Of a stretch of DNA of 64,000 bases, positions 1 through 64,000 are shown in pieces (within the stretch, counting starts at the first letter, position 1; the number at the start of each line of letters is the position of its first letter). Origin of the DNA: Acinetobacter sp. ANC 5054 (GTDB taxonomy: Bacteria; Pseudomonadota; Gammaproteobacteria; Pseudomonadales; Moraxellaceae); assembly GCF_002135295.1 (NCBI RefSeq), contig NZ_NEGG01000010.1, forward strand, positions 62,001-126,000, in the 5' to 3' direction. The notes under the pieces are model-generated. The model had not been told where the DNA came from. It made no database searches and was given only the letters and a program-made list of their open reading frames with translations. The translations under genes and the position numbers were made by a program.

Positions 1-235
1 TGGTAATTGCAACAGTTAAAATAAATAGCGGGATTGCTGCCAACTTTATCCATATCCCCTCACCATCTTTCACCCAAGCCGCACCTGCGAGAACTAAGTT
101 TCCTGTCACATGCGCAGTAAAGAAACCAAACAAAGCAATAAAGCCAATGGTATCAATTGCACCACCAACCAGAGCTAAAACCACTGGATCACGGCATTCT
201 TTCCATAAACTAAAAGTCCCATCATCATTATTCAT
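1..235 (-). CDS. YoaK/DUF1275 family membrane protein, N-terminal part
   Basis: Only the first 78 codons are in the window; the gene runs off the left edge. The start ATG (233-235) has an AAGGAG-like ribosome site just upstream. The visible protein begins MNNDDGTFSLWKECRDP and continues into hydrophobic segments containing GGAIDTIGF and FFTAHVTGNLV, the pattern of DUF1275 (YoaK-like) inner-membrane proteins, whose function is unknown. It lies just downstream of the XapX mini-gene on the same strand and may close the amidohydrolase/isochorismatase cluster. The family call rests on motif recognition of about one third of a normal protein. Confidence 0.7.
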   Translation of the reverse strand, partial: MNNDDGTFSLWKECRDPVVLALVGGAIDTIGFIALFGFFTAHVTGNLVLAGAAWVKDGEGIWIKLAAIPLFILTVAIT

Positions 236-390
236 TTTTATCTTCTCCTTATTTTGGGACTGGCTTTATTGGGTGTATTTACATATCTGAACGTTCTACC
301 TAAATGCCAATCATTGAAATACTAGGAATATATAACGTTATAAAAAAATGTATATTTATTGGTTTAAGCAGCTCAAAACACCTAATTATT

Positions 391-555
391 TTATTGCATG
401 AAATCTCGCAGCAATGGTATGACTTTTTCACCAATAACCATTCCCAATAAACCAGTTAAAGCAACCAGTGGTGGCGCAGGTGATTTCACATTTAACAGGT
501 AATATAAAATCCCTACCAATAATCCTACCGCAAGTGAGAGTAGATATAGTTTCAT
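391..555 (-). CDS. XapX domain-containing small membrane protein
   Basis: A 54-codon ORF, MKLYLLSLAVGLLVGILYYL followed by LNVKSPAPPLVALTGLLGM and a short basic/acidic tail ending RDFMQ. This is the whole XapX domain (DUF1427): one hydrophobic helix, a conserved SPAPP turn, and a second Gly-rich hydrophobic segment. Function is unknown. It sits between the amidohydrolase and the DUF1275 gene, all on the minus strand; XapX genes are often found beside YtcJ-like amidohydrolases and isochorismatase-family hydrolases, which is the arrangement here. A GAGG sequence precedes the ATG at a normal distance. Confidence 0.85.
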   Translation of the reverse strand: MKLYLLSLAVGLLVGILYYLLNVKSPAPPLVALTGLLGMVIGEKVIPLLRDFMQ

Positions 556-616
556 AGAAACCTCGGAACACGGTCATTGCGAACACAACAACCGTGTTGT
601 CAAACAGGATGAATGC

Positions 617-2490
617 TTAAAATGCAAAACAAGAACAGCCTAGCGCTCCCCAAAATGACTTTTTATCTTTGTCATTAACAGGAACATCCATGAACCATGC
701 ATGATTATGTCCATGCATGCCGCAACTGGAGCTACATGCACAATCTGCAGATTGGCTTTGCAAAGGCTGTAATGAAGGCGCATTTCTATTTTCACTTAAA
801 CGCCAATGCCCCCGTAGCGTTTCACTGGTGACCAATCAGGTGATGCAGGCGGTAATGGTGGATCATCTTGCTTAAATTCAGCGCCTGCATAGACAACTTT
901 TCCGCCTAAAATGGTATAAACTGATTCAATCCATTGTATGGATTCAGGCTCAACCGTAAAAAAGTCATCGGATAAAACCACCAGATCTGCCAATTCACCT
1001 GCTTGTAATGAACCTTTACTACTTTGCTCTCCAGAGAACCAAGCAGAGCCTTTGGTCCACAGTTCCAGTGCTTTTTGACGATCTAAAATATTTTTTTGGT
1101 CATATAACGGCATGCCACCCAGTGTTTTACCCGTGCTTAGCCAATATAAACACACCCAAGGGTTGTAAGAAGCAACACGTGTTGCATCTGTACCTGCACC
1201 TACGGGAACTCCAAGCTCTAACATTTTTTTCACAGGGGGTGTCGCTTTAGCAGCATCGACACCATAGCGCTGAACGAAGGTTTCACCCTGAAATGCCATA
1301 CGGTGCTGAATTGCAATGCCTCCACCCAATGCACCAATCCTTTCGATATTTTTCTCAGAAACCGTTTCAGCATGATCAATAATGAAACGAGTCGCAAAAG
1401 GTTGTTTTTGATTAACACGCTCAAATACATTGAGCATGCGATCGATACTTTCATCATAGGTTGCATGAATTCGAAATGGCTATTTTTTTTCAGCCAACAA
1501 TTCAACAATTTTTTCTAACTCAGCTTCCATTTTCTCCGGTAAATCTGGACGTGGTTCAGCAAAGTTTTCAAAATCTCCCGCAGACCACGTTAAATTTTCA
1601 CCCGCACCATTCATTTTTAATAATGCATCACCATCACCAGGAAAGGTCATCTCCGTCCATTTTTCATAGTCTTGTAACTCTTCTCCAGCCTTTTGGGCAA
1701 ACAAGTTATAAGCTATGCGTACAGTCATTTGGTCTTTGCCATGTAACTCATTAATCACTTCATAATCATCTGGATAGTTTTGTCCACCACCACCAGCATC
1801 AATTGCAGATGTAATGCCCAAACGGTTTAATTCACGCATAAAATGACGGGTCGAATTCACTTGATCGGACAACTCAAGTTTCGGGGTTTTACCTAGGGTT
1901 GAATACAAGATCGTGGCTGCGGGTGTTGCTAAGAGTAAACCTGTGGGTTCACCCTTTTCGTCACGCTGAATGGTGCCGCCCGGAGGGTCTGGTGTGTCTT
2001 TGTTGAAACCTAAAACGTTAAGTGCAGCACGGTTTAATAAAGCACGTGCATATAGATGTAAAACAAATACTGGAGTATCTGGAGCCGCTTTATTCAGTTC
2101 GTCCAATGTGGGCAGTCGCTTTTCGACAAACTGGAATTCTGACCAACCTCCCACTACTCGAACCCATTGCGGTGCAGGTGTATTGTCAGCTTGCTCTTTC
2201 AACAGCTTCAGTGCATCTGCTAGAGAAGGCACACCTTCCCAGCGCAATTCCATGTTGTAGTTCAATCCACCACGGATTATATGTAAATGGCTATCGTTGA
2301 GGCCTGGTATTACCCGTCGACCATTTAAATCCACTATTTTGGTTGCTGAATCAGCTAGACGCATGATTTCATCGGTGCTGCCTGTACGAAAAATCTTTCC
2401 ATCTGCAATAGCGACGGCTTGTACTTCAGGAGACTTTGGGTCCAGCGTGGCTATTTTGCCATTTTTTAAAATGAGTGAAATGTTTTCCAT
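617..2490 (-). pseudogene. YtcJ-like metal-dependent amidohydrolase, broken by in-frame amber and a probable 3' frameshift
   Basis: Reading starts at 2490 (MENISLILKNGKIATLDPKS) and gives an amidohydrolase_3/YtcJ protein with the metal-binding motif NDSHLHIIRGG near residue 65. At 1480-1482 a TAG stops it after residue 336 (ELLAEKK). The same frame then continues without a break as PFRIHATYDESIDRM and on to DATRVASYNPWV and ADLVVLSDDFF, so TAG replaces a codon that is Trp in relatives (WPFRIHA). The frame ends at 796 after VKRYGGIGV. Adding one G to the G5 run near 808-812 would join it to a further 70 codons (HWRLSENRN ... CSCFAF, stop at 617) rich in Cys and His, which looks like the true C-terminus. 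Two fragments could be translated, but a working enzyme is unlikely unless the lesions are sequencing errors. Substrate unknown. Confidence 0.8.
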
Positions 2491-2576
2491 GATCGACCTA
2501 CCTCTATATGAATATGACTTAGTAGCGTTACCGAATGGTTGATGGAAGCTCTTGCGAAACTCGTGTGTTTTTGAAA

Positions 2577-3263
2577 TTATTTTGCCGGAACTGGTGCTAA
2601 AACTTCATGCTTTGTTTTTGTACGTTCAGGTGCTTTATACACCATGGTATAAGCGTAATCCACACCCATGCCATAAGCGCCAGAGTGTTCACGTACAATA
2701 TCCATCACTGCATCATAAGTATCTCGTTTCGCCCAATCACGCTGCCACTCCAGTAGAACCTGTTGCCACGTGACAGGGATCACACCAGCTTGAATCATGC
2801 GCTGCATGGCATAATCATGTGATTCTTTTGAAGTTCCGCCTGAAGCATCCGCGACCATGTAGATTTCATAGTTACCTTCAAGCATTGCGCTAAAGGAAAA
2901 TGTGATATTGCAGACTTCGGTCCAAAGTCCTGACACAATGACTTTTTTCTGCTGATTTTTTTCTAATGCATCACGTACTTTTTGGTCATCCCATGAATTC
3001 ATTGAGGTCCGTTCAAGTATGGGTGCATCGGGAAATACATCGAGTAGTTCTGGATAACTATGACCAGAGAAGCTTTCGGTTTCCACTGTTGTAATAGTGG
3101 TTGGTATATTGAATACCTTTGCTGCTTTGGCTAAAGCTACAACATTATTTTTCAGTGTTTGACGGTCGATAGACTGCACACCAAATGCCATCTGCGGTTG
3201 ATGATCAATAAAAATAATTTGGCAATTGTCAGGGGTCAATAGTTCAAGCCGGGAAGGTTTCAT
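2577..3263 (-). CDS. Isochorismatase-family cysteine hydrolase (YcaC-like)
   Basis: A 228-residue protein of the cysteine hydrolase (isochorismatase-like) fold. The core strand FIDHQPQ carries the catalytic Asp (D20) and the nucleophile is C118 in SGLWTEVCN, at the same position as in YcaC. A cis-peptide-like region precedes it (KVIVSGLWTE). A C-terminal extension after about residue 190 (HSGAYGMGVDYAY) is usual for YcaC-type members. It is about 80 bp upstream of the amidohydrolase on the same strand and 205 bp from the divergent LysR gene, so the three probably form one regulon. True substrate unknown; amide or N-carbamoyl hydrolysis would fit an amidohydrolase partner, but that is inference. 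Confidence 0.85.
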   Translation of the reverse strand: MKPSRLELLTPDNCQIIFIDHQPQMAFGVQSIDRQTLKNNVVALAKAAKVFNIPTTITTVETESFSGHSYPELLDVFPDAPILERTSMNSWDDQKVRDALEKNQQKKVIVSGLWTEVCNITFSFSAMLEGNYEIYMVADASGGTSKESHDYAMQRMIQAGVIPVTWQQVLLEWQRDWAKRDTYDAVMDIVREHSGAYGMGVDYAYTMVYKAPERTKTKHEVLAPVPAK

Positions 3264-3334
3264 TGTTTTTCCACCTTTATAAAATTGTTTTAATACATTT
3301 ATAAAAGCATCGAAAATTGTAATGAAATAGACCC

Positions 3335-3368
3335 CAATACAAGGTATCTGTGTATTGAAAATGAATAC
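3335..3368. promoter_or_regulatory. Candidate LysR operator, three overlapping half-sites
   Basis: In the divergent gap between the isochorismatase gene and the LysR gene lies CAATACA (3335-3341), nine bases, then TGTATTG (3351-3357), a perfect 7-bp dyad. The second arm also pairs with AATAC at 3364-3368 (GTATT-N7-AATAC). Closely spaced dyads of this form between a LysR gene and its divergent target are typical LysR binding sites. Assignment to this regulator is by position only. Confidence 0.5.
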
Positions 3369-3468
3369 AATCAGAAATAATTAGCTGACAATAATTCACA
3401 TTATAAAATTGAATTTATCTGTTAAAACAACATAATAAAATGAAACTCTAAATGTAAAAAATAAAAAT

Positions 3469-4356
3469 ATGGACAGACTCGATTGTATAAAAACATTCTG
3501 TACTGTAGTGGAGAAAGGCAATTTCAGTTTGGCTGCGCGTGAAATGAAAATTAGCCGTGACTTGGTTGCAAAACGCATTGCTTATTTAGAGTATCATTTG
3601 CAAGCCACACTGTTCATACGTACTATACGCAAAATGAACTTGACGATGACAGGCGAAAAATTTTATCAACACAGTAAAATCATTTCGACAGAGTTTGATT
3701 GGGCAAAGCAGGAAATTAATAATGAACACTTTTATCCTGAAGGCGAATTAAAAATAAATGCGCCCCTTTCATTTACAGAAAATGTTTTAACCCCGATTTT
3801 CTCTAAATTTATTTGTCAGTACCCTGATATAAAAATTGATTTAGCACTTTCAGATCATTTTATTGATATTTATGAAAGTCAGTATGATTTAACTTTGCGA
3901 GTTGATGAAACGCCGATTGATGCCTTTGAAAACATTGTGATTAGTCAGCATTTACGCGGCTTTTATGCCACACCAAAGTACTTAAGTGAGCGAGGCAATA
4001 TTTCAAACATGAATGATTTATTTGCTCTCAATATCTTAATTTATTCGCAGAATACAGATTCCAATAAAATTCAGCTAACACGACAAGGACAACCTACCTA
4101 CCTGCAAGTATTCCCTAAATTTTGCTGTAATAATGGAAGCGTGCTGGTAGATTTAGCCTTAGACCATCATGGCATCATCTATCTACCTGATTTTTTAGTA
4201 GAAAAATACGTGAAGAATGGTCAATTGGTTGCATGTTTAGAAGAATATCGTTCGCCGCCACTGCATTTCTATGTGGCTTGTCCAAGTCGGCAAAAACTCG
4301 CAATTAAATCCAGACTTTTTATTAATTTTTTATGTGATCATTTGCATGCTAAATAA
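3469..4356 (+). CDS. LysR-family transcriptional regulator
   Basis: A 295-residue LTTR. The N-terminal winged HTH (about residues 1-60) reads FCTVVEKGNFSLAAREMKIS then RDLVAKRIAYLE, and a substrate-binding domain (about 90-290) includes the typical GELKINAPLSF start. It is transcribed away from the isochorismatase-amidohydrolase cluster and probably controls it in response to a pathway compound. The HTH is slightly unusual in having RDLVAKRI where most have SxVSxxI. The start at 3469 is the first ATG and gives a standard N-terminus (MDRLDCIKTF). Its right neighbour, the MFS gene, is convergent. Confidence 0.92.
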   Translation: MDRLDCIKTFCTVVEKGNFSLAAREMKISRDLVAKRIAYLEYHLQATLFIRTIRKMNLTMTGEKFYQHSKIISTEFDWAKQEINNEHFYPEGELKINAPLSFTENVLTPIFSKFICQYPDIKIDLALSDHFIDIYESQYDLTLRVDETPIDAFENIVISQHLRGFYATPKYLSERGNISNMNDLFALNILIYSQNTDSNKIQLTRQGQPTYLQVFPKFCCNNGSVLVDLALDHHGIIYLPDFLVEKYVKNGQLVACLEEYRSPPLHFYVACPSRQKLAIKSRLFINFLCDHLHAK

Positions 4357-4450
4357 TACATTTATTTTAAATTATAAAACTTAATAAAATACGTATAAAC
4401 AACATGATTACGATTCTACGGCAATGCGTTAGGCAGTAATGATCATTTTT

Positions 4451-4486
4451 AAAAAATATGAAAGCCTCCTTAGAAGCTTTCATATT
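4451..4486 (-). terminator. Rho-independent terminator of the MFS gene
   Basis: AATATGAAAGC (4456-4466) pairs with GCTTTCATATT (4476-4486), an 11-bp stem with a 9-nt loop. On the minus strand it is followed by a run of six T. It lies 60 bases after the MFS stop codon; the convergent LysR gene ends on the other side. Confidence 0.75.
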
Positions 4487-4545
4487 GAAGTTCAATTGAA
4501 TGAATAAAACAAAATCATATTCGCTTTAGCTTGTTCCAGCGGGCA

Positions 4546-5895
4546 TTATTCTTTTAAAGCAGAATTCACCGGCTTTTGCACATTGTTCAAGTTTTTCTTC
4601 GCCAAGACATCAGGTTTTAAGAAAGATGATGCAATGATAGCCAATACTGCAAAACCAGAAATATAAGCAATCACTAAATGTGTGCTACCACCACCAACAC
4701 TTAATAATTTTGTTGCAATTAAAGGTGCTAAACCACCACCTAATACTCCAGCAAATTGAACCGAAATTGAAATACCGCTATAGCGAATTTCTGCTGGAAA
4801 TTGACGTGCAAACAGTTGTGACTGCGGCGCATACATAATAGGGAAAACGACGCCAATTGCCAGAACAATTGCAGTCCAAACGAGCACTGGATCTTTGGTA
4901 TCTAACATTGCAAAAAATGGATAACTATACAAAGCAAGGATGCAAAGTCCGAATCTGAACATATTGCGTTGACCGACTTTGTCCGATAAATGTCCACAAA
5001 GTGGTGTCATAATCATGATGACCCCAGCACCACAGATTGTGGCAAAAAGAATCTCTTGGCGTGCAATACCGAGCTGCGTTGTGGTGTAAGCCAGCGTAAA
5101 TGTCGATGCTAAATAGAACCATGCATTTTCAGCTGCACGTGAGAAAATAATGGTCATTAATTCTTTAGGATGCTTTTTAAAAACTTGTAATGCTGGAACT
5201 TTAACTTCAACAGCCTTTTCTTTTACTTTTTCAAAATCTGGTGATTCAGGTACTTTGACACGGATATACCAGCCTACAGCAAGTAACACAATACTGGCTA
5301 AAAATGGAATACGCCAACCCCAGCTAAATAAGGCTTCATCAGGCAATAAAGACACCAGACCTAAAGCAATAGATGCCAGCATTAAACCGCCACCAGTACT
5401 GGCTTGTGGCAAACTGCCCCAAAAGCCTTTTTTACCTTCAGGCGCATGTTCAACAGCCATTAAAACTGCACCGCCCCATTCTCCGCCCATTGCCATCCCT
5501 TGAATGAAACGTAAAATAATGAGGCACACCGTTGCCCAGTAGCCAATACTTTCAAATGTTGGCAACAAGCCAATCATCACGGTTGGTATGCCCATCAGCA
5601 TAAGCGTGACCAATAGCATGGATTTTCGACCAATTTTATCGCCGAAATGTCCAAATACAATTCCACCGAGTGGGCGACCAATAAAACCCACCGCGTAAGT
5701 TGCAAATGCTGCGAGTACACCCGTTAAAGGGTCAAGATTTGGGAAAAATAGTTTGTTAAAAATCAGCGCTGCGGCTGCACCGTAAATGAAAAAGTCATAC
5801 CATTCGATGGTGGTTCCCACCATACTCGAAATACCCGCCAAGCGGTGTGAGGATTTCTTGTCCTCAGGACGTGTTCCTTGAATATCCTGCATCAT
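4546..5895 (-). CDS. MFS transporter, metabolite:H+ symporter (MHS) family
   Basis: A 449-residue, 12-helix permease. After the first helix it shows EWYDFFIYGAAAALIF and then GRPLGGIVFGHFGDKIGRKS, the loop 2-3 signature of MHS proteins such as ProP, ShiA and KgtP; FIQGMAMGGEWGGAV is the conserved fourth-helix motif. Members take up dicarboxylates, citrate, shikimate or betaine with protons. The substrate here cannot be read from sequence. It stands alone between the LysR cluster and the valine operon, with its own terminator, and may serve either pathway. Confidence 0.9.
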   Translation of the reverse strand: MMQDIQGTRPEDKKSSHRLAGISSMVGTTIEWYDFFIYGAAAALIFNKLFFPNLDPLTGVLAAFATYAVGFIGRPLGGIVFGHFGDKIGRKSMLLVTLMLMGIPTVMIGLLPTFESIGYWATVCLIILRFIQGMAMGGEWGGAVLMAVEHAPEGKKGFWGSLPQASTGGGLMLASIALGLVSLLPDEALFSWGWRIPFLASIVLLAVGWYIRVKVPESPDFEKVKEKAVEVKVPALQVFKKHPKELMTIIFSRAAENAWFYLASTFTLAYTTTQLGIARQEILFATICGAGVIMIMTPLCGHLSDKVGQRNMFRFGLCILALYSYPFFAMLDTKDPVLVWTAIVLAIGVVFPIMYAPQSQLFARQFPAEIRYSGISISVQFAGVLGGGLAPLIATKLLSVGGGSTHLVIAYISGFAVLAIIASSFLKPDVLAKKNLNNVQKPVNSALKE

Positions 5896-6069
5896 TACAT
5901 TCCTTATATAGATCTTTTTGAGTTCTAATCTGATCTATCCATGCTGGGTAAGATGGATTGATTTTGCTAACTTGCTGCTAACATCTCCCGATGAGTCAAA
6001 ATGAGTGATTAATCATAGATAGAGGTAAAATAACTCCATGTCATTTCACCTCTAACCTTATGTAAATGC

Positions 6070-7095
6070 TTAAATGATCTCTGCTAAAATTTGATCTAAA
6101 GCTGGACTGTGCTGTTGCCATTTTGGCTGTTTGTCTTTATCGACAATCAGTGCTCGAACGCCCTCAATAATGTCGCCATGTTCAAACCAAACATCTTGTA
6201 AATGTCGCTCAACTTTCATGCATTGCTGTAAAGACATGCCGCGACCTGCATGCTGCAATTTAAAACTAATTTCTTTAGCAATCGGCGAGCGTTGTTTGAG
6301 GGTGTTTAGGATTTGATTTGCCCATCCTTGATGTTGCTCATCTTTCTCATTTTCAAGACTATTTTCAATCTGAGATAAATTTTCATACGCAAAATGTTTG
6401 CTGATGTTCTCTGCATTTTGACGTAAATGACTTTCAGCGGGATGCGTGATAAAACCAGCAATCAAGGTTTCAATATTGCGCTGATTTAAATCTGCGCTTT
6501 GGCTAAGGGCTTGTTCCAATGCCGACATTTTTTCACTCGGCACGTGGTAGTCAATCAAATCTAAATACAAAGCATCACTGCTACTCATTTGGTCGCCCGT
6601 AATTGCCAGATAAACGCCAATATCATCTAAACGCGACAAGAAATGTGTTGCCGCCACATCAGGGAAAAAACCGATGGCTGTTTCAGGCATGGCAAAACGT
6701 GATTTTTCGCTACTCACGAGTATGTGGCAAGCCTGCGCCAAACCGAAACCACCACCCAATACATAACCATCTAGCATGACAATCACGGGTTTGTTATAAG
6801 CACGTAATGCATTTAGCATCTCATACTCAGCCTGAAAATAAGCTTTATGATCTTCGGTGCCATTTTGATAACAATCGTAGAGATAGCGAATATCACCGCC
6901 TGCACAAAAGGCTTTCGGGCTATTTGACTTGATTAAGACTGCTTGAATAGTTTCATCGTTTTGCCATGCTTCTAACTGTGTACGGATGCCATTGATCATC
7001 TCTAAAGTGAGCGCATTTAAATGTGCAACCCGATCTAAAATAATCGTGCCTAACGCACCTTGGTTTTGAATAATTAAATTATTTTCATTGCTCAT
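6070..7095 (-). CDS. 3-hydroxyisobutyryl-CoA hydrolase (enoyl-CoA hydratase/isomerase family)
   Basis: Hydrolyses 3-hydroxyisobutyryl-CoA to free 3-hydroxyisobutyrate in valine degradation. The crotonase core shows KAFCAGGDIRYLYDC, an oxyanion loop GYVLGGGFGLAQACH, and the hydrolase-type signature PETAIGFFPDVAATHFL (in place of the hydratase ILGVIPG pattern), plus the long C-terminal helical region of HIBCH enzymes. The chosen start (MSNENNL, 7093-7095) has GAGG upstream and lies 13 bases after the preceding stop; an upstream ATG at 7134 would overlap the hydratase gene and adds 13 non-conserved residues. Last gene of the valine operon; 341 residues. Confidence 0.88.
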   Translation of the reverse strand: MSNENNLIIQNQGALGTIILDRVAHLNALTLEMINGIRTQLEAWQNDETIQAVLIKSNSPKAFCAGGDIRYLYDCYQNGTEDHKAYFQAEYEMLNALRAYNKPVIVMLDGYVLGGGFGLAQACHILVSSEKSRFAMPETAIGFFPDVAATHFLSRLDDIGVYLAITGDQMSSSDALYLDLIDYHVPSEKMSALEQALSQSADLNQRNIETLIAGFITHPAESHLRQNAENISKHFAYENLSQIENSLENEKDEQHQGWANQILNTLKQRSPIAKEISFKLQHAGRGMSLQQCMKVERHLQDVWFEHGDIIEGVRALIVDKDKQPKWQQHSPALDQILAEII

Positions 7096-7108
7096 GAGCC
7101 ACACCTCA

Positions 7109-7882
7109 TTATTGATGTTTAAAGTTCGCAGCACGTTTCTCTACAAAGGCTTGCATGCCTTCTTTTTGGTCGAGCGTGGCAAAAATAGAGTGAAAAGTAC
7201 GGCGTTCAAAGCGTAGGCCTTCAGCCAAACTGACTTCAAAAGCACGGTTAATGGACTCTTTAATCATCATGGTTGCTGCTCGTGATTTTTCAGCAATTTT
7301 TTCTGCAGCATCTAAGGTCTGTTGTAATAATTCTTCTTTGGCAAAAATGCGTGCCACCAAGCCACTTTGCTCTGCTTCTACTGCACCCATTTGCCGTGCA
7401 GTCAGGCACATTTCCATGGCTTTGGCTTTACCAATCGCAAGTGTTAAACGCTGTGTTCCCCCAATCCCCGGAATGACACCTAAGGTCACTTCAGGCAAGC
7501 CAAATTTGGCGTTGTCAGCACAATAAATAAAATCACACATCAACGCCAACTCACAACCACCACCAAGTGCATAACCACTGACAGCAGCGATTAATGGCTT
7601 ACGACGTTGCGCAATTCGATCTGCAAGATGAAAAAAGTCATCAAAGTAAATATTAGGAAAGTTTAAGCCTGCCATTTCTTTAATGTCTGCACCTGCTGCA
7701 AAGGCTTTTTCAGCACCAGCAAGCACCATACAACCAATTTCATGGTCATGATCTAATTCATCCAAAGCACTGTTTATTTCATTGATGAGCTGCGAATTAA
7801 GTGCATTTAACGCTTTTGGTCGGTTCAGTGTGATGAGTCCTACACCATTTTTTTTCTCAAGTAATATTGTTTCAAATTGCAT
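7109..7882 (-). CDS. Enoyl-CoA hydratase (valine operon)
   Basis: A 257-residue crotonase with both catalytic glutamate regions: GYALGGGCELALMCDF and FGLPEVTLGVIPGIGGTQRL, and the CoA-binding loop KAFAAGADIKEM. The N-terminus (LLEKKNGVGLITLNRPKALN) is typical. In this operon it should hydrate methacrylyl-CoA to 3-hydroxyisobutyryl-CoA, between the acyl-CoA dehydrogenase and the hydrolase; side activity on crotonyl-CoA is expected from the family. It lies 60 bases after the dehydrogenase gene. Confidence 0.9.
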   Translation of the reverse strand: MQFETILLEKKNGVGLITLNRPKALNALNSQLINEINSALDELDHDHEIGCMVLAGAEKAFAAGADIKEMAGLNFPNIYFDDFFHLADRIAQRRKPLIAAVSGYALGGGCELALMCDFIYCADNAKFGLPEVTLGVIPGIGGTQRLTLAIGKAKAMEMCLTARQMGAVEAEQSGLVARIFAKEELLQQTLDAAEKIAEKSRAATMMIKESINRAFEVSLAEGLRFERRTFHSIFATLDQKEGMQAFVEKRAANFKHQ

Positions 7883-7942
7883 AATGAAATCCTTATTTAT
7901 TTGTCTGTCGTATATTTGGTGATATTGATTTTTGGCTTCTGT

Positions 7943-9070
7943 TTATAAACTTCGTGCAATCACCAAACGTTGTATGTCACTCGTCCCTTCATAAATTTGA
8001 CAAATACGTGCATCTCGATAAATACGTTCAATTGGAAAATCTTTTAAATAACCATAACCACCAAAGACTTGCAGTGCAGCTGAACAAACACGTTCAGCCA
8101 TTTCGGATGAAAATAGCTTCGCCATAGAAGCTTCATTTAGGCAAGATTGCCCTGCTTCTTTTAAACGTGCTGCGTGGTGAACCAATTGGCGTGCCGCTTC
8201 AATTTCCGTCGCCATGCTGGCTAAGCGAAATGCCACTGCTTGATGCTCAAAAATAGGTTTGCCGAAAGTAATACGCTCTTTGGCATATTTCGTGGCTTCT
8301 TCTAAGGCTGCGCGCGCCAAGCCAACGGCTTGAGCAGCAATGCCAATGCGTCCACCTTCTAAATTAGATAAGGCAATTTTTAAACCATCGCCTTCTTTGC
8401 CAAGCATTAAACTTTGATGCACACGTACATCAGTCAATGCGATTTGGCAGGTATCCGATGCATGTAAACCCAATTTTTCTTCAGTACGGATAACCTCATA
8501 GCCAGCTGTGTCACGCGGAACAATAAAGGCACTCATCCCTTTCTTTCCAGCACTTGGGTCGGTCACTGCAAACACAATAATGACCCCTGCATTATTTCCA
8601 GAGGTGATAAATTGTTTAGCACCATTAATGACCCAATCTTCACCATCTTTAACTGCGCGGGTTTTGATGGCAGCAGCATCTGAGCCGGTATGTGGCTCAG
8701 TCAACGCAAATGCACCAATCATTTGTCCTTGTGCTAAAGGCACTAGATATTTTTGCTTTTGTTCTTCAGTCCCAAATTTTGCAATGGGCACACAACCAAC
8801 TGAATTGTGCACGCTCATGATGGTGGATGTTGCCCCATCAGCAGCAGCGATTTCTTCTAGTGCTAAAACATAAGCTAAATTTCCTGTATTTGAACCGCCA
8901 TATTCTTCAGAAACCAACATGCCAAGAAAGCCCAATTCACCCATTTGCGCCAATGCATTTTTTGGAAATGTGCCATGACGATCCCATTCACTCGCATGCG
9001 GTTTAACTTGTTCTTGGGCAAAACTTTTCGCCATGTCCTGAATGAGTAATTGTTCTTCTGTAAATTGCAT
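7943..9070 (-). CDS. Acyl-CoA dehydrogenase, probably isobutyryl-CoA/short branched-chain
   Basis: A 375-residue FAD acyl-CoA dehydrogenase of ordinary length. Family signatures are visible: [20 protein letters not shown], the [20 protein letters not shown] segment, and [17 protein letters not shown] near the C-terminus, with the catalytic Glu in YEG. Placed between an acyl-CoA synthetase gene and an enoyl-CoA hydratase gene and alongside mmsA/mmsB, it most likely oxidises isobutyryl-CoA to methacrylyl-CoA. The chain-length preference is inferred from context, not residues. Confidence 0.9.
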
Positions 9071-9110
9071 TTCATATTCCTTTATATTTTATAGCTTTAG
9101 ATCTGATTTT

Positions 9111-9181
9111 TTGGGTTTAGACCACGCCATACATTCAGTGATTTTTTAAATATATGCGATTGCACTTTTGTCTAAACCCAA
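9111..9181. repeat. 12-bp perfect inverted repeat between acyl-CoA synthetase and dehydrogenase genes
   Basis: TTGGGTTTAGAC (9111-9122) and GTCTAAACCCAA (9170-9181) are exact reverse complements separated by 47 bases. The repeat fills the intergenic gap inside the valine operon. Neither side has a T-run, so it is not a canonical terminator; it could form a long RNA stem (processing or stability element) or be a spaced operator. Confidence 0.55.
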
Positions 9182-9194
9182 TACAAATACTTAA

Positions 9195-10850
9195 TTAATT
9201 GATGGCAGCTTGCTGCTTCGCAATTTCTTGATTACGCAATAGGAAACGCTGAATTTTGCCGCTTGGTGTTTTAGGCAGTTCCGTTACGAATTTCACTTGA
9301 CGTGGATAAGCATGAGCAGATAAGCGTTTTTTCACAAATTGGCTCAATTGTTCTGCCAATTCGTCAGAGGGTTGACTTCCTTCTGCTAAAATCACAAAAG
9401 CCTTCACAATTTCGGTTCGTTCAGGATCAGGAACGCCCACCACAGCCGCTTCAATTACGGTGTCATGTTCTAATAATGCGCTTTCCACATCAAATGGGCC
9501 GATGCGATAGCCTGATGTGGTAATGACATCATCACTTCGCCCAACAAAGCTCATACTACCGTCATCATTTAATTCAGCAGTATCGCCAGTTAAATAATAA
9601 TGCTTCAAAAATGGTGATTTACGGCTTTCTTTATAACCGCCAAACCACATCATTGGAGATTGCTCAATATCAACGGCAAGAATCCCCGGTGTATTGGCAG
9701 CTAATTCATTTCCTTGATCATCTATGACCGCTACGCGATAGCCCGGACTTGCAAAGCCTGCTGCACCCGCACGAACTTCATGTGCTAAGCCATGATGATT
9801 ACACACCACCATACCGACTTCCGTCTGTCCATAATGGTCAAAAATTGGGGCATCCAATACTTGCTTAAACCAACGGAAAACTTCTGGATTTAGTGGCTCG
9901 CCCGCACTACTCACAACGCGAAATTTTCCTTTCAAGGTTTCCATCTGCGCTTGGTCTGCTGCCATCATCATGCGGTATGCCGTTGGTGCGCCAGCCAGAT
10001 TATTCACCTGATAATCGTTCACAATCTGACATAAACTGTCGATGCTAAAACCACCTTCATAAAATATGATGGCATGACCCAATAGCAATGGCCCAGTGAT
10101 CCCGTAGTACAAGCCATATGCCCAGCCTGGATCAGCAATATTCCAAAAATTATCTTCTGGTTCTAAGCCAATCGCATCTTGCATGTAATTTCCAAATGCA
10201 ATTAAGGCCTTCAGTGGGACTTCCAATGGTTTTGCAGCACCAGTTGTGCCTGAAGTAAACATCAACAAAAAAGGGGCTTGGATATTTTGCATGACCAATT
10301 CACATTGCTCAGCTTGTGTATTTAACACATCCCAAAAGTTTAAATCCTTGGCTTGTACGCCTAACCCATCAAGATCTGCAACTGTGACAATTTGAGGGCA
10401 ATGCTCAACTTCATCCAGTTTGTGCCGATTGCCTACATCTGTAATGACCAGTTTACTTTTGGCCAGCTGAACACGATGTTCAATCGCTTTAGGTCCAAAT
10501 GCAGTAAACAGTGGCTGATAAACTGCACCGATACGCCATGCAGCTAAAATCACTACTAATAGTTCAGGTGTTCTTGGCAGTAGACCTGAAACGCGATCTC
10601 CACGTTGTACACCTTGTGATTTAAGAAAATTGGCAAATTGGCTAGACCATTTTTTAAGTTGGCTGAAGGTATATTGCACTTTACGACCGTCTTTACCCTG
10701 CCAATAGATTGCAACCTTTTCACTGTCTGCTTCTGCATGACGATCACAGCATTCATAACAAGCATTTAACTGCTCTACTGAACCTGATAACATTTTTTTT
10801 GCAGCATGATTTAAATCAAATGCTGTTGCTACATCCTGATAGTTCAACAT
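9195..10850 (-). CDS. Acyl-CoA synthetase (AMP-forming, ACSM/acetyl-CoA synthetase-like)
   Basis: A 551-residue ANL adenylating enzyme. ATP-binding motif FLLMFTSGTTGAAKPLEVP, the A5 motif YGQTEVGM, the hinge/A8 region GRSDDVITTSGYRIGPFDVE, and the A10 lysine motif KTPSGKIQRFLLR are all intact. In this operon it is expected to activate isobutyrate or another short branched acid to its CoA ester, feeding the adjacent dehydrogenase. It starts at MLNYQDVATAFDL. It is flanked by mmsB upstream (about 87 bases) and the dehydrogenase downstream, with the inverted repeat in the latter gap. Confidence 0.88.
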   Translation of the reverse strand: MLNYQDVATAFDLNHAAKKMLSGSVEQLNACYECCDRHAEADSEKVAIYWQGKDGRKVQYTFSQLKKWSSQFANFLKSQGVQRGDRVSGLLPRTPELLVVILAAWRIGAVYQPLFTAFGPKAIEHRVQLAKSKLVITDVGNRHKLDEVEHCPQIVTVADLDGLGVQAKDLNFWDVLNTQAEQCELVMQNIQAPFLLMFTSGTTGAAKPLEVPLKALIAFGNYMQDAIGLEPEDNFWNIADPGWAYGLYYGITGPLLLGHAIIFYEGGFSIDSLCQIVNDYQVNNLAGAPTAYRMMMAADQAQMETLKGKFRVVSSAGEPLNPEVFRWFKQVLDAPIFDHYGQTEVGMVVCNHHGLAHEVRAGAAGFASPGYRVAVIDDQGNELAANTPGILAVDIEQSPMMWFGGYKESRKSPFLKHYYLTGDTAELNDDGSMSFVGRSDDVITTSGYRIGPFDVESALLEHDTVIEAAVVGVPDPERTEIVKAFVILAEGSQPSDELAEQLSQFVKKRLSAHAYPRQVKFVTELPKTPSGKIQRFLLRNQEIAKQQAAIN

Positions 10851-10937
10851 TTTGTGACCTCTGCCTAAATTTGTTCTTATTCATGACACGGTTTAAATTG
10901 CTTGCCCCATCCTTTGGGGCAAGTATTAAAGCAAAAT

Positions 10938-11831
10938 CTATTTAGCCTCGTTGGGTAAATATTGTTGAATAATGCTCGAAAAATCCAAATTCCCATTGCC
11001 TTGTAAGCAAGATTGTTGGTACATCTGCTGCACCAATCCACCTAAAATAATGGGTTGTTTGGCTTGACCAGCGGCTTCAACTGCGAGTCCTAAGTCTTTC
11101 AGCATAAGTTGAGTGGCAAAACCATCGGTATAACCTCTACCTGCTGGAGCATTGGTCGAAATTTCTGGCCATGGGTTACAAATTTCAGAACTCCAGCAAC
11201 GACCACTTGAACTGTTCACTACTCCTGCAAGTGCTTGTGGATCAATGCCAAGTTTTGCACCCAGTGCCATGCCTTCAGCAACGGCCGCCATAGAAATGCC
11301 CAAAATTAAGTTATTACAGATTTTTGCAATTTGACCTGCACCGACATCGCCACAATGCACGATGTTTTTGCCCATATGACTAAGCACGACTTTGGTCTTT
11401 TCAAAGGTGGCGTCATCTGAACCCACCATAAACGTCAGCGTTCCAGCTTGAGCACCAATTGTGCCGCCAGAAACAGGCGCATCACAAACGATAATATTTC
11501 GCTCACGCCCGGCTGCAGCAATCTCTTTAATAGTTTGTGGATCAATCGTACTGCTATCTATACACAGGCTTCCTACCTTCAGCACAGCGAGCACACCATT
11601 TTCACCTAAATAAACATCTTTCACATGTTTAGCAGCAGGCAACATGCTAATAACGATATCTGCATCTTTAGCTGCCTGTTGTGGACTGTCGCAGTGAATT
11701 CCTCCCGCTTCAGTAAAGTGCTGAATCGCAACTTCACTGAGGTCAAATCCATAAACCTTTAAACCTGCTTTGAGTAGATTTTGGGCCATTTTGCCGCCCA
11801 TATTTCCTAAACCAATAAAAGCGATATTCAT
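10938..11831 (-). CDS. mmsB: 3-hydroxyisobutyrate dehydrogenase
   Basis: A 297-residue beta-hydroxyacid dehydrogenase. The N-terminus IAFIGLGNMGGKMAQNLLKAG is the NAD-binding GxGxMG fold; DAPVSGGTIGAQAGTLTFMVG is the substrate-binding signature; the catalytic Lys lies in GAGQIAKICNNLI. It oxidises 3-hydroxyisobutyrate to methylmalonate semialdehyde, the product passed to MmsA encoded 15 bases upstream. The mmsA-mmsB pair is the hallmark of the distal valine pathway. Confidence 0.93.
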   Translation of the reverse strand: MNIAFIGLGNMGGKMAQNLLKAGLKVYGFDLSEVAIQHFTEAGGIHCDSPQQAAKDADIVISMLPAAKHVKDVYLGENGVLAVLKVGSLCIDSSTIDPQTIKEIAAAGRERNIIVCDAPVSGGTIGAQAGTLTFMVGSDDATFEKTKVVLSHMGKNIVHCGDVGAGQIAKICNNLILGISMAAVAEGMALGAKLGIDPQALAGVVNSSSGRCWSSEICNPWPEISTNAPAGRGYTDGFATQLMLKDLGLAVEAAGQAKQPIILGGLVQQMYQQSCLQGNGNLDFSSIIQQYLPNEAK

Positions 11832-11846
11832 CCTTGAACTCCTAAA

Positions 11847-13364
11847 TTAGCGTAAGTTAATTGTAGTGTTGACTTCACTTTTTTCTTGCGTGTCTTCAAA
11901 CCAGCGGCTGGTAATGGTTTTGGTTTGGGTATAGAACTGGACTGCTTGTTTGCCGTATGGACCTAAATCCCCAAGTTTTGAACCACGAGAACCTGTAAAG
12001 CTAAAGAATGGAACAGGTACAGGAATTGGAATATTGATACCCACTTGACCAATATCAATCATGTTTTGGAAAGTACGCGCCGTTGCACCGCTTTGGGTAA
12101 ATAGTCCTACGCCATTACCAAATGGATTGGCATTAATCAGTTCAATGGCTTCTTCTAAGGTATCCACATGGATGATTGCTAAAACTGGACCAAAAATTTC
12201 TTCTTTATAAATACGCATATCTGTACGTACTTGATTAAATACAGTTGCGCCGACAAAGTTGCCATTTTCATAGCCTTTCACCACAACATCACGACCATCA
12301 AGCAAAAGTTCAGCACCTTGTTCTACGCCGCTGTTGATAAGGTCTGTGACTCGTGCCTTAGCGCGTGGTGAAATGACTGGCCCGATATCGGTATTCGGTT
12401 CATGACCTGCATTTACTTTTAATGTTTTGGTTTTTTCCACCAATTCATCGACCCAATGTTTGGTCTCGCCAACAAGTACTGCAACTGACAAAGCCATGCA
12501 ACGCTGACCCGCAGCACCAAAAGCTGCACCGACTAAGGCATTTAATGTTTGCTCTTTATTGGCATCTGGCATGACTACTACATGGTTTTTTGCCCCCATC
12601 ATAGACTGCACACGTTTACCATGCTGACCTGCAAGATTGTAGACATGCGTGCCGACAGCTGTAGAGCCGACAAATGAAATCGCTTTAATGTCTTGGTGTG
12701 TACATAATCGGTCTACAACTTCTTTACCGCCATGTACGACATTGAGCACGCCTGCTGGAACACCTGCTTGTACAGCCAGTTCAACCAACATCATGGTCGA
12801 TAAAGGATCTTGCTCTGAAGGTTTCAACACAAAGGTATTGCCACATGCGATCGCCATTGGGAACATCCACAATGGAATCATCGCAGGAAAGTTAAATGGC
12901 GTAATACCCGCACACACACCTAAAGGTTGCTGCAATGTGTAGGTATCAACGCCACGCGCAACACCTTCGGTATATTCACCCATTTGCAATGTGCCGATCG
13001 AACATGCATGTTCAACAACTTCAAGCCCACGCTGAATATCACCTTCTGCATCTGCCAAAGTCTTGCCCTGTTCAGCAGTGAGGACAGCCGCAATCTGTTT
13101 CATATTGTCACGAATCAAATCCTGCAACTTCAGCATAATGCGCATACGGGCTTGAATTGGCGTTAAGCGCCATGTTTTAAAAGCCTCTTGTGCTGCGGCA
13201 ATCGCAGCATCAACTTCCTCTAAAGTTGCCATCGGTACACGACCTAAAACTTCTTGAGTTGCAGGATTAACAATATCTTGCCAATCTTGAGTTTTAGATT
13301 CTAAAAATTGACCGTTAATAAGTAACTTAGCCGTCGTTGACTGAATATTTGACATTGTGTTCAT
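11847..13364 (-). CDS. mmsA: Methylmalonate-semialdehyde dehydrogenase (CoA-acylating)
   Basis: An aldehyde dehydrogenase of about 505 residues, first gene of the valine operon. It converts methylmalonate semialdehyde to propionyl-CoA, with NAD and CoA. MMSDH features: [20 protein letters not shown] near residue 150, the cofactor loop [12 protein letters not shown], the catalytic cysteine in [17 protein letters not shown], and the C-terminal [19 protein letters not shown]. The ATG at 13362-13364 has GGAG five bases upstream; a GTG two codons earlier is less likely. Confidence 0.94.
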
Positions 13365-13486
13365 AACCACTCCATGGGCACTTTTATTGTTGTTGCAGTT
13401 TTTGAAAATATCTAAAAGTCGTATTTTCTGGATTTGTATTTAAACTCAGACTAGCAAAGAATTTTTTGACCACAAATAGAAAATCA

Positions 13487-13512
13487 TGCACGATCAATGT
13501 GCAAATATGCAC
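13487..13512. promoter_or_regulatory. Candidate operator: three alternating TGCAC/GTGCA half-sites
   Basis: TGCAC (13487-13491), GTGCA (13499-13503) and TGCAC (13508-13512) form two overlapping dyads with 7-base and 4-base spacers. They sit in the gap between mmsA and the divergent LysR gene, 17 bases before the chosen LysR start, a place fitting autoregulation by the LysR protein and possibly control of the operon. Confidence 0.45.
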
Positions 13513-13528
13513 AAGGAAAAAAACTAAA

Positions 13529-14410
13529 ATGAAAGTGGATTGGGATCATTTGCAATATTTTTTAGTTTTGGCTCGTGCTAAGACACTGACCAATGCTGCC
13601 CGTTTAATTGGCGTTGAACACAGTACGGTATCTCGGCGTATTCAGGCTTTGGAGCTGGCACTAGGTACACCCTTGTTCAGACGTGAGGCTACGGGTTATG
13701 AACTCACTGTCGAGGGTTTAGCATTGGTTCCGCGAGTGGAAGAAATGGAACAAGCGTTCATCCAAATTGAAAAGCCACATCAGCCATTACAAGGGCGTGT
13801 GCGAATTGGCACACCTGAAGGATTTGGTACAGCATTTTTGACCCAACTCTTGGCAGAATTGTCCAAACAATACCCCATGCTAACCATCGACCTAATCCCT
13901 GTTCCAAAGATGATTAAACTGTCACATCGTGAAGCTGACATCGTTATTTCAATCGATCGCCCGAAATCTGGGCCGTATATCATTACCCGTTTAACCGATT
14001 ATTGTTTAAAAATATATGGTAGTAAAAACTACTTAAATGAAACCCAAGCCATTCATAAACTTGAAGATTTAAAAAACCATCGATTTGTAAATTATATTGA
14101 TGATTTAGTCTACAGTCCTGAATTGTATTGCTTAGAGCGGATTCCATTACAACTGAATGCGAATTTTCGTAGCAGCAGTATCTTGGCACAACAAATTGCA
14201 GTGAGTGCTGGTGCTGGATTGGCAATTTTGCCCAAATTCTTAGCCGATGAAAAAACTGAGTTAACACAAGTTTTAGGTGATGAAGTTCGATTTATTCATA
14301 CCTTTTGGATGCTGACATTGGTCGATTTACAGCATGAACCACGTATAAAATTGGTCTGGGATTTTTTAAGAAAACAAGCTGATTTATATCAACATTTATT
14401 AATGGACTAA
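13529..14410 (+). CDS. LysR-family regulator, probable controller of the valine operon
   Basis: A 293-residue LTTR starting MKVDWDHLQYFLVLARAKTL. The HTH is clear (LTNAARLIGVEHSTVSRRIQ, about residues 17-36) and the effector domain follows (GRVRIGTPEGFGTAFLTQLL). The ATG at 13529 has AAGGA upstream; an earlier ATG at 13466 would add 21 residues lying over the putative operator and is rejected. It is divergent from mmsA, so control of the mms operon is likely. In Pseudomonas the mms operon is run by an AraC-type MmsR, so this is a different regulator class. Confidence 0.88.
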   Translation: MKVDWDHLQYFLVLARAKTLTNAARLIGVEHSTVSRRIQALELALGTPLFRREATGYELTVEGLALVPRVEEMEQAFIQIEKPHQPLQGRVRIGTPEGFGTAFLTQLLAELSKQYPMLTIDLIPVPKMIKLSHREADIVISIDRPKSGPYIITRLTDYCLKIYGSKNYLNETQAIHKLEDLKNHRFVNYIDDLVYSPELYCLERIPLQLNANFRSSSILAQQIAVSAGAGLAILPKFLADEKTELTQVLGDEVRFIHTFWMLTLVDLQHEPRIKLVWDFLRKQADLYQHLLMD

Positions 14411-14523
14411 AACTTATCTACAGTAAAAAGGATGCTGAAACTGTTATTTCTGCACCCATTGAAGACTCAATTCTTTCAACATGAAGTAATACTAGATACC
14501 TCGCTTCAATATAACTGACCCAC

Positions 14524-14670
14524 TTACTTAAAATTTAAATGAAAGAAATCATTAATGAGAGCGACAAAAGTTTGCACGCTTGGCGATGTATTTAAGCTTC
14601 GCTTACTTAAATAAAGATTGATCGTGGGTAGATCAGCCTCTAGTTTTTTCACAATAATGTCGAAGTTCCA
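14524..14670 (-). pseudogene. Remnant of a LysR regulator C-terminus
   Basis: The last 40 or so codons before the TAA at 14524 read KKLEADLPTINLYLSKRSL then NTSPSVQTFVALINDFF. This matches the end of LysR effector domains (proline, hydrophobic strand LYL, basic residues, then the C-terminal helix of the VRAFVDFL type). Upstream of it the same reading frame runs through the SDR terminator and is not gene-like, so only a C-terminal scar remains. Identification is by pattern only; the degenerate sequence makes it uncertain. Confidence 0.45.
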
Positions 14671-14747
14671 TCTCATTTCCATATTTAACTGCTGAATACC
14701 TAAACATTTTAGATATATCAAACGATAAAAATATGATGTTTGTATAA

Positions 14748-14776
14748 AAAAAGAGGCTGACATTACACCTCTTTTT
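14748..14776 (-). terminator. Terminator of the SDR gene
   Basis: AAAAAGAGG (14748-14756) pairs with CCTCTTTTT (14768-14776) across an 11-nt loop; on the minus strand the stem runs into a T-stretch. It is 25 bases after the dehydrogenase stop codon. Confidence 0.75.
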
Positions 14777-14801
14777 AAATCAAATTCACTTGTAATTTAA
14801 A

Positions 14802-15638
14802 TTATTTACGCTTTTTCTTACCACTGAGTATATCAATCGCTTTGGCATAATGTGTCGGTGCAATACGCTGAATCAGATCGATAATTTTTGCATCATTACC
14901 AATCAATACACGGCGTTTATCCTGTCGTACAGCATCTAAAATGACTTGTGCAGCAACTTCAGGCGGTGTTTTTAACACTTTATTAAATGCTTTACTTGCC
15001 TTCGTTGGGTTCATGCCAAGTGAACGAATACTGTCGCTCATGCGTGCACTATTGGCAATATTGGTTTGAATGCCCCCTGGATGTACACATGTTGCACTCA
15101 CCCCTGCATTTTCCATATCCAATTCTTGACGCAGTGATTCTGTAAAACCACGTACCGCAAATTTTGTAGCATTGTAAGCGCTTTGGGTTGGCTGAGCTGT
15201 TAGACCAAATAGACTAGAAATATTGATAATATGTCCTTCACCGCTTTGCTTTAAATACGGTAAAAATGCTTTCGTCCCATAAACGACGCCCCAGAAATTG
15301 ATATTCATAATCCATTCGATTTCGTCATAACTCATACCTTCAACCGTACTAGCAAGGGCTACGCCAGCATTATTAAAGATCATGTTGATTTGTCCAAATT
15401 CAGCTTGGGTATCTGCGGCCCATTTTTCTACCGCAGCGCAGTCAGATACATCGAGTGCAGTTTGCGTCACTTTAACGCCTGTTGTTTTTATAAGATCTGC
15501 AGTTTGCGCTAAACCTTCAGTATTACGATCACTAAGCGCTAAATTTGTCCCTGCTTTTGCCAGTAAAATTGCCAACTGTTGACCAATACCTGAGCCTGCA
15601 CCAGTGATTGCAGCAACCTTTGCGTTAAAGTTTTTCAT
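14802..15638 (-). CDS. SDR-family NAD(P)-dependent oxidoreductase
   Basis: A 278-residue classical short-chain dehydrogenase. Rossmann motif VAAITGAGSGIGQQLA at the N-terminus, NNAG near residue 90, catalytic Ser in HIINISSLFGL, and YNATKFAVRGFTESLRQEL giving the YxxxK pair. The C-terminal basic tail (SGKKKRK) is common in the Acinetobacter paralogues of this class. Substrate unknown; such enzymes act on secondary alcohols or ketones. Monocistronic, with its own terminator. Confidence 0.88.
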   Translation of the reverse strand: MKNFNAKVAAITGAGSGIGQQLAILLAKAGTNLALSDRNTEGLAQTADLIKTTGVKVTQTALDVSDCAAVEKWAADTQAEFGQINMIFNNAGVALASTVEGMSYDEIEWIMNINFWGVVYGTKAFLPYLKQSGEGHIINISSLFGLTAQPTQSAYNATKFAVRGFTESLRQELDMENAGVSATCVHPGGIQTNIANSARMSDSIRSLGMNPTKASKAFNKVLKTPPEVAAQVILDAVRQDKRRVLIGNDAKIIDLIQRIAPTHYAKAIDILSGKKKRK

Positions 15639-16285
15639 GAGTGATCCTTTGTTTTTCTTGAATATGATTAAAACTACTTATTGCTGAATTGAGTTTGATT
15701 CAACCGATGGTTACGATAATTTCAATATTGGTGTAGATTCAAACGGTTAGATTACTGTCCTTAAAGCCTTACGAAAATTGGCATATAAATACTCGTTTTC
15801 GTTCGAAGATCATCATAGATTCAGAATCTATTGAATTAATTTAGCATAAGCTTAAAAGCCTAATAGCTATGAATGAAATGATTATTTTTAATGAAGACTT
15901 ATGAATTTTCTACATGATGCTCTTGCATCAATAGTCCCATAAATCATTATTTTAGATCCTTAGAAAATCATCAACTCAATTGCTGAATGGTCAATGACTT
16001 ATTTTTTTGAATATTTGACAAATGATCATGAGTAAAACTGATACAAATTACTTTTAATATAACCATAGCTCAACATAACTGCTATTTTTCTACACGATTA
16101 AGAAATTCTACATTCAAAATCAGTATATAAAATCCACAAAATATACTTATTTATTTGGCAGTATAACCATTGAAGACAGCAATCTAATCTATGCTCAATT
16201 CAATAGTCTTGTATCTTGCTTATCACTCCTAAAATATGGAATTTAGCTTGATACATCTCTAAACATGTTATAGAGGTTCTCTAAA
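15639..16285. other. Long AT-rich intergenic region, no gene recognised
   Basis: About 650 bases between the SDR gene and the DUF2147 gene. All frames are closed and no RNA gene, repeat family or IS end was recognised. It must hold the promoters of the two divergent genes. Compared with other gaps in the window it is unusually long. Confidence 0.6.
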
Positions 16286-16726
16286 ATGATAAAAACAACT
16301 CTGAGTGTAATTGGTTTATCTCTGGTATCAACGCTTGCTTTAGCAGCCGACCCATTGCATGGTACAAAATGGAAAACCATTGATGATCAAACCAAAAAGC
16401 CTTTATCCATTGTTCAGTTTAATGAAACATCGAACGGTGTTTTATCAGCAAAAATTGTTGATGTACTCACCCCAGGTGAAGCAGAAAGCTGTAATAAATG
16501 TGTAGGTAAATACCACAACAAGCCATTACTGGGCGTACAGATCGTAAATGGGCTCAAAAATACCGGTAAACATACCTATGACGGTGGTAAAATTACCGAT
16601 CCAAAAAATGGTAAAACCTATAGCTTCAATGCAAAAATGTCCAATGATGGTAAAACATTACATGGTCGAGGCTATATTGGTGTATCCGCACTAGGTCGTA
16701 GCCAAACATGGATTCGCGTAAACTAA
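16286..16726 (+). CDS. DUF2147 domain-containing secreted protein
   Basis: A 146-residue protein with a Sec signal peptide (MIKTTLSVIGLSLVSTLALA, cut before ADPLHG). The mature domain has the DUF2147 pattern: GTKWKTIDDQTKKPLSIVQF, a CNKC pair, a central GVQIVNGLK, GGKITDPKNGKTYSFNAKM, and a terminal GRGYIGVSALGRSQTWIRV. DUF2147 proteins are small periplasmic beta-rich proteins of unknown role. AGAGG precedes the ATG. A strong terminator follows, so it is a single-gene unit. Confidence 0.88.
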   Translation: MIKTTLSVIGLSLVSTLALAADPLHGTKWKTIDDQTKKPLSIVQFNETSNGVLSAKIVDVLTPGEAESCNKCVGKYHNKPLLGVQIVNGLKNTGKHTYDGGKITDPKNGKTYSFNAKMSNDGKTLHGRGYIGVSALGRSQTWIRVN

Positions 16727-16784
16727 TTTTATAGATCTTAGATTAGCATTTGACGTGCAACACCATGTTGTTACCATAATATCT

Positions 16785-16813
16785 GACTCGGACTTTTAAA
16801 GCCGAGTCTTTTT
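16785..16813 (+). terminator. Terminator of the DUF2147 gene
   Basis: GACTCGG (16785-16791) pairs with CCGAGTC (16802-16808), with extra pairing in the loop (CTTTTAAAG), followed by a T-run on the plus strand. It lies about 60 bases after the stop codon. Confidence 0.85.
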
Positions 16814-16820
16814 CAGGGGA

Positions 16821-16939
16821 TTACCGTTTGTCCATTCTACTTTGGGCACATCGCCATGATAGCCAATTAGGTCTCTGGAATAGTATTGTTGCTGAATTTG
16901 GTCTATTAAATCTTGTCCACGTAAGTAGCTAGTCGTCAC
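16821..16939 (-). pseudogene. N-terminal remnant of a PuuE-type allantoinase
   Basis: From a GTG at 16937-16939 (preceded by AGGGA) the minus strand reads VTTSYLRGQDLIDQI then YYSRDLIGYHGDVPKVEWTNG before running into the neighbouring terminator and a stop at 16796. RDLxGYGxxPPxxxWPNGAR is the characteristic start of PuuE allantoinases (polysaccharide deacetylase fold). Only about 40 of roughly 310 residues remain; nothing of the catalytic domain is present. It lies directly before the PARIS-like pair and near the urease cluster, which would act downstream of allantoin breakdown. Confidence 0.55.
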
Positions 16940-17035
16940 TTCTAATCCCTAATTAGTTATATCAAACAGTAAAAAATTAGCAAGGATCAAGCAATTAGTG
17001 CGCCAAAGTATGACAAACTAATTAATATTTATTAC

Positions 17036-17923
17036 TTACAAATAAGGATTAATTAATGGTCTAGAAATAAAGGATTTACCTAAATCTGTATTAAAAAACT
17101 CATTGGCTTCACAGCCTACTCTTAAAGTCATCTCTAAATTAGTTTGTTTAGCCCATTTTTTTCCATTATATTTTAAGAAAATTTCTAGTAGCTCTGTAAA
17201 ATCATGCCCTTTTACTGTCTTATTTATATCTTTAATTTCACTTTTAAGAATATCAACCTGATCAAACAAATCAAACAAGTAGTCTTTTTTGGGTGATCTT
17301 AACTTTAAACTTTCTTTAAACTCAAAATCAAGAAATGAAAAATCAGCAATATTAATAAATGGTTCCAACATTATTCCATCAAGCACACTAGTATTAAGCA
17401 TATTTTTCTTTACAATTAACTCATCAGCTAGCCTATAGATTCCTATTTCAAATGCTAAACTTAATAAATTAGATTTCAATAAATTAGCATCTTCTTCTAT
17501 ATCAAACTCATTTAATAATTTCTGAAATGCTTTTGTGTGTATTAAAAACATCTCCAAGTCATTATAAAAAAATAAATTATTCAAATTACAATAACCATGA
17601 TAAAAAACATTTTCATACTTTTGTATTTTATTATTAACTAGAAAATCATAATCTATATCCATAATAAAAAAACATTTTGTAAAAATACAATATGGACTAT
17701 TCATAGAGTCAATCAATAATTTTTTTACAAGTTTTTTCCCAGAAAATCCATCAAATCCAATTCTATTATTAACCAATCCTATGTTTTTTAAAAACCGACT
17801 ATCTTTTTCACCTTCGACAAATACATATAAATCTTTTTGCTTAGATCTAATATTTTGCTGCGCCTTACTTAGAATAAATTTCGGATTTTTAGCTGTATCT
17901 TTTACAGTTGGATATTTTCTCAT
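17036..17923 (-). CDS. DUF4435/Toprim protein, AriB-like effector of a PARIS-type defence pair
   Basis: A 295-residue DUF4435 protein. The Toprim-like active site is visible: LYVFVEGEKDSRFLKNI with E37, then FFIMDIDYDFL with D89, D91 and D93, and the family motif FYNDLEMFLIHT (about 119-130). In PARIS the equivalent protein (AriB) is held by the ATPase AriA and released on phage infection to act as a nuclease on tRNA; that activity is established for the family and only inferred here. It overlaps the ATPase gene by 4 bases (ATGA). Codon use is markedly AT-rich compared with the urease genes, a sign of transfer. A different DUF4435-ATPase pair with another trigger is possible. Confidence 0.8.
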   Translation of the reverse strand: MRKYPTVKDTAKNPKFILSKAQQNIRSKQKDLYVFVEGEKDSRFLKNIGLVNNRIGFDGFSGKKLVKKLLIDSMNSPYCIFTKCFFIMDIDYDFLVNNKIQKYENVFYHGYCNLNNLFFYNDLEMFLIHTKAFQKLLNEFDIEEDANLLKSNLLSLAFEIGIYRLADELIVKKNMLNTSVLDGIMLEPFINIADFSFLDFEFKESLKLRSPKKDYLFDLFDQVDILKSEIKDINKTVKGHDFTELLEIFLKYNGKKWAKQTNLEMTLRVGCEANEFFNTDLGKSFISRPLINPYL

Positions 17924-19140
17924 TCAATATCACCAACTAGTTCGGCTAACTCAATAACACTCTCCCATTTCTCACCTATTAGAGATGGTGAATGTGTAGC
18001 TATAATAATCTTCAGCTTATTAATAACTTTAATTTCATTAAAAATCTCAATTATTTTTTCTTGCCATGCTGGATGTAGTGAAATTTCAGGTTCATCAATT
18101 AGAACTAAGGTATTTTCTTGAGTCTCAAATATTAGTTTTCCAATGAGAATTAATAAATGTTGTTCCCCAGAAGACAATCCTTCTAGCCCAACACTGTTAT
18201 CACTAAAAATAATCCCTTTTTTTCTATCAACTTCGATTTGCTTAAATAATAACAATTCATTTACAGCGTCAGTAAATAATTGTAATTTTTCACCTAATTT
18301 TTGAAACTTACGTGATCGTTTAACAACATCATTTAGATACTCATCTAAAACCATTAAAAATGGTCCATTTTTTTGTAAATCATCTTTTGTAAACTCATTA
18401 AATAAATTCTCATCCAAATCAAGATTTACACTACCAAAAATTTTATTATATTTATTATTATATAAAACCAATTCTTTTACTTTTGAATTTACACTCCCAA
18501 TAGAAATATCTTTATCTTTATCAAGTCTTAAACCACTTAAAATTCTTTTATGAAAAGAATTCTCCTGATTTTTTGATAAGGTATATTGTTCATTAACAAA
18601 ATTATTAATTGTTTTTGCTATATTATTTGACAGTTCTTTAATTACTAAATTCTTTTCATCTTTATTTTCTGTATAAAGTCTATTTGTTGAAATAAAATCA
18701 ACTTTATAACTTCCAATAAAGTCATTTAACCACTTCATATTCACATCAATTGAAATATCCGCGGTCTTTTCAATCTTAATTTCATCAAATAAATCAATAT
18801 GAAAATGCCGCCCCATAACTCGTCTTTTTTTAAATTCTTTAAAGTCAAATAAGAATTCTTCCTCCCCATCAAAAATTCTTAATACTCTTGAATCTTTATC
18901 ATTTTCTTTGTTAATTGTTATTTCTTTTGATTCATTTTTAATTTTTATTAAGTGAAAATTTTCCTCATAAAGTTCATTAAACTTTTTATTAAAAAAGTTA
19001 TTAATAATTCTTAATATTGTCGATTTCCCAAATCCGTTTGGTGCGGTTATTAAAACTAGATTTTCTCTTTGGTCAAATTTTAGATCTAACAGATAGTCAA
19101 AGCGGCCAAACAACTTTTCAATTTCTATAGTAAGTATCAT
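17920..19140 (-). CDS. AAA/ABC-type ATPase, AriA-like sensor of a PARIS-type defence pair
   Basis: A 406-residue SMC/ABC-class ATPase with an intact split nucleotide site: Walker A APNGFGKST (33-41), ABC signature GLSSGEQHLL (321-330), Walker B LVLIDEPEISLHP (345-357) and switch histidine in ATHSPSL (381-387). The centre (about 160-310) is charged and helical, without long coiled coils. Length and fold suit AAA_15/AriA proteins, which form a scaffold that senses phage inhibitors and holds AriB. The first gene of the two-gene unit; starts at an ATG 29 bases downstream of a likely -10. Paired tightly with the DUF4435 gene. OLD-family or retron ATPases have similar motifs but different partners. 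Confidence 0.78.
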   Translation of the reverse strand: MILTIEIEKLFGRFDYLLDLKFDQRENLVLITAPNGFGKSTILRIINNFFNKKFNELYEENFHLIKIKNESKEITINKENDKDSRVLRIFDGEEEFLFDFKEFKKRRVMGRHFHIDLFDEIKIEKTADISIDVNMKWLNDFIGSYKVDFISTNRLYTENKDEKNLVIKELSNNIAKTINNFVNEQYTLSKNQENSFHKRILSGLRLDKDKDISIGSVNSKVKELVLYNNKYNKIFGSVNLDLDENLFNEFTKDDLQKNGPFLMVLDEYLNDVVKRSRKFQKLGEKLQLFTDAVNELLLFKQIEVDRKKGIIFSDNSVGLEGLSSGEQHLLILIGKLIFETQENTLVLIDEPEISLHPAWQEKIIEIFNEIKVINKLKIIIATHSPSLIGEKWESVIELAELVGDIE

Positions 19141-19168
19141 TATATGCCCATCTACATAATTTAAGCAT

Positions 19169-19207
19169 ATAATATGTAATACTTTAACTCTTTTAAAGAG
19201 TTAAAGT
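19169..19207 (-). promoter_or_regulatory. Putative promoter overlapped by a near-perfect 27-bp palindrome
   Basis: On the minus strand TTTAAA (19192-19197), 17 bases, then TATTAT (19169-19174), 29 bases before the ATPase ATG. The -35 box lies inside a near-perfect 27-base palindrome at 19181-19207 (ACTTTAACTC against GAGTTAAAGT). The palindrome could be an operator for the defence pair or the hairpin ending the ureC message; it lacks a T-run, which favours the operator view. Confidence 0.45.
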
Positions 19208-19222
19208 GATTATATTTAAAAT

Positions 19223-20923
19223 TTAAAAAAGGAAATACCGCTGCGCCATGGGCAACACTTCCGCTGGCTCACACGTTAAATGTACACCATCTGCACGGAC
19301 TTCATAAATCTCAGGATCGACTTCCATCACTGGACAGTAAGTATTTAACTTCATGTTTGCTTTGGAAATATTACGCGTATTCTTACAAGGTGAAATTAAC
19401 TTATTCAATTTCAGCTTTTCTGCAACGCCATCATCAATAGCGGCTTGCGACAAGAACGTAATGCAGGTGTTATGTACACCACGCGGATACGCGCCGAACA
19501 TCGGACGATAATGCACTGGTTGCGGCGTTGGAATAGACGCATTAATGTCCCCCATCGGTGCAGCTGCAATCATCCCGCCTTTGATAATCATCGACGGTTT
19601 GACTCCAAAAAATGCAGGTTTCCAAAACACCAAGTCTGCAAGTTTGCCTTCTTCAACTGAACCAACTTCATGGCTTAGACCATGGGTAATGGCAGGGTTA
19701 ATTGTATATTTGGCGATATAGCGTTTTACACGGTTATTGTCCGAATGCGGTGTGTCACCCTCTAGCGGCCCGCGCTGTACTTTCATTTTATGTGCTGTTT
19801 GCCATGTGCGCAGAATCACTTCCCCTACACGCCCCATCGCTTGCGAGTCAGATGACATCATGGCAATTGCACCCATATCCTGCAAAATATCTTCCGCAGC
19901 AATGGTTTCACGTCGAATGCGACTTTCTGCAAATGCCACATCTTCAGAAATAGCAGGATCTAAATGGTGGCAAACCATCAACATATCCAAATGTTCATCA
20001 ATGGTGTTGATGGTATAAGGACGTGTCGGATTTGTTGAAGATGGCAGTACATTTGACTGACCAATAGCTTTTAAAATATCGGGAGCATGTCCACCACCTG
20101 CACCTTCGGTATGATAAGTATGGATGGTACGGTTTTTAAAAGCGCCTAAAGTTTCTTCTAGAAAGCCACTTTCATTGAGTGTGTCTGTATGAATAGCAAC
20201 TTGCACATCAAACTGATCTGCAACCGTTAAACAATTGTCGATGGCAGCTGGTGTTGATCCCCAATCTTCATGCAGTTTTAAACCGACAACGCCTGCTTTA
20301 ATTTGCTCCGCAATGGGTTCGGGCTGGCTTAAATTCCCTTTGCCTAATAAACCAATGTTCATGGGCAAGTCATCTATGGCTTGCAGCATCGTAGCGATAT
20401 GCCAAGGTCCTGGGGTAACGGTAGTTGCAGATGTACCTGCTGCTGGGCCTGTACCGCCACCAATCATCGTGGTTGTTCCTGACATAAGTGCAGTTTCAAC
20501 TTGCTGCGGGCAAATCCAGTGAATATGCGTATCAATACCGCCTGCTGTTAAAATCTGCCCTTCACCGGCGATGACTTCCGTGGCTGCGCCTAAAGGTATA
20601 GTAATGTTGGGTTGAATATCAGGGTTACCAGCTTTACCTATTTTCCAGATTCGCCCATTTTTTAAGCCAATATCTGCTTTAACAATGCCCCACCAATCTA
20701 CAATTAAAGCATTGGTAATGACAGTATCCGCAACATCATTTGCCAAAAGCTGCGACTGTCCCATACCATCACGTATCACTTTACCGCCGCCAAATTTTAC
20801 TTCTTCGCCGTAGATAGTCAGGTCTTGTTCAACTTGAATAAAGAGCTCAGTATCGGCTAGACGGACACGGTCACCTGTTGTGGGACCAAACATTTCCGCA
20901 TAGGCACGGCGTGACATTTTCAT
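19223..20923 (-). CDS. ureC: Urease alpha (catalytic) subunit
   Basis: A 566-residue UreC. All nickel and catalytic residues are present: H133 and H135 (DTHIHWICP), the carbamylated lysine K216 with H218 (GLKLHEDWG), H245, H271 ([13 protein letters not shown] region), the flap C318-H319 (MVCHHLDP) and D359 (MSSDSQAMG). With UreA and UreB it forms the cytoplasmic Ni enzyme converting urea to ammonia and carbamate. It is the last gene of the cluster, 16 bases after a GNAT gene; AGGAAA precedes the ATG. High conservation contrasts with the AT-rich pair beyond its 3' end. Confidence 0.97.
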
Positions 20924-20939
20924 TAAATTATTTCCTATC

Positions 20940-21395
20940 CTAAAATGGGTGGCTTAAGTGTTTTTTCATCGGAATATATTGAATACCCCAGTTTTTCGTT
21001 GACTCACTTGCCACTTCAAAACCAAATTTTTTATATATCTCTAAAGCAAAAAAGCTTGAATTCACTGTGATGATATCAGGATCATTTTTTAGAATTTCAT
21101 GCTCTAAGAAACTCCACATTTGACGGCCATAGCCTTGTCCCTGATATTCAGCTTTTAAAAAATAATGCATGACATGTGATGGCTCGATATAAGCTAAGTT
21201 TCCAACAATTTCACCATTCATTTCTGCTACAAAATAATGAATAAGTGGGCGTTGAAAAATATCTTTCAGCATATGTGGCTTAAATCTTTCACGTCCTTCA
21301 TCACTTGAAATGACATCATCAACAAAAGGTGCAATTACAGCAGCAATCGCTTCAACATCGTTAATATTTGCTGGACGAATTTTTAACTTAGTCAT
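20940..21395 (-). CDS. GNAT-family N-acetyltransferase inside the urease cluster
   Basis: A 151-residue acetyltransferase. [18 protein letters not shown] is the usual N-terminal strand-helix, and [19 protein letters not shown] holds the acetyl-CoA loop (Q/RxxGxG/A); [13 protein letters not shown] is the C-terminal motif. It sits between ureB and ureC on the same strand, an arrangement I associate with Acinetobacter urease loci. Its substrate and any link to urease maturation are unknown. Confidence 0.85.
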
Positions 21396-21490
21396 TTTAT
21401 TCTCTTATACTTTTTAATCACTTATGGCATTTATACTTAGCAAAAATACTTAGCACTCACAAGTGATTCGGCATGTAGAGTAAAACAAAG

Positions 21491-21802
21491 CTATTCATCC
21501 AGCTTGCCCATGACACGACCCGCAAAGCCATACACTTCACGCTTACCTGCCAATGCAACCAATTCAATATCTCGGCTTTGCCCCGGCTCAAACCGTACCG
21601 CAGTTCCAGCAGCAATGTTCAATCGAAAGCCTTTTGCCTGCTCACGATCAAACTGCAACGCATCATTGGCCTCAAAAAAGTGAAAGTGTGAACCAACTTG
21701 TATAGGTCGATCACCTAAGTTAGCTACACGCATCTTGACGATTTCACGTCCAACATTCATTTCAATATCTAGATCTGGACAAATAATTTCACCGGGAATC
21801 AT
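21491..21802 (-). CDS. ureB: Urease beta subunit
   Basis: A 103-residue UreB, standard length. [20 protein letters not shown] opens it, and [21 protein letters not shown] followed by the [18 protein letters not shown] segment are diagnostic. Structural subunit of the (UreABC)3 enzyme and docking face for accessory proteins. It lies 15 bases after ureA. Confidence 0.96.
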
Positions 21803-21817
21803 TTTATTTCCTTTAAA

Positions 21818-22120
21818 TTAGACAATAGGTTGATGCACTGTCACCAACTTCGAACCATCAGGAAATGTCGCTTCCACTTGTACTTCAGCAATCATCTCTG
21901 CTACGCCATCCATCACATCTGCACGGCTTAATAAGGTTGTACCGTAATGCATAAGATCGCTCACACTCATGCCATCACGTGCGCCTTCAAGCAAAGCCGC
22001 CGAAATGAATGCAATGGATTCTGGATAATTCAGTTTTAAACCCCGTGCTTTACGCCGCTCGGCAACCAAGCCTGCGGTAAAAATCAGGAGTTTGTCTTTT
22101 TCTGTAGGATTCAGTTCCAT
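21818..22120 (-). CDS. ureA: Urease gamma subunit
   Basis: A 100-residue UreA beginning [20 protein letters not shown], with the conserved [19 protein letters not shown] and [15 protein letters not shown] segments. Smallest structural subunit of urease. Gap of about 130 bases to ureD upstream, 15 bases to ureB downstream. Confidence 0.96.
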
Positions 22121-22253
22121 ATCTGTGTCCTAAAATTCTGTAATGTATAATGCAAAAATTGTGCAAGCTTGAGTCATTATTTAGTGTTCTCCCGCCCATT
22201 GGGAGGGAGTTAGAGGGAGGGTTGATTTAGAAATGAATAAGGGCATATTCCAT

Positions 22254-23138
22254 TCAAGTCCGCCAAATTCGTGGAAACTCTTCATCTAAGTCATACCAAT
22301 AGCGTCTTAATTTGGCTCGAATTGCCGCAAAAGCATCGTGGCAATGCCGCACATCATTCCCTAAATAACGTGCGCAGATGACATCCCCTAAAAGCGTCAG
22401 CGTTACAGGTACATTCATTCGCATCATTAATTCACGAATCAGTTCGATATGTTCACTCAATAACGTTTGGTTCCTTAAATGTAGTGGTGCGATACCCCAA
22501 AAACTTGCCATGACTGCATGACCATTCATACCTAAGCATGAAGTCAGCCAGCGATCTTTGCCTTTAAAATTCAAACTATCTGCCACAAGTAATTTGTCTG
22601 CACGAAACAGCCTAAATATATTTTGATAGTGCCCTTGTTGAAAAATTTCACCACACGCTTGACGACCAATCACCAACATATCCCAACCGATAAAACTCGC
22701 GCTTTCATCTAAATGAATATGCGTTTCAGAGTTAGCACAAGCACCATCAAACAGCATGGTTTCTTGTGGTAGCCATTCAAAAATGGCCTGATCTGCGACA
22801 TGAATATGAATGTGTTGATAGGCCTGCTTTCCATTGGTTTTGTACCACTTTCCCGCACCGGGTGTGGTCACCAATGCATGTGCCTGAGTATCCACTTTCA
22901 TGTCAAAGGTCAGATGATCGCCACCTGCAATACCTGCGGGTGGATGGACGATAATGGCGTGACAAACTCCAGTTTTTTCAGGCCAAAGCATCTTTTGTAT
23001 ACGTACTGGGCCATGATGTTTACGGTGTTGCAGCACTGTACGAGCTGCTTCAGCTTGATATTCAAATCCAAGCTCCAAAGCCGCATACCATAATTGTGTT
23101 GGCGCATTTTTTATCATGCTGAGACCAGTCAATCGCAT
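22254..23138 (-). CDS. ureD: Urease accessory protein UreD
   Basis: A UreD of about 290 residues that with UreF and UreG scaffolds nickel insertion into apo-urease. Recognised by [37 protein letters not shown] (the PPGGIVGGD motif), [13 protein letters not shown] and [12 protein letters not shown]-type C-terminal residues. The start is uncertain: a TTG at 23144, ATG at 23138 and ATG at 23117 ([10 protein letters not shown]) are possible, none with a well-spaced ribosome site; the conserved part begins after the last of these. Confidence 0.92.
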
Positions 23139-23163
23139 CTCCAAATCAGCTTAATATTGTGCA

Positions 23164-23748
23164 TTAAGCCAAACCGATGACAGCAACAATTGCTGTTAGC
23201 GTACCAACGATTTGCTTACCATAAGGCAGATATTTTTCAATGAATGACCCAAGCGCCAAACCTAGACCATAGATTGACGCCATGGCAGTGACCATTCCTA
23301 AAATGAGTAAAGCTGCATGACCACTTTGACCCAATTCTGCACCATGTGCTATGCCATGAAAGCCAGCTAAGGCTGCTGCAAGGATTGGAACGGCTTTGTG
23401 CGCTTTGCTCCATAAAGCAATTGCGAGCAGAATTAATGAGAAAATAATGCCGTTTTCAGCCAATGAAGTTGGCAAATTAATTTGCGCACCCACCAAAAAA
23501 CCGACAACCAAGGCAATGGATAAACCTACTATCCCAAGCGCTTTCCAGCGTCGATGTGCAGTCCAAATCAAAACGCCAAATGCCAGTGCCATCATCAAAT
23601 GATCAAGCCCTGTAAATGGATGAACAAAACCACTGATCAATGCATTTTGACCACGTTCGTGCTCATGTCCGTGTCCGGGATGCGCCATGACCGATAAAGG
23701 TAAAAAGGCCAAAGACACCGCAGAGATTTTTTTGAATATTTGCTGCAT
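23164..23748 (-). CDS. ureJ: HupE/UreJ-family nickel transport protein
   Basis: A 194-residue membrane protein with a signal-like first segment (LAFLPLSVMA) followed by HPGHGHEHE, a His-rich periplasmic N-terminus that is the HupE/UreJ metal-binding motif, and VHPFTGLDHLMMALAFGVL, the second conserved motif. Six hydrophobic segments in all. Proteins of this family bring Ni2+ into the cell for urease or hydrogenase. Placed between ureG and ureD, consistent with supply of nickel to the cluster. Confidence 0.9.
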   Translation of the reverse strand: MQQIFKKISAVSLAFLPLSVMAHPGHGHEHERGQNALISGFVHPFTGLDHLMMALAFGVLIWTAHRRWKALGIVGLSIALVVGFLVGAQINLPTSLAENGIIFSLILLAIALWSKAHKAVPILAAALAGFHGIAHGAELGQSGHAALLILGMVTAMASIYGLGLALGSFIEKYLPYGKQIVGTLTAIVAVIGLA

Positions 23749-23759
23749 GTGTACTGTCC

Positions 23760-24374
23760 TTAAGCCTTAAATAAACCTTGTTTCTCAATAAAATTGATGA
23801 TGTCGTTTAAGCCATCTTTGGTTTTCATATTGGAAAATAGAAAAGGTTTTTCACCGCGCATGCGTTTGGCGTCTTGATCCATCACATCAAGATTTGCACC
23901 CACCATTGGCGCAAGGTCAGTTTTATTAATAATTAATAAATCAGACTTGGTAATACCCGGCCCACCCTTACGCGGAATTTTCTCACCACCAGCAACATCA
24001 ATCACATAAAGTGTCAGATCAGATAGTTCAGGGCTGAATGTCGCCGCCAAGTTATCGCCGCCACTTTCAATAATGATCAACTCTAGTCCATCAAATTTTT
24101 CGCACAAATCATCAATGGCAGCTAAATTAATCGAGGCATCTTCACGAATAGCTGTATGCGGACAACCACCTGTTTCCACACCCACAATTCGTTCAGGAGA
24201 CATGGCTTCATGACGTGTCAAAAAGTTTGAATCTTCTTTGGTATAAATATCGTTGGTCACGACTGCCATGTTGTATTTTTCACGCAGTGCCTGACATAGG
24301 TTTAAAGTCAACGCAGTTTTTCCCGAACCAACTGGGCCACCAATACCTACGCGTAATGGGCTACGTTCTGTCAT
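23760..24374 (-). CDS. ureG: Urease accessory GTPase UreG
   Basis: A 204-residue SIMIBI GTPase. P-loop [17 protein letters not shown] (G13-T20 core), the metal-binding Cys-Pro-His in [13 protein letters not shown], and the nucleotide-base motif NKTDLAP. Energises nickel delivery by the UreDFG complex. Starts 19 bases after ureF. Confidence 0.96.
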
Positions 24375-24392
24375 GAGAAAGGTCCTTTATTT

Positions 24393-25058
24393 TTAAGATC
24401 TGAATAATCGTGAATATTGTGTTTCGTGTGCCATGCTCAACATGGCATATTTAGGTAGAGCACTACTCAACTCAAAGTCTTGCAACGCCATCGCATCTTG
24501 AATGGCTTGCGGAATGAGTCTGTGCAAATGCCATAAAATTCGTTGCCCACTCATTTGCCCAAGGGGTACGGTTTTAACTGCAGCCAAGACCTGATTTTCC
24601 AGCACAGTAAAGGTATATGCAGTCAACACTTCAGCCACATTGAGCTTTAGCTCACCACAAAGCTGTGCGTAAATGGGCACAAAACCCAACTGCTTTTTCA
24701 ATTTCACAGGCTGTTTCAATACATCACGTATCCACGCATTAAGTGAAAATGCCAACTGTTGTGACTCGGCAAGTAACTCTTTAGATTCACGACTTGCACG
24801 GTAAAATTGTGCCCAATCATCAAACTGCTCAGCTTGGTCAAAATGTTCAATCAAGCGCTTTAATAACGGTAATTCAAACCGTACCAACAGCATTTCCAAG
24901 ACTTCTTCAAAGTAAGCAATACTTGATGCTTCATCATGAATCAGACCTTGATCAATTGCGCTTTCAACCCCTTGAGAATAGCAATATGCACCGATCGGCA
25001 ACGTCGTAGAAGATAAGGTCAGCAGACTTAATAACTGTGAAGCCTTAGTGACTGACAT
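24393..25058 (-). CDS. ureF: Urease accessory protein UreF
   Basis: A 221-residue all-helical UreF, recognised by the N-terminal [18 protein letters not shown] (the S-x-PxGaFsyShGlE motif) and [20 protein letters not shown]. It bridges UreD and UreG and acts as a GTPase gate. Its start overlaps the end of ureE by 14 bases, implying coupled translation. Confidence 0.94.
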
Positions 25059-25527
25059 GATGCAAAGCCTTAATTGGGCTTAAACGATGATCATGCTGAT
25101 GCTGTGCATATGCCCCACTTTCAGGCTCAAAAGGATGTAGGGTTTCTTCAACTGTTAGCCCCAAGCCGATAATCATTTCAGCTAAAACATGGTCTGGTTC
25201 AAAATATAAAGCCGTAGGTGTCAGCATTAATGGCACATGGCGATTCCCCAAGTGATATGCAGCTTTTAATGAATCAAAGCTATTATTTGCTTCAATTTTC
25301 ATTAATTTTTCAGGCTTGGCATCTACGCGTAAAACATCACCTTGTGGTGTCGCAATAAATGAGCCATGTCTTAAAATTCCTGTACGGGGTAAATCTGCAC
25401 CAATCTCGTGCCCATCAAACAAAGTTGCACGAAATCGGCTCTTTTGTCGTGTATCAAAAGTGAGCTCAATCACAGCTACATTTTCTTGTACGACATTTGC
25501 TTCAAGTCTTTCCGTATAAATTTTCAT
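25045..25527 (-). CDS. ureE: Urease accessory metallochaperone UreE
   Basis: A 160-residue UreE, first gene of the cluster as read here. N-terminal domain with [20 protein letters not shown] and [19 protein letters not shown], central nickel-binding segment [14 protein letters not shown], and a short His-rich tail ([15 protein letters not shown]). It delivers Ni2+ to UreG. The upstream region (25528-25677) must carry the cluster promoter, but no clear sigma-70 boxes were picked out. Confidence 0.93.
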
Positions 25528-25677
25528 ATTTACCCAATTTGAATTTATCTTTTATTGATTCATGTACTAAATTGATGCCAAATTCAGCATTAAATGAATT
25601 ACTTGCATTAAAATAAAGCACTATTCATGCCAATATTATTTTTAGGCTTATATAAGTATAAAAATGAACTGATATAA

Positions 25678-25703
25678 AAAATCCCCCGATAACGGAGGAT
25701 TTG
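25678..25703 (-). terminator. Terminator after the flavoreductase gene
   Basis: AAATCC..CCG and CGG..GGATTT pair around an ATAA loop (one C-A mismatch); on the minus strand the stem is followed by TTTTTTA. It is about 25 bases beyond the flavoreductase stop codon and separates it from the urease cluster. Confidence 0.8.
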
Positions 25704-25727
25704 ATTATGTTTGAAAAACGCTAAAGG

Positions 25728-27194
25728 CTAGTAAACATCACGGCGATAACGACCTGATTTACGCAAGTCATTCAACTGATCTGCACCTAAAATTTCTTGT
25801 AGTGCTTCATCCACACCTTGTGCCATATTCAAACTGCCGCAAAGATAGATTACAGCGCCTTGTTTCATCCAAAGTTTTAATATTTCAGCTTTGAGACGCA
25901 AAATATCTTGCACATATCTTTCGGTCGAATCATCACGTGAAAATACTCGGTTCAATTCAGAAATTTTTCCAAGCTGTTTTAAGTTTTGCAATTCTTCAGC
26001 GAAAATATTGTCATGTGCCAACTCTCGTTCACCATAGATCAACCAGTTTTGATAATGTGCATCGGCAATACGATGTTGAATGTGACCAAAAAGTCCTGCT
26101 ATCCCAGAACCATTTCCAATGAAAATGGCAGGTTGAGCACCAGCAAGCAACTGAAAACTTGGATTTGATCGTACATGTGCACTTAAGCTTTGTCCAAGTT
26201 TTAATCCTTGGGTTAACAGTCCTGAACCTAGTCCAAGTTCATTGGCTTTATGTTCTTGTCGTACCACCAAAGTAAGCTGTTGCTCTACACAAATATTGGC
26301 AATTGAATATTCACGTAGTGGCAAAAGTTTAAAGCGATTTAACCACTGCGTTAGATCTTGATCATAGGTTCGAATAGGTAATTCACGTAAATTACGCGCA
26401 CGTAACTGTTCCAGTTGAATTTGATTCAACTCACTATGAAGCAAATGAAAATCGGTCAAATCTTGATTGCTATTTTCACATTTAATTACGAGAATATCCC
26501 CCGATTGCCATTGCAACGCTTTCGGACAATCAAATACCACTTGATAGAGCGGTTGCCCCTGACTGCCTTCATTCAACAATCGACGTGACTTTAGCTGAAT
26601 GCTCTGCCATTCGCGCTGTTGGGTACTGATTTCCAGATCTTGCTGAAAATGCTGTGCCAACAAATTGTTCCAATGAGACAAATCATCCTGAGACATTTGA
26701 TCGACAGTGACTAAATCAAACCATGGCTGTGCTTGATTTTGCTGCAAATATTGATTGAGTCGATAACCAAACTCACAATAATTTGCATAACGACGGTCAC
26801 CCAGCGCCAATATGGCATATTGCTGCTGAGATAAATCCAAAGCTGACTTTAAAATATGCTGATCGAAATGCTGTGCTTGATCTGGCGCATCACCTTCACC
26901 ATAAGTACTGACCACCCAAATCATTTGCTTGGCAGCTTGTAATTGTTCAGCACTAAGATGCTCAGTACTGACTAATTCGACTTGATTGGCGTGACTTAAT
27001 TGCTCAGCAGTTTGCGTCGCGATCTGTTCAGACTGCCCCGACTGCGTCGCATATACGACCAAAAGTGAGTCGGGGGAAATGGACTTTCCCCGTTTTGATT
27101 TTGACTGCTTTAACATCAAATATACGATAGCAATCACATATAAAATGAAAAGTAATGCAAAGAATATGAGCAGTGTAGTTACAGCTTGTGTCAT
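25728..27194 (-). CDS. Membrane-anchored flavodoxin/ferredoxin-reductase (CysJ-like diflavin reductase)
   Basis: A 488-residue diflavin reductase. One N-terminal helix (LIFFALLFILYVIAIVYLML), an FMN flavodoxin domain (about 42-190; VVYATQSGQSEQIATQTAEQ, then WVVSTYGEGDAPDQA and LGDRRYANYCEFGY), an FAD domain with REYSIAN (the RxYS motif), and an NAD(P)-binding end (FIGNGSGIAGLFGHI, YLCGSLNMA, C-terminal RDVY). It should pass electrons from NADPH to a membrane or periplasmic acceptor. Third gene of the Fur-box operon, 10 bases after the PepSY gene, which may be its quinone- or haem-free membrane partner. Not sulfite reductase: no hemoprotein gene is near. Confidence 0.85.
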   Translation of the reverse strand: MTQAVTTLLIFFALLFILYVIAIVYLMLKQSKSKRGKSISPDSLLVVYATQSGQSEQIATQTAEQLSHANQVELVSTEHLSAEQLQAAKQMIWVVSTYGEGDAPDQAQHFDQHILKSALDLSQQQYAILALGDRRYANYCEFGYRLNQYLQQNQAQPWFDLVTVDQMSQDDLSHWNNLLAQHFQQDLEISTQQREWQSIQLKSRRLLNEGSQGQPLYQVVFDCPKALQWQSGDILVIKCENSNQDLTDFHLLHSELNQIQLEQLRARNLRELPIRTYDQDLTQWLNRFKLLPLREYSIANICVEQQLTLVVRQEHKANELGLGSGLLTQGLKLGQSLSAHVRSNPSFQLLAGAQPAIFIGNGSGIAGLFGHIQHRIADAHYQNWLIYGERELAHDNIFAEELQNLKQLGKISELNRVFSRDDSTERYVQDILRLKAEILKLWMKQGAVIYLCGSLNMAQGVDEALQEILGADQLNDLRKSGRYRRDVY

Positions 27195-27204
27195 GAAAAT
27201 GCAC

Positions 27205-27795
27205 CTACACCGCAGTCCAAATGAGTAATATCAATACCGCCAGACTTGTAGCCGTCAGTAGCAAATGCGTCAATAAACGAGATTTGATACTTAAAAATAA
27301 AATGAAGCCTGCGATCGACAAAAATAGAATGACAATTGCACTAATATCAATTAGCCAACTCCATGCCGTTCCCGAATTTTTACCACGGTGCAAATCATTG
27401 ATTAATGAAACAGTGGATGCAGGTTTGGTGGTCACTTCGATTTCGCCTGTATCGAGCATTGCCCAGACATCAGTTGAGCCAGCAGGACTTTCTAAGCGAA
27501 TCATCACTTCATTGTCCATGACTTCGCTACTTTGAAAACGTCCCACTACAGGCTGTTTGGCACGGACAAAATTTAAAATCTCCGTACTTGGGTTTTCTTG
27601 TGCTTTCGCTTTGCTAATAAGTTCAGGACTCATGGTCACAGTCACTGTATTTTCGTCTTTTGCTGGCTCAAACCAACTCGGATTATTTAAAAATAACCCA
27701 GTCAAAGCGAAGAATATTAAAATTAAAAAAGCAAAAGCTGATAACCAACCATGCACATAGCGTGCATGGCGGTAAAAATCACGACGTTGGTACAC
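27205..27795 (-). CDS. PepSY-associated membrane protein
   Basis: A 196-residue protein: basic N-terminus, a membrane helix (SAFAFLILIFFALTGLFLNN), a periplasmic PepSY-like domain of about 110 residues (SPELISKAKAQENPSTE ... VMDNEVMIRLESPAGSTDVW), then TAWSWLIDISAIVILFLSI and a final helix. The LHRGK...WSWLIDISA pattern is typical of PepSY-TM proteins seen with ferric-siderophore systems. Between the ApbE-DUF2271 gene and the flavoreductase gene, so probably part of a membrane electron path. Confidence 0.82.
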   Translation of the reverse strand: MYQRRDFYRHARYVHGWLSAFAFLILIFFALTGLFLNNPSWFEPAKDENTVTVTMSPELISKAKAQENPSTEILNFVRAKQPVVGRFQSSEVMDNEVMIRLESPAGSTDVWAMLDTGEIEVTTKPASTVSLINDLHRGKNSGTAWSWLIDISAIVILFLSIAGFILFLSIKSRLLTHLLLTATSLAVLILLIWTAV

Positions 27796-27821
27796 TTAAA
27801 TAAACCTTCAATCCAACTTGA

Positions 27822-29378
27822 TTAATGAACTTTTTGGAAGTTCATATTTACAGCACCAATTTCAGCTTGCGCTGCGAGGTTTTGTTTGCTTGGTTTATTA
27901 CCAACAGGCAAATTAATCGTTTGATACGAATGGTCGCCATGTTCACGCGAAGTTTCAATATGCACAGTGTATTGACCTGCTGCGACAGCACGACCATTGT
28001 CATCTTTACCATCCCACGCAAGTTTATAATTACCTGGGTGACGAGATGGTTTAGCAACAGCATCCAAATTGGTCATTTGACGACCGTAGCGTTTCCACCA
28101 AACATAGTTTGAGTTGATCCATTTATCATCTTTACCCCATACAGCTAAGGTACGGACGATTTTTTTATTGGCATCCGTCACCCAAACTGAAACGTATGGC
28201 GCGCGGTATTTTTCAACATTGATTTTTGGAATGGTTAAATCAATCACTGCTTGATAACCTGCAGGCCATTTTGCAGAAGCGCCTGCGGCAACCGCTAACA
28301 TTTCAGGTGATTGTGCTTGAAGTAAATTATTCCAACCCGCAGATTGGAAGCTATCACCATTTGAAAGCGTCATTTGCGCTTCATAACCGATTAAGCTTTC
28401 AATCAGTTCAATCCCTTCTGCAGGGGTCATTGCTGCAAGTGCAGTTGCTAAGGCATCCGCATCTGCTGCACATTTGCCAACAACCACACATTGTTCAACT
28501 TCTTGAAGGGGTAAACCTGTTTTTGGGTCTAATAAATGACTTTGACCAGCGAGGGTACGATAACCTTTACCTGAAAAAGCAACCGCTTGATCATTTAAAT
28601 TTAACACTTGAGATGGTACAGCTAAGTCATGATGGTTGAAGGCATCTTGTACACCAATGCTCCAGCCTTGTTTTTGTGGCGCATTGCCCCACACACGAAT
28701 ATCACCGCCAATATCGACCAAAATGCCGGCTATTTCAGGCACATGTTGGCGTGCAGCAACCAATGCACGGTCAATGATATAACCTTTGGCATAGGCATCA
28801 GGAGCTATTTTCACATCAGCATTTAATTGAATAGATGTTTTTTCTTGATTGATTTGCACCGCATCTGATTTAAGTTCTTTTAAAACAGCAGCACGTGTTT
28901 CATCATCCAGCTTCACCACACCTTGAGATTTTTCCCACAGTGCAATGAGTTGACCTAAACGCGCATCGAAAGCACCGCAGGTTTTATCACGCCATACTTC
29001 ACACGCTGCAATCACTTCAATCAGCTCAGGTGATGCATTATTTACAGCACCTTTTTCATTTAATGCAGAAATTTCACTGTCAGCTCGCCAAACCGAAAGC
29101 TTTTGATCCAATGCTGCAATTTCTTTTTGCATAGCATCAAGTGCTTGATTGGCTTGTTGCTTAGACACACCTGTAATAATCACATCTAGCGATGTACCTA
29201 AAACATGATCTCGATGGAAACGATGCGTTTGCTGTGCTTCATGTTCCGCAGGTACGGCACTGCTTGTTTGTTCAGCAGCGAATGCCTGTAAAGGAGATAT
29301 CAATGCCAACGCCATAACCAATGGTGTGAGACGAAATGCCTTACGATGTGGGTAATCTTTGTTTACAGCAGAAGTCAT
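27822..29378 (-). CDS. ApbE (FAD:protein FMN transferase)-DUF2271 fusion, periplasmic
   Basis: A 518-residue exported protein. Signal segment LVMALALISPLQAFA (about 20-34), then an ApbE domain (about 55-345: LGTSLDVIITG, KLSVWRADSEISALNEKG, DAYAKGYIIDRAL, GILVDIGGDIRVWG, HLLDPKTGLPL) and a C-terminal DUF2271 domain (about 365-515: YVSVWVTDANKKIVRTLAVW, SNYVWWKRYGRQ, SRHPGNYKLAWDGKDDNG). ApbE attaches FMN to Thr in partner proteins. The two domains are more often separate genes; here fused. AGGAGA precedes the ATG, 36 bases from the Fur box. First gene of the three-gene operon. Confidence 0.87.
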   Translation of the reverse strand: MTSAVNKDYPHRKAFRLTPLVMALALISPLQAFAAEQTSSAVPAEHEAQQTHRFHRDHVLGTSLDVIITGVSKQQANQALDAMQKEIAALDQKLSVWRADSEISALNEKGAVNNASPELIEVIAACEVWRDKTCGAFDARLGQLIALWEKSQGVVKLDDETRAAVLKELKSDAVQINQEKTSIQLNADVKIAPDAYAKGYIIDRALVAARQHVPEIAGILVDIGGDIRVWGNAPQKQGWSIGVQDAFNHHDLAVPSQVLNLNDQAVAFSGKGYRTLAGQSHLLDPKTGLPLQEVEQCVVVGKCAADADALATALAAMTPAEGIELIESLIGYEAQMTLSNGDSFQSAGWNNLLQAQSPEMLAVAAGASAKWPAGYQAVIDLTIPKINVEKYRAPYVSVWVTDANKKIVRTLAVWGKDDKWINSNYVWWKRYGRQMTNLDAVAKPSRHPGNYKLAWDGKDDNGRAVAAGQYTVHIETSREHGDHSYQTINLPVGNKPSKQNLAAQAEIGAVNMNFQKVH

Positions 29379-29413
29379 TCTGACTCTCCTAAATATTTTT
29401 TAGAATTATTATT

Positions 29414-29432
29414 GATAATGATAGTAGTTATC
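29414..29432. promoter_or_regulatory. Fur box between divergent iron-stress genes
   Basis: GATAATGATAGTAGTTATC matches the 19-bp Fur consensus (GATAATGATAATCATTATC) at 16 of 19 positions, differing at positions 11, 13 and 14. It lies in the 105-base gap between the ApbE-DUF2271 gene (minus) and the DUF4198 gene (plus), so one site can repress both directions when iron is plentiful. Confidence 0.8.
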
Positions 29433-29483
29433 AAGTAGATTATGTCAGATTATTTTAATTTTATTTCCTGTCGAGTTCGGAAA

Positions 29484-30377
29484 ATGAATAACTGGTTAAA
29501 AATTGCTTTATTAACATCCCTTCCGGTTTTATCTCATGCACATACCATGAGTCCTTTTTTATTACCTGAAGTCTTTGATACCAATGCTGGCCAGAACATC
29601 AGTTTCCAAAGTGCCATTACGATTGAGAAGTTTTTTATTCCTGGGATGAACTTTAAAACCAGTTATGTTGTAACTGAACCAGATGGTCAGCAAAAACCAG
29701 TTACTGCGGCTGCGACATTAAAGCGTTTTAATATTGCAGAAATGGATATGCCTAAAGAAGGTACATACCAAATCCGCACACAAGATGCTGTTGGCAATAG
29801 TGGTAAATATGCATTAGTTGATGGTCGTTGGTTACGTGTACGTCCTGCCCGTGCGCCAAATCCACAACAACAAGCAACTCGTGCAGCAGAACCTGCAAAA
29901 GCTCCAGCAGCTGCTCCTGCAAATAATCAACCACCTCGTATGATTGCAGCAGATCAAGTCCCAGCCAATGCACAAACACTTGAAGTGACCAATCACCTCA
30001 TTGCTGAAAGCTACGTGACCAAAGGCAAGCCATCTCCTCTTCCAAAACTGACTAATAAAGGTTTTGAAGTGAAACTTTTGACACATCCAAATGAATTGTA
30101 CGAAGGTGAAAGCTTAAAACTACAAGTTTTAGTCGATGGTAAACCTGTACCAAACTTAGAATTAGATGTGTTCAAAGGTGCGAGCAGCTATGAGCCAAAT
30201 GAGAAACGTGAAATGCCACACGTTTCAACCAATGCTAAAGGCGAAGCCGAAATTAAATTTAGCGATGATGGTATCTATCTGATTACCACCTCATACCCAG
30301 AAGCTAATCCTGACGCGACGAAAAAACCTGCAACTGCAAACTACACATATGGTTTGACAGTTCAAGTTAACGAGTAA
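29484..30377 (+). CDS. DUF4198 periplasmic protein
   Basis: A 297-residue exported protein starting MNNWLKIALLTSLPVLSHAH; the signal peptide is cut near SHA-HTM. DUF4198 (NikM-like) features: the N-terminal histidine region HTMSPFLLPEVFD, an Ig-like beta domain, an Ala/Pro/Gln linker (about 125-150), then LYEGESLKLQVLVDGKPVPN and a second beta domain ending YTYGLTVQV. Members are thought to bind metals in the periplasm. Divergent from the ApbE operon across a shared Fur box. A start 14 codons upstream (29442) is rejected because it buries the signal peptide. Confidence 0.85.
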   Translation: MNNWLKIALLTSLPVLSHAHTMSPFLLPEVFDTNAGQNISFQSAITIEKFFIPGMNFKTSYVVTEPDGQQKPVTAAATLKRFNIAEMDMPKEGTYQIRTQDAVGNSGKYALVDGRWLRVRPARAPNPQQQATRAAEPAKAPAAAPANNQPPRMIAADQVPANAQTLEVTNHLIAESYVTKGKPSPLPKLTNKGFEVKLLTHPNELYEGESLKLQVLVDGKPVPNLELDVFKGASSYEPNEKREMPHVSTNAKGEAEIKFSDDGIYLITTSYPEANPDATKKPATANYTYGLTVQVNE

Positions 30378-30437
30378 GTTCTGAGCAACTGAAGTAATTC
30401 ATTCTTAGCAATGAATATTTGAGTTGAGAGTGTTTAT

Positions 30438-30490
30438 AAACCACTTTAAGCTAGCAAATTTAATATTGCCGAGTTTTAAAGTGGTTTTTT
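30438..30490 (+). terminator. Terminator of the DUF4198 gene
   Basis: AAACCACTTTAA (from 30438) pairs with TTAAAGTGGTTT (to about 30487) around a 26-nt loop and is followed by T residues. It lies 60 bases beyond the stop. The rest of the 307-base gap to the next gene (30378-30684) is AT-rich and holds a TATAAT about 50 bases before that gene, a possible -10. Confidence 0.7.
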
Positions 30491-30684
30491 CATGCGTGTA
30501 AATTGTGAATGTGCATATAGGTGATATAAAAAAGATATATCATTTAGAGCAACTCAGAAGCGCTCTCAAATATTTTTATAATTTTTACCATTTGAATAAA
30601 TATTATTTAGAAACCTCCCACCTCATTTTTATAATCATTATACTGTTTATTATTCATTGTTAACTTAGCCACACTTTTAAGCTC

Positions 30685-31605
30685 ATGTCCAAAAATCTAG
30701 CGACACTGATTGGTTTCAGTGCGATTCTACAATGGTCATCGATTGTAGGTTTATTGAAAAAAATTAGTTTCAATATTGGACCTGATCTTGCCGTGCTATT
30801 TATGTATACATTTAGTGCAGTCATCCTATTACTGCTGTTTCGCATCCCAAATTTAAAGCAAATTCCACGTCATTATTTAATTTTTGCGACAGTTCTATTT
30901 GTGATCTATGAATTGTGTTTCTCATACGCAATTGCATTGGCTCAAACTGCTCAACAAGCCATTGAAATTAGTTTAGTGAACTATTTATGGCCAAGTTTGA
31001 CGATTCTGGCACTGATTTTATTTAAAGAATTGAAGTTTAATATTTTGGTCATCATTGGTTTATGTATTAGCTTGGGCGGAATTATCTTAATTCAAACAGG
31101 TAATGGCAGCTTTAATTGGCAAACCGTATTTGCCAACATTCAAAGTAACCCGATTAGCTATATTTTAGCGTTTATGGGTGCTAGCCTCTGGGCGCTCTAT
31201 TGCGTCATCACGAAAAAATACAGTCATGGACATAACCCAATTTCATTTTTCTTTTTGATGATTACAGTTGTACTTTGGCTAAAAACATTGATCCTTCATG
31301 GTGTGCCAAACATTCCAGAGATTGATTTAACCACGGGCATGTATATGCTGATTGTTTCAACTGTGACGGCTTTAGGCTATGCAGCTTGGAATGTGGGGAT
31401 TATTCGAGGCAATATTACGATCCTTGTCACACTCTCCTATTTTAGTCCTATTTTTTCATCCGTGATTTCGATGATGATTTTACAAACTCCACTCAGTATG
31501 AGTTTTTGGCATGGTGCAATTTTAGTGACGCTAGGTTCTTTAGTTTGCTGGGTTTCGACCAGTTGGCCACAGATTAAGGCAAAATTGCAGCAGTTACATG
31601 GCTAA
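30685..31605 (+). CDS. YddG-like DMT-family exporter (aromatic amino acids)
   Basis: A 306-residue, ten-helix drug/metabolite transporter. Residues such as ELCFSYAIALAQTAQQAIE then SLVNYLWPSLTILALILF, the second-half ALGYAAWNVGIIRGNITIL and LSYFSPIFSSVISMMIL match the YddG subgroup, which exports aromatic amino acids. Two EamA repeats are visible (helices 1-5, 6-10). Monocistronic, convergent with the MgtC/SapB gene. Confidence 0.85.
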   Translation: MSKNLATLIGFSAILQWSSIVGLLKKISFNIGPDLAVLFMYTFSAVILLLLFRIPNLKQIPRHYLIFATVLFVIYELCFSYAIALAQTAQQAIEISLVNYLWPSLTILALILFKELKFNILVIIGLCISLGGIILIQTGNGSFNWQTVFANIQSNPISYILAFMGASLWALYCVITKKYSHGHNPISFFFLMITVVLWLKTLILHGVPNIPEIDLTTGMYMLIVSTVTALGYAAWNVGIIRGNITILVTLSYFSPIFSSVISMMILQTPLSMSFWHGAILVTLGSLVCWVSTSWPQIKAKLQQLHG

Positions 31606-31623
31606 GTTTGAGATAGAACATAT

Positions 31624-32952
31624 TCATTTTAGAGTTAACATGAGTACAGCAATGACACAAAGCATATGGAAGATTTGAGTGGGTGCGAAATATAAAAAGT
31701 ATTTCCAGCCACCCGTTAAAAAAGCGTTAATACTTTTAGAAAGAGCGTGCGCGAATAACCCAATAACAACGGCATAAACTAACGTTATATTTTGTATATC
31801 ACCTTGCATCACAACTGTTGCTATGGCGGCATGGATCTCAAAAAGTGAAGCCAACAAAGTACCTAGAACCAACCCTTTATCACCTAGCAACACTGTAAAT
31901 CCATACACCATGACCTGAATTGCTGTTAACGTGACAGCAATAATAGCCGCTTCTTTTAAACTGAACATCCGAGTATCTTTAGCTAGATTTTCAACAACAC
32001 CATTAGAAGCATCGTCTTTTAGATTTTGAGCATCTTGGTGATGTGAATATTCATTCACCTGACTTTGTTTGGTGCTGCTGTAAATCAGATAAAAAGCCAC
32101 GATGGATAAAATCACCATCCCCATAATTGAAGGTAATAGGAGTAATTTAAACCAAGCGAAACTGACACCAAGGACAATAATCAATAATTGCGCTAAGGTT
32201 GCAACACAAGAAAAAAGTCCTGCACCAGCATTGGATTTAGCCGAGGCTTTCCCTGCTCGTACTTCCATACCCAAACTTGCAATAGTTGCTGTACTTGAAA
32301 CAAATCCAGAAGCGATTGCAGATAAAATAATAGCCTTATTGGCAGACAATAAGCGTTTCGCAATATGCGCTAAGGATTGGACCACTAAAATTAAAATAAG
32401 TAGTTTAAAAATGACATAGGGGTTTAAAACTGCGCCCCAAAGTTCACCATTGGGCATCATCGGAAGTGCGATCAGTATAAGCGCTAATAAGAACAAGCCA
32501 TCACGCAATTCATATTCTTTAATCCAACTGCCTGCAAAATTATGCAGTACGGTTTTAGTCATAAGAATAATCGTGAGCACCACTGCTAAACTGGCAGCTA
32601 AAGCAATGTTATATACACATGCCGCGCCTATAAAATAGGTCATTACAAAAGCAAGTTCTGTGGTAGCACCAATATCTTTTTGTTGTTTAATCAAACCATA
32701 ATAACTAAAGAGGCCTACCGTAACTGCACCAACCAAACCTACAGTTAAATGAATTAAAAAACATAAGGCACCCAGCAACGCACATAAAGTAAAAGAACGT
32801 AAACCTGCGAAACTTTGTTCACCACCTGCATTATTTTTACGCTGGCGCTCTAAACCAATCAGCAGCCCACAACCTAGTGCCGAAGCCATAATAGTCAACA
32901 ATTCATGAAACTCTAAAGTTTGCAAAAGTGTTTCCAATAACTTGACCCTCAC
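31624..32952 (-). CDS. MgtC/SapB-DUF4010 membrane protein
   Basis: A 442-residue multi-helix protein. The first part (about 15-150) is MgtC/SapB-like (GCGLLIGLERQRKNN, GLRSFTLCALLGAL, GATTELAFVMTYFIGA); the second (about 180-435) is DUF4010 (ASGFVSSTATIASLGMEVR, SLFEIHAAIATVVMQG, NAFLTGGWKYF), with a charged loop near residue 300. Function unknown; MgtC relatives are linked to Mg2+ limitation and ATP synthase control. The ORF as given starts with GTG (32950-32952); a TTG start four codons inside is also possible. Confidence 0.85.
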   Translation of the reverse strand: MRVKLLETLLQTLEFHELLTIMASALGCGLLIGLERQRKNNAGGEQSFAGLRSFTLCALLGALCFLIHLTVGLVGAVTVGLFSYYGLIKQQKDIGATTELAFVMTYFIGAACVYNIALAASLAVVLTIILMTKTVLHNFAGSWIKEYELRDGLFLLALILIALPMMPNGELWGAVLNPYVIFKLLILILVVQSLAHIAKRLLSANKAIILSAIASGFVSSTATIASLGMEVRAGKASAKSNAGAGLFSCVATLAQLLIIVLGVSFAWFKLLLLPSIMGMVILSIVAFYLIYSSTKQSQVNEYSHHQDAQNLKDDASNGVVENLAKDTRMFSLKEAAIIAVTLTAIQVMVYGFTVLLGDKGLVLGTLLASLFEIHAAIATVVMQGDIQNITLVYAVVIGLFAHALSKSINAFLTGGWKYFLYFAPTQIFHMLCVIAVLMLTLK

Positions 32953-33254
32953 TCATGAACACTCAAAAAATGGATGATATTCTTTTGATACTCATTTTAA
33001 ACTTAGCAATTTTTGATCTACTTTTCTATTTTAATTTTTTAAATTTTATTTAGTTTACAGCACTTTAATTACATAGAGGATTATGGAAAATATGGATGTA
33101 TTTTTTTAATGACTTTCTACCTCAGGATAAATAAAAGTATCTTTTTCTCGTTTTTATATGTGAGCACGAGTCACTCAAAAATAGTATTAAGCAGCCAATA
33201 AGAAATGAGCTGCTTTAATTGACACAATAAAACTTGCACCTCAATTCACTTGAA
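32953..33254. other. Intergenic region with one weak hairpin
   Basis: About 300 AT-rich bases between the MgtC/SapB gene and the frameshifted EamA gene. It contains a stem AAGCAGC (33189-33195) with GCTGCTT (33209-33215), 40 bases after the EamA stop, that may weakly terminate it. Nothing else recognised. Confidence 0.45.
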
Positions 33255-34141
33255 TTAAGCCCAAATGACCAAGATCGCTGCAATCACGACTAGCCCTAAG
33301 CCCCAATGATCTGAACGTGCCAATTTTTCTTTAAAGAAATAAGCAGAAATGAGCAGGCTAAATAGAATTTCAATTTGACCCAGTGTTTTTACAATCGCAA
33401 CGGTTTGCATACTCATGGCAGTAAACCAGCCCAATGATGCTAAGAAACTGCAGACACTTACGCGAAATGTAAGCCCAATGCGTTGCCACATCGCCAACAG
33501 GGTTTTTCTGCTGAATAGACCAAGATATAACAGCATGATGCAACATTGAAAACCAATCACGCTGAATAAGACCCAAGCTGCGCGATGTAAAACAGGCAAA
33601 TTGGTTAATTCTAGACTTGCCTCACGAACCAACAAAGATGTGATAGCGAAACTTAATCCACTGCCCACTCCTATGCATAAAGTGGTCAAAGAAAGTTTTT
33701 GTAATTGACTACCTTTACTTAATAGAAATACCGCCACACCACCAATTAAAACACCTATCCAGCCAAGAAAACTTAAGTGTTCACTTAAAAAATTACAGCA
33801 ACTATAGCGGCTAGTATCGCTTCACTTTTGGCTAAACCCACACCAATGGCATAATTTTTTTGTTTAAATAACAACACCATCAATATGGTCGCAAGGATTT
33901 GACTTAATCCTGCGATAGCAATATAGACCCAAAACTTAGAGGTGAATGTTGTGGCGGTTTGTATGGGATGCTGATGATACAGCACAGTCAGATAGATCAA
34001 GGCAAATGGAAAACCAAAAATAAAACGTGCCAATGTCACACCATAGACATCGACTGTGGTACTCAATTGCTTTTGAAATGCATTTCGCCAAGACTGCATA
34101 AACGCAGCCATGAGAGTAAATAAAATCCAAACTGGAAACAT
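33255..34141 (-). pseudogene. EamA/DMT-family transporter split by a -1 frameshift
   Basis: The N-terminal half (34141 down to 33785) reads MFPVWILFTLMAAFMQSWRN to LAAIVAVIF and stops; the next frame continues at once as FLSEHLSFLGWIGVLIGGVA and runs to 33255 (LGLVVIAAILVIWA). Adding one T to the T6 run at about 33787-33792 (minus-strand sense) restores a single protein of about 295 residues with ten helices and two EamA repeats. The second half could start internally at an in-frame codon, but two half transporters are unlikely to work. Substrate unknown. Confidence 0.8.
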
Positions 34142-34304
34142 AAAATATGAATAATGGATAAGTGCAAATTTAATTTACGCTTTTCATCTTTTTAAATCGA
34201 CCATATTGCTGATTTTATTAATTGAACTTTGTTATCAATGATTGAATAATTTTTTATTTATACTGCCTTATAAAGTAGTTTTTTATATTGATCATTTGCT
34301 TAAA

Positions 34305-34345
34305 ATGAAAAGCCCTAAAAAATATAATATTTCTTAGGGCCTTTC
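34305..34345 (-). terminator. Terminator of the fatty-acyl-CoA ligase gene
   Basis: AAAGCCCTAA and TTAGGGCCTTT form a stem around an AT-rich loop; on the minus strand it runs into TTTTC. It lies about 40 bases after the ligase stop. Confidence 0.65.
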
Positions 34346-34383
34346 ACATGATATTTACAGGTCTAATCAATACACAGCATCAA

Positions 34384-36012
34384 TTAGCTGTCTAATAAAA
34401 CTGAACCAAATTTCTCACGTAGATCTTTTTTCAACATTTTACCTGTCCCGCTAAGTGGAATAGCATCGACAAAGATCACTTTATCTGGCACCTGCCATTT
34501 AGCAACTTTATCGGCATAGTAATCCAATATTTCAGTGTCGGATAAATCTACATCTGGTTTTTTTATGGCAATTAAAATTGGGCGTTCATCCCATTTCGGA
34601 TGTGTTGCTGCAATCACTGCGGCCATGGCAATTTTTGGATGACCCATTGCTAAGTTTTCAAGTTCTACAGATGAAATCCACTCACCGCCAGATTTAATCA
34701 AATCTTTCGAGCGATCGCTGATTTTAAGAAATCCATCTTCATTTAAGGTTGCAATATCACCCGTGTCAAACCAACCATCTGCAGTCAGTGCAGACTCTGT
34801 TTTACCAAAGTAATTATTGATGATCCAATGCCCTTGGATTTGTAAATTACCTGTGGTTTCGCCATCACGTGCAACTTCATGCGTACCATTTTCTTCATCG
34901 GTAATTCGTAAATCCACACCAAATGGTGGACGACCTTGAGACAAACGAATTTGTAATTGTTCATCTGCTGACAAGTATTGATGTTTCGCTTTAAATTGAT
35001 TTGCAGAACCCAATGGACTGGTTTCGGTCATCCCCCAAGCATGGATGGTTTCGCAGTTAAACTGTTCTTTAAATACTTTTAGCATCGCAGGTGGACATGC
35101 TGATCCACCAACGACATTACGTGTAAGAGTCGGTAGCTGACTACCCGCTTGCTGTGCAGCATTGATCAGACCCTGCCAAATTGTTGGCACACCCAAAGCA
35201 ACCGATACTTTATAACGATCTATCATTTGAGTCAGACTCGCACCATCAAGCCCTGGGCCTGGTAATACCAATGTACATCCAACCATCGCTGCGGCATAAG
35301 GTGTGCCCCAAGCATTCACATGGAACATAGGTACTACTGGCATCATGATATCGCGTGCAGATACATTCAGCGAATCTGGCATGCAGATCGCATAACTATG
35401 CAATACGGTTGAGCGATGGCTATACAACACGCCTTTTGGATTACCCGTTGTTCCAGAGGTATAGCAAAGTGAACTTGCCGATAACTCGTCTAGTTCAGGC
35501 CAAGCAAAGTCAGGACCCTGTGCAGCAATCAAATCATCATAAAATTTGATGTCAGGAAAATCTTCTGCAATCGTTGCATCTGCTGCGTCTAGGCAAATAT
35601 AGTGTTCAACCGATTTTAATAGCGGTCGAACTGCTTTAACTAAAGGTAAGAAGGTTTTATCAAATAAAAGTACGCGGTCAGAAGCATCGTTAATAATAAA
35701 AATGAGTTGTTCAGGAAATAAACGCGGATTAATGGTGTGACAAACAAAACCACTCCCTGAAATGCCATACCAAGACTCTAAGTGGCGATGATTATTCCAA
35801 GCAATAGTCGCAACTCGATCACCTAAATTCAGCCCCAATGACGCTAAAACGTTAGCAAAGCGTTTTGAGTTCTCATGAACTTTGCCCCAAGTGGTTTCGG
35901 TAATAGTGGTATCAGTATTTTTAGAAATAACCAAACTATCCGCATGATAACGTCCAGCATGTTCAATCATGCTACTAATCAACAGCGGTTTAAACATCAT
36001 ATTACCAAGCAT
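34384..36012 (-). CDS. Fatty-acyl-CoA ligase (AMP-binding)
   Basis: A 542-residue ANL enzyme. ATP motif SSLCYTSGTTGNPKGVLYSH, substrate-pocket VVPMFHVNAWG, A5 WGMTETSPLG, A8 SDRSKDLIKSGGEWISSVE and A10 SGTGKMLKKDLRE are intact. This is the medium/long-chain fatty-acyl-CoA synthetase (AlkK-like) pattern. It activates fatty acids for beta-oxidation. The start at 36010-36012 has GGAG six bases upstream. Alone on its transcript; the 309-base gap upstream (36013-36321) holds no gene. Confidence 0.88.
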   Translation of the reverse strand: MLGNMMFKPLLISSMIEHAGRYHADSLVISKNTDTTITETTWGKVHENSKRFANVLASLGLNLGDRVATIAWNNHRHLESWYGISGSGFVCHTINPRLFPEQLIFIINDASDRVLLFDKTFLPLVKAVRPLLKSVEHYICLDAADATIAEDFPDIKFYDDLIAAQGPDFAWPELDELSASSLCYTSGTTGNPKGVLYSHRSTVLHSYAICMPDSLNVSARDIMMPVVPMFHVNAWGTPYAAAMVGCTLVLPGPGLDGASLTQMIDRYKVSVALGVPTIWQGLINAAQQAGSQLPTLTRNVVGGSACPPAMLKVFKEQFNCETIHAWGMTETSPLGSANQFKAKHQYLSADEQLQIRLSQGRPPFGVDLRITDEENGTHEVARDGETTGNLQIQGHWIINNYFGKTESALTADGWFDTGDIATLNEDGFLKISDRSKDLIKSGGEWISSVELENLAMGHPKIAMAAVIAATHPKWDERPILIAIKKPDVDLSDTEILDYYADKVAKWQVPDKVIFVDAIPLSGTGKMLKKDLREKFGSVLLDS

Positions 36013-36321
36013 TCATTGCTCCCGAATTATCCATAGTACGTTTATTTTTAATTCCGCAAATCTCTGCAGACTTGTGGATTGTTTAAACTTTTTTAGTTCA
36101 ATATCCAACCAATTTATAGTTTATGAGCACTAGATATGAAAACGCATATCCAAAACTGATGCTAATGTTTTAACCTGAATTTCAAACAGAATCCACTGTT
36201 TTATTCGTCATATTGTTAAGGCTTTAGTGGTATAAAATGCTAATAAACTCAGATCTATTTTTTGTTAAAAACCATATTATTATTTAAAAAATTTCTTTTA
36301 TGTCTTACATATTCCACCGAC

Positions 36322-36350
36322 AAAAAAAACCAGCTCTTGGTGAGCTGGTC
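36322..36350 (-). terminator. Terminator of the T6SS minus-strand arm
   Basis: ACCAGCTC and GAGCTGGT form an 8-bp stem around a short loop, followed on the minus strand by TTTTTTTT. It is about 20 bases after the tagN stop codon. Confidence 0.88.
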
Positions 36351-36371
36351 TTTTACAAACGAAGTAAGCTT

Positions 36372-37136
36372 TTAAAGCACTTCAAACTCGATTCGACGGT
36401 TTTTCTTACGGCCTTCGGGCGTTGTGTTATCTGCTACAGGTTTGTTTGCACCCATACCTTCCGCAGTTAAAGTGGCCGCATTAATATTTTTTCCAATGAG
36501 ATAATTTTTCACCGCATTCGCACGCTCTTGGCTAAGGCTAAGATTATTTTCAGGATTTCCTGAACTATCTGTATGTCCAATAATTCGAACTTTTTTACCG
36601 CCTACACGGTTCAGTGCTACTGCCATTTCATCTAAAATCTGTACACCTGATGTCGCTAGAATCGCACTACCAGATTCAAATTCAATAATTCGATTACGAA
36701 GTGCAGCATCGATAATAGCTTGTTCTGCTTGATTGACTGATAGCTGAGCATTGAAACGGTATGGCGCTGCGACTAAAGACTGAAATTTAGTGGTAGTCGG
36801 TTGAATATCATTTTGATTTGACATTTTTCCACTTAAATCGACCTGTGTCCCGCGTACAGAAAGTTTGCCTTGTTTAACCTTTTTTAGATCATCGTTGATC
36901 ATTTGACTAACACTATTGCCCCAGCCATTCGGTGCAGTGACTGCGCGAACTTGAATTTTATCAACGACATTTTCTTGACCATAAGTCATATAAGCTTTAT
37001 TTAGAATTTCCTGTTTTGTGGTCTCATTGGGAACAGCACCTTCAATCACAATCGGCTGTGCCCAAAGCACGGTAGAAAATCCAAAGATACAAGCTGTAGC
37101 AAGTAATTTCGACAACATTGGTTTGGTATTCGGCAT
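36372..37136 (-). CDS. tagN: OmpA-like T6SS protein TagN
   Basis: A 254-residue exported protein: signal peptide (LLATACIFGFSTVLWA), an N-terminal part with BON-like features (IVIEGAVPNETTKQEILNKA), and a C-terminal OmpA peptidoglycan-binding domain (about 150-254: FESGSAILATSGVQILDEMA, RIIGHTDSSGNPENNLSLSQ, ERANAVKNYLIG, RKKNRRIEFEVL). The TssL of this locus lacks a peptidoglycan-binding extension, so TagN probably anchors the membrane complex to the wall. Last gene of the minus arm, 2 bases after tagF. Confidence 0.85.
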   Translation of the reverse strand: MPNTKPMLSKLLATACIFGFSTVLWAQPIVIEGAVPNETTKQEILNKAYMTYGQENVVDKIQVRAVTAPNGWGNSVSQMINDDLKKVKQGKLSVRGTQVDLSGKMSNQNDIQPTTTKFQSLVAAPYRFNAQLSVNQAEQAIIDAALRNRIIEFESGSAILATSGVQILDEMAVALNRVGGKKVRIIGHTDSSGNPENNLSLSQERANAVKNYLIGKNINAATLTAEGMGANKPVADNTTPEGRKKNRRIEFEVL

Positions 37137-37138
37137 GA

Positions 37139-38104
37139 TTATTCTTCTATAAAAGTCTGTCTAAAGAGTTTAATTCCATGAATCAGACTAATCTGACGTT
37201 CACTCAATGACTGCTCTAATACAGCCAAACCCGCATTTTGTTCTAAATACGGATCAATCCACTGTGCATCGATGAGTGATACCCAATGATCACTGTCCAT
37301 ATTTTGAGTAAATACATCGCTTAAGGCTGTAATATCTGCACCTTGGAAACCAAAGAGCAGTACAGGTGAATCACTATGTAAAATACCCATCAGTAATTCA
37401 GCATCTTGGTTTTCGACAAATCGGCTAATCAGATTGACCCAAAATGCTGCAATCTCATAGCAATAGCTGATGTTATTGATGGGTAGAATCAATACTTTAT
37501 TCAGCTTTGACGTGCCTTGACGGATAATGGGTTGTAGCAATAAACCAAGACCAATCATACTTTGTGCAAGCTGATACGGTGTGAAATTCAATAAGCGTGC
37601 AAAAGAATGCAAAGTGTGCTGTTCATAAAAAGAAGAGCTTTCTTCAGTCCCAAACACCTGAATTTCATTGCTCAATTTCCCCAGCTTATCTAGCAAAATA
37701 TCTGGATCACGAATCGAACGCATTACACGGTTTCGCTGATATAAATCAATCAATGTTTGTTTATACCGATATGGTGCGTACAAGATATTATCAAATGGAT
37801 CATCAATTTCTAAAAGATGCGCCAACACCATCGGAAACTGTCGTTTCGAACTATCTTCACTGCTAATTAAATTCGCAACCAAAAAGCGCCGATCTTTTGG
37901 ACTGGCAATAAAAAAGTCCAGTGATGGCAAAGTTGTGTAAGCAGCATTGAAATTATCCGAGCGCATGGCATATTCCAGCGCCTCAGTAATCCACTGATCG
38001 ATTAACTGAATCAATGAATATTGTTCACGACTTTTTAAAAAGTCACCACGCGCAGGACATTTTCCATAATACAAAGGTGTCGTTCTGACTTCATACATAG
38101 GCAC
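37139..38104 (-). CDS. tagF: T6SS-associated protein TagF
   Basis: A 321-residue protein with the TagF/ImpM N-terminal domain ([17 protein letters not shown] then [37 protein letters not shown]). TagF proteins act as post-translational repressors of T6SS assembly in several bacteria. Lies directly downstream of tssM (about 55 bases), the usual neighbour. Confidence 0.88.
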
Positions 38105-38158
38105 ACTCCTTATTGTACTGCGCGATGGTCGTAACTGTGGAATTATCTGAATTGCTCA

Positions 38159-41100
38159 TCATGGTGTTGCATTTCCTTGTACAGCACTCATAGGTGAGTT
38201 TGCAGGAGGCGCTACAGGTGCCTGACCCGCTGGCATGGTTTGCGCAGCGACTACACGAACACCCTTATTGGTCACAACTTGGTCAACCAAGGTCATACCT
38301 GAGTAGCCTGAACCCGTGGTTGGGCCAGAAGCACTACCGCTCACTAAACGGAAATTCACCTTCACAAATATTTTAGGATTTTGTTTGCTATACCAAACCA
38401 TTTCAAATGCATTGCCACCTTTTTCAGTACGCTGTGCACCTTCTACCAAGCGGTTAATACCGTATTCACCCGGTTCATCAAAAATCGTGTGCGTTTGGCC
38501 CTCTAAATCAATAGCAGTAATACGTGCCCCCGGAATTGCGGTTTTATTTGGCCAGACAAAATTCACCCATTGTTGTACACCATTTTCATAAACCATACGT
38601 TGTCCATCAATATCAATGGTATACGACAGTAGTTGTGGGTTTTCCAGTGGATAGAACTGGAAGTTAGACTGATTTGTTGCTGCTGGCGCTGCTTGCGTCA
38701 ATTCACCTGTTGCAACACCATTACTTGGTGCTACATAACGTTGGAAGTTGGCAACAAATTGAGGATTTAAGCCAATACCTAAATCTTTCCATGTCTTAGT
38801 GGTCAAGGTATAACCACGACGAATCACTAATGGATCTAAATATTCTTTCACAAAACGCGCAATACTACCGTTTTCACCAAAAATTTGGCTGATTTCATTG
38901 CTGGTTGCTTGCAAAGTTGCGTTGCTATTGAACGGATATTTAGGTGCTAAATTCGTGCTAAATGGTTGATACGCTTGCATTGCCCATAATTTATTAATTT
39001 CATTTTGAGCAGGTATTAACAATACTTCAAATGACTGCGTCACGGGTTGCATAAAGAGTTTTTGAATCATCTGCTGATCTAACTCTTTTAGACCTACAGA
39101 CATTTTTTCATCAACAAACTTTTGGGTACTGTTAAAGACTGAGCTTTGGTCATTAATGGTTTGTTTTACCAAGGCCATACTTGCAGGCCCCATATCGCCA
39201 CTGCTTTTCAGATCATTATATTTGCTACGTATTTGGCTTAACGACAGCATGTATTCATCCATAATGGATTTATTTTGCTGGTCATCACGCTTACGTACCA
39301 ATTGATAGAACACATCAAATTCTTTGGCTATGACACCTTGACCTGCTTTAGATGCAACTTGCTGTGCTTGTTGTGCATCGTCACGGCTAAGGACTTTCCG
39401 TTTAAACCATGCAATGAAGCCTTTTTGTGGCGCTGCAAGTTCAGCTTGCACAATTGGATTATCCCAGTTGGTTTCTTTAGCGACACGATCTACCAATTTT
39501 CGAATTGGAGAGTTTTCAGGTTCACCTAAAATATCGGTAAAACGTGATTGCTGAGCAACATCAGTACCTTTTGCATAATGCATTGCATTCAAGAATTTAC
39601 GCCATTCAGCAATATATTCTTGTTTATACAACTCGGTTAATTGCTTACTGATTTGATCAGGACTTCCACTGAAAGTTAAGTCATCAGAGCGGTTGGAATT
39701 GAGCACCCAATCTTGCGTATCCGTTGGATTATTTGCAGCTTGGCTGATTGCATCTTTAACATAATCATTCCAAGCCTGATAAGTAAAGATCCCCGGCAAT
39801 GCATAACTACCCAACATACTGTTTTGTGCGCCTTCCCCCACAATTTGTTTCACAGTTACAGCAGGGAAACGCACCGAGCCACGCATTTTTATTTCGTTAT
39901 AAACACGATCACGAGCAGGAATACCCATCGTAACGGCAGTCAATAATTGACGCGTCTGATCAACCAAAAGTGTATCCGACTCTAACTGTGGGAATGTTGG
40001 ATCATTAGCCAAAGTCATTGCATAAGATAAGACTTGTTCAGCCTTTTGAATCATTTCACCACGCGGCATTTGACCACGGTTCGAATCTAACCATGAACGC
40101 CAGAAACGTGTCACTTGGTCACTTAGATGGCTTGATTCAACATATTTATGATTGCTCAGCATCAAATAAGCTTTCAACGCATTATAAGCATCTTGTGGAT
40201 TGCTATCCGATGGCTCTAAATAGGGTTGATTGCTTTTTACCGCCTGAGTAATTTGAACATTAACGTGATTTTCTTTTAATGTAGCTTCATTCGATTTTAC
40301 ACGTTGCAAATATTGTGCAATATTTTGCTGTGATGGCACTAACACCAACTGCTGAATACCACGTAGATATTCAGTTTTTAATTTTTCACGAATCTGATTA
40401 CCTTGATACAAGCCGAAACTATATTTCAATGGACGATCTTCATCAAAATGATCCAGTTGTTGCAAGTGACCTTGTAAAATCAGCAAGGCATCAAGCTGCG
40501 TTGATAACTCACTACCATTTTGACTTTCCATTTGCACGACTTTATCTAAATCGGCTTGGACTTCTGCCACCAACTGTTGGTTATTTCGATATGACCAAAT
40601 CCATAAACCCAACACCATAGCAACCAATAGTAAGGCGCCAATAAATGCCATAAAACGTTGGCGCTTACGCGTTGGATTAATATGCTGTTTGACCAGATTT
40701 TTATCTTTTAAAATAACAGTCGAGAACAAACCTTTCAGGAAGTAGCCATGATCTTGTGACACAGAATTGGTAGGAATACCAAAGTCACTGTCCGTACTCT
40801 TCACTAAGTGGAAATCATCTGCAATTTGCTCAGTCATTGGACTTTCAATGACACCTTCTTGCAATGCACTGGTGAAATAAAAACCACGGAACACAGGTTT
40901 AAATTGATACGGATTTTCTTGAAATAATGTACCAATAAATGTTTTTAAAACAGGTTTAAGACTCTTAAATTCCAATGGAAAGGTCATGACACTCGGTGAA
41001 ATATTTTGCGAGTGACGACGACTCAAATGCGTTGTGCTAACACTTTTTAAACCATCATACAAAATTGAATAGTGCTTTTCGAACATTTCAACGGCATGTT

Positions 41101-41995
41101 CCGAAGAGTTCGGATCATAAGGTAAGGTCGCACCCCACACTTGGTCGAATTCATCTTTATCGTAACAATCAAAGAACTCGGTAAACCCTGCAATTAAGTC
41201 CATTTTAGAAAAGACGATATAAACAGGTGCAAAAACTTCTAGACGCTCTGTTAAATCTTGAATGCGTGCACGCAAATTTTTCGCTAATTTAATTGATTTT
41301 TCAGGACTTTGACTGACCAATTCCGCCACAGAAACAATCACAATCAGACCATTAATAGGTGCTTTAGAACGGTTTTTCTTTAAAATATTTAAAAAGCCCA
41401 ACCATTCAGAATGATCTTCGGCATAAACAGAATAACGTCCCGCAGTATCGAGTAATACACCATCTGTTGAGAAAAACCAATCACAGTTACGTGTTCCGCT
41501 TAGTCCTGCTGAAACCATTTTTTGATGGGTTTCTTCAAATGGAAAGCGTAAACCTGAGTTATAAATAGCAGAACTTTTACCCGCAGCAGGATTACCAATC
41601 ACCATATACCACGGTAATTCGTACAATGCTGCACTTCCTTTTTTATCCCCCAATTTGGATTTACGGATAAGTTGAATCGACTCTTTGACTTGTTGATTGA
41701 TCAACGAGAGCTCTTCTTTATTTTTTTGCTTGCCGTATTCAGCTTCTGTATCTTTCGTAATTGCGTCAGCTAATTCATCACCTTGTTGTTTATGACGGTA
41801 ATGCTGAACCAGCTCGTAAATACCCCAAATGATCAATCCAAGAATATAAACAGCGACAACGATATAAAAGGTTTTTTGCGGAATCGAGTTATGCATGGCC
41901 ATAATGGCCACAAAAAATGACAAAGCCACCATCGCTTTAGGATTGGTGACATACTGCCAAACATAACCGAGTATTGTATAAAATAATGTGTTCAC
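38159..41995 (-). CDS. tssM: T6SS membrane complex ATPase-like TssM (IcmF)
   Basis: A 1278-residue IcmF-family inner-membrane protein. Two N-terminal helices (about 20-62), a cytoplasmic NTPase-like domain with intact Walker A GNPAAGKSSAIYNSG (about 134-148) and LLDTAGRYSVY, a third helix (FMAFIGALLLVAMVLGLWIW, about 455-475) and a long periplasmic part ending in the IcmF C-terminal beta domain (NFQFYPLENPQLLSYTIDID). With TssL it forms the channel. No tssJ lipoprotein gene was found anywhere in the locus, as expected for Acinetobacter. Confidence 0.95.
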   Translation of the reverse strand: MNTLFYTILGYVWQYVTNPKAMVALSFFVAIMAMHNSIPQKTFYIVVAVYILGLIIWGIYELVQHYRHKQQGDELADAITKDTEAEYGKQKNKEELSLINQQVKESIQLIRKSKLGDKKGSAALYELPWYMVIGNPAAGKSSAIYNSGLRFPFEETHQKMVSAGLSGTRNCDWFFSTDGVLLDTAGRYSVYAEDHSEWLGFLNILKKNRSKAPINGLIVIVSVAELVSQSPEKSIKLAKNLRARIQDLTERLEVFAPVYIVFSKMDLIAGFTEFFDCYDKDEFDQVWGATLPYDPNSSEHAVEMFEKHYSILYDGLKSVSTTHLSRRHSQNISPSVMTFPLEFKSLKPVLKTFIGTLFQENPYQFKPVFRGFYFTSALQEGVIESPMTEQIADDFHLVKSTDSDFGIPTNSVSQDHGYFLKGLFSTVILKDKNLVKQHINPTRKRQRFMAFIGALLLVAMVLGLWIWSYRNNQQLVAEVQADLDKVVQMESQNGSELSTQLDALLILQGHLQQLDHFDEDRPLKYSFGLYQGNQIREKLKTEYLRGIQQLVLVPSQQNIAQYLQRVKSNEATLKENHVNVQITQAVKSNQPYLEPSDSNPQDAYNALKAYLMLSNHKYVESSHLSDQVTRFWRSWLDSNRGQMPRGEMIQKAEQVLSYAMTLANDPTFPQLESDTLLVDQTRQLLTAVTMGIPARDRVYNEIKMRGSVRFPAVTVKQIVGEGAQNSMLGSYALPGIFTYQAWNDYVKDAISQAANNPTDTQDWVLNSNRSDDLTFSGSPDQISKQLTELYKQEYIAEWRKFLNAMHYAKGTDVAQQSRFTDILGEPENSPIRKLVDRVAKETNWDNPIVQAELAAPQKGFIAWFKRKVLSRDDAQQAQQVASKAGQGVIAKEFDVFYQLVRKRDDQQNKSIMDEYMLSLSQIRSKYNDLKSSGDMGPASMALVKQTINDQSSVFNSTQKFVDEKMSVGLKELDQQMIQKLFMQPVTQSFEVLLIPAQNEINKLWAMQAYQPFSTNLAPKYPFNSNATLQATSNEISQIFGENGSIARFVKEYLDPLVIRRGYTLTTKTWKDLGIGLNPQFVANFQRYVAPSNGVATGELTQAAPAATNQSNFQFYPLENPQLLSYTIDIDGQRMVYENGVQQWVNFVWPNKTAIPGARITAIDLEGQTHTIFDEPGEYGINRLVEGAQRTEKGGNAFEMVWYSKQNPKIFVKVNFRLVSGSASGPTTGSGYSGMTLVDQVVTNKGVRVVAAQTMPAGQAPVAPPANSPMSAVQGNATP

Positions 41996-42022
41996 AATTT
42001 TCTCAATCTAATTTAATTCTAT

Positions 42023-43468
42023 TTAAATCGTTTCTGGTTCAAGCTGCTCTTCTTCTGAAAATGCTTGAATAAAAGCAAATGTTGACTCTTGATCCGTGCT
42101 GTACATCATGGCGGTTAACTCTTCTGGCAGGTGCATACCCAACATAAAACCAAAGATTTTGGCTAAATGCTGTGTATCCCCAAGATTTTGTTTTGTATAT
42201 AAAAAATGATAAGTTTCAGTCGCAGTTTCATCGAATTTATTTTGTAGCTTTTTCACCACTTTCATGTCTGTGGCATCATCTAACATAAATAAGAAAGGTT
42301 GTTCTTGATTAAACTGTGGTAAGTCTTTTAACTGTTTTCGTTTAAAACTCTGTGCAAAATCAGTTTCATTGGTCACAACATTCAATACTTTTTTCGGCAT
42401 TAAATTTTGAATATTGACTTGTGTATTTGCTAGACACCAACTCGAAGCATATTCAGCCGCGATATATTGCTCTTGCAGCCATATTTTTTCATCGACACAC
42501 TCTTGATCAATTTCTGAGTCAACACTAATGACCAAGCTCACTTGACTAGTTTGATGAGAAATTTGTTCAAGAATGCGTAACCACTCGGTATAAGCGACAC
42601 TTTTCCCAATGAAATGTGCTTCGATATGAATTTGTTCTGCAATGACGCCATTACTCTCAGACAACTGATTTTTAATGTCATTGAGATAATCGTCACTCCA
42701 CTGATGGACCAAATCTTCTGCAAGTAAAACATGAATATTTAGGCGATTTAAACGTGAAACTGGGGCTTGAGATTGTGCAACAGAATCCGAGTCAACTTCT
42801 TGTGCGTAATTTGGATTAACCCAAGCTGGATGCATACGATATTGGTAGGCTAATTCGCTGTCATAAAACAACGTAGACTGTTTTAAATGATCAGCAATCA
42901 AATACAAACTTTCAGCATGCTGTTCCAATTGCTGTTGAATTAAAGCTTGAATGCGTTTTTCCCGCATGGTTGTTACATTAAAATCCGTCTCTTCATCGTC
43001 TGAAGTCAATTCATCCAAGTCTTTGATCCGATATGACAATACTGGCAAACCGTAGCCATTCAACAGATTTTGGTCTAACTCAGGACTTTTGAATTGCTGA
43101 ATATCTTCAACAATTTGTTCATTTTCACCATAGCTATGCCATGCTGCAGATGAAAAGACATTAATGCTTATCTGTTGAATTTCTAACGGTTTCGGTTTGG
43201 CTTGCTCAATTGCTTCAAGTTCTTTTTGTTCCGCCTGTTCCTCAGCTTTTTTTTGTGCTTCTATTTTTTGTTCTTTACGAAATTGAATACCTTTGTATAT
43301 GAAATATGGCGATAAAATTAGCGCACATAAAACTAAAGGCAATAGGAAAAAGTAAGATATTAGATCTATTGCAGAGGGATCAAATCCTGTATCGCGCCAG
43401 TAAAAAATGATACATGCAGTGCACAATAAAAATAGTGTCGTAAACGTACCAATGATTAATTTAATCAC
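42023..43468 (-). CDS. Uncharacterised T6SS-locus membrane protein
   Basis: A 481-residue protein I cannot place in a family. Two N-terminal helices (IGTFTTLFLLCTACIIFYW and FFLLPLVLCALILSPYFIY), a charged Lys/Glu/Gln helix (about 68-95), then a large soluble acidic domain. It overlaps the tssG stop by 8 bases and precedes tssM by 27 bases, so it is made with the membrane complex. It is probably the Acinetobacter T6SS gene described as asaB; I am not sure of the name. Likely role: membrane-complex assembly, inferred from position. Confidence 0.75.
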   Translation of the reverse strand: MIKLIIGTFTTLFLLCTACIIFYWRDTGFDPSAIDLISYFFLLPLVLCALILSPYFIYKGIQFRKEQKIEAQKKAEEQAEQKELEAIEQAKPKPLEIQQISINVFSSAAWHSYGENEQIVEDIQQFKSPELDQNLLNGYGLPVLSYRIKDLDELTSDDEETDFNVTTMREKRIQALIQQQLEQHAESLYLIADHLKQSTLFYDSELAYQYRMHPAWVNPNYAQEVDSDSVAQSQAPVSRLNRLNIHVLLAEDLVHQWSDDYLNDIKNQLSESNGVIAEQIHIEAHFIGKSVAYTEWLRILEQISHQTSQVSLVISVDSEIDQECVDEKIWLQEQYIAAEYASSWCLANTQVNIQNLMPKKVLNVVTNETDFAQSFKRKQLKDLPQFNQEQPFLFMLDDATDMKVVKKLQNKFDETATETYHFLYTKQNLGDTQHLAKIFGFMLGMHLPEELTAMMYSTDQESTFAFIQAFSEEEQLEPETI

Positions 43469-44459
43469 AAGAATTCCCCATTAAGGCATAACAGGTTTCA
43501 GCATTATCTTCCTGTTTATTTGGCTGTAAAAAAGCCCCCTGTCCTAAACCGATTCCGCTCAAGGCGTTTAAACAAACAGGTTTCATTTCTTCTTTTTTTA
43601 AAATCAAGCGAATATCCATCATTAAGGTTGGACTGCACCACGTTTGAATCATTCTCTTCAACTTTTTGCTTCGCGCTTGATTAGGTAAATAGCTCAAGTA
43701 ATCTTCGTGAGAAAGTGGACCGATCACAATTTCAATTTTTTCATCAATTTGTTTTACACTTTCACCGCAAAAGGTATTTAAACCCAACAAACTCGGCTGA
43801 CTACCACCCAAGCACGTACGCTGCTCTTCTTCAAAAACAAATGTTTCAGGAATGAATTCGCGCACCGTAAATTCATGATTAAAAATACAACTCAACATGG
43901 TTTTCAATGCGTACGCTGTATTATTTTGTCCCTGCATTAATCCTGAAAATTCAGCAAAGTAATCATCTAAATCGGGTTGTTCGTGTTGACTACGAACATA
44001 ACCATTTAAGGCATGTAAAATATCTAAATAGTGGTTATCTTCTTCAATTTCATAGCGAATAGGTAAATGGTAATTGATACTGGCATCAACATAATGCGCT
44101 GTAAGTTTATGGTTAAAAAGACCTAAAAATTTCTGCGTTTCTTGGCGTTGTTGACGTGCACTGAGTTTAATTTTATTGGTATAGCTATAAGGTAAAGCGC
44201 CTTGGATACCTGTCAATCCCACCATTAAATTGGTAATTTGAACTTTGTTATTCTCTAAATTTAAAGCCTCAATTTCTGTATTTGGAAAATTAAGATTCAG
44301 CGAACTGTCAAACTCAAAATCATTTGCCCAATGGCTTTGTGCTTTTCCATAAGGCGCATGCCTTAACAGTCGTGTCGCTTGTATAAACTCATAAGCGGTA
44401 GGTTCTTGAAAAAGTCCCTCAACTACAGAGCTTTCTTGCCACCAACGTTCTGAACGCAT
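43461..44459 (-). CDS. tssG: T6SS baseplate protein TssG
   Basis: A 332-residue TssG (VasB/ImpH). It opens ERWWQESSVVEGLFQEPTAY then EFIQATRLLRHA, the conserved N-terminus, and has VGLTGIQGALPYSYTNKI (the GLxGxxGPLP motif) near residue 80-97. Its start overlaps tssF by 37 bases, as is common for these two wedge subunits. Confidence 0.93.
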   Translation of the reverse strand: MRSERWWQESSVVEGLFQEPTAYEFIQATRLLRHAPYGKAQSHWANDFEFDSSLNLNFPNTEIEALNLENNKVQITNLMVGLTGIQGALPYSYTNKIKLSARQQRQETQKFLGLFNHKLTAHYVDASINYHLPIRYEIEEDNHYLDILHALNGYVRSQHEQPDLDDYFAEFSGLMQGQNNTAYALKTMLSCIFNHEFTVREFIPETFVFEEEQRTCLGGSQPSLLGLNTFCGESVKQIDEKIEIVIGPLSHEDYLSYLPNQARSKKLKRMIQTWCSPTLMMDIRLILKKEEMKPVCLNALSGIGLGQGAFLQPNKQEDNAETCYALMGNSCD

Positions 44460-46231
44460 TGGTATAACTCCTGTTGAGTGTTCGCATCAAAAACCAAGAC
44501 ATCGACAAAACTATTCATATTGACCTTTAAATTAAAAATATTGGTCAATAATTGACTGAAAATATATAGACTATGCCCTCTGAATATATCTGCATCAATT
44601 TCTAATTTAACTTGAAGTCCACGAACAAATAATGGAAAAGGTTTACTTTCAACGAGTTTTTGTTTCGTTGAAAATTGAATATTTTTAATCGAATCAATAA
44701 TAATTTGATTTTCTTTCGATGTAGGTAAGTTATAGAGCTCTAATAATTCCTTAATATGGGCGACCGTATCACCTTTCATTAAAGACATATTATTGAGTGA
44801 TAAATGAGAAATGACACGCCACTGCTCTTTCTTATTCTGTTCAAAATAATGCGGAATCGATGGACGTTTTAACATTAAGGCACGACGCGCCAAATTACTG
44901 TCATTGAGCGTTAAAGCATTCTGATCTTTATTATAACTTTCATAAGGTAATTCACGATTACTACATAAAAGTTCAGTACTAATAAAATCAGATTGGGTAC
45001 TATACGGATCTAATGAGCGTGAGACAATTGAATAATTCAGTTCCTGATATTTATTCTTCATCTGCTGTGGATTCAAGCTATAGAAAAACTGAACTTTATC
45101 TTGGTGATAATGGCTCATCGCAAAGAACGGTAACACTGGATAATACACTTCATCCTGATTACTTTTTTCACGCACCATATTCATTTTTACAATTGAATAT
45201 GCTTGATAATATTCAGGATGATGCGCATCCGTGATTAGTGGATATTCCATACGCTTATGATTAATTTTTTGTGGTTCCGCCTGCTTTTTAAATAAATTAA
45301 CGATCGGCGTTGAAAATAATTTAAAGTTAGCTGCGTTGAGTTCAGAATAATTACGTATAGACGCTTGATCATTCAGGTTCAATTTAAAATGCATTTGCAC
45401 TTCAAATTCACTATGTTCCAAACTCAAGTATTTAATGAAATCGAGATTAAGTTTTAGAAAACTAAATTTTTCTGGAACGCAGAAGTATTCCATCAACAAA
45501 CGATAGGCGTGATGCGTATGCTGATCTATAGGAAGGACGCTTTGAATTTCATCAAAACCCATGACTTCAAATGGATTAGAAATATCAAAAACATGCAGCC
45601 CTACTCGAATTGAAAAACTGGTGCTCGATTTAAAAATACTGTCGAGCACTTGGAGTGGAAAATTCGAAATGGCATCCAAAAAAATCGGCAATTGTTCTTG
45701 CGCCAATAATGCATGTTTATTTGAAAAAATTTCAAAACCTAAATTCAAGGTCGCATTTTGATTTAAATGCATATGCGCAGATGGATGCGTTTTGAAATTT
45801 AATTGTTTTAATTGAATCGGTAATAACACCACATCTTGTACGGTTTGATATTCACATTGAACACCACGGGTACTTTTAGCTTTTAAAGTTGTCGCTTTAG
45901 GAATCGGGTGTCGTTCTGTCAGTTGCTTAATTTTATTAATATCTTCAAAGCTTACAACCGAACATGCTGGAAATGGTTTTAAATATTGAGGAAACATGAC
46001 CTCAAAAATGGAACGAGTAAAAACGTCATAGCTATCTGCGAGCTTTTTATCAATACGTGCAGAAATTAAAGAAAATGCCTGAATTAAACGTTCAATATGT
46101 GGGTCGTCAATCTGTTCTTGATTTAAAGACAAACGTTGTGCAATTTTTGGGTATTTACTGGCAAACTCACGGGACTGTTGTCCAAATTCCTGTAGTTGTT
46201 TTTCGTAATACGGTAACAGCTCTTCTATCAC
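44423..46231 (-). CDS. tssF: T6SS baseplate protein TssF
   Basis: A 602-residue TssF (VasA/ImpG), starting MIEELLPYYEKQLQEFGQQS then REFASKYPKIAQRLSL, and continuing with DPHIERLIQAFSLISARID, all conserved at the N-terminus. Two TssF with one TssG build each wedge of the baseplate. Ends with CVQNVGGKKAL, overlapping tssG. Confidence 0.95.
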   Translation of the reverse strand: MIEELLPYYEKQLQEFGQQSREFASKYPKIAQRLSLNQEQIDDPHIERLIQAFSLISARIDKKLADSYDVFTRSIFEVMFPQYLKPFPACSVVSFEDINKIKQLTERHPIPKATTLKAKSTRGVQCEYQTVQDVVLLPIQLKQLNFKTHPSAHMHLNQNATLNLGFEIFSNKHALLAQEQLPIFLDAISNFPLQVLDSIFKSSTSFSIRVGLHVFDISNPFEVMGFDEIQSVLPIDQHTHHAYRLLMEYFCVPEKFSFLKLNLDFIKYLSLEHSEFEVQMHFKLNLNDQASIRNYSELNAANFKLFSTPIVNLFKKQAEPQKINHKRMEYPLITDAHHPEYYQAYSIVKMNMVREKSNQDEVYYPVLPFFAMSHYHQDKVQFFYSLNPQQMKNKYQELNYSIVSRSLDPYSTQSDFISTELLCSNRELPYESYNKDQNALTLNDSNLARRALMLKRPSIPHYFEQNKKEQWRVISHLSLNNMSLMKGDTVAHIKELLELYNLPTSKENQIIIDSIKNIQFSTKQKLVESKPFPLFVRGLQVKLEIDADIFRGHSLYIFSQLLTNIFNLKVNMNSFVDVLVFDANTQQELYQCVQNVGGKKAL

Positions 46232-46246
46232 AGATAACCCACTTGA

Positions 46247-46723
46247 TTAAACTCTTGGTGAAATAACATATTGTTGTGTTGTTGGTTTTAATAAAGCATC
46301 AAAAACGACAGGTTCATATAATGGATGAATATTGAGATAGGCTTGAATACTCAAACACAAAGCTCCCATATTATGACCATCCATTAACATCTCGACTCGA
46401 ATCTGTTTGAGTCTTGGCTCATGTGCTGCAATCGACTGTTCGATTGATTGGCAAATCTTGTCACGATCAGTTGGATTTGCCGTCGACAAACCTACAAAGT
46501 CAATAATCCCAAATTGTAAAATGGACTTTTTAGCTAAGGGAAAATCATCAATAAAATCATCAAGTTTTGCTACACGGCTATTCAATAAATCTTCTAAGTC
46601 GGAAGCCACTGATTCGCGTAATTCTTGCAAAGACAAACCTTGAGTTTGCTGTGCATCTATAGGAAGTAGACGGTCAAATAAAGTTGTTCTAAAACCGTAA
46701 GGATAGAGCTGATCGAGATTCAT
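46247..46723 (-). CDS. tssE: T6SS baseplate protein TssE (gp25-like)
   Basis: A 158-residue gp25/lysozyme-like protein. The N-terminus TTLFDRLLPIDAQQTQGLS then LQELRESVASDLEDLLNSR is the TssE pattern, and the core FGIIDFVGLSTANPTDRD with the EPRLKQIRVEML segment follows. It links the baseplate to the sheath. Separated from hcp by about 70 bases that contain a hairpin. Confidence 0.93.
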   Translation of the reverse strand: MNLDQLYPYGFRTTLFDRLLPIDAQQTQGLSLQELRESVASDLEDLLNSRVAKLDDFIDDFPLAKKSILQFGIIDFVGLSTANPTDRDKICQSIEQSIAAHEPRLKQIRVEMLMDGHNMGALCLSIQAYLNIHPLYEPVVFDALLKPTTQQYVISPRV

Positions 46724-46751
46724 ATCTTCTTATAAATATTAAAAAAATTAA

Positions 46752-46779
46752 AATAGAGGCTAAACAAGTTAGCCTCTAT
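46752..46779 (-). terminator. Hairpin between hcp and tssE (partial terminator)
   Basis: ATAGAGGCTAA (46753-46763) pairs perfectly with TTAGCCTCTAT (46769-46779) around ACAAG; on the minus strand it is followed by TTTTAATTTTTTT. It is about 14 bases beyond the hcp stop, inside the tssB-tagN operon, so it must be read through in part, or it stabilises the hcp message. Confidence 0.8.
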
Positions 46780-46792
46780 CTGAATCCATCTA

Positions 46793-47296
46793 TTACGCTG
46801 CGTATGATGCAGTGTTATTAGACAACGACCATTTCTTCGTTACAGCACCTTTCGCTGTACCGTTAATGTCTTGTTGGTTGTACGTCCACTCAACAGCAGC
46901 GTATTTCAAACCAAACGATTCATGCGGGACACCTTCATCATTTACTGTTGGCGTAACGCTTGAAACGAGTACATGTTTCAATTTAATTTGAAGATATTTA
47001 ATACGTTTGTCGCCATTTGCACGGTAGAAATCAATCTGAACTTCGTCAAATGTATAACCCGCAGAACACGCTTCCCAAAGTTTTGGGCTGGTCGCATCAA
47101 GGTCTTTCACAAAAAGCATATCCGAATGTTCTACACGTTCTGCAGTATGACCACCAACACTTGAAGATGTTGCAGATTTTGGTTGACGAATATTGTGCGT
47201 CCAAGAATTTACTTCTAACCAACTCTTATGTTCAGCATCACGTGATTCGCCATCTACTTTGTACTTACCACGAAATTGAATGTATATATCTTTCAT
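46793..47296 (-). CDS. hcp: T6SS tube protein Hcp
   Basis: A 167-residue Hcp, starting MKDIYIQFRGKYKVDGESRD. Includes SWLEVNSWTHNIRQPKSATS, the typical early part, and FDEVQIDFYRANGDKRIKYL. The ATG at 47294-47296 gives the standard N-terminus; the upstream in-frame start adds only MRT. Hexamers stack into the inner tube and can carry cargo. Expected to be strongly expressed, in line with the hairpin behind it. Confidence 0.95.
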   Translation of the reverse strand: MKDIYIQFRGKYKVDGESRDAEHKSWLEVNSWTHNIRQPKSATSSSVGGHTAERVEHSDMLFVKDLDATSPKLWEACSAGYTFDEVQIDFYRANGDKRIKYLQIKLKHVLVSSVTPTVNDEGVPHESFGLKYAAVEWTYNQQDINGTAKGAVTKKWSLSNNTASYAA

Positions 47297-47346
47297 TGTT
47301 CTCAAAACCTATTTTATTTAAAGTTATTATAAAGTTGTCTCAAAAA

Positions 47347-48828
47347 TTAATTTGAGGACTGAGGCAACTCGGTCACAAGTCGTAAAGAAACAGACAACTC
47401 ATCCAACTGGAAATGCGGTCGTAAAAAGACCACAGATTTGTAGTGACCCGGTAATGCAGGGTTTTCTACAACTTTTACAGAAGCTTCGCGTAATGGATAT
47501 TGCGCTTTTGCTTCTTGAGATGCACCATCATCAAGTAATACGTACTGTGATAGCCATTCATTTAAGAATGTTTCAACATTACCTGCAGAGGCAAAACTAC
47601 CCACTTTGTCACGCATCATTGCTTTTAAATAATGTGCAATACGTGAAACCGCCATGATGTACTGGATTTGACTTGATAAAGCAGAGTTTGCATTTGCAGT
47701 ATCGCTGTCATATTTCTTTGGTTTTTGAGCAGATTGCGCACCAAAAAACGCGGCATAGTCAGTATTTTTGCAATGTACCAATGGGATAAAGCCTAAATCA
47801 CTGAGTTCTTTTTCACGACGGTCCGTAATTGCAATTTCAGTTGGACATTTAAAAACAACTTCACCATCGTTGGTTTTAAAGGTATGTACAGGTAAGCCTT
47901 CGACTAAACCGCCACCTTCAACCCCACGAATGGCAGCACACCAACCATGCATATCAAATGCATTGGTCAAACGTGTGCCAAATGCATAGGCTGCATTCAT
48001 CCATAAATATTCATTGTGGTTTTCGCCTGAAACCTCTTCAACATAGTTAAAGCCTTCAGTTGCAGTACCTTCTTTTGGATGATAAGGCAAACGCCCCAAT
48101 ACACGCGGCATCGTCAATGCAACATAACGTGCATCATCGCTTTCACGGAATGAGCGCCACTGTACATATTCGGCTGTTTCAAAGATTTTTGACACATCAC
48201 GTGGACGGTCGATATCAGTGAAAGACTCTAGTCCTAACATATTTGGACTTGCAGCAGAAATAAACGGTGCGTGAGCAGCAGCAGCCACATGCGAAATTTG
48301 TTCAAGCAAATACATATCTGAAGGTGTACGATCAAACTCAAAATCACCGATTAAAGTTGCATAAGGTGCGCCACCGAATGAACCATATTCTTCTTCATAA
48401 ATTTTCTTAAACAACGTACTTTGGTCAAAATCAGTCGCACCCTGAAAATCCTTGATTAACTCTTTTTTCGTTGTATTTAACATACGAATTTTTGTTAATG
48501 AATTCGACGGAGTTTCTTGGCAGAAGTAATATAGACCACGCCATGTTGACTCAATTTTTTGAAATTCTTCATGATGCATAATTTTGCTAAGCTGCGAAGA
48601 AATTAAAGCATCAATTTCAGCAATACGCTTATCAATTGATAAGGTCATATTCTCAGAAACAGTAATAGTTCCTGCCATGACTTCTTTCGCAAGTTCACCG
48701 ATTAAACTTTTAGCACGATCATGTTCTTGATCTGTACGTGCGATTCGACTTTGCTCAACAATAGAATCTAAAAGTGAATATTCTTCGGTTTCAAGATTTG
48801 TCGCAGTTGCAGTATTAAAATTACTCAT
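47347..48828 (-). CDS. tssC: T6SS sheath large subunit TssC
   Basis: A 493-residue VipB/TssC. Conserved stretches: FQKIESTWRGLYYFCQ, GASYATLIGDFEF-like GGAPYATLIGDFEFD, VAAAAHAPFISAASP, and the C-terminal AKAQYPLREASVKVVENPAL with PGHYKSVVFLRPHFQLDEL. Pairs with TssB to make the contractile sheath. Overlaps the tssB stop by 8 bases. Confidence 0.96.
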   Translation of the reverse strand: MSNFNTATATNLETEEYSLLDSIVEQSRIARTDQEHDRAKSLIGELAKEVMAGTITVSENMTLSIDKRIAEIDALISSQLSKIMHHEEFQKIESTWRGLYYFCQETPSNSLTKIRMLNTTKKELIKDFQGATDFDQSTLFKKIYEEEYGSFGGAPYATLIGDFEFDRTPSDMYLLEQISHVAAAAHAPFISAASPNMLGLESFTDIDRPRDVSKIFETAEYVQWRSFRESDDARYVALTMPRVLGRLPYHPKEGTATEGFNYVEEVSGENHNEYLWMNAAYAFGTRLTNAFDMHGWCAAIRGVEGGGLVEGLPVHTFKTNDGEVVFKCPTEIAITDRREKELSDLGFIPLVHCKNTDYAAFFGAQSAQKPKKYDSDTANANSALSSQIQYIMAVSRIAHYLKAMMRDKVGSFASAGNVETFLNEWLSQYVLLDDGASQEAKAQYPLREASVKVVENPALPGHYKSVVFLRPHFQLDELSVSLRLVTELPQSSN

Positions 48829-49324
48829 TTCCCGCCTCCACGCTTAATTTGCGAATTTGGTCAGTATTATTTAAGACTTCATCAAGCAAGTCTTCTAAGC
48901 GTTCATTATTCGAAATTTTATTGCGCAAATCCGATAAACGCTCACGTGCAGCAACCAATTTTTGTAAAGGATCAACCTGTTGCACTACATGTTCAGGTGT
49001 GAAATCCGCCATACTTTTGAATGTTAAGTCGACAGACATTCTGCCGCCTTCTTCAGTCAAAGTATTCTCAACTTGGAAGTTTGCACGCGGTGCAAGAGAT
49101 TCCATTACTTCATCAATATTGTCTAAATCAACATTAATAAATTTTTTATCTTTTAATTTGGTTTTTTCGACTTCAGAAGCTGCGGAGAAATCACCTAAAA
49201 CCCCGACAACAAACGGTAATTCTTTAATTTCCTTACCATCACCGACTTCCACGTCATATGTCAATTGCACGCGTGGAGGACGAATACGTTGTAGCTTTTT
49301 TTGCACACTTTCACGTTTTGCCAT
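48821..49324 (-). CDS. tssB: T6SS sheath small subunit TssB
   Basis: A 167-residue VipA/TssB beginning KRESVQKKLQRIRPPRVQLT and including LPFVVGVLGDFSAASEVEK and DFTPEHVVQQVDPLQKLVAA, diagnostic for the family. Conserved length. It follows the asaA-like gene by 20 bases. Confidence 0.96.
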   Translation of the reverse strand: MAKRESVQKKLQRIRPPRVQLTYDVEVGDGKEIKELPFVVGVLGDFSAASEVEKTKLKDKKFINVDLDNIDEVMESLAPRANFQVENTLTEEGGRMSVDLTFKSMADFTPEHVVQQVDPLQKLVAARERLSDLRNKISNNERLEDLLDEVLNNTDQIRKLSVEAGNE

Positions 49325-49344
49325 GAGTGTTATTTCCTTGTTAT

Positions 49345-50082
49345 TTATTTTTTCAATGTATCAAAAGGCGATGAACCTGCTGCTGGTTTTCTCACCGGAG
49401 TAGGAACTGTTTGTTTCACATGTGATTTGACAGTTGTGTTCTGCTTCGCTTGTGTCGTTTTCTTTGCTTGTGTATTGGTCTGTTTTTTAGTTTTTGGTTG
49501 ACTAGATTTTTTAAACTTCACAGTACTAGCCACCGTTTCAACACTTTTTTCATCCAAATCAGAACTGATATATGCTTTTTTATCAAGTGATGGCTGAATA
49601 TAACGAATGTTATCAGCAAGAACTTTTGCTGGTGAATAAGTACTCTCATCCAAAGTGCGATTTTCATTATTACGCATTTGATTCAACGCATTATGAGAGA
49701 TAGCCACACCTGCCAAAAATGTTACATCTGTTAAATCTGGAGAGTAATAATTATTTAATCTGAGTGAGTTTACAACTTGTAAAGCTTTTAAATTATAACC
49801 ATTCACCTGATATTTCTTTGCAATATCAACTAAAATTTCATTTTTAAGTGCGCTATTTTTTTTATTTTTCTTGTCACATAATTGGTTGTAATAACTAATG
49901 ATTTCTAAATCAGTATCACCTAAAGCTAGCGGATAATCCTTTACACAGGACTTATTTACCGTCGTCACCTCATCCTTTGCCAAAGCTATCTGGGAAAAAC
50001 ATGTCGCTAAAATTAAGGGTGTAAAAACACAAATTTTTTTCAAAATTGCCTCTGGTCTATCCATACACATGAAAGAAAACAT
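49345..50082 (-). CDS. asaA: AsaA-like periplasmic protein of the Acinetobacter T6SS
   Basis: A 245-residue exported protein; signal peptide around KKICVFTPLILATCFSQIALA. Mature part: LALGDTDLEIISYYNQLC with two Cys (CVKD, QLC), a short repeat-like helical domain, then a basic Thr/Lys/Gln linker (SQPKTKKQTNTQAKKTTQAK). It is the first gene of the tssB operon, the position of AsaA in Acinetobacter; AsaA is reported to affect TssM stability. Start could be the ATG at 50082 or the Met at 50064; neither has a good ribosome site. Symbol assigned on position and general features. Confidence 0.7.
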   Translation of the reverse strand: MFSFMCMDRPEAILKKICVFTPLILATCFSQIALAKDEVTTVNKSCVKDYPLALGDTDLEIISYYNQLCDKKNKKNSALKNEILVDIAKKYQVNGYNLKALQVVNSLRLNNYYSPDLTDVTFLAGVAISHNALNQMRNNENRTLDESTYSPAKVLADNIRYIQPSLDKKAYISSDLDEKSVETVASTVKFKKSSQPKTKKQTNTQAKKTTQAKQNTTVKSHVKQTVPTPVRKPAAGSSPFDTLKK

Positions 50083-50422
50083 AGTTTATTTGGAGAAATC
50101 ACCACTTATGTTCTGTGGGTTTTCTCTTCGTTTATAGAAAAATATTAAGGTGCGCAAATTTAACAAAATATAACAGCATGGAGTCAATACAAAATTCCGC
50201 AAAAAGCGACCTAGTTTGTCAACTATTTGTTTTTTTTTGTTTCTTTTTTTTAAATTAACTTTTTCATTTTTTAAATTTCTCTGTATTATATCGCCTAAAG
50301 TTAGACGCCAAAAAAGCGCAATGCGTTGATTTTAAAAATTTATTTTTATAGCAAGAATAATGAGATCACAGTTCACCATTTAATTTTTTTGTACTGTGTA
50401 TTTTAAATCTGATGAGTTTTTT
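50083..50422. other. Divergent T6SS control region
   Basis: 340 very AT-rich bases between the two T6SS arms. It has long T tracts (50229-50255) and a palindromic GC patch near 50294-50325 (CGCCTAAAGTTAGACGCC, AGCGCAATGCG). Both promoters must lie here. No sigma-54 box (GG-N10-GC) was recognised. Confidence 0.6.
50261..50289 (+). promoter_or_regulatory. Putative sigma-70 promoter for the tssH arm
   Basis: TTTTCA (50261-50266), exactly 17 bases, then TATTAT (50284-50289). It faces the plus-strand arm, about 130 bases before the tssH start. Only a sequence match; the -35 is poor. Confidence 0.35.
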
Positions 50423-53092
50423 ATGAATAATTTAAAAGTTTTAATTACAAAACTATCCCCTCATGCACGTATATCACTTGAAAAATCCGCCAATACTTGC
50501 ATTAATCAACAAAATTACGAAATAGAAATAGAGCACTTTTTACTCGAAATACTCAATCAAAATGATAAAAATGACCTTCAAATATTACTTGAAAAGTACA
50601 AAGTTTCACGTGAAGGTTTAATCAACGATCTGAAGGAAAGCATTTCACAGTTACCAAAAGGTAATACTCGTACTCCTATTTTTGCTAAATCTATTGTGCG
50701 TTTACTTGAGCAAGCATGGTTACTGGCATCTGCTGAACAAAATCCTTTAATTCGAAGTAGTCATTTGCTTGTTGCATTTTTGACAGCGCAAGATCTTTAC
50801 CAAATTGCAATACGCGCCTCAAGCTTATTTGAACTTTTACCAATCGATACGATTAAGCACAAATTCTTGGACCTCTGTGCGAAAAGTGTTGAAAATGAAG
50901 ATTACACCAATGAAGTGAATGATCATCAAAATAGTCAAAGTCTTCAATCACCAGCTTTTAAAACGCCTGCCTTAGATCAATACACCATTAATCTAACTGA
51001 AAAAGCTAAAAATGGTGGTATTGACCCTGTGATTGGTCGTGAATTTGAAATTCGTTTGATGCTCGATATTTTGATGCGCCGTCGACAAAACAACCCTATT
51101 TTAACTGGTGAACCAGGTGTAGGAAAAACGGCTGTTGTTGAAGGTTTGGCTTTAAAAATTGCAACCAATCAAGTCCCAGATGCACTTAAGAATGTCAGTA
51201 TTCACACGCTAGACATGGGCTTACTTCAGGCTGGAGCAAGTGTAAAAGGTGAATTTGAGAATCGATTAAAACAAGTCATTCATGAAGTTCAAGCCTCTGC
51301 TCACCCTATTATTCTATTTATAGATGAAGCTCATACATTAATTGGTGCGGGTGGCCAAGCAGGTCAAAATGATGCTGCAAACTTACTTAAACCTGCGCTT
51401 GCACGCGGAGAATTACGTACGATTGCGGCAACCACTTGGGCTGAATATAAACAATATTTTGAAAAAGATGCTGCATTAAGTCGTCGTTTTCAAGTGATTC
51501 AAGTTACCGAACCAACGGAAGACGTTGCGATTGATATGCTTCGTGCCATGATTCCTGTTATGGCAAAGCATTTCAGTTTACAAATTGATGATGAAGCGAT
51601 TGTCACGGCTGTCCATGCTTCACATCGTTATATTACCGGTCGCCAACTGCCAGATAAGGCGATCAGCGTACTTGATACAGCTTCTGCTCGCGTCGCACTA
51701 ACGCAAAATGCGCAACCTGTAAAATTAGATCAACTTCAAGCGCAGTTACATAACCTTAAGCTTGAACTGGCAATTTTAGAAAATGAACACAAAAACATCC
51801 CTATTCATCATGAGCGAATTGAAGCTTTAAATCATGAGTTGATTACACTAGAACAAGAAATTCAGGCGACTGAAAAGCAGTGGCAAACTGAACTTGATCT
51901 TGTTCGCCAAATTCAAGCATTTGAAAACGAAGCTGTCGATAACGCTGAATATATCGAGAAAGTGAGCGGACTTCGAAATGAACTTGCTCAATTACAAGGT
52001 CAAACACCCTTAGTATTTGAACGTGTGAATGCTCAAATTATCAATGAAATCATTTCTGACTGGACTGGTATCCCAGTGGGTAAAATGGTTAACGATGAAA
52101 TCAAACAAATTTTAAAATTAGAAGACCAACTAGAACAGCGTGTAATGGGACAAGATTATGCGTTACATCAATTGGTTCAAGGCATAAAAACTTCTAAAGC
52201 AAAATTAGAAGATCCGAACAAACCACAAGGCGTATTCATGCTTGTTGGCCCAAGTGGTGTAGGTAAAACTGAAACTGCCCTAGCCCTTGCCAATGAGCTT
52301 TATGGTGGTGAATCACATCTCATTACAATCAATATGTCTGAGTATCAAGAGGCACATACAGTTTCATCCTTAAAAGGTGCCCCTCCAGGCTATGTTGGCT
52401 ATGGTCAAGGGGGTGTATTAACTGAAGCTGTTCGTCGTAATCCATATAGCGTTGTTTTATTAGACGAAATTGAAAAAGCACATAGTGATGTTCAAGAGTT
52501 GTTCTACCAAGTCTTTGATAAAGGCACATTAGAAGATGGTGAAGGTCGTTTGATCGACTTTAAAAATACGACAATTTTATTAACATCAAATGCCGGTTCA
52601 AGCGCCATTATGCAAGCCTGTGTGAGCCAACCAGTTGAAGAATGGCCTACGGCAGAAGAATTGATTGATGTATTAAAACCAGCTTTATACAAGCAGTTTA
52701 AACCTGCATTTTTGGGTCGTATGCGTATTGTGCCTTATTTCCCACTACATGATGACTTACTGGTCCGTATTATTCATCATAAATTAGGAAAAATTACAGC
52801 ACGTATTCATAAACAATATGGAACTGAAACTCGCTATACAGATGATTTAGTTGAATTATTGTTAAGCCGTTGTACAGAAGTAGATAGTGGCGCACGTAAT
52901 GTTGATAACATTTTAAATTCGAGTGTATTACCCTCTCTTGCGACTGAGCTATTAATGGCAATGAGTGAACAAAAAATTCCATCACTTATCGAAATTGATG
53001 TAAAAGATGATGACATTATTTATTTACTTGACCCAAAAGCTAAACTTACTAAAAAACGCAATACCAAGAAGCCGAAAACTGTAGAAGCCTAA
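50423..53092 (+). CDS. tssH: T6SS disassembly ATPase TssH (ClpV)
   Basis: An 889-residue Clp/Hsp100 ATPase. A ClpN-like N-domain (about 1-150), first AAA module with GEPGVGKTAVVEGLALK and IILFIDEAHTLIGAGG, a middle coiled-coil (about 400-520), and second module with LVGPSGVGKTETALALANEL and VVLLDEIEKAHSDVQELFYQ. It recycles contracted sheath. The Met at 50423 (MNNLKVLITKLSPHARISLE) matches the family N-terminus; the 9 extra upstream codons do not. First gene of the plus arm. Confidence 0.95.
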   Translation: MNNLKVLITKLSPHARISLEKSANTCINQQNYEIEIEHFLLEILNQNDKNDLQILLEKYKVSREGLINDLKESISQLPKGNTRTPIFAKSIVRLLEQAWLLASAEQNPLIRSSHLLVAFLTAQDLYQIAIRASSLFELLPIDTIKHKFLDLCAKSVENEDYTNEVNDHQNSQSLQSPAFKTPALDQYTINLTEKAKNGGIDPVIGREFEIRLMLDILMRRRQNNPILTGEPGVGKTAVVEGLALKIATNQVPDALKNVSIHTLDMGLLQAGASVKGEFENRLKQVIHEVQASAHPIILFIDEAHTLIGAGGQAGQNDAANLLKPALARGELRTIAATTWAEYKQYFEKDAALSRRFQVIQVTEPTEDVAIDMLRAMIPVMAKHFSLQIDDEAIVTAVHASHRYITGRQLPDKAISVLDTASARVALTQNAQPVKLDQLQAQLHNLKLELAILENEHKNIPIHHERIEALNHELITLEQEIQATEKQWQTELDLVRQIQAFENEAVDNAEYIEKVSGLRNELAQLQGQTPLVFERVNAQIINEIISDWTGIPVGKMVNDEIKQILKLEDQLEQRVMGQDYALHQLVQGIKTSKAKLEDPNKPQGVFMLVGPSGVGKTETALALANELYGGESHLITINMSEYQEAHTVSSLKGAPPGYVGYGQGGVLTEAVRRNPYSVVLLDEIEKAHSDVQELFYQVFDKGTLEDGEGRLIDFKNTTILLTSNAGSSAIMQACVSQPVEEWPTAEELIDVLKPALYKQFKPAFLGRMRIVPYFPLHDDLLVRIIHHKLGKITARIHKQYGTETRYTDDLVELLLSRCTEVDSGARNVDNILNSSVLPSLATELLMAMSEQKIPSLIEIDVKDDDIIYLLDPKAKLTKKRNTKKPKTVEA

Positions 53093-53111
53093 GTTAGGAA
53101 ATAAGTAGAAT

Positions 53112-54239
53112 ATGAGTCTGGAACTCGAAACATTATTGCAACCCATTTCTGAGGATCAACCTTGTGGGAGTGATTATTCATTTTCGAATGATTTTCACGC
53201 AATAAAAAAAGCTAAAACGCAGGATGATCCATTACTTGATCAAGGTGATTGGATCGCCGAACCCAAACAAGCGGATTGGGGCTTTGTTCATCAAAAATCA
53301 TCCGAATTGTTATGTGAACAAACGAAGGATATCCGACTCTATGGTTGGTTACTTGAGGCTTGGACGCATATTCATGGTTTTGCTGGTATTGCAAAAGGTA
53401 TTGAACTGACTCAGCGTAGTCTTGAAAACTATTGGATACAGTTACACCCTGAAATTGAAGATGAAGATCTTGATCAGCGTTTAGGTTTGCTTCAAGGAAT
53501 AATTAATCAGATTCCAATACTGATTAAAACTGTACCTATAGTTAGTGCGAGTGCAGCATATTCATTGGCTGACTATGAACGTATGCTTCATCAACAAAAT
53601 CAACGTCGTAAATCGAGTCACGATGATGATGAACAAGATGACAGCATTAATGAAATGGAACAATTTGAACATGCCTTGTTCAACACATCAAAATCAATTC
53701 AGTATCAATCTTATCAACAATTTTTAGAAATCCTAAAAGTTTGGCAAAATCTAAAAGATACTTTAGATCAATTGATGGGATTAGATGCGCCAAGTTTTGC
53801 TGGTATTGACTCACAAATTGAAATGATTCATTTGAGTTTAAAAAAGATTTATAAAGCAGATGCATTTATGAATTCGACTTCAACTGAAACATCATCAACG
53901 ACTGTAAGCGAAACTCCAACAGCCTCCGCTATGCAACATGTGCAAAAAGATATGCAAATACAACAAGAACAAAATGCGCAACAATTTAAACCGCAAGCAC
54001 AGAACCATTTAGAAAACCGCGAACAAGCTATGCGTGTTTTGCAAGACATTGCGGATTATTTCCAAGTGAATGAACCTCATAGCCCTGTTAGCTATATGTT
54101 GCAAAAAACGATTAAGTGGTCGCAAATGCCATTACACGAATGGCTAACGCAAGTCATTAAAAATGAAAATCCGCTTGAAGCCGTACAAGAAATGTTAGGC
54201 GTTCAACAACAATCTAATGAATCAAATAGCGACTGGTAA
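53112..54239 (+). CDS. tssA: T6SS protein TssA (ImpA)
   Basis: A 375-residue TssA with the ImpA N-terminal domain (LLQPISEDQPCGSDYSFS; KDIRLYGWLLEAWTHIHG). The middle is Gln/Thr-rich (about 255-300, TSTETSSTTVSETPTAS) and the end resembles short TssA C-termini (PHSPVSYMLQKTIKWSQM PLHEWL). It caps the growing sheath-tube. 19 bases after tssH, 5 bases before tssK. Confidence 0.92.
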   Translation: MSLELETLLQPISEDQPCGSDYSFSNDFHAIKKAKTQDDPLLDQGDWIAEPKQADWGFVHQKSSELLCEQTKDIRLYGWLLEAWTHIHGFAGIAKGIELTQRSLENYWIQLHPEIEDEDLDQRLGLLQGIINQIPILIKTVPIVSASAAYSLADYERMLHQQNQRRKSSHDDDEQDDSINEMEQFEHALFNTSKSIQYQSYQQFLEILKVWQNLKDTLDQLMGLDAPSFAGIDSQIEMIHLSLKKIYKADAFMNSTSTETSSTTVSETPTASAMQHVQKDMQIQQEQNAQQFKPQAQNHLENREQAMRVLQDIADYFQVNEPHSPVSYMLQKTIKWSQMPLHEWLTQVIKNENPLEAVQEMLGVQQQSNESNSDW

Positions 54240-54244
54240 CATCA

Positions 54245-55609
54245 ATGTTTAGAGCAGAAAAAATTTTATGGGGTGAAGGTTTATTTTTACGCCCTCAACA
54301 CTTTCAATTGCAAGATGCATATCATGAGCAGCGTCTAAACCATACCGTTCGTGCAACAATCCCTTTTGCTTATGGCGTTCAAAGCCTGATTTTCGATGAG
54401 TCACAAATAAGCACCAATACATTAGCTTTAAATAAAGTTGAAATGATTTGGCAAGATGGTGAAATTTATCAAGCACCTGCACAAGATTTATTGCCCGAAC
54501 CGGTATTGTTAGATTCATTAAATTTACGAGGTGAAATGCAGGTTTATTTAGCATTACCGATCGTGCAACCCAACAAGCGTAATGTTAATTTTGAAGAAAA
54601 CACCCAATCCAGTCGCTATCATTCACATCTGACACAAACTCACGATTTATTTACTGATGCGACGGCAGCGGAGATTACGCTACTCCGTCGTCGTGCTGAA
54701 TTTAAAATTTTTGAGTTAGGCCAAGAACCACAACATAATCTTGATGGTTTCTTATATATGCCGATTGGGAAAATTAAACGACAAAGTTCGGGGAATTTTG
54801 TACTGGATTATCAATTTATCCCACCGATTTTACATATTAGTTCATGTGAATCTTTAATCACTGGCTTGAAACGTACACTGAATATTATCAAAGCCAAAAT
54901 TAAAACGATTCAATCGAATAATCGTGAAAATGAACAAAAGTTAATTGAATTCCGTTCAGGTGATATTGTTTCATTTTGGCTAGTGAATGCATTAAATACT
55001 GCGCACGCAACACTTAATCATTTATTGCAATATCCGCTGATTCATCCTGAACGATTATATTTTGAATTATTACGTTTGACTGGTTCATTATTAACATTTT
55101 CAACAGCTTATGAAGTTGATCAATTACCGCAATATCAACATCATAATTTGCAAGAAAGTTTTGCTCAACTTGATGTCATTTTGCGAGATTTACTCGACAC
55201 GATTATTTCTAACCGTTACATCAGTATTAACTTGAAAGAAACGCGCCCATCATATTGGGTTGGTAGTTTAGAAAGTGACAAAATCACTCGTGACTCTCGC
55301 CTTTATCTTGCTGTATCAAGTAGTGCAATGCCTACGCATGACATTATTTCCTATGTACCGTTACGCTTCAAAGTCGGCAATACCATTGATGTTGAACAAC
55401 GTGTGATGGCTGCTTTACCTGCCGTTCCATTACAACATATGATGCAAGTACCAACTGCAATTCCTGTACGTTCTGGGGTCAGCTATTTTGAAGTTGAACC
55501 AAATAATGACTTATATCAACGGATGCTGGATTCAGAATCAATTTGTGTCTATATCCCTGCAGGCTTCCAAGATATTTCGATCGAACTTATTGTTGTGATG
55601 AATGGATAA
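54245..55609 (+). CDS. tssK: T6SS baseplate-membrane linker TssK
   Basis: A 454-residue TssK, starting KILWGEGLFLRPQHFQLQD, which is the family signature (WxEGxFLxPQHFQ), with EQRLNHTVRATIPFAYG following. The C-terminal part includes HDIISYVPLRFKVG and the receptor-binding-like end. Trimers join baseplate wedges to TssL/TssM. Confidence 0.95.
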   Translation: MFRAEKILWGEGLFLRPQHFQLQDAYHEQRLNHTVRATIPFAYGVQSLIFDESQISTNTLALNKVEMIWQDGEIYQAPAQDLLPEPVLLDSLNLRGEMQVYLALPIVQPNKRNVNFEENTQSSRYHSHLTQTHDLFTDATAAEITLLRRRAEFKIFELGQEPQHNLDGFLYMPIGKIKRQSSGNFVLDYQFIPPILHISSCESLITGLKRTLNIIKAKIKTIQSNNRENEQKLIEFRSGDIVSFWLVNALNTAHATLNHLLQYPLIHPERLYFELLRLTGSLLTFSTAYEVDQLPQYQHHNLQESFAQLDVILRDLLDTIISNRYISINLKETRPSYWVGSLESDKITRDSRLYLAVSSSAMPTHDIISYVPLRFKVGNTIDVEQRVMAALPAVPLQHMMQVPTAIPVRSGVSYFEVEPNNDLYQRMLDSESICVYIPAGFQDISIELIVVMNG

Positions 55610-55618
55610 GGCATTAAA

Positions 55619-56422
55619 ATGAATACTTCAAACAATGCACCCTCTTTATTTGATGATGGCCAAATTGGACTGGGTGCATCAAAACCCATAACTGAAACAA
55701 AAGTAAACAGCTCTACAAATCTTGTTGATCTTTTGCATGATGGTTTTTACATTGTATTTCTTTTGAAAAATCAATATGTACCTTCAAATCCAACGAGTTT
55801 TAGGACAAAAATTTTAGATTTATTAAATCGTTTTGAAAGTCAGGCAAGAAAACTTCAGTTTAGTAATGATGATATTACCGATGCTAAATATGCCTATTGT
55901 GCTTTGTTAGATGAAACAATTGTGACTCAACAAGATGCGCGATTTTTCGACTTGCAAAATAATTGGATGATGAATCCGTTACAGTTAAGTCTTTTTGGTT
56001 CGCAACTCGCTGGCTATCGTTTCTTTGAAAATTTAGAACAAATTCGCTCGAAAAACAAAGAGCGCCTTGCTGCTCTAGAAGTTTACCATTACTGCATGTT
56101 ACTTGGTTTTCATGGTAAATATCGTCTTGAATCGATTGAAATGCTCAATTCATTGGTTGCACGTGTTGGTGATGAAATTGATTACATGAAAGGCAAAAAA
56201 GCATTTTCACCTTTTGCAGCATTGCCTGATCAAATTAAAAATATCATTCATCGTGAATTGCCATTTTTCTGGATTTTAATTTTTTGGGCATTGTTTGCAG
56301 TATTGGCTTTTGGTGGTTTGAAATACATGTTGTCTAACCAAAATAACAAGGCATTATCTCAATACCAAAATGTAATTACAGCCCCGTCAGAACAAGCTTA
56401 TATCACTATTCATTTACCATAA
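55619..56422 (+). CDS. tssL: T6SS membrane protein TssL (DotU), short form
   Basis: A 267-residue DotU protein. The cytoplasmic domain has NLVDLLHDGFYIVFLLKNQ, AKYAYCALLDETIVTQQ (the D-E-x-x motif), and HYCMLLGFHGKYRLES; the single C-terminal helix is LPFFWILIFWALFAVLAFGG. It ends soon after the helix, without a peptidoglycan-binding extension, which supports the role assigned to TagN. Confidence 0.94.
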   Translation: MNTSNNAPSLFDDGQIGLGASKPITETKVNSSTNLVDLLHDGFYIVFLLKNQYVPSNPTSFRTKILDLLNRFESQARKLQFSNDDITDAKYAYCALLDETIVTQQDARFFDLQNNWMMNPLQLSLFGSQLAGYRFFENLEQIRSKNKERLAALEVYHYCMLLGFHGKYRLESIEMLNSLVARVGDEIDYMKGKKAFSPFAALPDQIKNIIHRELPFFWILIFWALFAVLAFGGLKYMLSNQNNKALSQYQNVITAPSEQAYITIHLP

Positions 56423-56434
56423 GACTAAAATAAA

Positions 56435-57109
56435 ATGGCAAACGAAAAATCGAATAATGTACGTATTTTACAGTCAATACAAAAAAATAATTTACCACCA
56501 ATTGCACATGCTGCAATTGGTTTTTTAGTGGGTGCTGCCTTAATTATTGTTGCTGGTCTGGGTTATTTCTATCTTTCATCAGATGATTCATCCAATAATG
56601 AACCAAGATCAGTTCATCAGGATCAAAAGCCCGAATCTGGACAACCAATACAAGCTAAAAACCAAGTTTTACAAGATATGGATGTATTGGCACACCAATC
56701 GAGCAATCTTACTTCAGCCAATCTTGATAATGAAGATTCGAAAGAGTCTGACAATATCTATTCTAAAGAAATTGGCACAGCATTTAATCATGGCCATAGT
56801 GAAACAGTAGCATCAAGTAATCTGTCACAGCAAAAATCAGCTTCGCCATTTAATTTAGAGCAACCTAAACCACAGACGGTTCAACAAAAACCAACTGTCA
56901 TTAAAAATTCTACAGCTACAACAGCCGCAAAAACACCAGTTAAGCCAACACAAAGTGTAACGGTTCATACCACTAAACCAGCAACAGTAAAACCAGCTCC
57001 TGCAGTTGAAGAAAGTTATGAAGAACCAATGGGTGGTACGCAAATTTCTGAAACAAAACGTCCGAAAGTAAGTTCTGCCACAAATGTAAGCACTTCAGCC
57101 ACACCATGA
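56435..57109 (+). CDS. Uncharacterised T6SS-locus membrane protein
   Basis: A 224-residue protein of no family I recognise. A short cytoplasmic start, one helix (HAAIGFLVGAALIIVAGLGY, about 27-46), then a periplasmic low-complexity region rich in Ser, Thr, Pro, Gln and Lys (SVTVHTTKPATVKPAPAVEE). Placed between tssL and tagX, overlapping tagX by ATGA. The composition suggests a flexible linker reaching through the wall. Possibly the gene named asaC in Acinetobacter; name not certain. Confidence 0.7.
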   Translation: MANEKSNNVRILQSIQKNNLPPIAHAAIGFLVGAALIIVAGLGYFYLSSDDSSNNEPRSVHQDQKPESGQPIQAKNQVLQDMDVLAHQSSNLTSANLDNEDSKESDNIYSKEIGTAFNHGHSETVASSNLSQQKSASPFNLEQPKPQTVQQKPTVIKNSTATTAAKTPVKPTQSVTVHTTKPATVKPAPAVEESYEEPMGGTQISETKRPKVSSATNVSTSATP

Positions 57110-58062
57110 TCATTTTCTTGATGGGTTGTTTTCTTGCTTTAGCACTGGTCACAGTGCTTTGTTTTTCTTATGAAGTCAGAGTTAAAGTTTTAGACTTTTT
57201 TTACGACTTAATTCCTCAAAGTAAAAAGCGCATTCAAAATGCCCGCGAATTTGCTTATGAGTTCAACTATGCTGCTGCACCAAAGCAAATTCAATCACAT
57301 TGGCATTTGCAACAATGGTGGATTCTTTTTGTAGGATTCATACTTTTTGCCAGTATTTTGGTTTTTGCTTTTACCCGTCCTGTTACTGCAAGCAAAGTCG
57401 AGGCTGACTATTTAAGAAAGGCTGATCCACAAATCTATGCAATGTTAGATGGTCAAGTGTTGGATGCGCCGCCTGAAGTCGAAGAATATCTGGTGCAAGA
57501 AGCGATGGCCGAAGAAGCGACAACAATAGAGCAAGCTTCTATAATGGCATCAACGTTTAATCCTGAAATTCAGGATATTCATACACATTCATTTTCTACT
57601 GATGTTCCATCAGCTGATCGTAAATGGCATAAGATGAACCCACGCTATAAACAGCGATTATTGATGGTGTTTAAACTCATGCAAGAACGGCATGGTTATG
57701 AAATGGTCTTACTCGAAGGATACCGTAGTCCTGAGCGTCAAAATAACTTAGCCACCAATAAAAATACAACGCGTGCTAAAGGTTTCCAAAGTTATCACCA
57801 ATTTGGTCTGGCGGCTGATGTTGCATTTAAACGAAATGGTAAAGTGGTGATTTCAGAACGTGACCCGTGGGCCATGCGCGGATATCAACTCTATGGTGAA
57901 GTTGCGGAATCTGTTGGTCTGACTTGGGGCGGTCGTTGGAAATCAATCCAAGACTATGGGCATACGGAATATCGCATGCCAGGCCTAAAAAAGACTGCTG
58001 AAATGGCTGCATTATTAACATCTGAAGGTCAACTGCAAGCCAGCAACATAAAAATAGAATAG
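57106..58062 (+). CDS. tagX: TagX, membrane-anchored peptidoglycan hydrolase for T6SS assembly
   Basis: A 318-residue protein: two membrane helices (FLMGCFLALALVTVLCFSY; ILFVGFILFASILVFAF) and a C-terminal VanY/LAS-type peptidase (about 170-300). Zinc and catalytic motifs are complete: LLEGYRSPERQNNLA, SYHQFGLAADVAFKRNG (H and D ligands), and SVGLTWGGRWKSIQDYGHTEYRM (last His). In Acinetobacter TagX cuts peptidoglycan so the apparatus can cross the wall. Last gene of the arm; terminator follows. Confidence 0.9.
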   Translation: MIIFLMGCFLALALVTVLCFSYEVRVKVLDFFYDLIPQSKKRIQNAREFAYEFNYAAAPKQIQSHWHLQQWWILFVGFILFASILVFAFTRPVTASKVEADYLRKADPQIYAMLDGQVLDAPPEVEEYLVQEAMAEEATTIEQASIMASTFNPEIQDIHTHSFSTDVPSADRKWHKMNPRYKQRLLMVFKLMQERHGYEMVLLEGYRSPERQNNLATNKNTTRAKGFQSYHQFGLAADVAFKRNGKVVISERDPWAMRGYQLYGEVAESVGLTWGGRWKSIQDYGHTEYRMPGLKKTAEMAALLTSEGQLQASNIKIE

Positions 58063-58073
58063 TTCATTTTGAT

Positions 58074-58104
58074 AAAAAGCCTTTCTTATGAGAAAGGCTT
58101 TTTT
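58074..58104 (+). terminator. Bidirectional terminator after tagX
   Basis: AAAAAGCCTTTCT pairs with AGAAAGGCTTTTT around TATG, with T-run on the plus strand and A-run on the left (T-run for the minus strand), so it can also end the convergent esterase gene (stop at 58107). Confidence 0.92.
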
Positions 58105-58106
58105 AA

Positions 58107-58868
58107 TTATTGAATATATGCTTTTAATTCTTCTAAAACTTGTGATGTCTTTTCTGCATGTAACCAATGTCCTGCATGTTCTATTTCAATTAATTTTGCT
58201 TGAGGAAACTGTTGTACAAGCGCATTTAGATGTTGTTCTTTAGATATATAAGGTGATAAACCACCCTTTATGAATAAAGCTGGATTTTGCCAAACTTTAT
58301 CTGCATTCACCCAACCTGTAATCTCTTGATAATGTTGATATAACGCTTCAACATTAAATAGCCATTGCCCTTTACTAAATGATTTCAGCAGGAATTGAAT
58401 GATCATATCAGTCTGTATATAGCCTTTCATTATTTCTATGGCTTGTGCTCGCGATTGTATTTGAGCCTTTTCTACAGCAAATAAGGCCTTAAAAATTTCA
58501 TCGTGATGGCTTTCTTGATATGCAAATGGTGCAATATCCAAAACAGCTAGTTGATTTACCCTTGGAGAATTTAAAGCTAAATACATTGCAACCTTCCCAC
58601 CCATTGAATGGCCGATCACAGAGAATTGGTCAATGTGTAATGTATCTAAGGTTTCCAGTATATCTTGTGCCATTGTTGGATAATCCATTTCTGCACTGTG
58701 TGCTGATTTACCATGATTACGTAAATCAATTTGGATTACTGTATGTGTATTTTGAAATTCTCTTGCCAGCATGCCTAAATTACTGAGACTTCCGAATAAA
58801 CCATGAATAAAAATTAAAGGTTTTTTCGTAGAATCTGAATTTGGGTGCAATTCATAATTTAAGATCAT
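58107..58868 (-). CDS. Alpha/beta hydrolase (YbfF-like esterase)
   Basis: A 253-residue esterase. Oxyanion region FIHGLFGSLSNLGMLARE, strand DLRNHGKSAHS, nucleophile elbow VIGHSMGGKVAMYLAL, and the last His in IEHAGHWLHAE. The set and length match YbfF acyl-CoA/short-ester hydrolases. The Met at 58866-58868 (MILNYELHPNS) fits family N-termini; an ATG at 58925 would add 19 unrelated residues. Physiological substrate unknown. Confidence 0.85.
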   Translation of the reverse strand: MILNYELHPNSDSTKKPLIFIHGLFGSLSNLGMLAREFQNTHTVIQIDLRNHGKSAHSAEMDYPTMAQDILETLDTLHIDQFSVIGHSMGGKVAMYLALNSPRVNQLAVLDIAPFAYQESHHDEIFKALFAVEKAQIQSRAQAIEIMKGYIQTDMIIQFLLKSFSKGQWLFNVEALYQHYQEITGWVNADKVWQNPALFIKGGLSPYISKEQHLNALVQQFPQAKLIEIEHAGHWLHAEKTSQVLEELKAYIQ

Positions 58869-58945
58869 TGTTGAGTAACTACTTACATTTTTCTTTATGA
58901 TGCTTCGTTGATGGCATTTAATCAATTGCCAATTTTCAATAAAAA

Positions 58946-59023
58946 CTGCTTAGGCTATTTAAAATGCAAATAACATTTGCTTAGGCTATTTTAAGTTATA
59001 GTAGCGCCTAAGCAAAAGCGCTT
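58946..59023. repeat. Three copies of a TGCTTAGGC element, two direct and one inverted
   Basis: TGCTTAGGCTATTT occurs at about 58947-58960 and 58978-58991. The second copy, read as TTTGCTTAGGC (58976-58986), is repeated in perfect inverse as GCCTAAGCAAA (59006-59016) across 19 bases; AGCGC/GCGCT flank the last copy. The block occupies the gap between the esterase start and the MBL-hydrolase stop. Confidence 0.6.
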
Positions 59024-59038
59024 ATTTAATAAATAGAT

Positions 59039-59917
59039 TCAATGCTTAAAAATATTTAACGGTATTTTTAAATAACGTATGCCATTTTGTTCTGGTTCTG
59101 GAAATTTACCTGCATCCATATTAATTTGTATGGCAGGTAATATAAGTTTGGGCATTGATAACGCTGCATCGCGTTGATTTCTCATTTCCACAAAGTCAGC
59201 CTTTATCGTTCCTTCATGAATATGAATATTTTGTTTTTTTTGTATTTCAATCGAACTTTCGCAAATATAGTCATGACGTCCTTCTGGTAGATAATCATGA
59301 CAAAGAAAGACACGCATATCCGCTGGTAAATCATACAATTTTTGTACGGAATCAAATAAGCTTGCCGCACTGCCCTTAGGAAAATCACATCGTGCTGTGC
59401 CATAATCCGGCATAAACAAGGTATCGCCAACAAAAACTGCATCGTCACCGATCACATAACTTAAACAGGCTGGTGTATGCCCAGGTGTAGGAATGTTATA
59501 TGCCTCTAATTTACCAATTTTAAAATGCTCATGATCAGCGAAGAGATAATCAAAGGACTGATGTGAATTAAAATAATTCATATCAAAATTGTAGATTGCA
59601 CAAAAGGTTTCTTGCACAACGCCAATATTATGGCTCATGGCAATTTTTCCGCCAAGTTTAGCTTGTAGATATTGCGACGCTGTTAAATGATCTGCATGTA
59701 CGTGGGTTTCCAAAATCCACTCTACACTTAGGCTATTTTTTTGAATAAAATCTATAATTTGATCGGCATGTGTGGTATGGATTGATGCAGAAGCCGCATC
59801 ATAATCTAAAACACTGTCGATAATGGCACATTTCCTAGTGTCAGGGTCTGCAACTACATAACTGAATGTATTGGTATTTTTATCAAAAAAATCTTGCACA
59901 CATACCCGATTTGACAT
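59039..59917 (-). CDS. MBL-fold hydrolase, persulfide dioxygenase/Blh-like
   Basis: A 292-residue metallo-beta-lactamase fold protein. Metal ligands: ETHVHADHLTASQYL (HxHxDH), the PGHTPACLSYVIGD histidine, VGDTLFMPDYGTARCDFP, and FLCHDY. This arrangement and the C-terminal region are those of ETHE1/Blh-type sulfur dioxygenase relatives. ATG at 59915-59917 with AGGAG upstream; its A overlaps the TGA of the YeeE/YedE gene, so translation is coupled. With the two YeeE/YedE genes it forms a sulfide/thiosulfate handling set. Confidence 0.85.
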   Translation of the reverse strand: MSNRVCVQDFFDKNTNTFSYVVADPDTRKCAIIDSVLDYDAASASIHTTHADQIIDFIQKNSLSVEWILETHVHADHLTASQYLQAKLGGKIAMSHNIGVVQETFCAIYNFDMNYFNSHQSFDYLFADHEHFKIGKLEAYNIPTPGHTPACLSYVIGDDAVFVGDTLFMPDYGTARCDFPKGSAASLFDSVQKLYDLPADMRVFLCHDYLPEGRHDYICESSIEIQKKQNIHIHEGTIKADFVEMRNQRDAALSMPKLILPAIQINMDAGKFPEPEQNGIRYLKIPLNIFKH

Positions 59918-60339
59918 CAATTTGCTCCTGCAAACTTTCGGTGAATATAAACACCCAAAATCATAGCTACAATAAAATAAATAGCTTGGTAAAATCCAAG
60001 GCCAATTAAAGTAAATGCTGGTGCTGGACAAATACCTGCAATTCCCCAGCCTATGCCAAAAAGAATACTGCCTAATATAAGCTTTGAATCTATCTGATTA
60101 TTCTGAGGTAAATCTATTGCACTTCCATCCAATGTTTTTGGCGCCGCTTTTCGGACAGCTATCTGAAACGGTATAAATGCCACAGCAATTGCACCCAACA
60201 TAACGAATGCAAGACTTGCATCCCAATTCCCTGTTATATCAAGAAAATTTAGAACTTTCTCTGGATTTGACATGCCTGAAAACATTAATCCAATCGCAAA
60301 TAATCCACCAAACAAAAAAGCCAATACATTTTTCATCAT
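59917..60339 (-). CDS. YeeE/YedE (DUF6691) sulfur transport protein, second half
   Basis: A 140-residue membrane protein of four helices. VLAFLFGGLFAIGLMFSGMSN then PEKVLNFLDITGNWDASLAF is the conserved start of the DUF6691 half of YeeE/YedE transporters, and LGSILFGIGWGIAGICPAPA with its Cys is the substrate path motif. Works with the product of the adjacent 142-codon gene. It overlaps that gene by 4 bases. Confidence 0.87.
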   Translation of the reverse strand: MMKNVLAFLFGGLFAIGLMFSGMSNPEKVLNFLDITGNWDASLAFVMLGAIAVAFIPFQIAVRKAAPKTLDGSAIDLPQNNQIDSKLILGSILFGIGWGIAGICPAPAFTLIGLGFYQAIYFIVAMILGVYIHRKFAGAN

Positions 60340-60752
60340 TGAGCTCCCAACACGTGTCGCATAACATAGACAGTAATTGCCCCAGCAAGCATAAAACTAC
60401 CTGTTGCTACAAATGAGCGTTTTGAAAGTCGGCTAATTCCACAAATGCCATGCCCGCTGGTACAACCAGAACCCATCCGTGTGCCAAAACCCACGAGTAA
60501 ACCTGCGATAATCATCATCCACGGACTGGCATTTAATTCAATATTGGTTATTGTTAGCTGTGCATACGCAAAAGGAATAATAAATAAGCCCGCCAAAAAC
60601 CAAAATGCTGGTGTTTTGAATAGTGTTAAAGGATTCATTACTTGAGCTATCAATCCACTGATCCCTGCTATACGTCCATGAACATATAGATAACCCACAG
60701 CGGCCAGACCAAGCATCACGCCACCAAGAAATGCTGTTAAAAAAGGATGCAT
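60336..60752 (-). CDS. YeeE/YedE sulfur transport protein, first half
   Basis: A 138-residue membrane protein. [24 protein letters not shown] and [20 protein letters not shown] (with the conserved cysteines) are the YeeE motif for thiosulfate/sulfide passage. First gene of the three-gene unit. The ATG at 60750-60752 is chosen; a GTG four codons earlier is possible. No regulator (for example BigR) is next to it in this window. Confidence 0.87.
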
Positions 60753-60996
60753 ACACAAGCCCACAAGAACAATATATGTTTTTATAATATGTTATTTATG
60801 GAAAGTTGCAAGTGATTCAGATTATTTTCTTGTTCAAGTTTTATTCTTGATCATATGTAGCAATTAAAATTTCATCTAAGGCCTAGCCAAAACTGATCAC
60901 TTTATTAAGTTAAATTTTATAAAGTTGAAAATTCACTGAATATTTCCTCGGTAATTTTTTAACCCACCGCATTTATTGTTAATTTTTTATTATCAA

Positions 60997-61215
60997 TTAT
61001 AAATCAGTACTAATATCACTCAGGGCTTCCCCCATCCAGTCGACTACTTCAGATCCCAGCTCAATAATCTGCGACATGTCAATTCCTGCAGCCCAATCCG
61101 TACTACTCGAATTGTCTTGCTTTTGCGTCTCCTCGACCATTAGTTATTCCAACTGAACGATTTGTTGCTCTAAACTGTGCGTCGGTACAGCGTCTTGATG
61201 ATTCTGTATTGTCAT
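60997..61215 (-). pseudogene. Small ORF split by an in-frame stop, or two coupled micro-ORFs
   Basis: From an ATG at 61213-61215 with AAGGA seven bases upstream, 23 codons run to TAA at 61144-61146 (MTIQNHQDAVPTHSLEQQ...). Two codons later, in the same frame, an ATG at 61138-61140 opens 47 more codons (MVEETQKQDNSSSTDWAAG... ending SDISTDL) to TAA at 60997-60999. Joined, they form an acidic protein of about 71 residues. I do not recognise it. Either a nonsense mutation split a small gene or two peptides are translated in turn. Confidence 0.4.
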
Positions 61216-61255
61216 TTATAATTCCTTAGTCTTTTAGCCTTAATGTATTTTTTGA

Positions 61256-62011
61256 TTATTCTGCTTCAAACTCTTTTAAAACTTTTTCTACAAACCACCA
61301 TGGAAAACGTTGAATCCCATGATTCATTTTCAAAATTTCAGCACGCTCAATTTCTGCAATAAATGATGCTTGCTGTCCATCAGTAGAATTGTCAAAAATA
61401 TAACTTCGATCTGTTACTTCAATTGCTTGCATCAGTAAATCCATACTACGGTAATAGCGTTTACGAATTTTTTGCTCAGGTACACCATGACCGCCTGTTT
61501 GCACACGATACTTTACACGGGAAATATTAATAAGCGGATCGATAGTCGAAACATAATATAAATAGGTTTTAAATCCTTTTCGTTTGGCTTCTCTTAAAAA
61601 CTCTACTTTAGAGATATGCGACATAACTGTTTCAAAAGTAAAACTAATTTTCAAATCAAGAAATTGAAGACGAATATAATCAATTATTCGTGCACAGAGA
61701 TACGAATCAATTTGGTCTGAATGGAATTCGATTTTCCATCGATCTAAAATTATAGGCTCACGCGACATGAGTGGAATCATGTTCCCTTCTGAGGGTCGCT
61801 TTTTTTGTTGTAAAAAATGAATTAATGCTTCTGCATTTAAAGCAGGATGGTAATCAAATAAATTTACACGCTGCGAATGTTTTAATTGTGCTTCTAACTC
61901 ATCCGCATTTAAATAAGCCCCAATATGATGGGGCAATAAATATTCTTTAACTGTACTTTTACCTGAACCATTTGGACCTGCAAACATCCTAATTCGAGGT
62001 TGTGGAGGCAT
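61256..62011 (-). CDS. Zeta-toxin-like P-loop kinase
   Basis: A 251-residue P-loop protein: RMFAGPNGSGKSTVKEYLLP (Walker A), GAYLNADELEAQLKH, SFTFETVMSHISKVEFLREA (the zeta-type substrate-loop) and YLYYVSTIDPLINISRVKYR with GGHGVPEQKIRKRYYRSM, all diagnostic of the zeta toxin family, which phosphorylates UDP-N-acetylglucosamine or related nucleotides. It follows a small gene by only 3 bases, so a toxin-antitoxin pair is likely. The internal insert after DYHPALNAEALIHFLQQ and the C-terminus differ from epsilon-zeta toxins, so a different substrate is possible. Confidence 0.8.
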   Translation of the reverse strand: MPPQPRIRMFAGPNGSGKSTVKEYLLPHHIGAYLNADELEAQLKHSQRVNLFDYHPALNAEALIHFLQQKKRPSEGNMIPLMSREPIILDRWKIEFHSDQIDSYLCARIIDYIRLQFLDLKISFTFETVMSHISKVEFLREAKRKGFKTYLYYVSTIDPLINISRVKYRVQTGGHGVPEQKIRKRYYRSMDLLMQAIEVTDRSYIFDNSTDGQQASFIAEIERAEILKMNHGIQRFPWWFVEKVLKEFEAE

Positions 62012-62014
62012 AAA

Positions 62015-62275
62015 TTAAACCGTTTCTTCTATTTTCTTTTTGCGTTTTAAAATTTGAGGAATTGAATCGAACTGAACAAAGTCTGAAGAGACATCTTTAA
62101 GTTGTATTTCTTGACCATTTTGCAGGCGTTGAACCAATTGCTGACCTTTGACATAAACCACAGCCGATGTTGCACTTGCTTGCTCAAAAGCATGGCGAAA
62201 TGCATGAATTGCAAGATTTGGGATGAGATCATCCTCATACTGACTTGCTTTCATCACTGAAGTATAAGCTGTCAT
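62015..62275 (-). CDS. Small protein upstream of the zeta-like kinase, putative antitoxin
   Basis: An 86-residue protein (MTAYTSVMKASQYEDDLIPN...). The part AFRHAFEQASATSAVVYVKG then QQLVQRLQNGQEIQLKDVSS suggests a helix followed by a small beta segment; the tail is basic (LKRKKKIEETV). No family recognised; not the epsilon antitoxin. AGGAG precedes the ATG. Three bases separate it from the kinase gene, so it is its likely partner or antitoxin. Confidence 0.65.
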   Translation of the reverse strand: MTAYTSVMKASQYEDDLIPNLAIHAFRHAFEQASATSAVVYVKGQQLVQRLQNGQEIQLKDVSSDFVQFDSIPQILKRKKKIEETV

Positions 62276-62502
62276 AGAACAACTCCTTAAACATCAAAAA
62301 TAATGTGTCTCAACATATTATCACACTCCTTGCATTTGTCTATTTATCCACCAATAAAAGTGTCAACTATTTGGCTTATATATTGTTAAAACTTAAGAAT
62401 TAAACACTCATAAAAACAATATTAAAGCTTGAAAGCTAGACAACTTCATATCAACCTTATTTTTAGAGTACAAATCATTGAAATAGGCTCAAAGATTAAT
62501 GC

Positions 62503-62531
62503 AAAAAAAATAGCCACTTATTCAGTGGCTA
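62503..62531 (-). terminator. Strong minus-strand terminator of a short transcript
   Basis: TAGCCACT (62511-62518) pairs with AGTGGCTA (62524-62531) around TATTC, followed on the minus strand by eight T. No annotated gene ends nearby on that strand, which points to a short RNA or small-peptide transcript just upstream (62532-62650). Confidence 0.85.
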
Positions 62532-62544
62532 AAAGAGAATGACA

Positions 62545-62601
62545 TCAACAAGTTGATGTATCAGGACCACATATACAACAGGACCAGGGATGTCCGTACA
62601 T
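62545..62601 (-). CDS. Possible 18-residue Cys-rich peptide on a short structured transcript
   Basis: ATG at 62599-62601, with AGGA eight bases upstream, opens MYGHPWSCCICGPDTSTC and stops with TGA at 62545-62547. Four of eighteen residues are Cys, with Trp, His and Pro. An 8-bp stem ACATCAAC-AA-GTTGATGT (62542-62559) spans the last codons and the terminator follows 14 bases later. It could be a metal- or redox-sensing leader peptide, a small peptide, or a chance ORF inside an sRNA. A second frame (MLGRLLCTDIPGPVV...) from 62616 is less convincing. Confidence 0.35.
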   Translation of the reverse strand: MYGHPWSCCICGPDTSTC

Positions 62602-62845
62602 AGTAATCGTCCTAACATGGTTATATTAGTGTGACCTGCTTATCATTTTAACCCTAATTCATATCATTTCCTGACAATATGGGTTTTCAATTATGAAGAA
62701 TAAGCAATACATTCAAAACATGCTTATTTTCGTTTTATTTCATTCAATATAAACAATAACGTTTTGGGTCTGATACATCTTGCATATTGAGGCAAATATA
62801 AAAACTTGAGTATCGATCAAAAAACAAAAACTACCGAATCAAAAG

Positions 62846-63238
62846 CTATTTACTGTCAGTTGAACAAAATGCACTTTCATTCAAACCAGAAGATTGCAGA
62901 CTTTCCTGTTGCTGCTGCAAATAATGCTGCGCTGCAAACTGCATCAGATTTGCCATTTCAAGAGTCGCGTTTTCTTGGGAAATTTTTAAAATCTGACGAT
63001 AGGCATTGAGACGAGTACAAAAAGCCTGTGTTTGCTCCTGAGCAGTCGCTGACGATCCTTCAGCATCCAAAATTGTTTTGCTCAAATTGACTTGATCCGT
63101 ATACTGCTGAATTTTTTGATTATATTCAGCTTGCGATAGCTTCTGCACTGATAGCTGTACAGTCTCAGCATGTGCAATAGCGGCAGCACTACAAAGCAAA
63201 GTAAACCAACAATTCTGAAAGATCTTCCTTGATTGCAT
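62846..63238 (-). CDS. Hypothetical secreted protein
   Basis: A 130-residue protein with a Sec signal peptide (FQNCWFTLLCSAAAIAHA, cut before ETVQLS). The mature part is a Gln-rich helical domain (QKLSQAEYNQKIQQYTDQ, FAAQHYLQQQQESLQ) with two Cys (AFCTRL and AFCSTD) that may form a disulfide. Family not recognised. Starts 4 bases after the 122-residue gene upstream, so co-transcribed with it. Confidence 0.75.
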   Translation of the reverse strand: MQSRKIFQNCWFTLLCSAAAIAHAETVQLSVQKLSQAEYNQKIQQYTDQVNLSKTILDAEGSSATAQEQTQAFCTRLNAYRQILKISQENATLEMANLMQFAAQHYLQQQQESLQSSGLNESAFCSTDSK

Positions 63239-63242
63239 CTAA

Positions 63243-63611
63243 TTAGGCCTCATCACCTTCTTTCCAGATATCTTCGTAATCATCTGCGTCAATCATAAAG
63301 CGATAACCAACATCTAGCGCTAAATAAGGCAGCACTTCTGGTGCTAGTTCTTGGAATTTACGGATTGTCATCGTTTCAAAACTCTCCGCACCTTCTAACT
63401 CACCACCATAGATATACCAACTAACATTTTCTTCGCCTTCAGCAGGCTTACGAATACCGACGATTGGGTCTTTATTTAATGTATGTACTGCAACAGCAAT
63501 AACATCGTCACCTTTGACTTCAACATAAGCTGAACCCACTTCTTCACATAATAATTTTTGCTCTGCGATAAGTTCTGCTAAAGGTGATGAATTCTGTGCA
63601 TTTTTGGCCAT
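63243..63611 (-). CDS. Conserved hypothetical acidic cytoplasmic protein
   Basis: A 122-residue, strongly acidic protein without signal or membrane segments. PLAELIAEQKLLCEEVGSAY, then a beta-rich core (VEVKGDDVIAVAVHTLNKDP; VSWYIYGGELEGAESF) and ALDVGYRFMIDADDYEDIWK at the end. I do not recognise the family. AGAACC-type spacing precedes the ATG; the 324-base gap to its right (63612-63935) is AT-rich with nothing else seen. Confidence 0.75.
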   Translation of the reverse strand: MAKNAQNSSPLAELIAEQKLLCEEVGSAYVEVKGDDVIAVAVHTLNKDPIVGIRKPAEGEENVSWYIYGGELEGAESFETMTIRKFQELAPEVLPYLALDVGYRFMIDADDYEDIWKEGDEA

Positions 63612-63935
63612 GTAGGTTCTCTGGCATTGAAGGAATAATGATGGATGCAGTTTAACGTGAAATACTCTAACTCGGAGAAAATTTGAAGCCTAAATTTACG
63701 TTTGAATTAAATCTTCAATCATTACAGGATAATAACGTGACTTTGTAATTATTGGTCGTTATGAAATGCAGGTAAAAGAAGAAACATACGCCTTCCAATT
63801 TCCTTAATATCTTCCGATTTTAGTACATTTGAATAAAAAATAAGCTCAATATGCAAAATGAGCACGATCTGCCAAAACTTAAATGACACTTTTGCCAATG
63901 CATACATTAAAGAACAACCTTAAGGAGTTTCACCA

Positions 63936-64000
63936 ATGCCTAGAAATTATGAGCTAAATGGTCACTCCAGTATTGCCTACAGACTTTATCAATTATTTTA
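63936..64000 (+). CDS. Start of a gene running off the right edge
   Basis: ATG at 63936-63938 with a strong AAGGAG nine bases before it. The 21 visible codons read MPRNYELNGHSSIAYRLYQL and one more. Too short to identify. Confidence 0.6.
   Translation, partial: MPRNYELNGHSSIAYRLYQLF

Follow-up and report, generated by a model that had tools for sequence, protein, structure and literature searches.

A predicted small RNA family of Acinetobacter with a conserved tandem promoter box and an exposed C-rich loop

Introduction

On the minus strand of the window (the whole stretch of DNA analysed here, 64,000 nucleotides from Acinetobacter sp. ANC 5054), a hairpin followed by a run of T lies close to a short reading frame rich in cysteine codons, upstream of an antitoxin-like and a kinase-like gene. 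The locus thereby raises the question of what is made from it. A preliminary description left several answers side by side, namely an attenuator of the downstream genes that would sense metal or thiol stress, the precursor of a modified metal-binding peptide, and a free small RNA (sRNA). We have compared the locus with its homologues in the genus, and the comparison argues for the last of these.

Results and Discussion

The predicted RNA and its fold

The predicted transcript comprises three hairpins:

62503..62616, minus strand: small RNA of ~114 nt, its 5' end placed from the -10 element and its 3' end from the T-run
62560..62616, minus strand: stem I, with outer arms 62616-62609 and 62567-62560 and an apical stem GGAC/GUCC
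62585..62591, minus strand: apical loop AUCCCUG, the likely seed
62542..62559, minus strand: hairpin II, ACAUCAAC-UU-GUUGAUGU
62503..62531, minus strand: intrinsic terminator, an 8-bp stem TAGCCACT-GAATA-AGTGGCTA followed by T8

The segment from 62616 to 62503 has a folding energy of -36.7 kcal/mol, whereas shuffled versions average -21.7 (z -4.65), none of 200 shuffles being as good, and the span given in the preliminary description, 62503-62640, has a z of -3.58 (one shuffle in 200 as good). That span misses the promoter region at 62676-62623. The perfect 8-bp stem with T8 that had been announced for the minus strand is indeed found at 62531-62503; the window contains six terminators with a perfect 8-bp stem and T6, so this element alone is not unusual. 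The same stem had been said to overlap the last codons of the small reading frame, whereas the stem preceding the T-run begins 13 nt past the stop codon, and the one that overlaps those codons is the separate hairpin II (62559-62542).

Distribution of the RNA in the genus

A blastn search of 149 Acinetobacter genomes matched 11, of which nine (including the genome of the window) carry true relatives; the matches in L009 and L010 have only a terminator-like stretch in common with the sRNA. The covariance model R1, built from the nine relatives, detected 31 of 175 Acinetobacter genomes at E ≤ 0.01, one of which, G011, was rejected as a homologue on inspection of the stretch concerned. With the model R2, built from 30 loci, 31 of the 175 genomes gave E values up to 7.3e-7 and the next value was 1.9e-3, which leaves a gap to noise, and 80 genomes matched at E ≤ 0.1. 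Twenty stretches were inspected: that of G069, one of the 31, is real, and 19 weak hits, G011 and a LysM-like coding end (judged by eye) among them, were rejected as homologues. The count of 31 out of 175 is a lower bound, given that stricter filters were applied in the genus searches and only 20 candidates were scored per genome. Among 119 genomes from the family there were four weak matches outside the genus, the best with E 0.055, and the plasmid collection searched for the sRNA gave no match.

Two genes lie directly upstream of the RNA:

63243..63611, minus strand: gene for an Imm33-like protein (PF24719; Pfam E 1.3e-29), a conserved syntenic marker
62846..63238, minus strand: gene for a 130-aa protein, the upstream neighbour, with a signal-peptide-like N-terminus (by eye)

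Neighbours were counted by blastp with the window proteins over 1.5 kb on each side of the 30 loci, and the relatives have the Imm33-like gene upstream of the RNA in 28 of the 30 and the gene of the secreted-looking protein in 25. The latter protein, for which Pfam and NCBIfam give no family, apparently has two conserved cysteines and pairs conservedly with the Imm33-like gene.

In a named collection we found 65 loci with the Imm33 gene, 24 of them with a confident RNA, in species that include A. gandensis, A. amyesii, A. guillouiae, A. gerneri and A. bouvetii. Eight more loci carry diverged forms of the RNA, recognized by a box or half box (see below) together with UUCCCU; six resemble that of A. 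tandoii (L140), and two are the A. rudis pair L109 and L118. The predicted folds of these diverged forms, whose RNA ends are guessed, leave the UUCCC core free in five, nearly free in one and paired in two (L140 and L142). Six weak matches directly follow the Imm33 gene (L110, L113, L114, L123, L126 and L128; E 0.017-0.36), and four of them consist of the terminator only, L110 and L123 also having a UUUCCC word, with the box in none. The locus L088, labelled Acinetobacter baumannii ACIN00150, has the sRNA; its label may mismatch the species, the collection holding one genome per species. Judged from these searches, the sRNA family is common to dozens of Acinetobacter species.

Compensatory changes in the hairpins

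The structure used for the analysis of covariation was that of the RNA of the window itself, a choice that favours it over versions with slid partners. In the unfitted MAFFT alignment of 30 homologues, 15 of 26 pairs show double changes against 9.7 in shuffles (reached in 1/500), with 63 double-change cells against 21.2 (0/500), a covariation score of 0.318 against 0.190 (0/500) and 38 pair types against 32.6 (8/500). When the partners are slid by 1-3 columns, the score falls from 0.318 to at most 0.100. Once the alignment of the 30 is fitted to the model, both partners have changed in 17 of 22 pairs, and the double-change cells amount to 72, as compared with 22.8 in shuffles (0/500). The signal was weaker with the first nine sequences, which gave 19 double-change cells against 8.1 (0/500), eight double-change pairs against 5.7 (23/500) and, for pair types, a result reached in 107 of 500 shuffles.

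Of the eight pairs in the outer helix of stem I, four (unfitted) or all eight (fitted) have both partners changed, and the apical stem is paired in 57% of cells in the unfitted alignment and 72% in the fitted one. Hairpin II is paired in 92-93% of cells across the 30 homologues. RNAalifold recovers stem I and hairpin II unaided but does not find the terminator in the homologue alignments, because its two forms are shifted in them: GCCAC/GUGGC alternates with CCCGC/GCGGG in relatives, the pairing being kept, with both partners replaced at two pairs in 11 of 30 rows (unfitted alignment).

By sequence comparison, then, the locus is a conserved three-hairpin RNA with compensatory changes, a conserved secondary structure of the kind expected of a base-pairing sRNA. 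Of the answers offered earlier, the free sRNA is well supported by homologues, covariation, promoter box and terminator. We consider it probable that the locus produces a stand-alone, non-coding and trans-acting small RNA from an activator-dependent promoter.

The apical loop and its candidate targets

The loop at the tip of stem I follows the consensus WUCCCUR in 29 of the 30 homologues, L036 having a variant. Its five core bases are unpaired in the predicted hairpin loop of 28 homologues (three of the five in L018), and the stem that bears them is free to vary. A loop that stays fixed while its stem varies has the look of an antisense seed, and we read it in this way. The complement of the loop is AGGGA, a Shine-Dalgarno-like word. 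The exposed loop may pair with ribosome-binding sites of the G-rich AGGGA type in target mRNAs and would thereby block their translation, probably with the help of Hfq; the U-rich 3' end is compatible with binding of Hfq or ProQ, no more.

A scan of 12 genomes for ACCAGGGA-N2-10-ATG, an 8-base seed, returned 80 places against 23 for the reversed pattern, a difference for which coding bias may account. Four of these places correspond to the complement of the sRNA's own loop, and among the other 76, examined for ORFs of at least 40 codons, no gene recurs in most of the 12 genomes. The start of one gene, which we take to be MFS-like, recurs in two genomes (L274 and L289). The ribosome-binding region of this MFS-transporter-like gene reads ACCAGGGAGG, complementary to the loop, and represents a possible target. 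A 41-codon frame is hit in three genomes (L209, L227 and L292), the site falls within a longer ORF in two (L228 and L272), and five genomes have the word ACCAGGGAATTTGTTGAATG or one close to it, without an ORF of at least 40 codons. AGGGA-type sites were also sought at three gene starts and found at none of 28 for imm33, 25 for the secreted protein and 22 for the plsB-like gene discussed below.

Exposed UCCC motifs are familiar from several sRNAs, namely LhrC of Listeria, RNAIII, RsaE and SprD of S. aureus and FsrA of B. subtilis; in the parts of the reports available to us, such motifs pair with G-rich Shine-Dalgarno sequences, as in the case of the ribosome-binding sites recognized by LhrC, RNAIII and RsaE (PMC4132741, PMC9217828). 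According to the same parts, LhrC is switched on under cell envelope stress via a two-component system and has three redundant sites, whereas the Acinetobacter sRNA has one such loop (PMC4132741, PMC9217828). The comparison with these RNAs was one of the loop motif.

An alternative is that the RNA works through a protein, its loop titrating an RNA-binding protein rather than pairing with mRNAs, which would agree with a very constant loop for which the scans found no conserved target. However, inspection by eye shows no conserved GGA loop of the kind found in CsrA sponges, and loops as rich in C as this one are antisense seeds in other bacteria, as far as the available parts of the reports describe them (PMC4132741, PMC9217828). 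We regard such titration as unlikely.

A tandem box upstream of the RNA

Two elements precede the predicted 5' end of the RNA:

62639..62676, minus strand: tandem activator-type box TGTCAGGAAATGATATGAATTAGGGTTAAAATGATAAG, two 15-bp units 21 bp apart
62623..62628, minus strand: probable -10 element TAATAT, seen by eye on alignments, homologues having TATAAT-like letters in the corresponding position

The box has the pattern TGTCAGGAAATGAYA-N6-TGGCAGAAAATGATA and lies ~10 or 20 bp upstream of the -10 region. Homologues carry variants of TGTCAGGAAATGAYATGAAAATGGCAGAAAATGATAAG upstream of the RNA, again as two 15-bp units 21 bp apart, and 27 of the 30 loci reach at least 32.9 bits with a matrix built from them, L026, L033 and L038 matching weakly with lower scores; the box in fact varies less than much of the RNA does. 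Allowing up to three mismatches, the two-unit pattern stands at the sRNA in 26 of the 31 sRNA-bearing genomes and at three places elsewhere, with none for the reversed control. In the named collection, a box unit exceeds the threshold in 30 of the 65 Imm33 loci: 22 of the 24 with confident RNA, the eight diverged forms and none of the other 33.

Measured from the end of the box to the start of the model, the 30 loci fall into two equal classes, 15 with 8-9 bases and 15 with 18-19; no locus lies between these classes, which are one helical turn apart. This helical phase, combined with a poor -35, argues for an activator that touches RNA polymerase. A DNA-binding protein occupying the two 15-bp sites 21 bp apart would then switch the RNA on. 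Direct-repeat units of this geometry near -35 would, we presume, suit activators of the AraC/XylS type and of the OmpR type. We looked for autoregulation among the OmpR family of the same genome, and the box array is absent from all seven regulator loci (the best score, 9.8 bits, comes from within the region surrounding one of these loci), so that none of the seven was retained as the regulator. A consensus promoter scan of the window does not have the sRNA promoter among the sites listed, and its three sites are no excess over the 4.0 in shuffles.

In the genome of the window, the pattern TGNCANNAAAATGNCANNAAAATGNYA occurs at four places against one for the control, and the one-unit pattern (up to two mismatches) at 43 against 23, two of the matches being exact. 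A further single box, TGTCTGAAAATGACA, is present in L085 (A. sichuanensis) ~458 bp upstream of the imm33 start, and G051 has a place matching it ~1.2 kb upstream of the sRNA.

The box also bears on a different origin of the RNA, by which it would be a 3'-UTR-derived sRNA of the operon formed by the Imm33-like and secreted-protein genes, released by processing without a promoter of its own. The RNA does follow the operon directly and shares its strand (the two genes are present upstream in 28 and 25 of 30 loci), and in the window no terminator-like site separates the RNA from the secreted-protein gene, so that read-through into the RNA is possible; moreover, L110 and L123, which have no box, show the UUUCCC word and terminator directly after the Imm33 gene. 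Set against this, the conserved box and the -10-like element stand between operon and RNA in fixed phase, and the box is kept where the secreted-protein gene was not found (L021, L025 and L035), the Imm33 gene still being upstream. A promoterless 3'-UTR origin thus appears improbable. The UUUCCC word in L110 and L123 (~2330-2430) has short complementary flanks and is followed by the terminator; this element after the Imm33 gene could be an older 3'-UTR form, or due to chance.

It is very doubtful that the box is a Pho box and the transcript a PhoB-regulated sRNA of phosphate starvation. Its TGNCA repeats, spaced every 10-11 bp directly upstream of the -10 element, resemble the Pho-box consensus; but the pstS-like promoter of the same genome has TCATAAAAG-CGTCATAAAGG repeats instead, and scores -8.3 with the array matrix as compared with 47.5 for the sRNA box, which belongs to the training set. 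Membership of the PhoB regulon was rejected on this unlikeness.

A possible tie to phospholipid synthesis

One of the two exact matches to a single unit in the genome of the window is TGTCAGAAAATGACA, a palindromic box ~95 bp before an acyltransferase gene (L056, G000:C20:67193-67207). This gene has the Pfam Acyltransferase domain PF01553, is divergent from an acyl-CoA thioesterase gene and is, we assume, plsB. At least 14 of the 15 positions of the box are kept in 12 of the 22 genomes inspected (L231-L252), namely in 10 of 14 that bear the sRNA and 2 of 8 without it, a difference short of significance (Fisher p 0.07). The link that the box would make between the sRNA and the plsB-like gene is suggestive, not proven.

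The activator that binds the box may also act at the plsB-like gene, which has one copy and would serve phospholipid synthesis. As a tentative extension of this, and one that we hold to be possible though on balance doubtful, a genus-specific circuit of membrane homeostasis might exist, in which the activator of TGTCAGRAAATGAYA sites would drive both the plsB-like gene and an sRNA that silences envelope or transport mRNAs with its C-rich loop. If so, the plsB-like gene would be served by one site and the tandem pair used almost solely at the sRNA, and the whole would be a functional counterpart of the RpoE/sRNA circuits of other γ-proteobacteria. The near-private tandem box and the possible tie to phospholipid synthesis add to the interest of the family, and the regulator of the box, that tie and the mRNAs silenced by the loop are testable questions.

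Relation to known small RNAs

The sRNA rises above no family's gathering threshold in Rfam, and a known Rfam family was accordingly rejected: the sole sub-threshold match is MicA (RF00078), with 20.5 bits against a gathering score of 41 and E 0.93. Neither TGTCAGAAAATGACA and TGTCAGGAAATGACA nor their complements occur in the open-licence papers searched. Titles and abstract openings of the open-licence literature yielded no description of the sRNA, and the main-text parts available of the A. baumannii RNA papers PMC5320573 and PMC12153292 contain nothing matching it. The Acinetobacter family seems real and, as far as searched, undescribed; it adds to the sRNAs of the genus one that was not found in Rfam or the searched papers and has a sharply defined candidate seed.

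We take the sRNA Aar of A. baylyi to lie between trpS and sucD. It could in principle be a distant relative, having a similar size in the text available (~103 vs 114 nt) and a C-rich seed in a similar position: Aar has CUCC at nt 29-32, and the present RNA UCCCUG at nt 27-32. In both, one hairpin at the 5' end precedes two at the 3' end, and the CUCC seed of Aar covers ribosome-binding sites, according to the parts available (PMC11472050, PMC12802169). Yet the Aar promoter is described there as RpoD-type, whereas this sRNA has a tandem activator-type box and a poor -35; the two were compared by published description, and kinship between them seems very unlikely.

SabS of A. baumannii, which depends on SigAb, is likewise an Acinetobacter sRNA of the stress type that has its own kind of promoter, as far as the available text goes (PMC12153292). 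The SigAb promoters described in that part have GTCAAC and CGTT elements, from which our box differs (PMC12153292), and a promoter of the SigAb/SabS type was rejected on this difference.

The downstream genes

Beyond the terminator, and outside the RNA, two genes follow:

62015-62275, minus strand: antitoxin-like gene, the downstream neighbour, for which no family was found
61256-62011, minus strand: zeta-toxin-like kinase gene (Zeta_toxin, Pfam E 3.7e-7)

The distance of some 230 bases stated earlier is accurate: the RNA ends ~228 bases before the antitoxin start at 62275. Position on the same strand, 228 bases upstream, had suggested that the RNA is a leader or attenuator of the antitoxin-kinase genes, and relatives of the pair adjoin the RNA in 8 of the 30 homologous loci. 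The blastp search over 1.5 kb on each side did not find the pair beside the RNA in the other 22, however, which weakens the claim; a promoter-like site before the antitoxin also speaks against it but counts little, the scan having three sites vs 4.0 in shuffles. With the pair adjoining in only 8 of 30 loci, the RNA can hardly be its attenuator.

The cysteine-rich reading frame

The frame that first drew attention to the locus is the following:

62545..62601, minus strand: 18-codon ORF MYGHPWSCCICGPDTSTC, judged a chance frame

The ORF and its ribosome site are present as described, with AGGA 8 nt before the ATG. The window has 20 ATG ORFs of 10-40 codons preceded by a Shine-Dalgarno-like site, so that MYGHPWSCCICGPDTSTC by itself proves little, even if it is the only one with at least four Cys. 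That the RNA is the mRNA of a Cys-rich micro-peptide, metal-binding or the precursor of a modified one, is scarcely credible: an ORF with at least three Cys over the loop exists in one of the 30 homologues, the window itself, ATG frames of any kind cross the loop in eight, in differing registers, and the start codon sits inside stem I. The conservation test that had been proposed, Cys codons against stems, decides for the RNA, since frame and Cys are not kept while the stems covary. Sensing of metals or thiols had the Cys codons as its sole basis, and nothing observed supports it. The ORF looks like an accidental frame, seen in the window only, and provides an example of comparison removing a tempting cysteine-rich micro-ORF.

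An Rfam match elsewhere in the window

At 20491-20773 the window matches the Rfam family 5_ureB_sRNA (RF02514) with 94 bits (gathering score 40), on the strand opposite an ORF at 19223-20923 that we take to be urease-alpha-like. This match probably reflects conservation of the coding sequence rather than a true antisense RNA.
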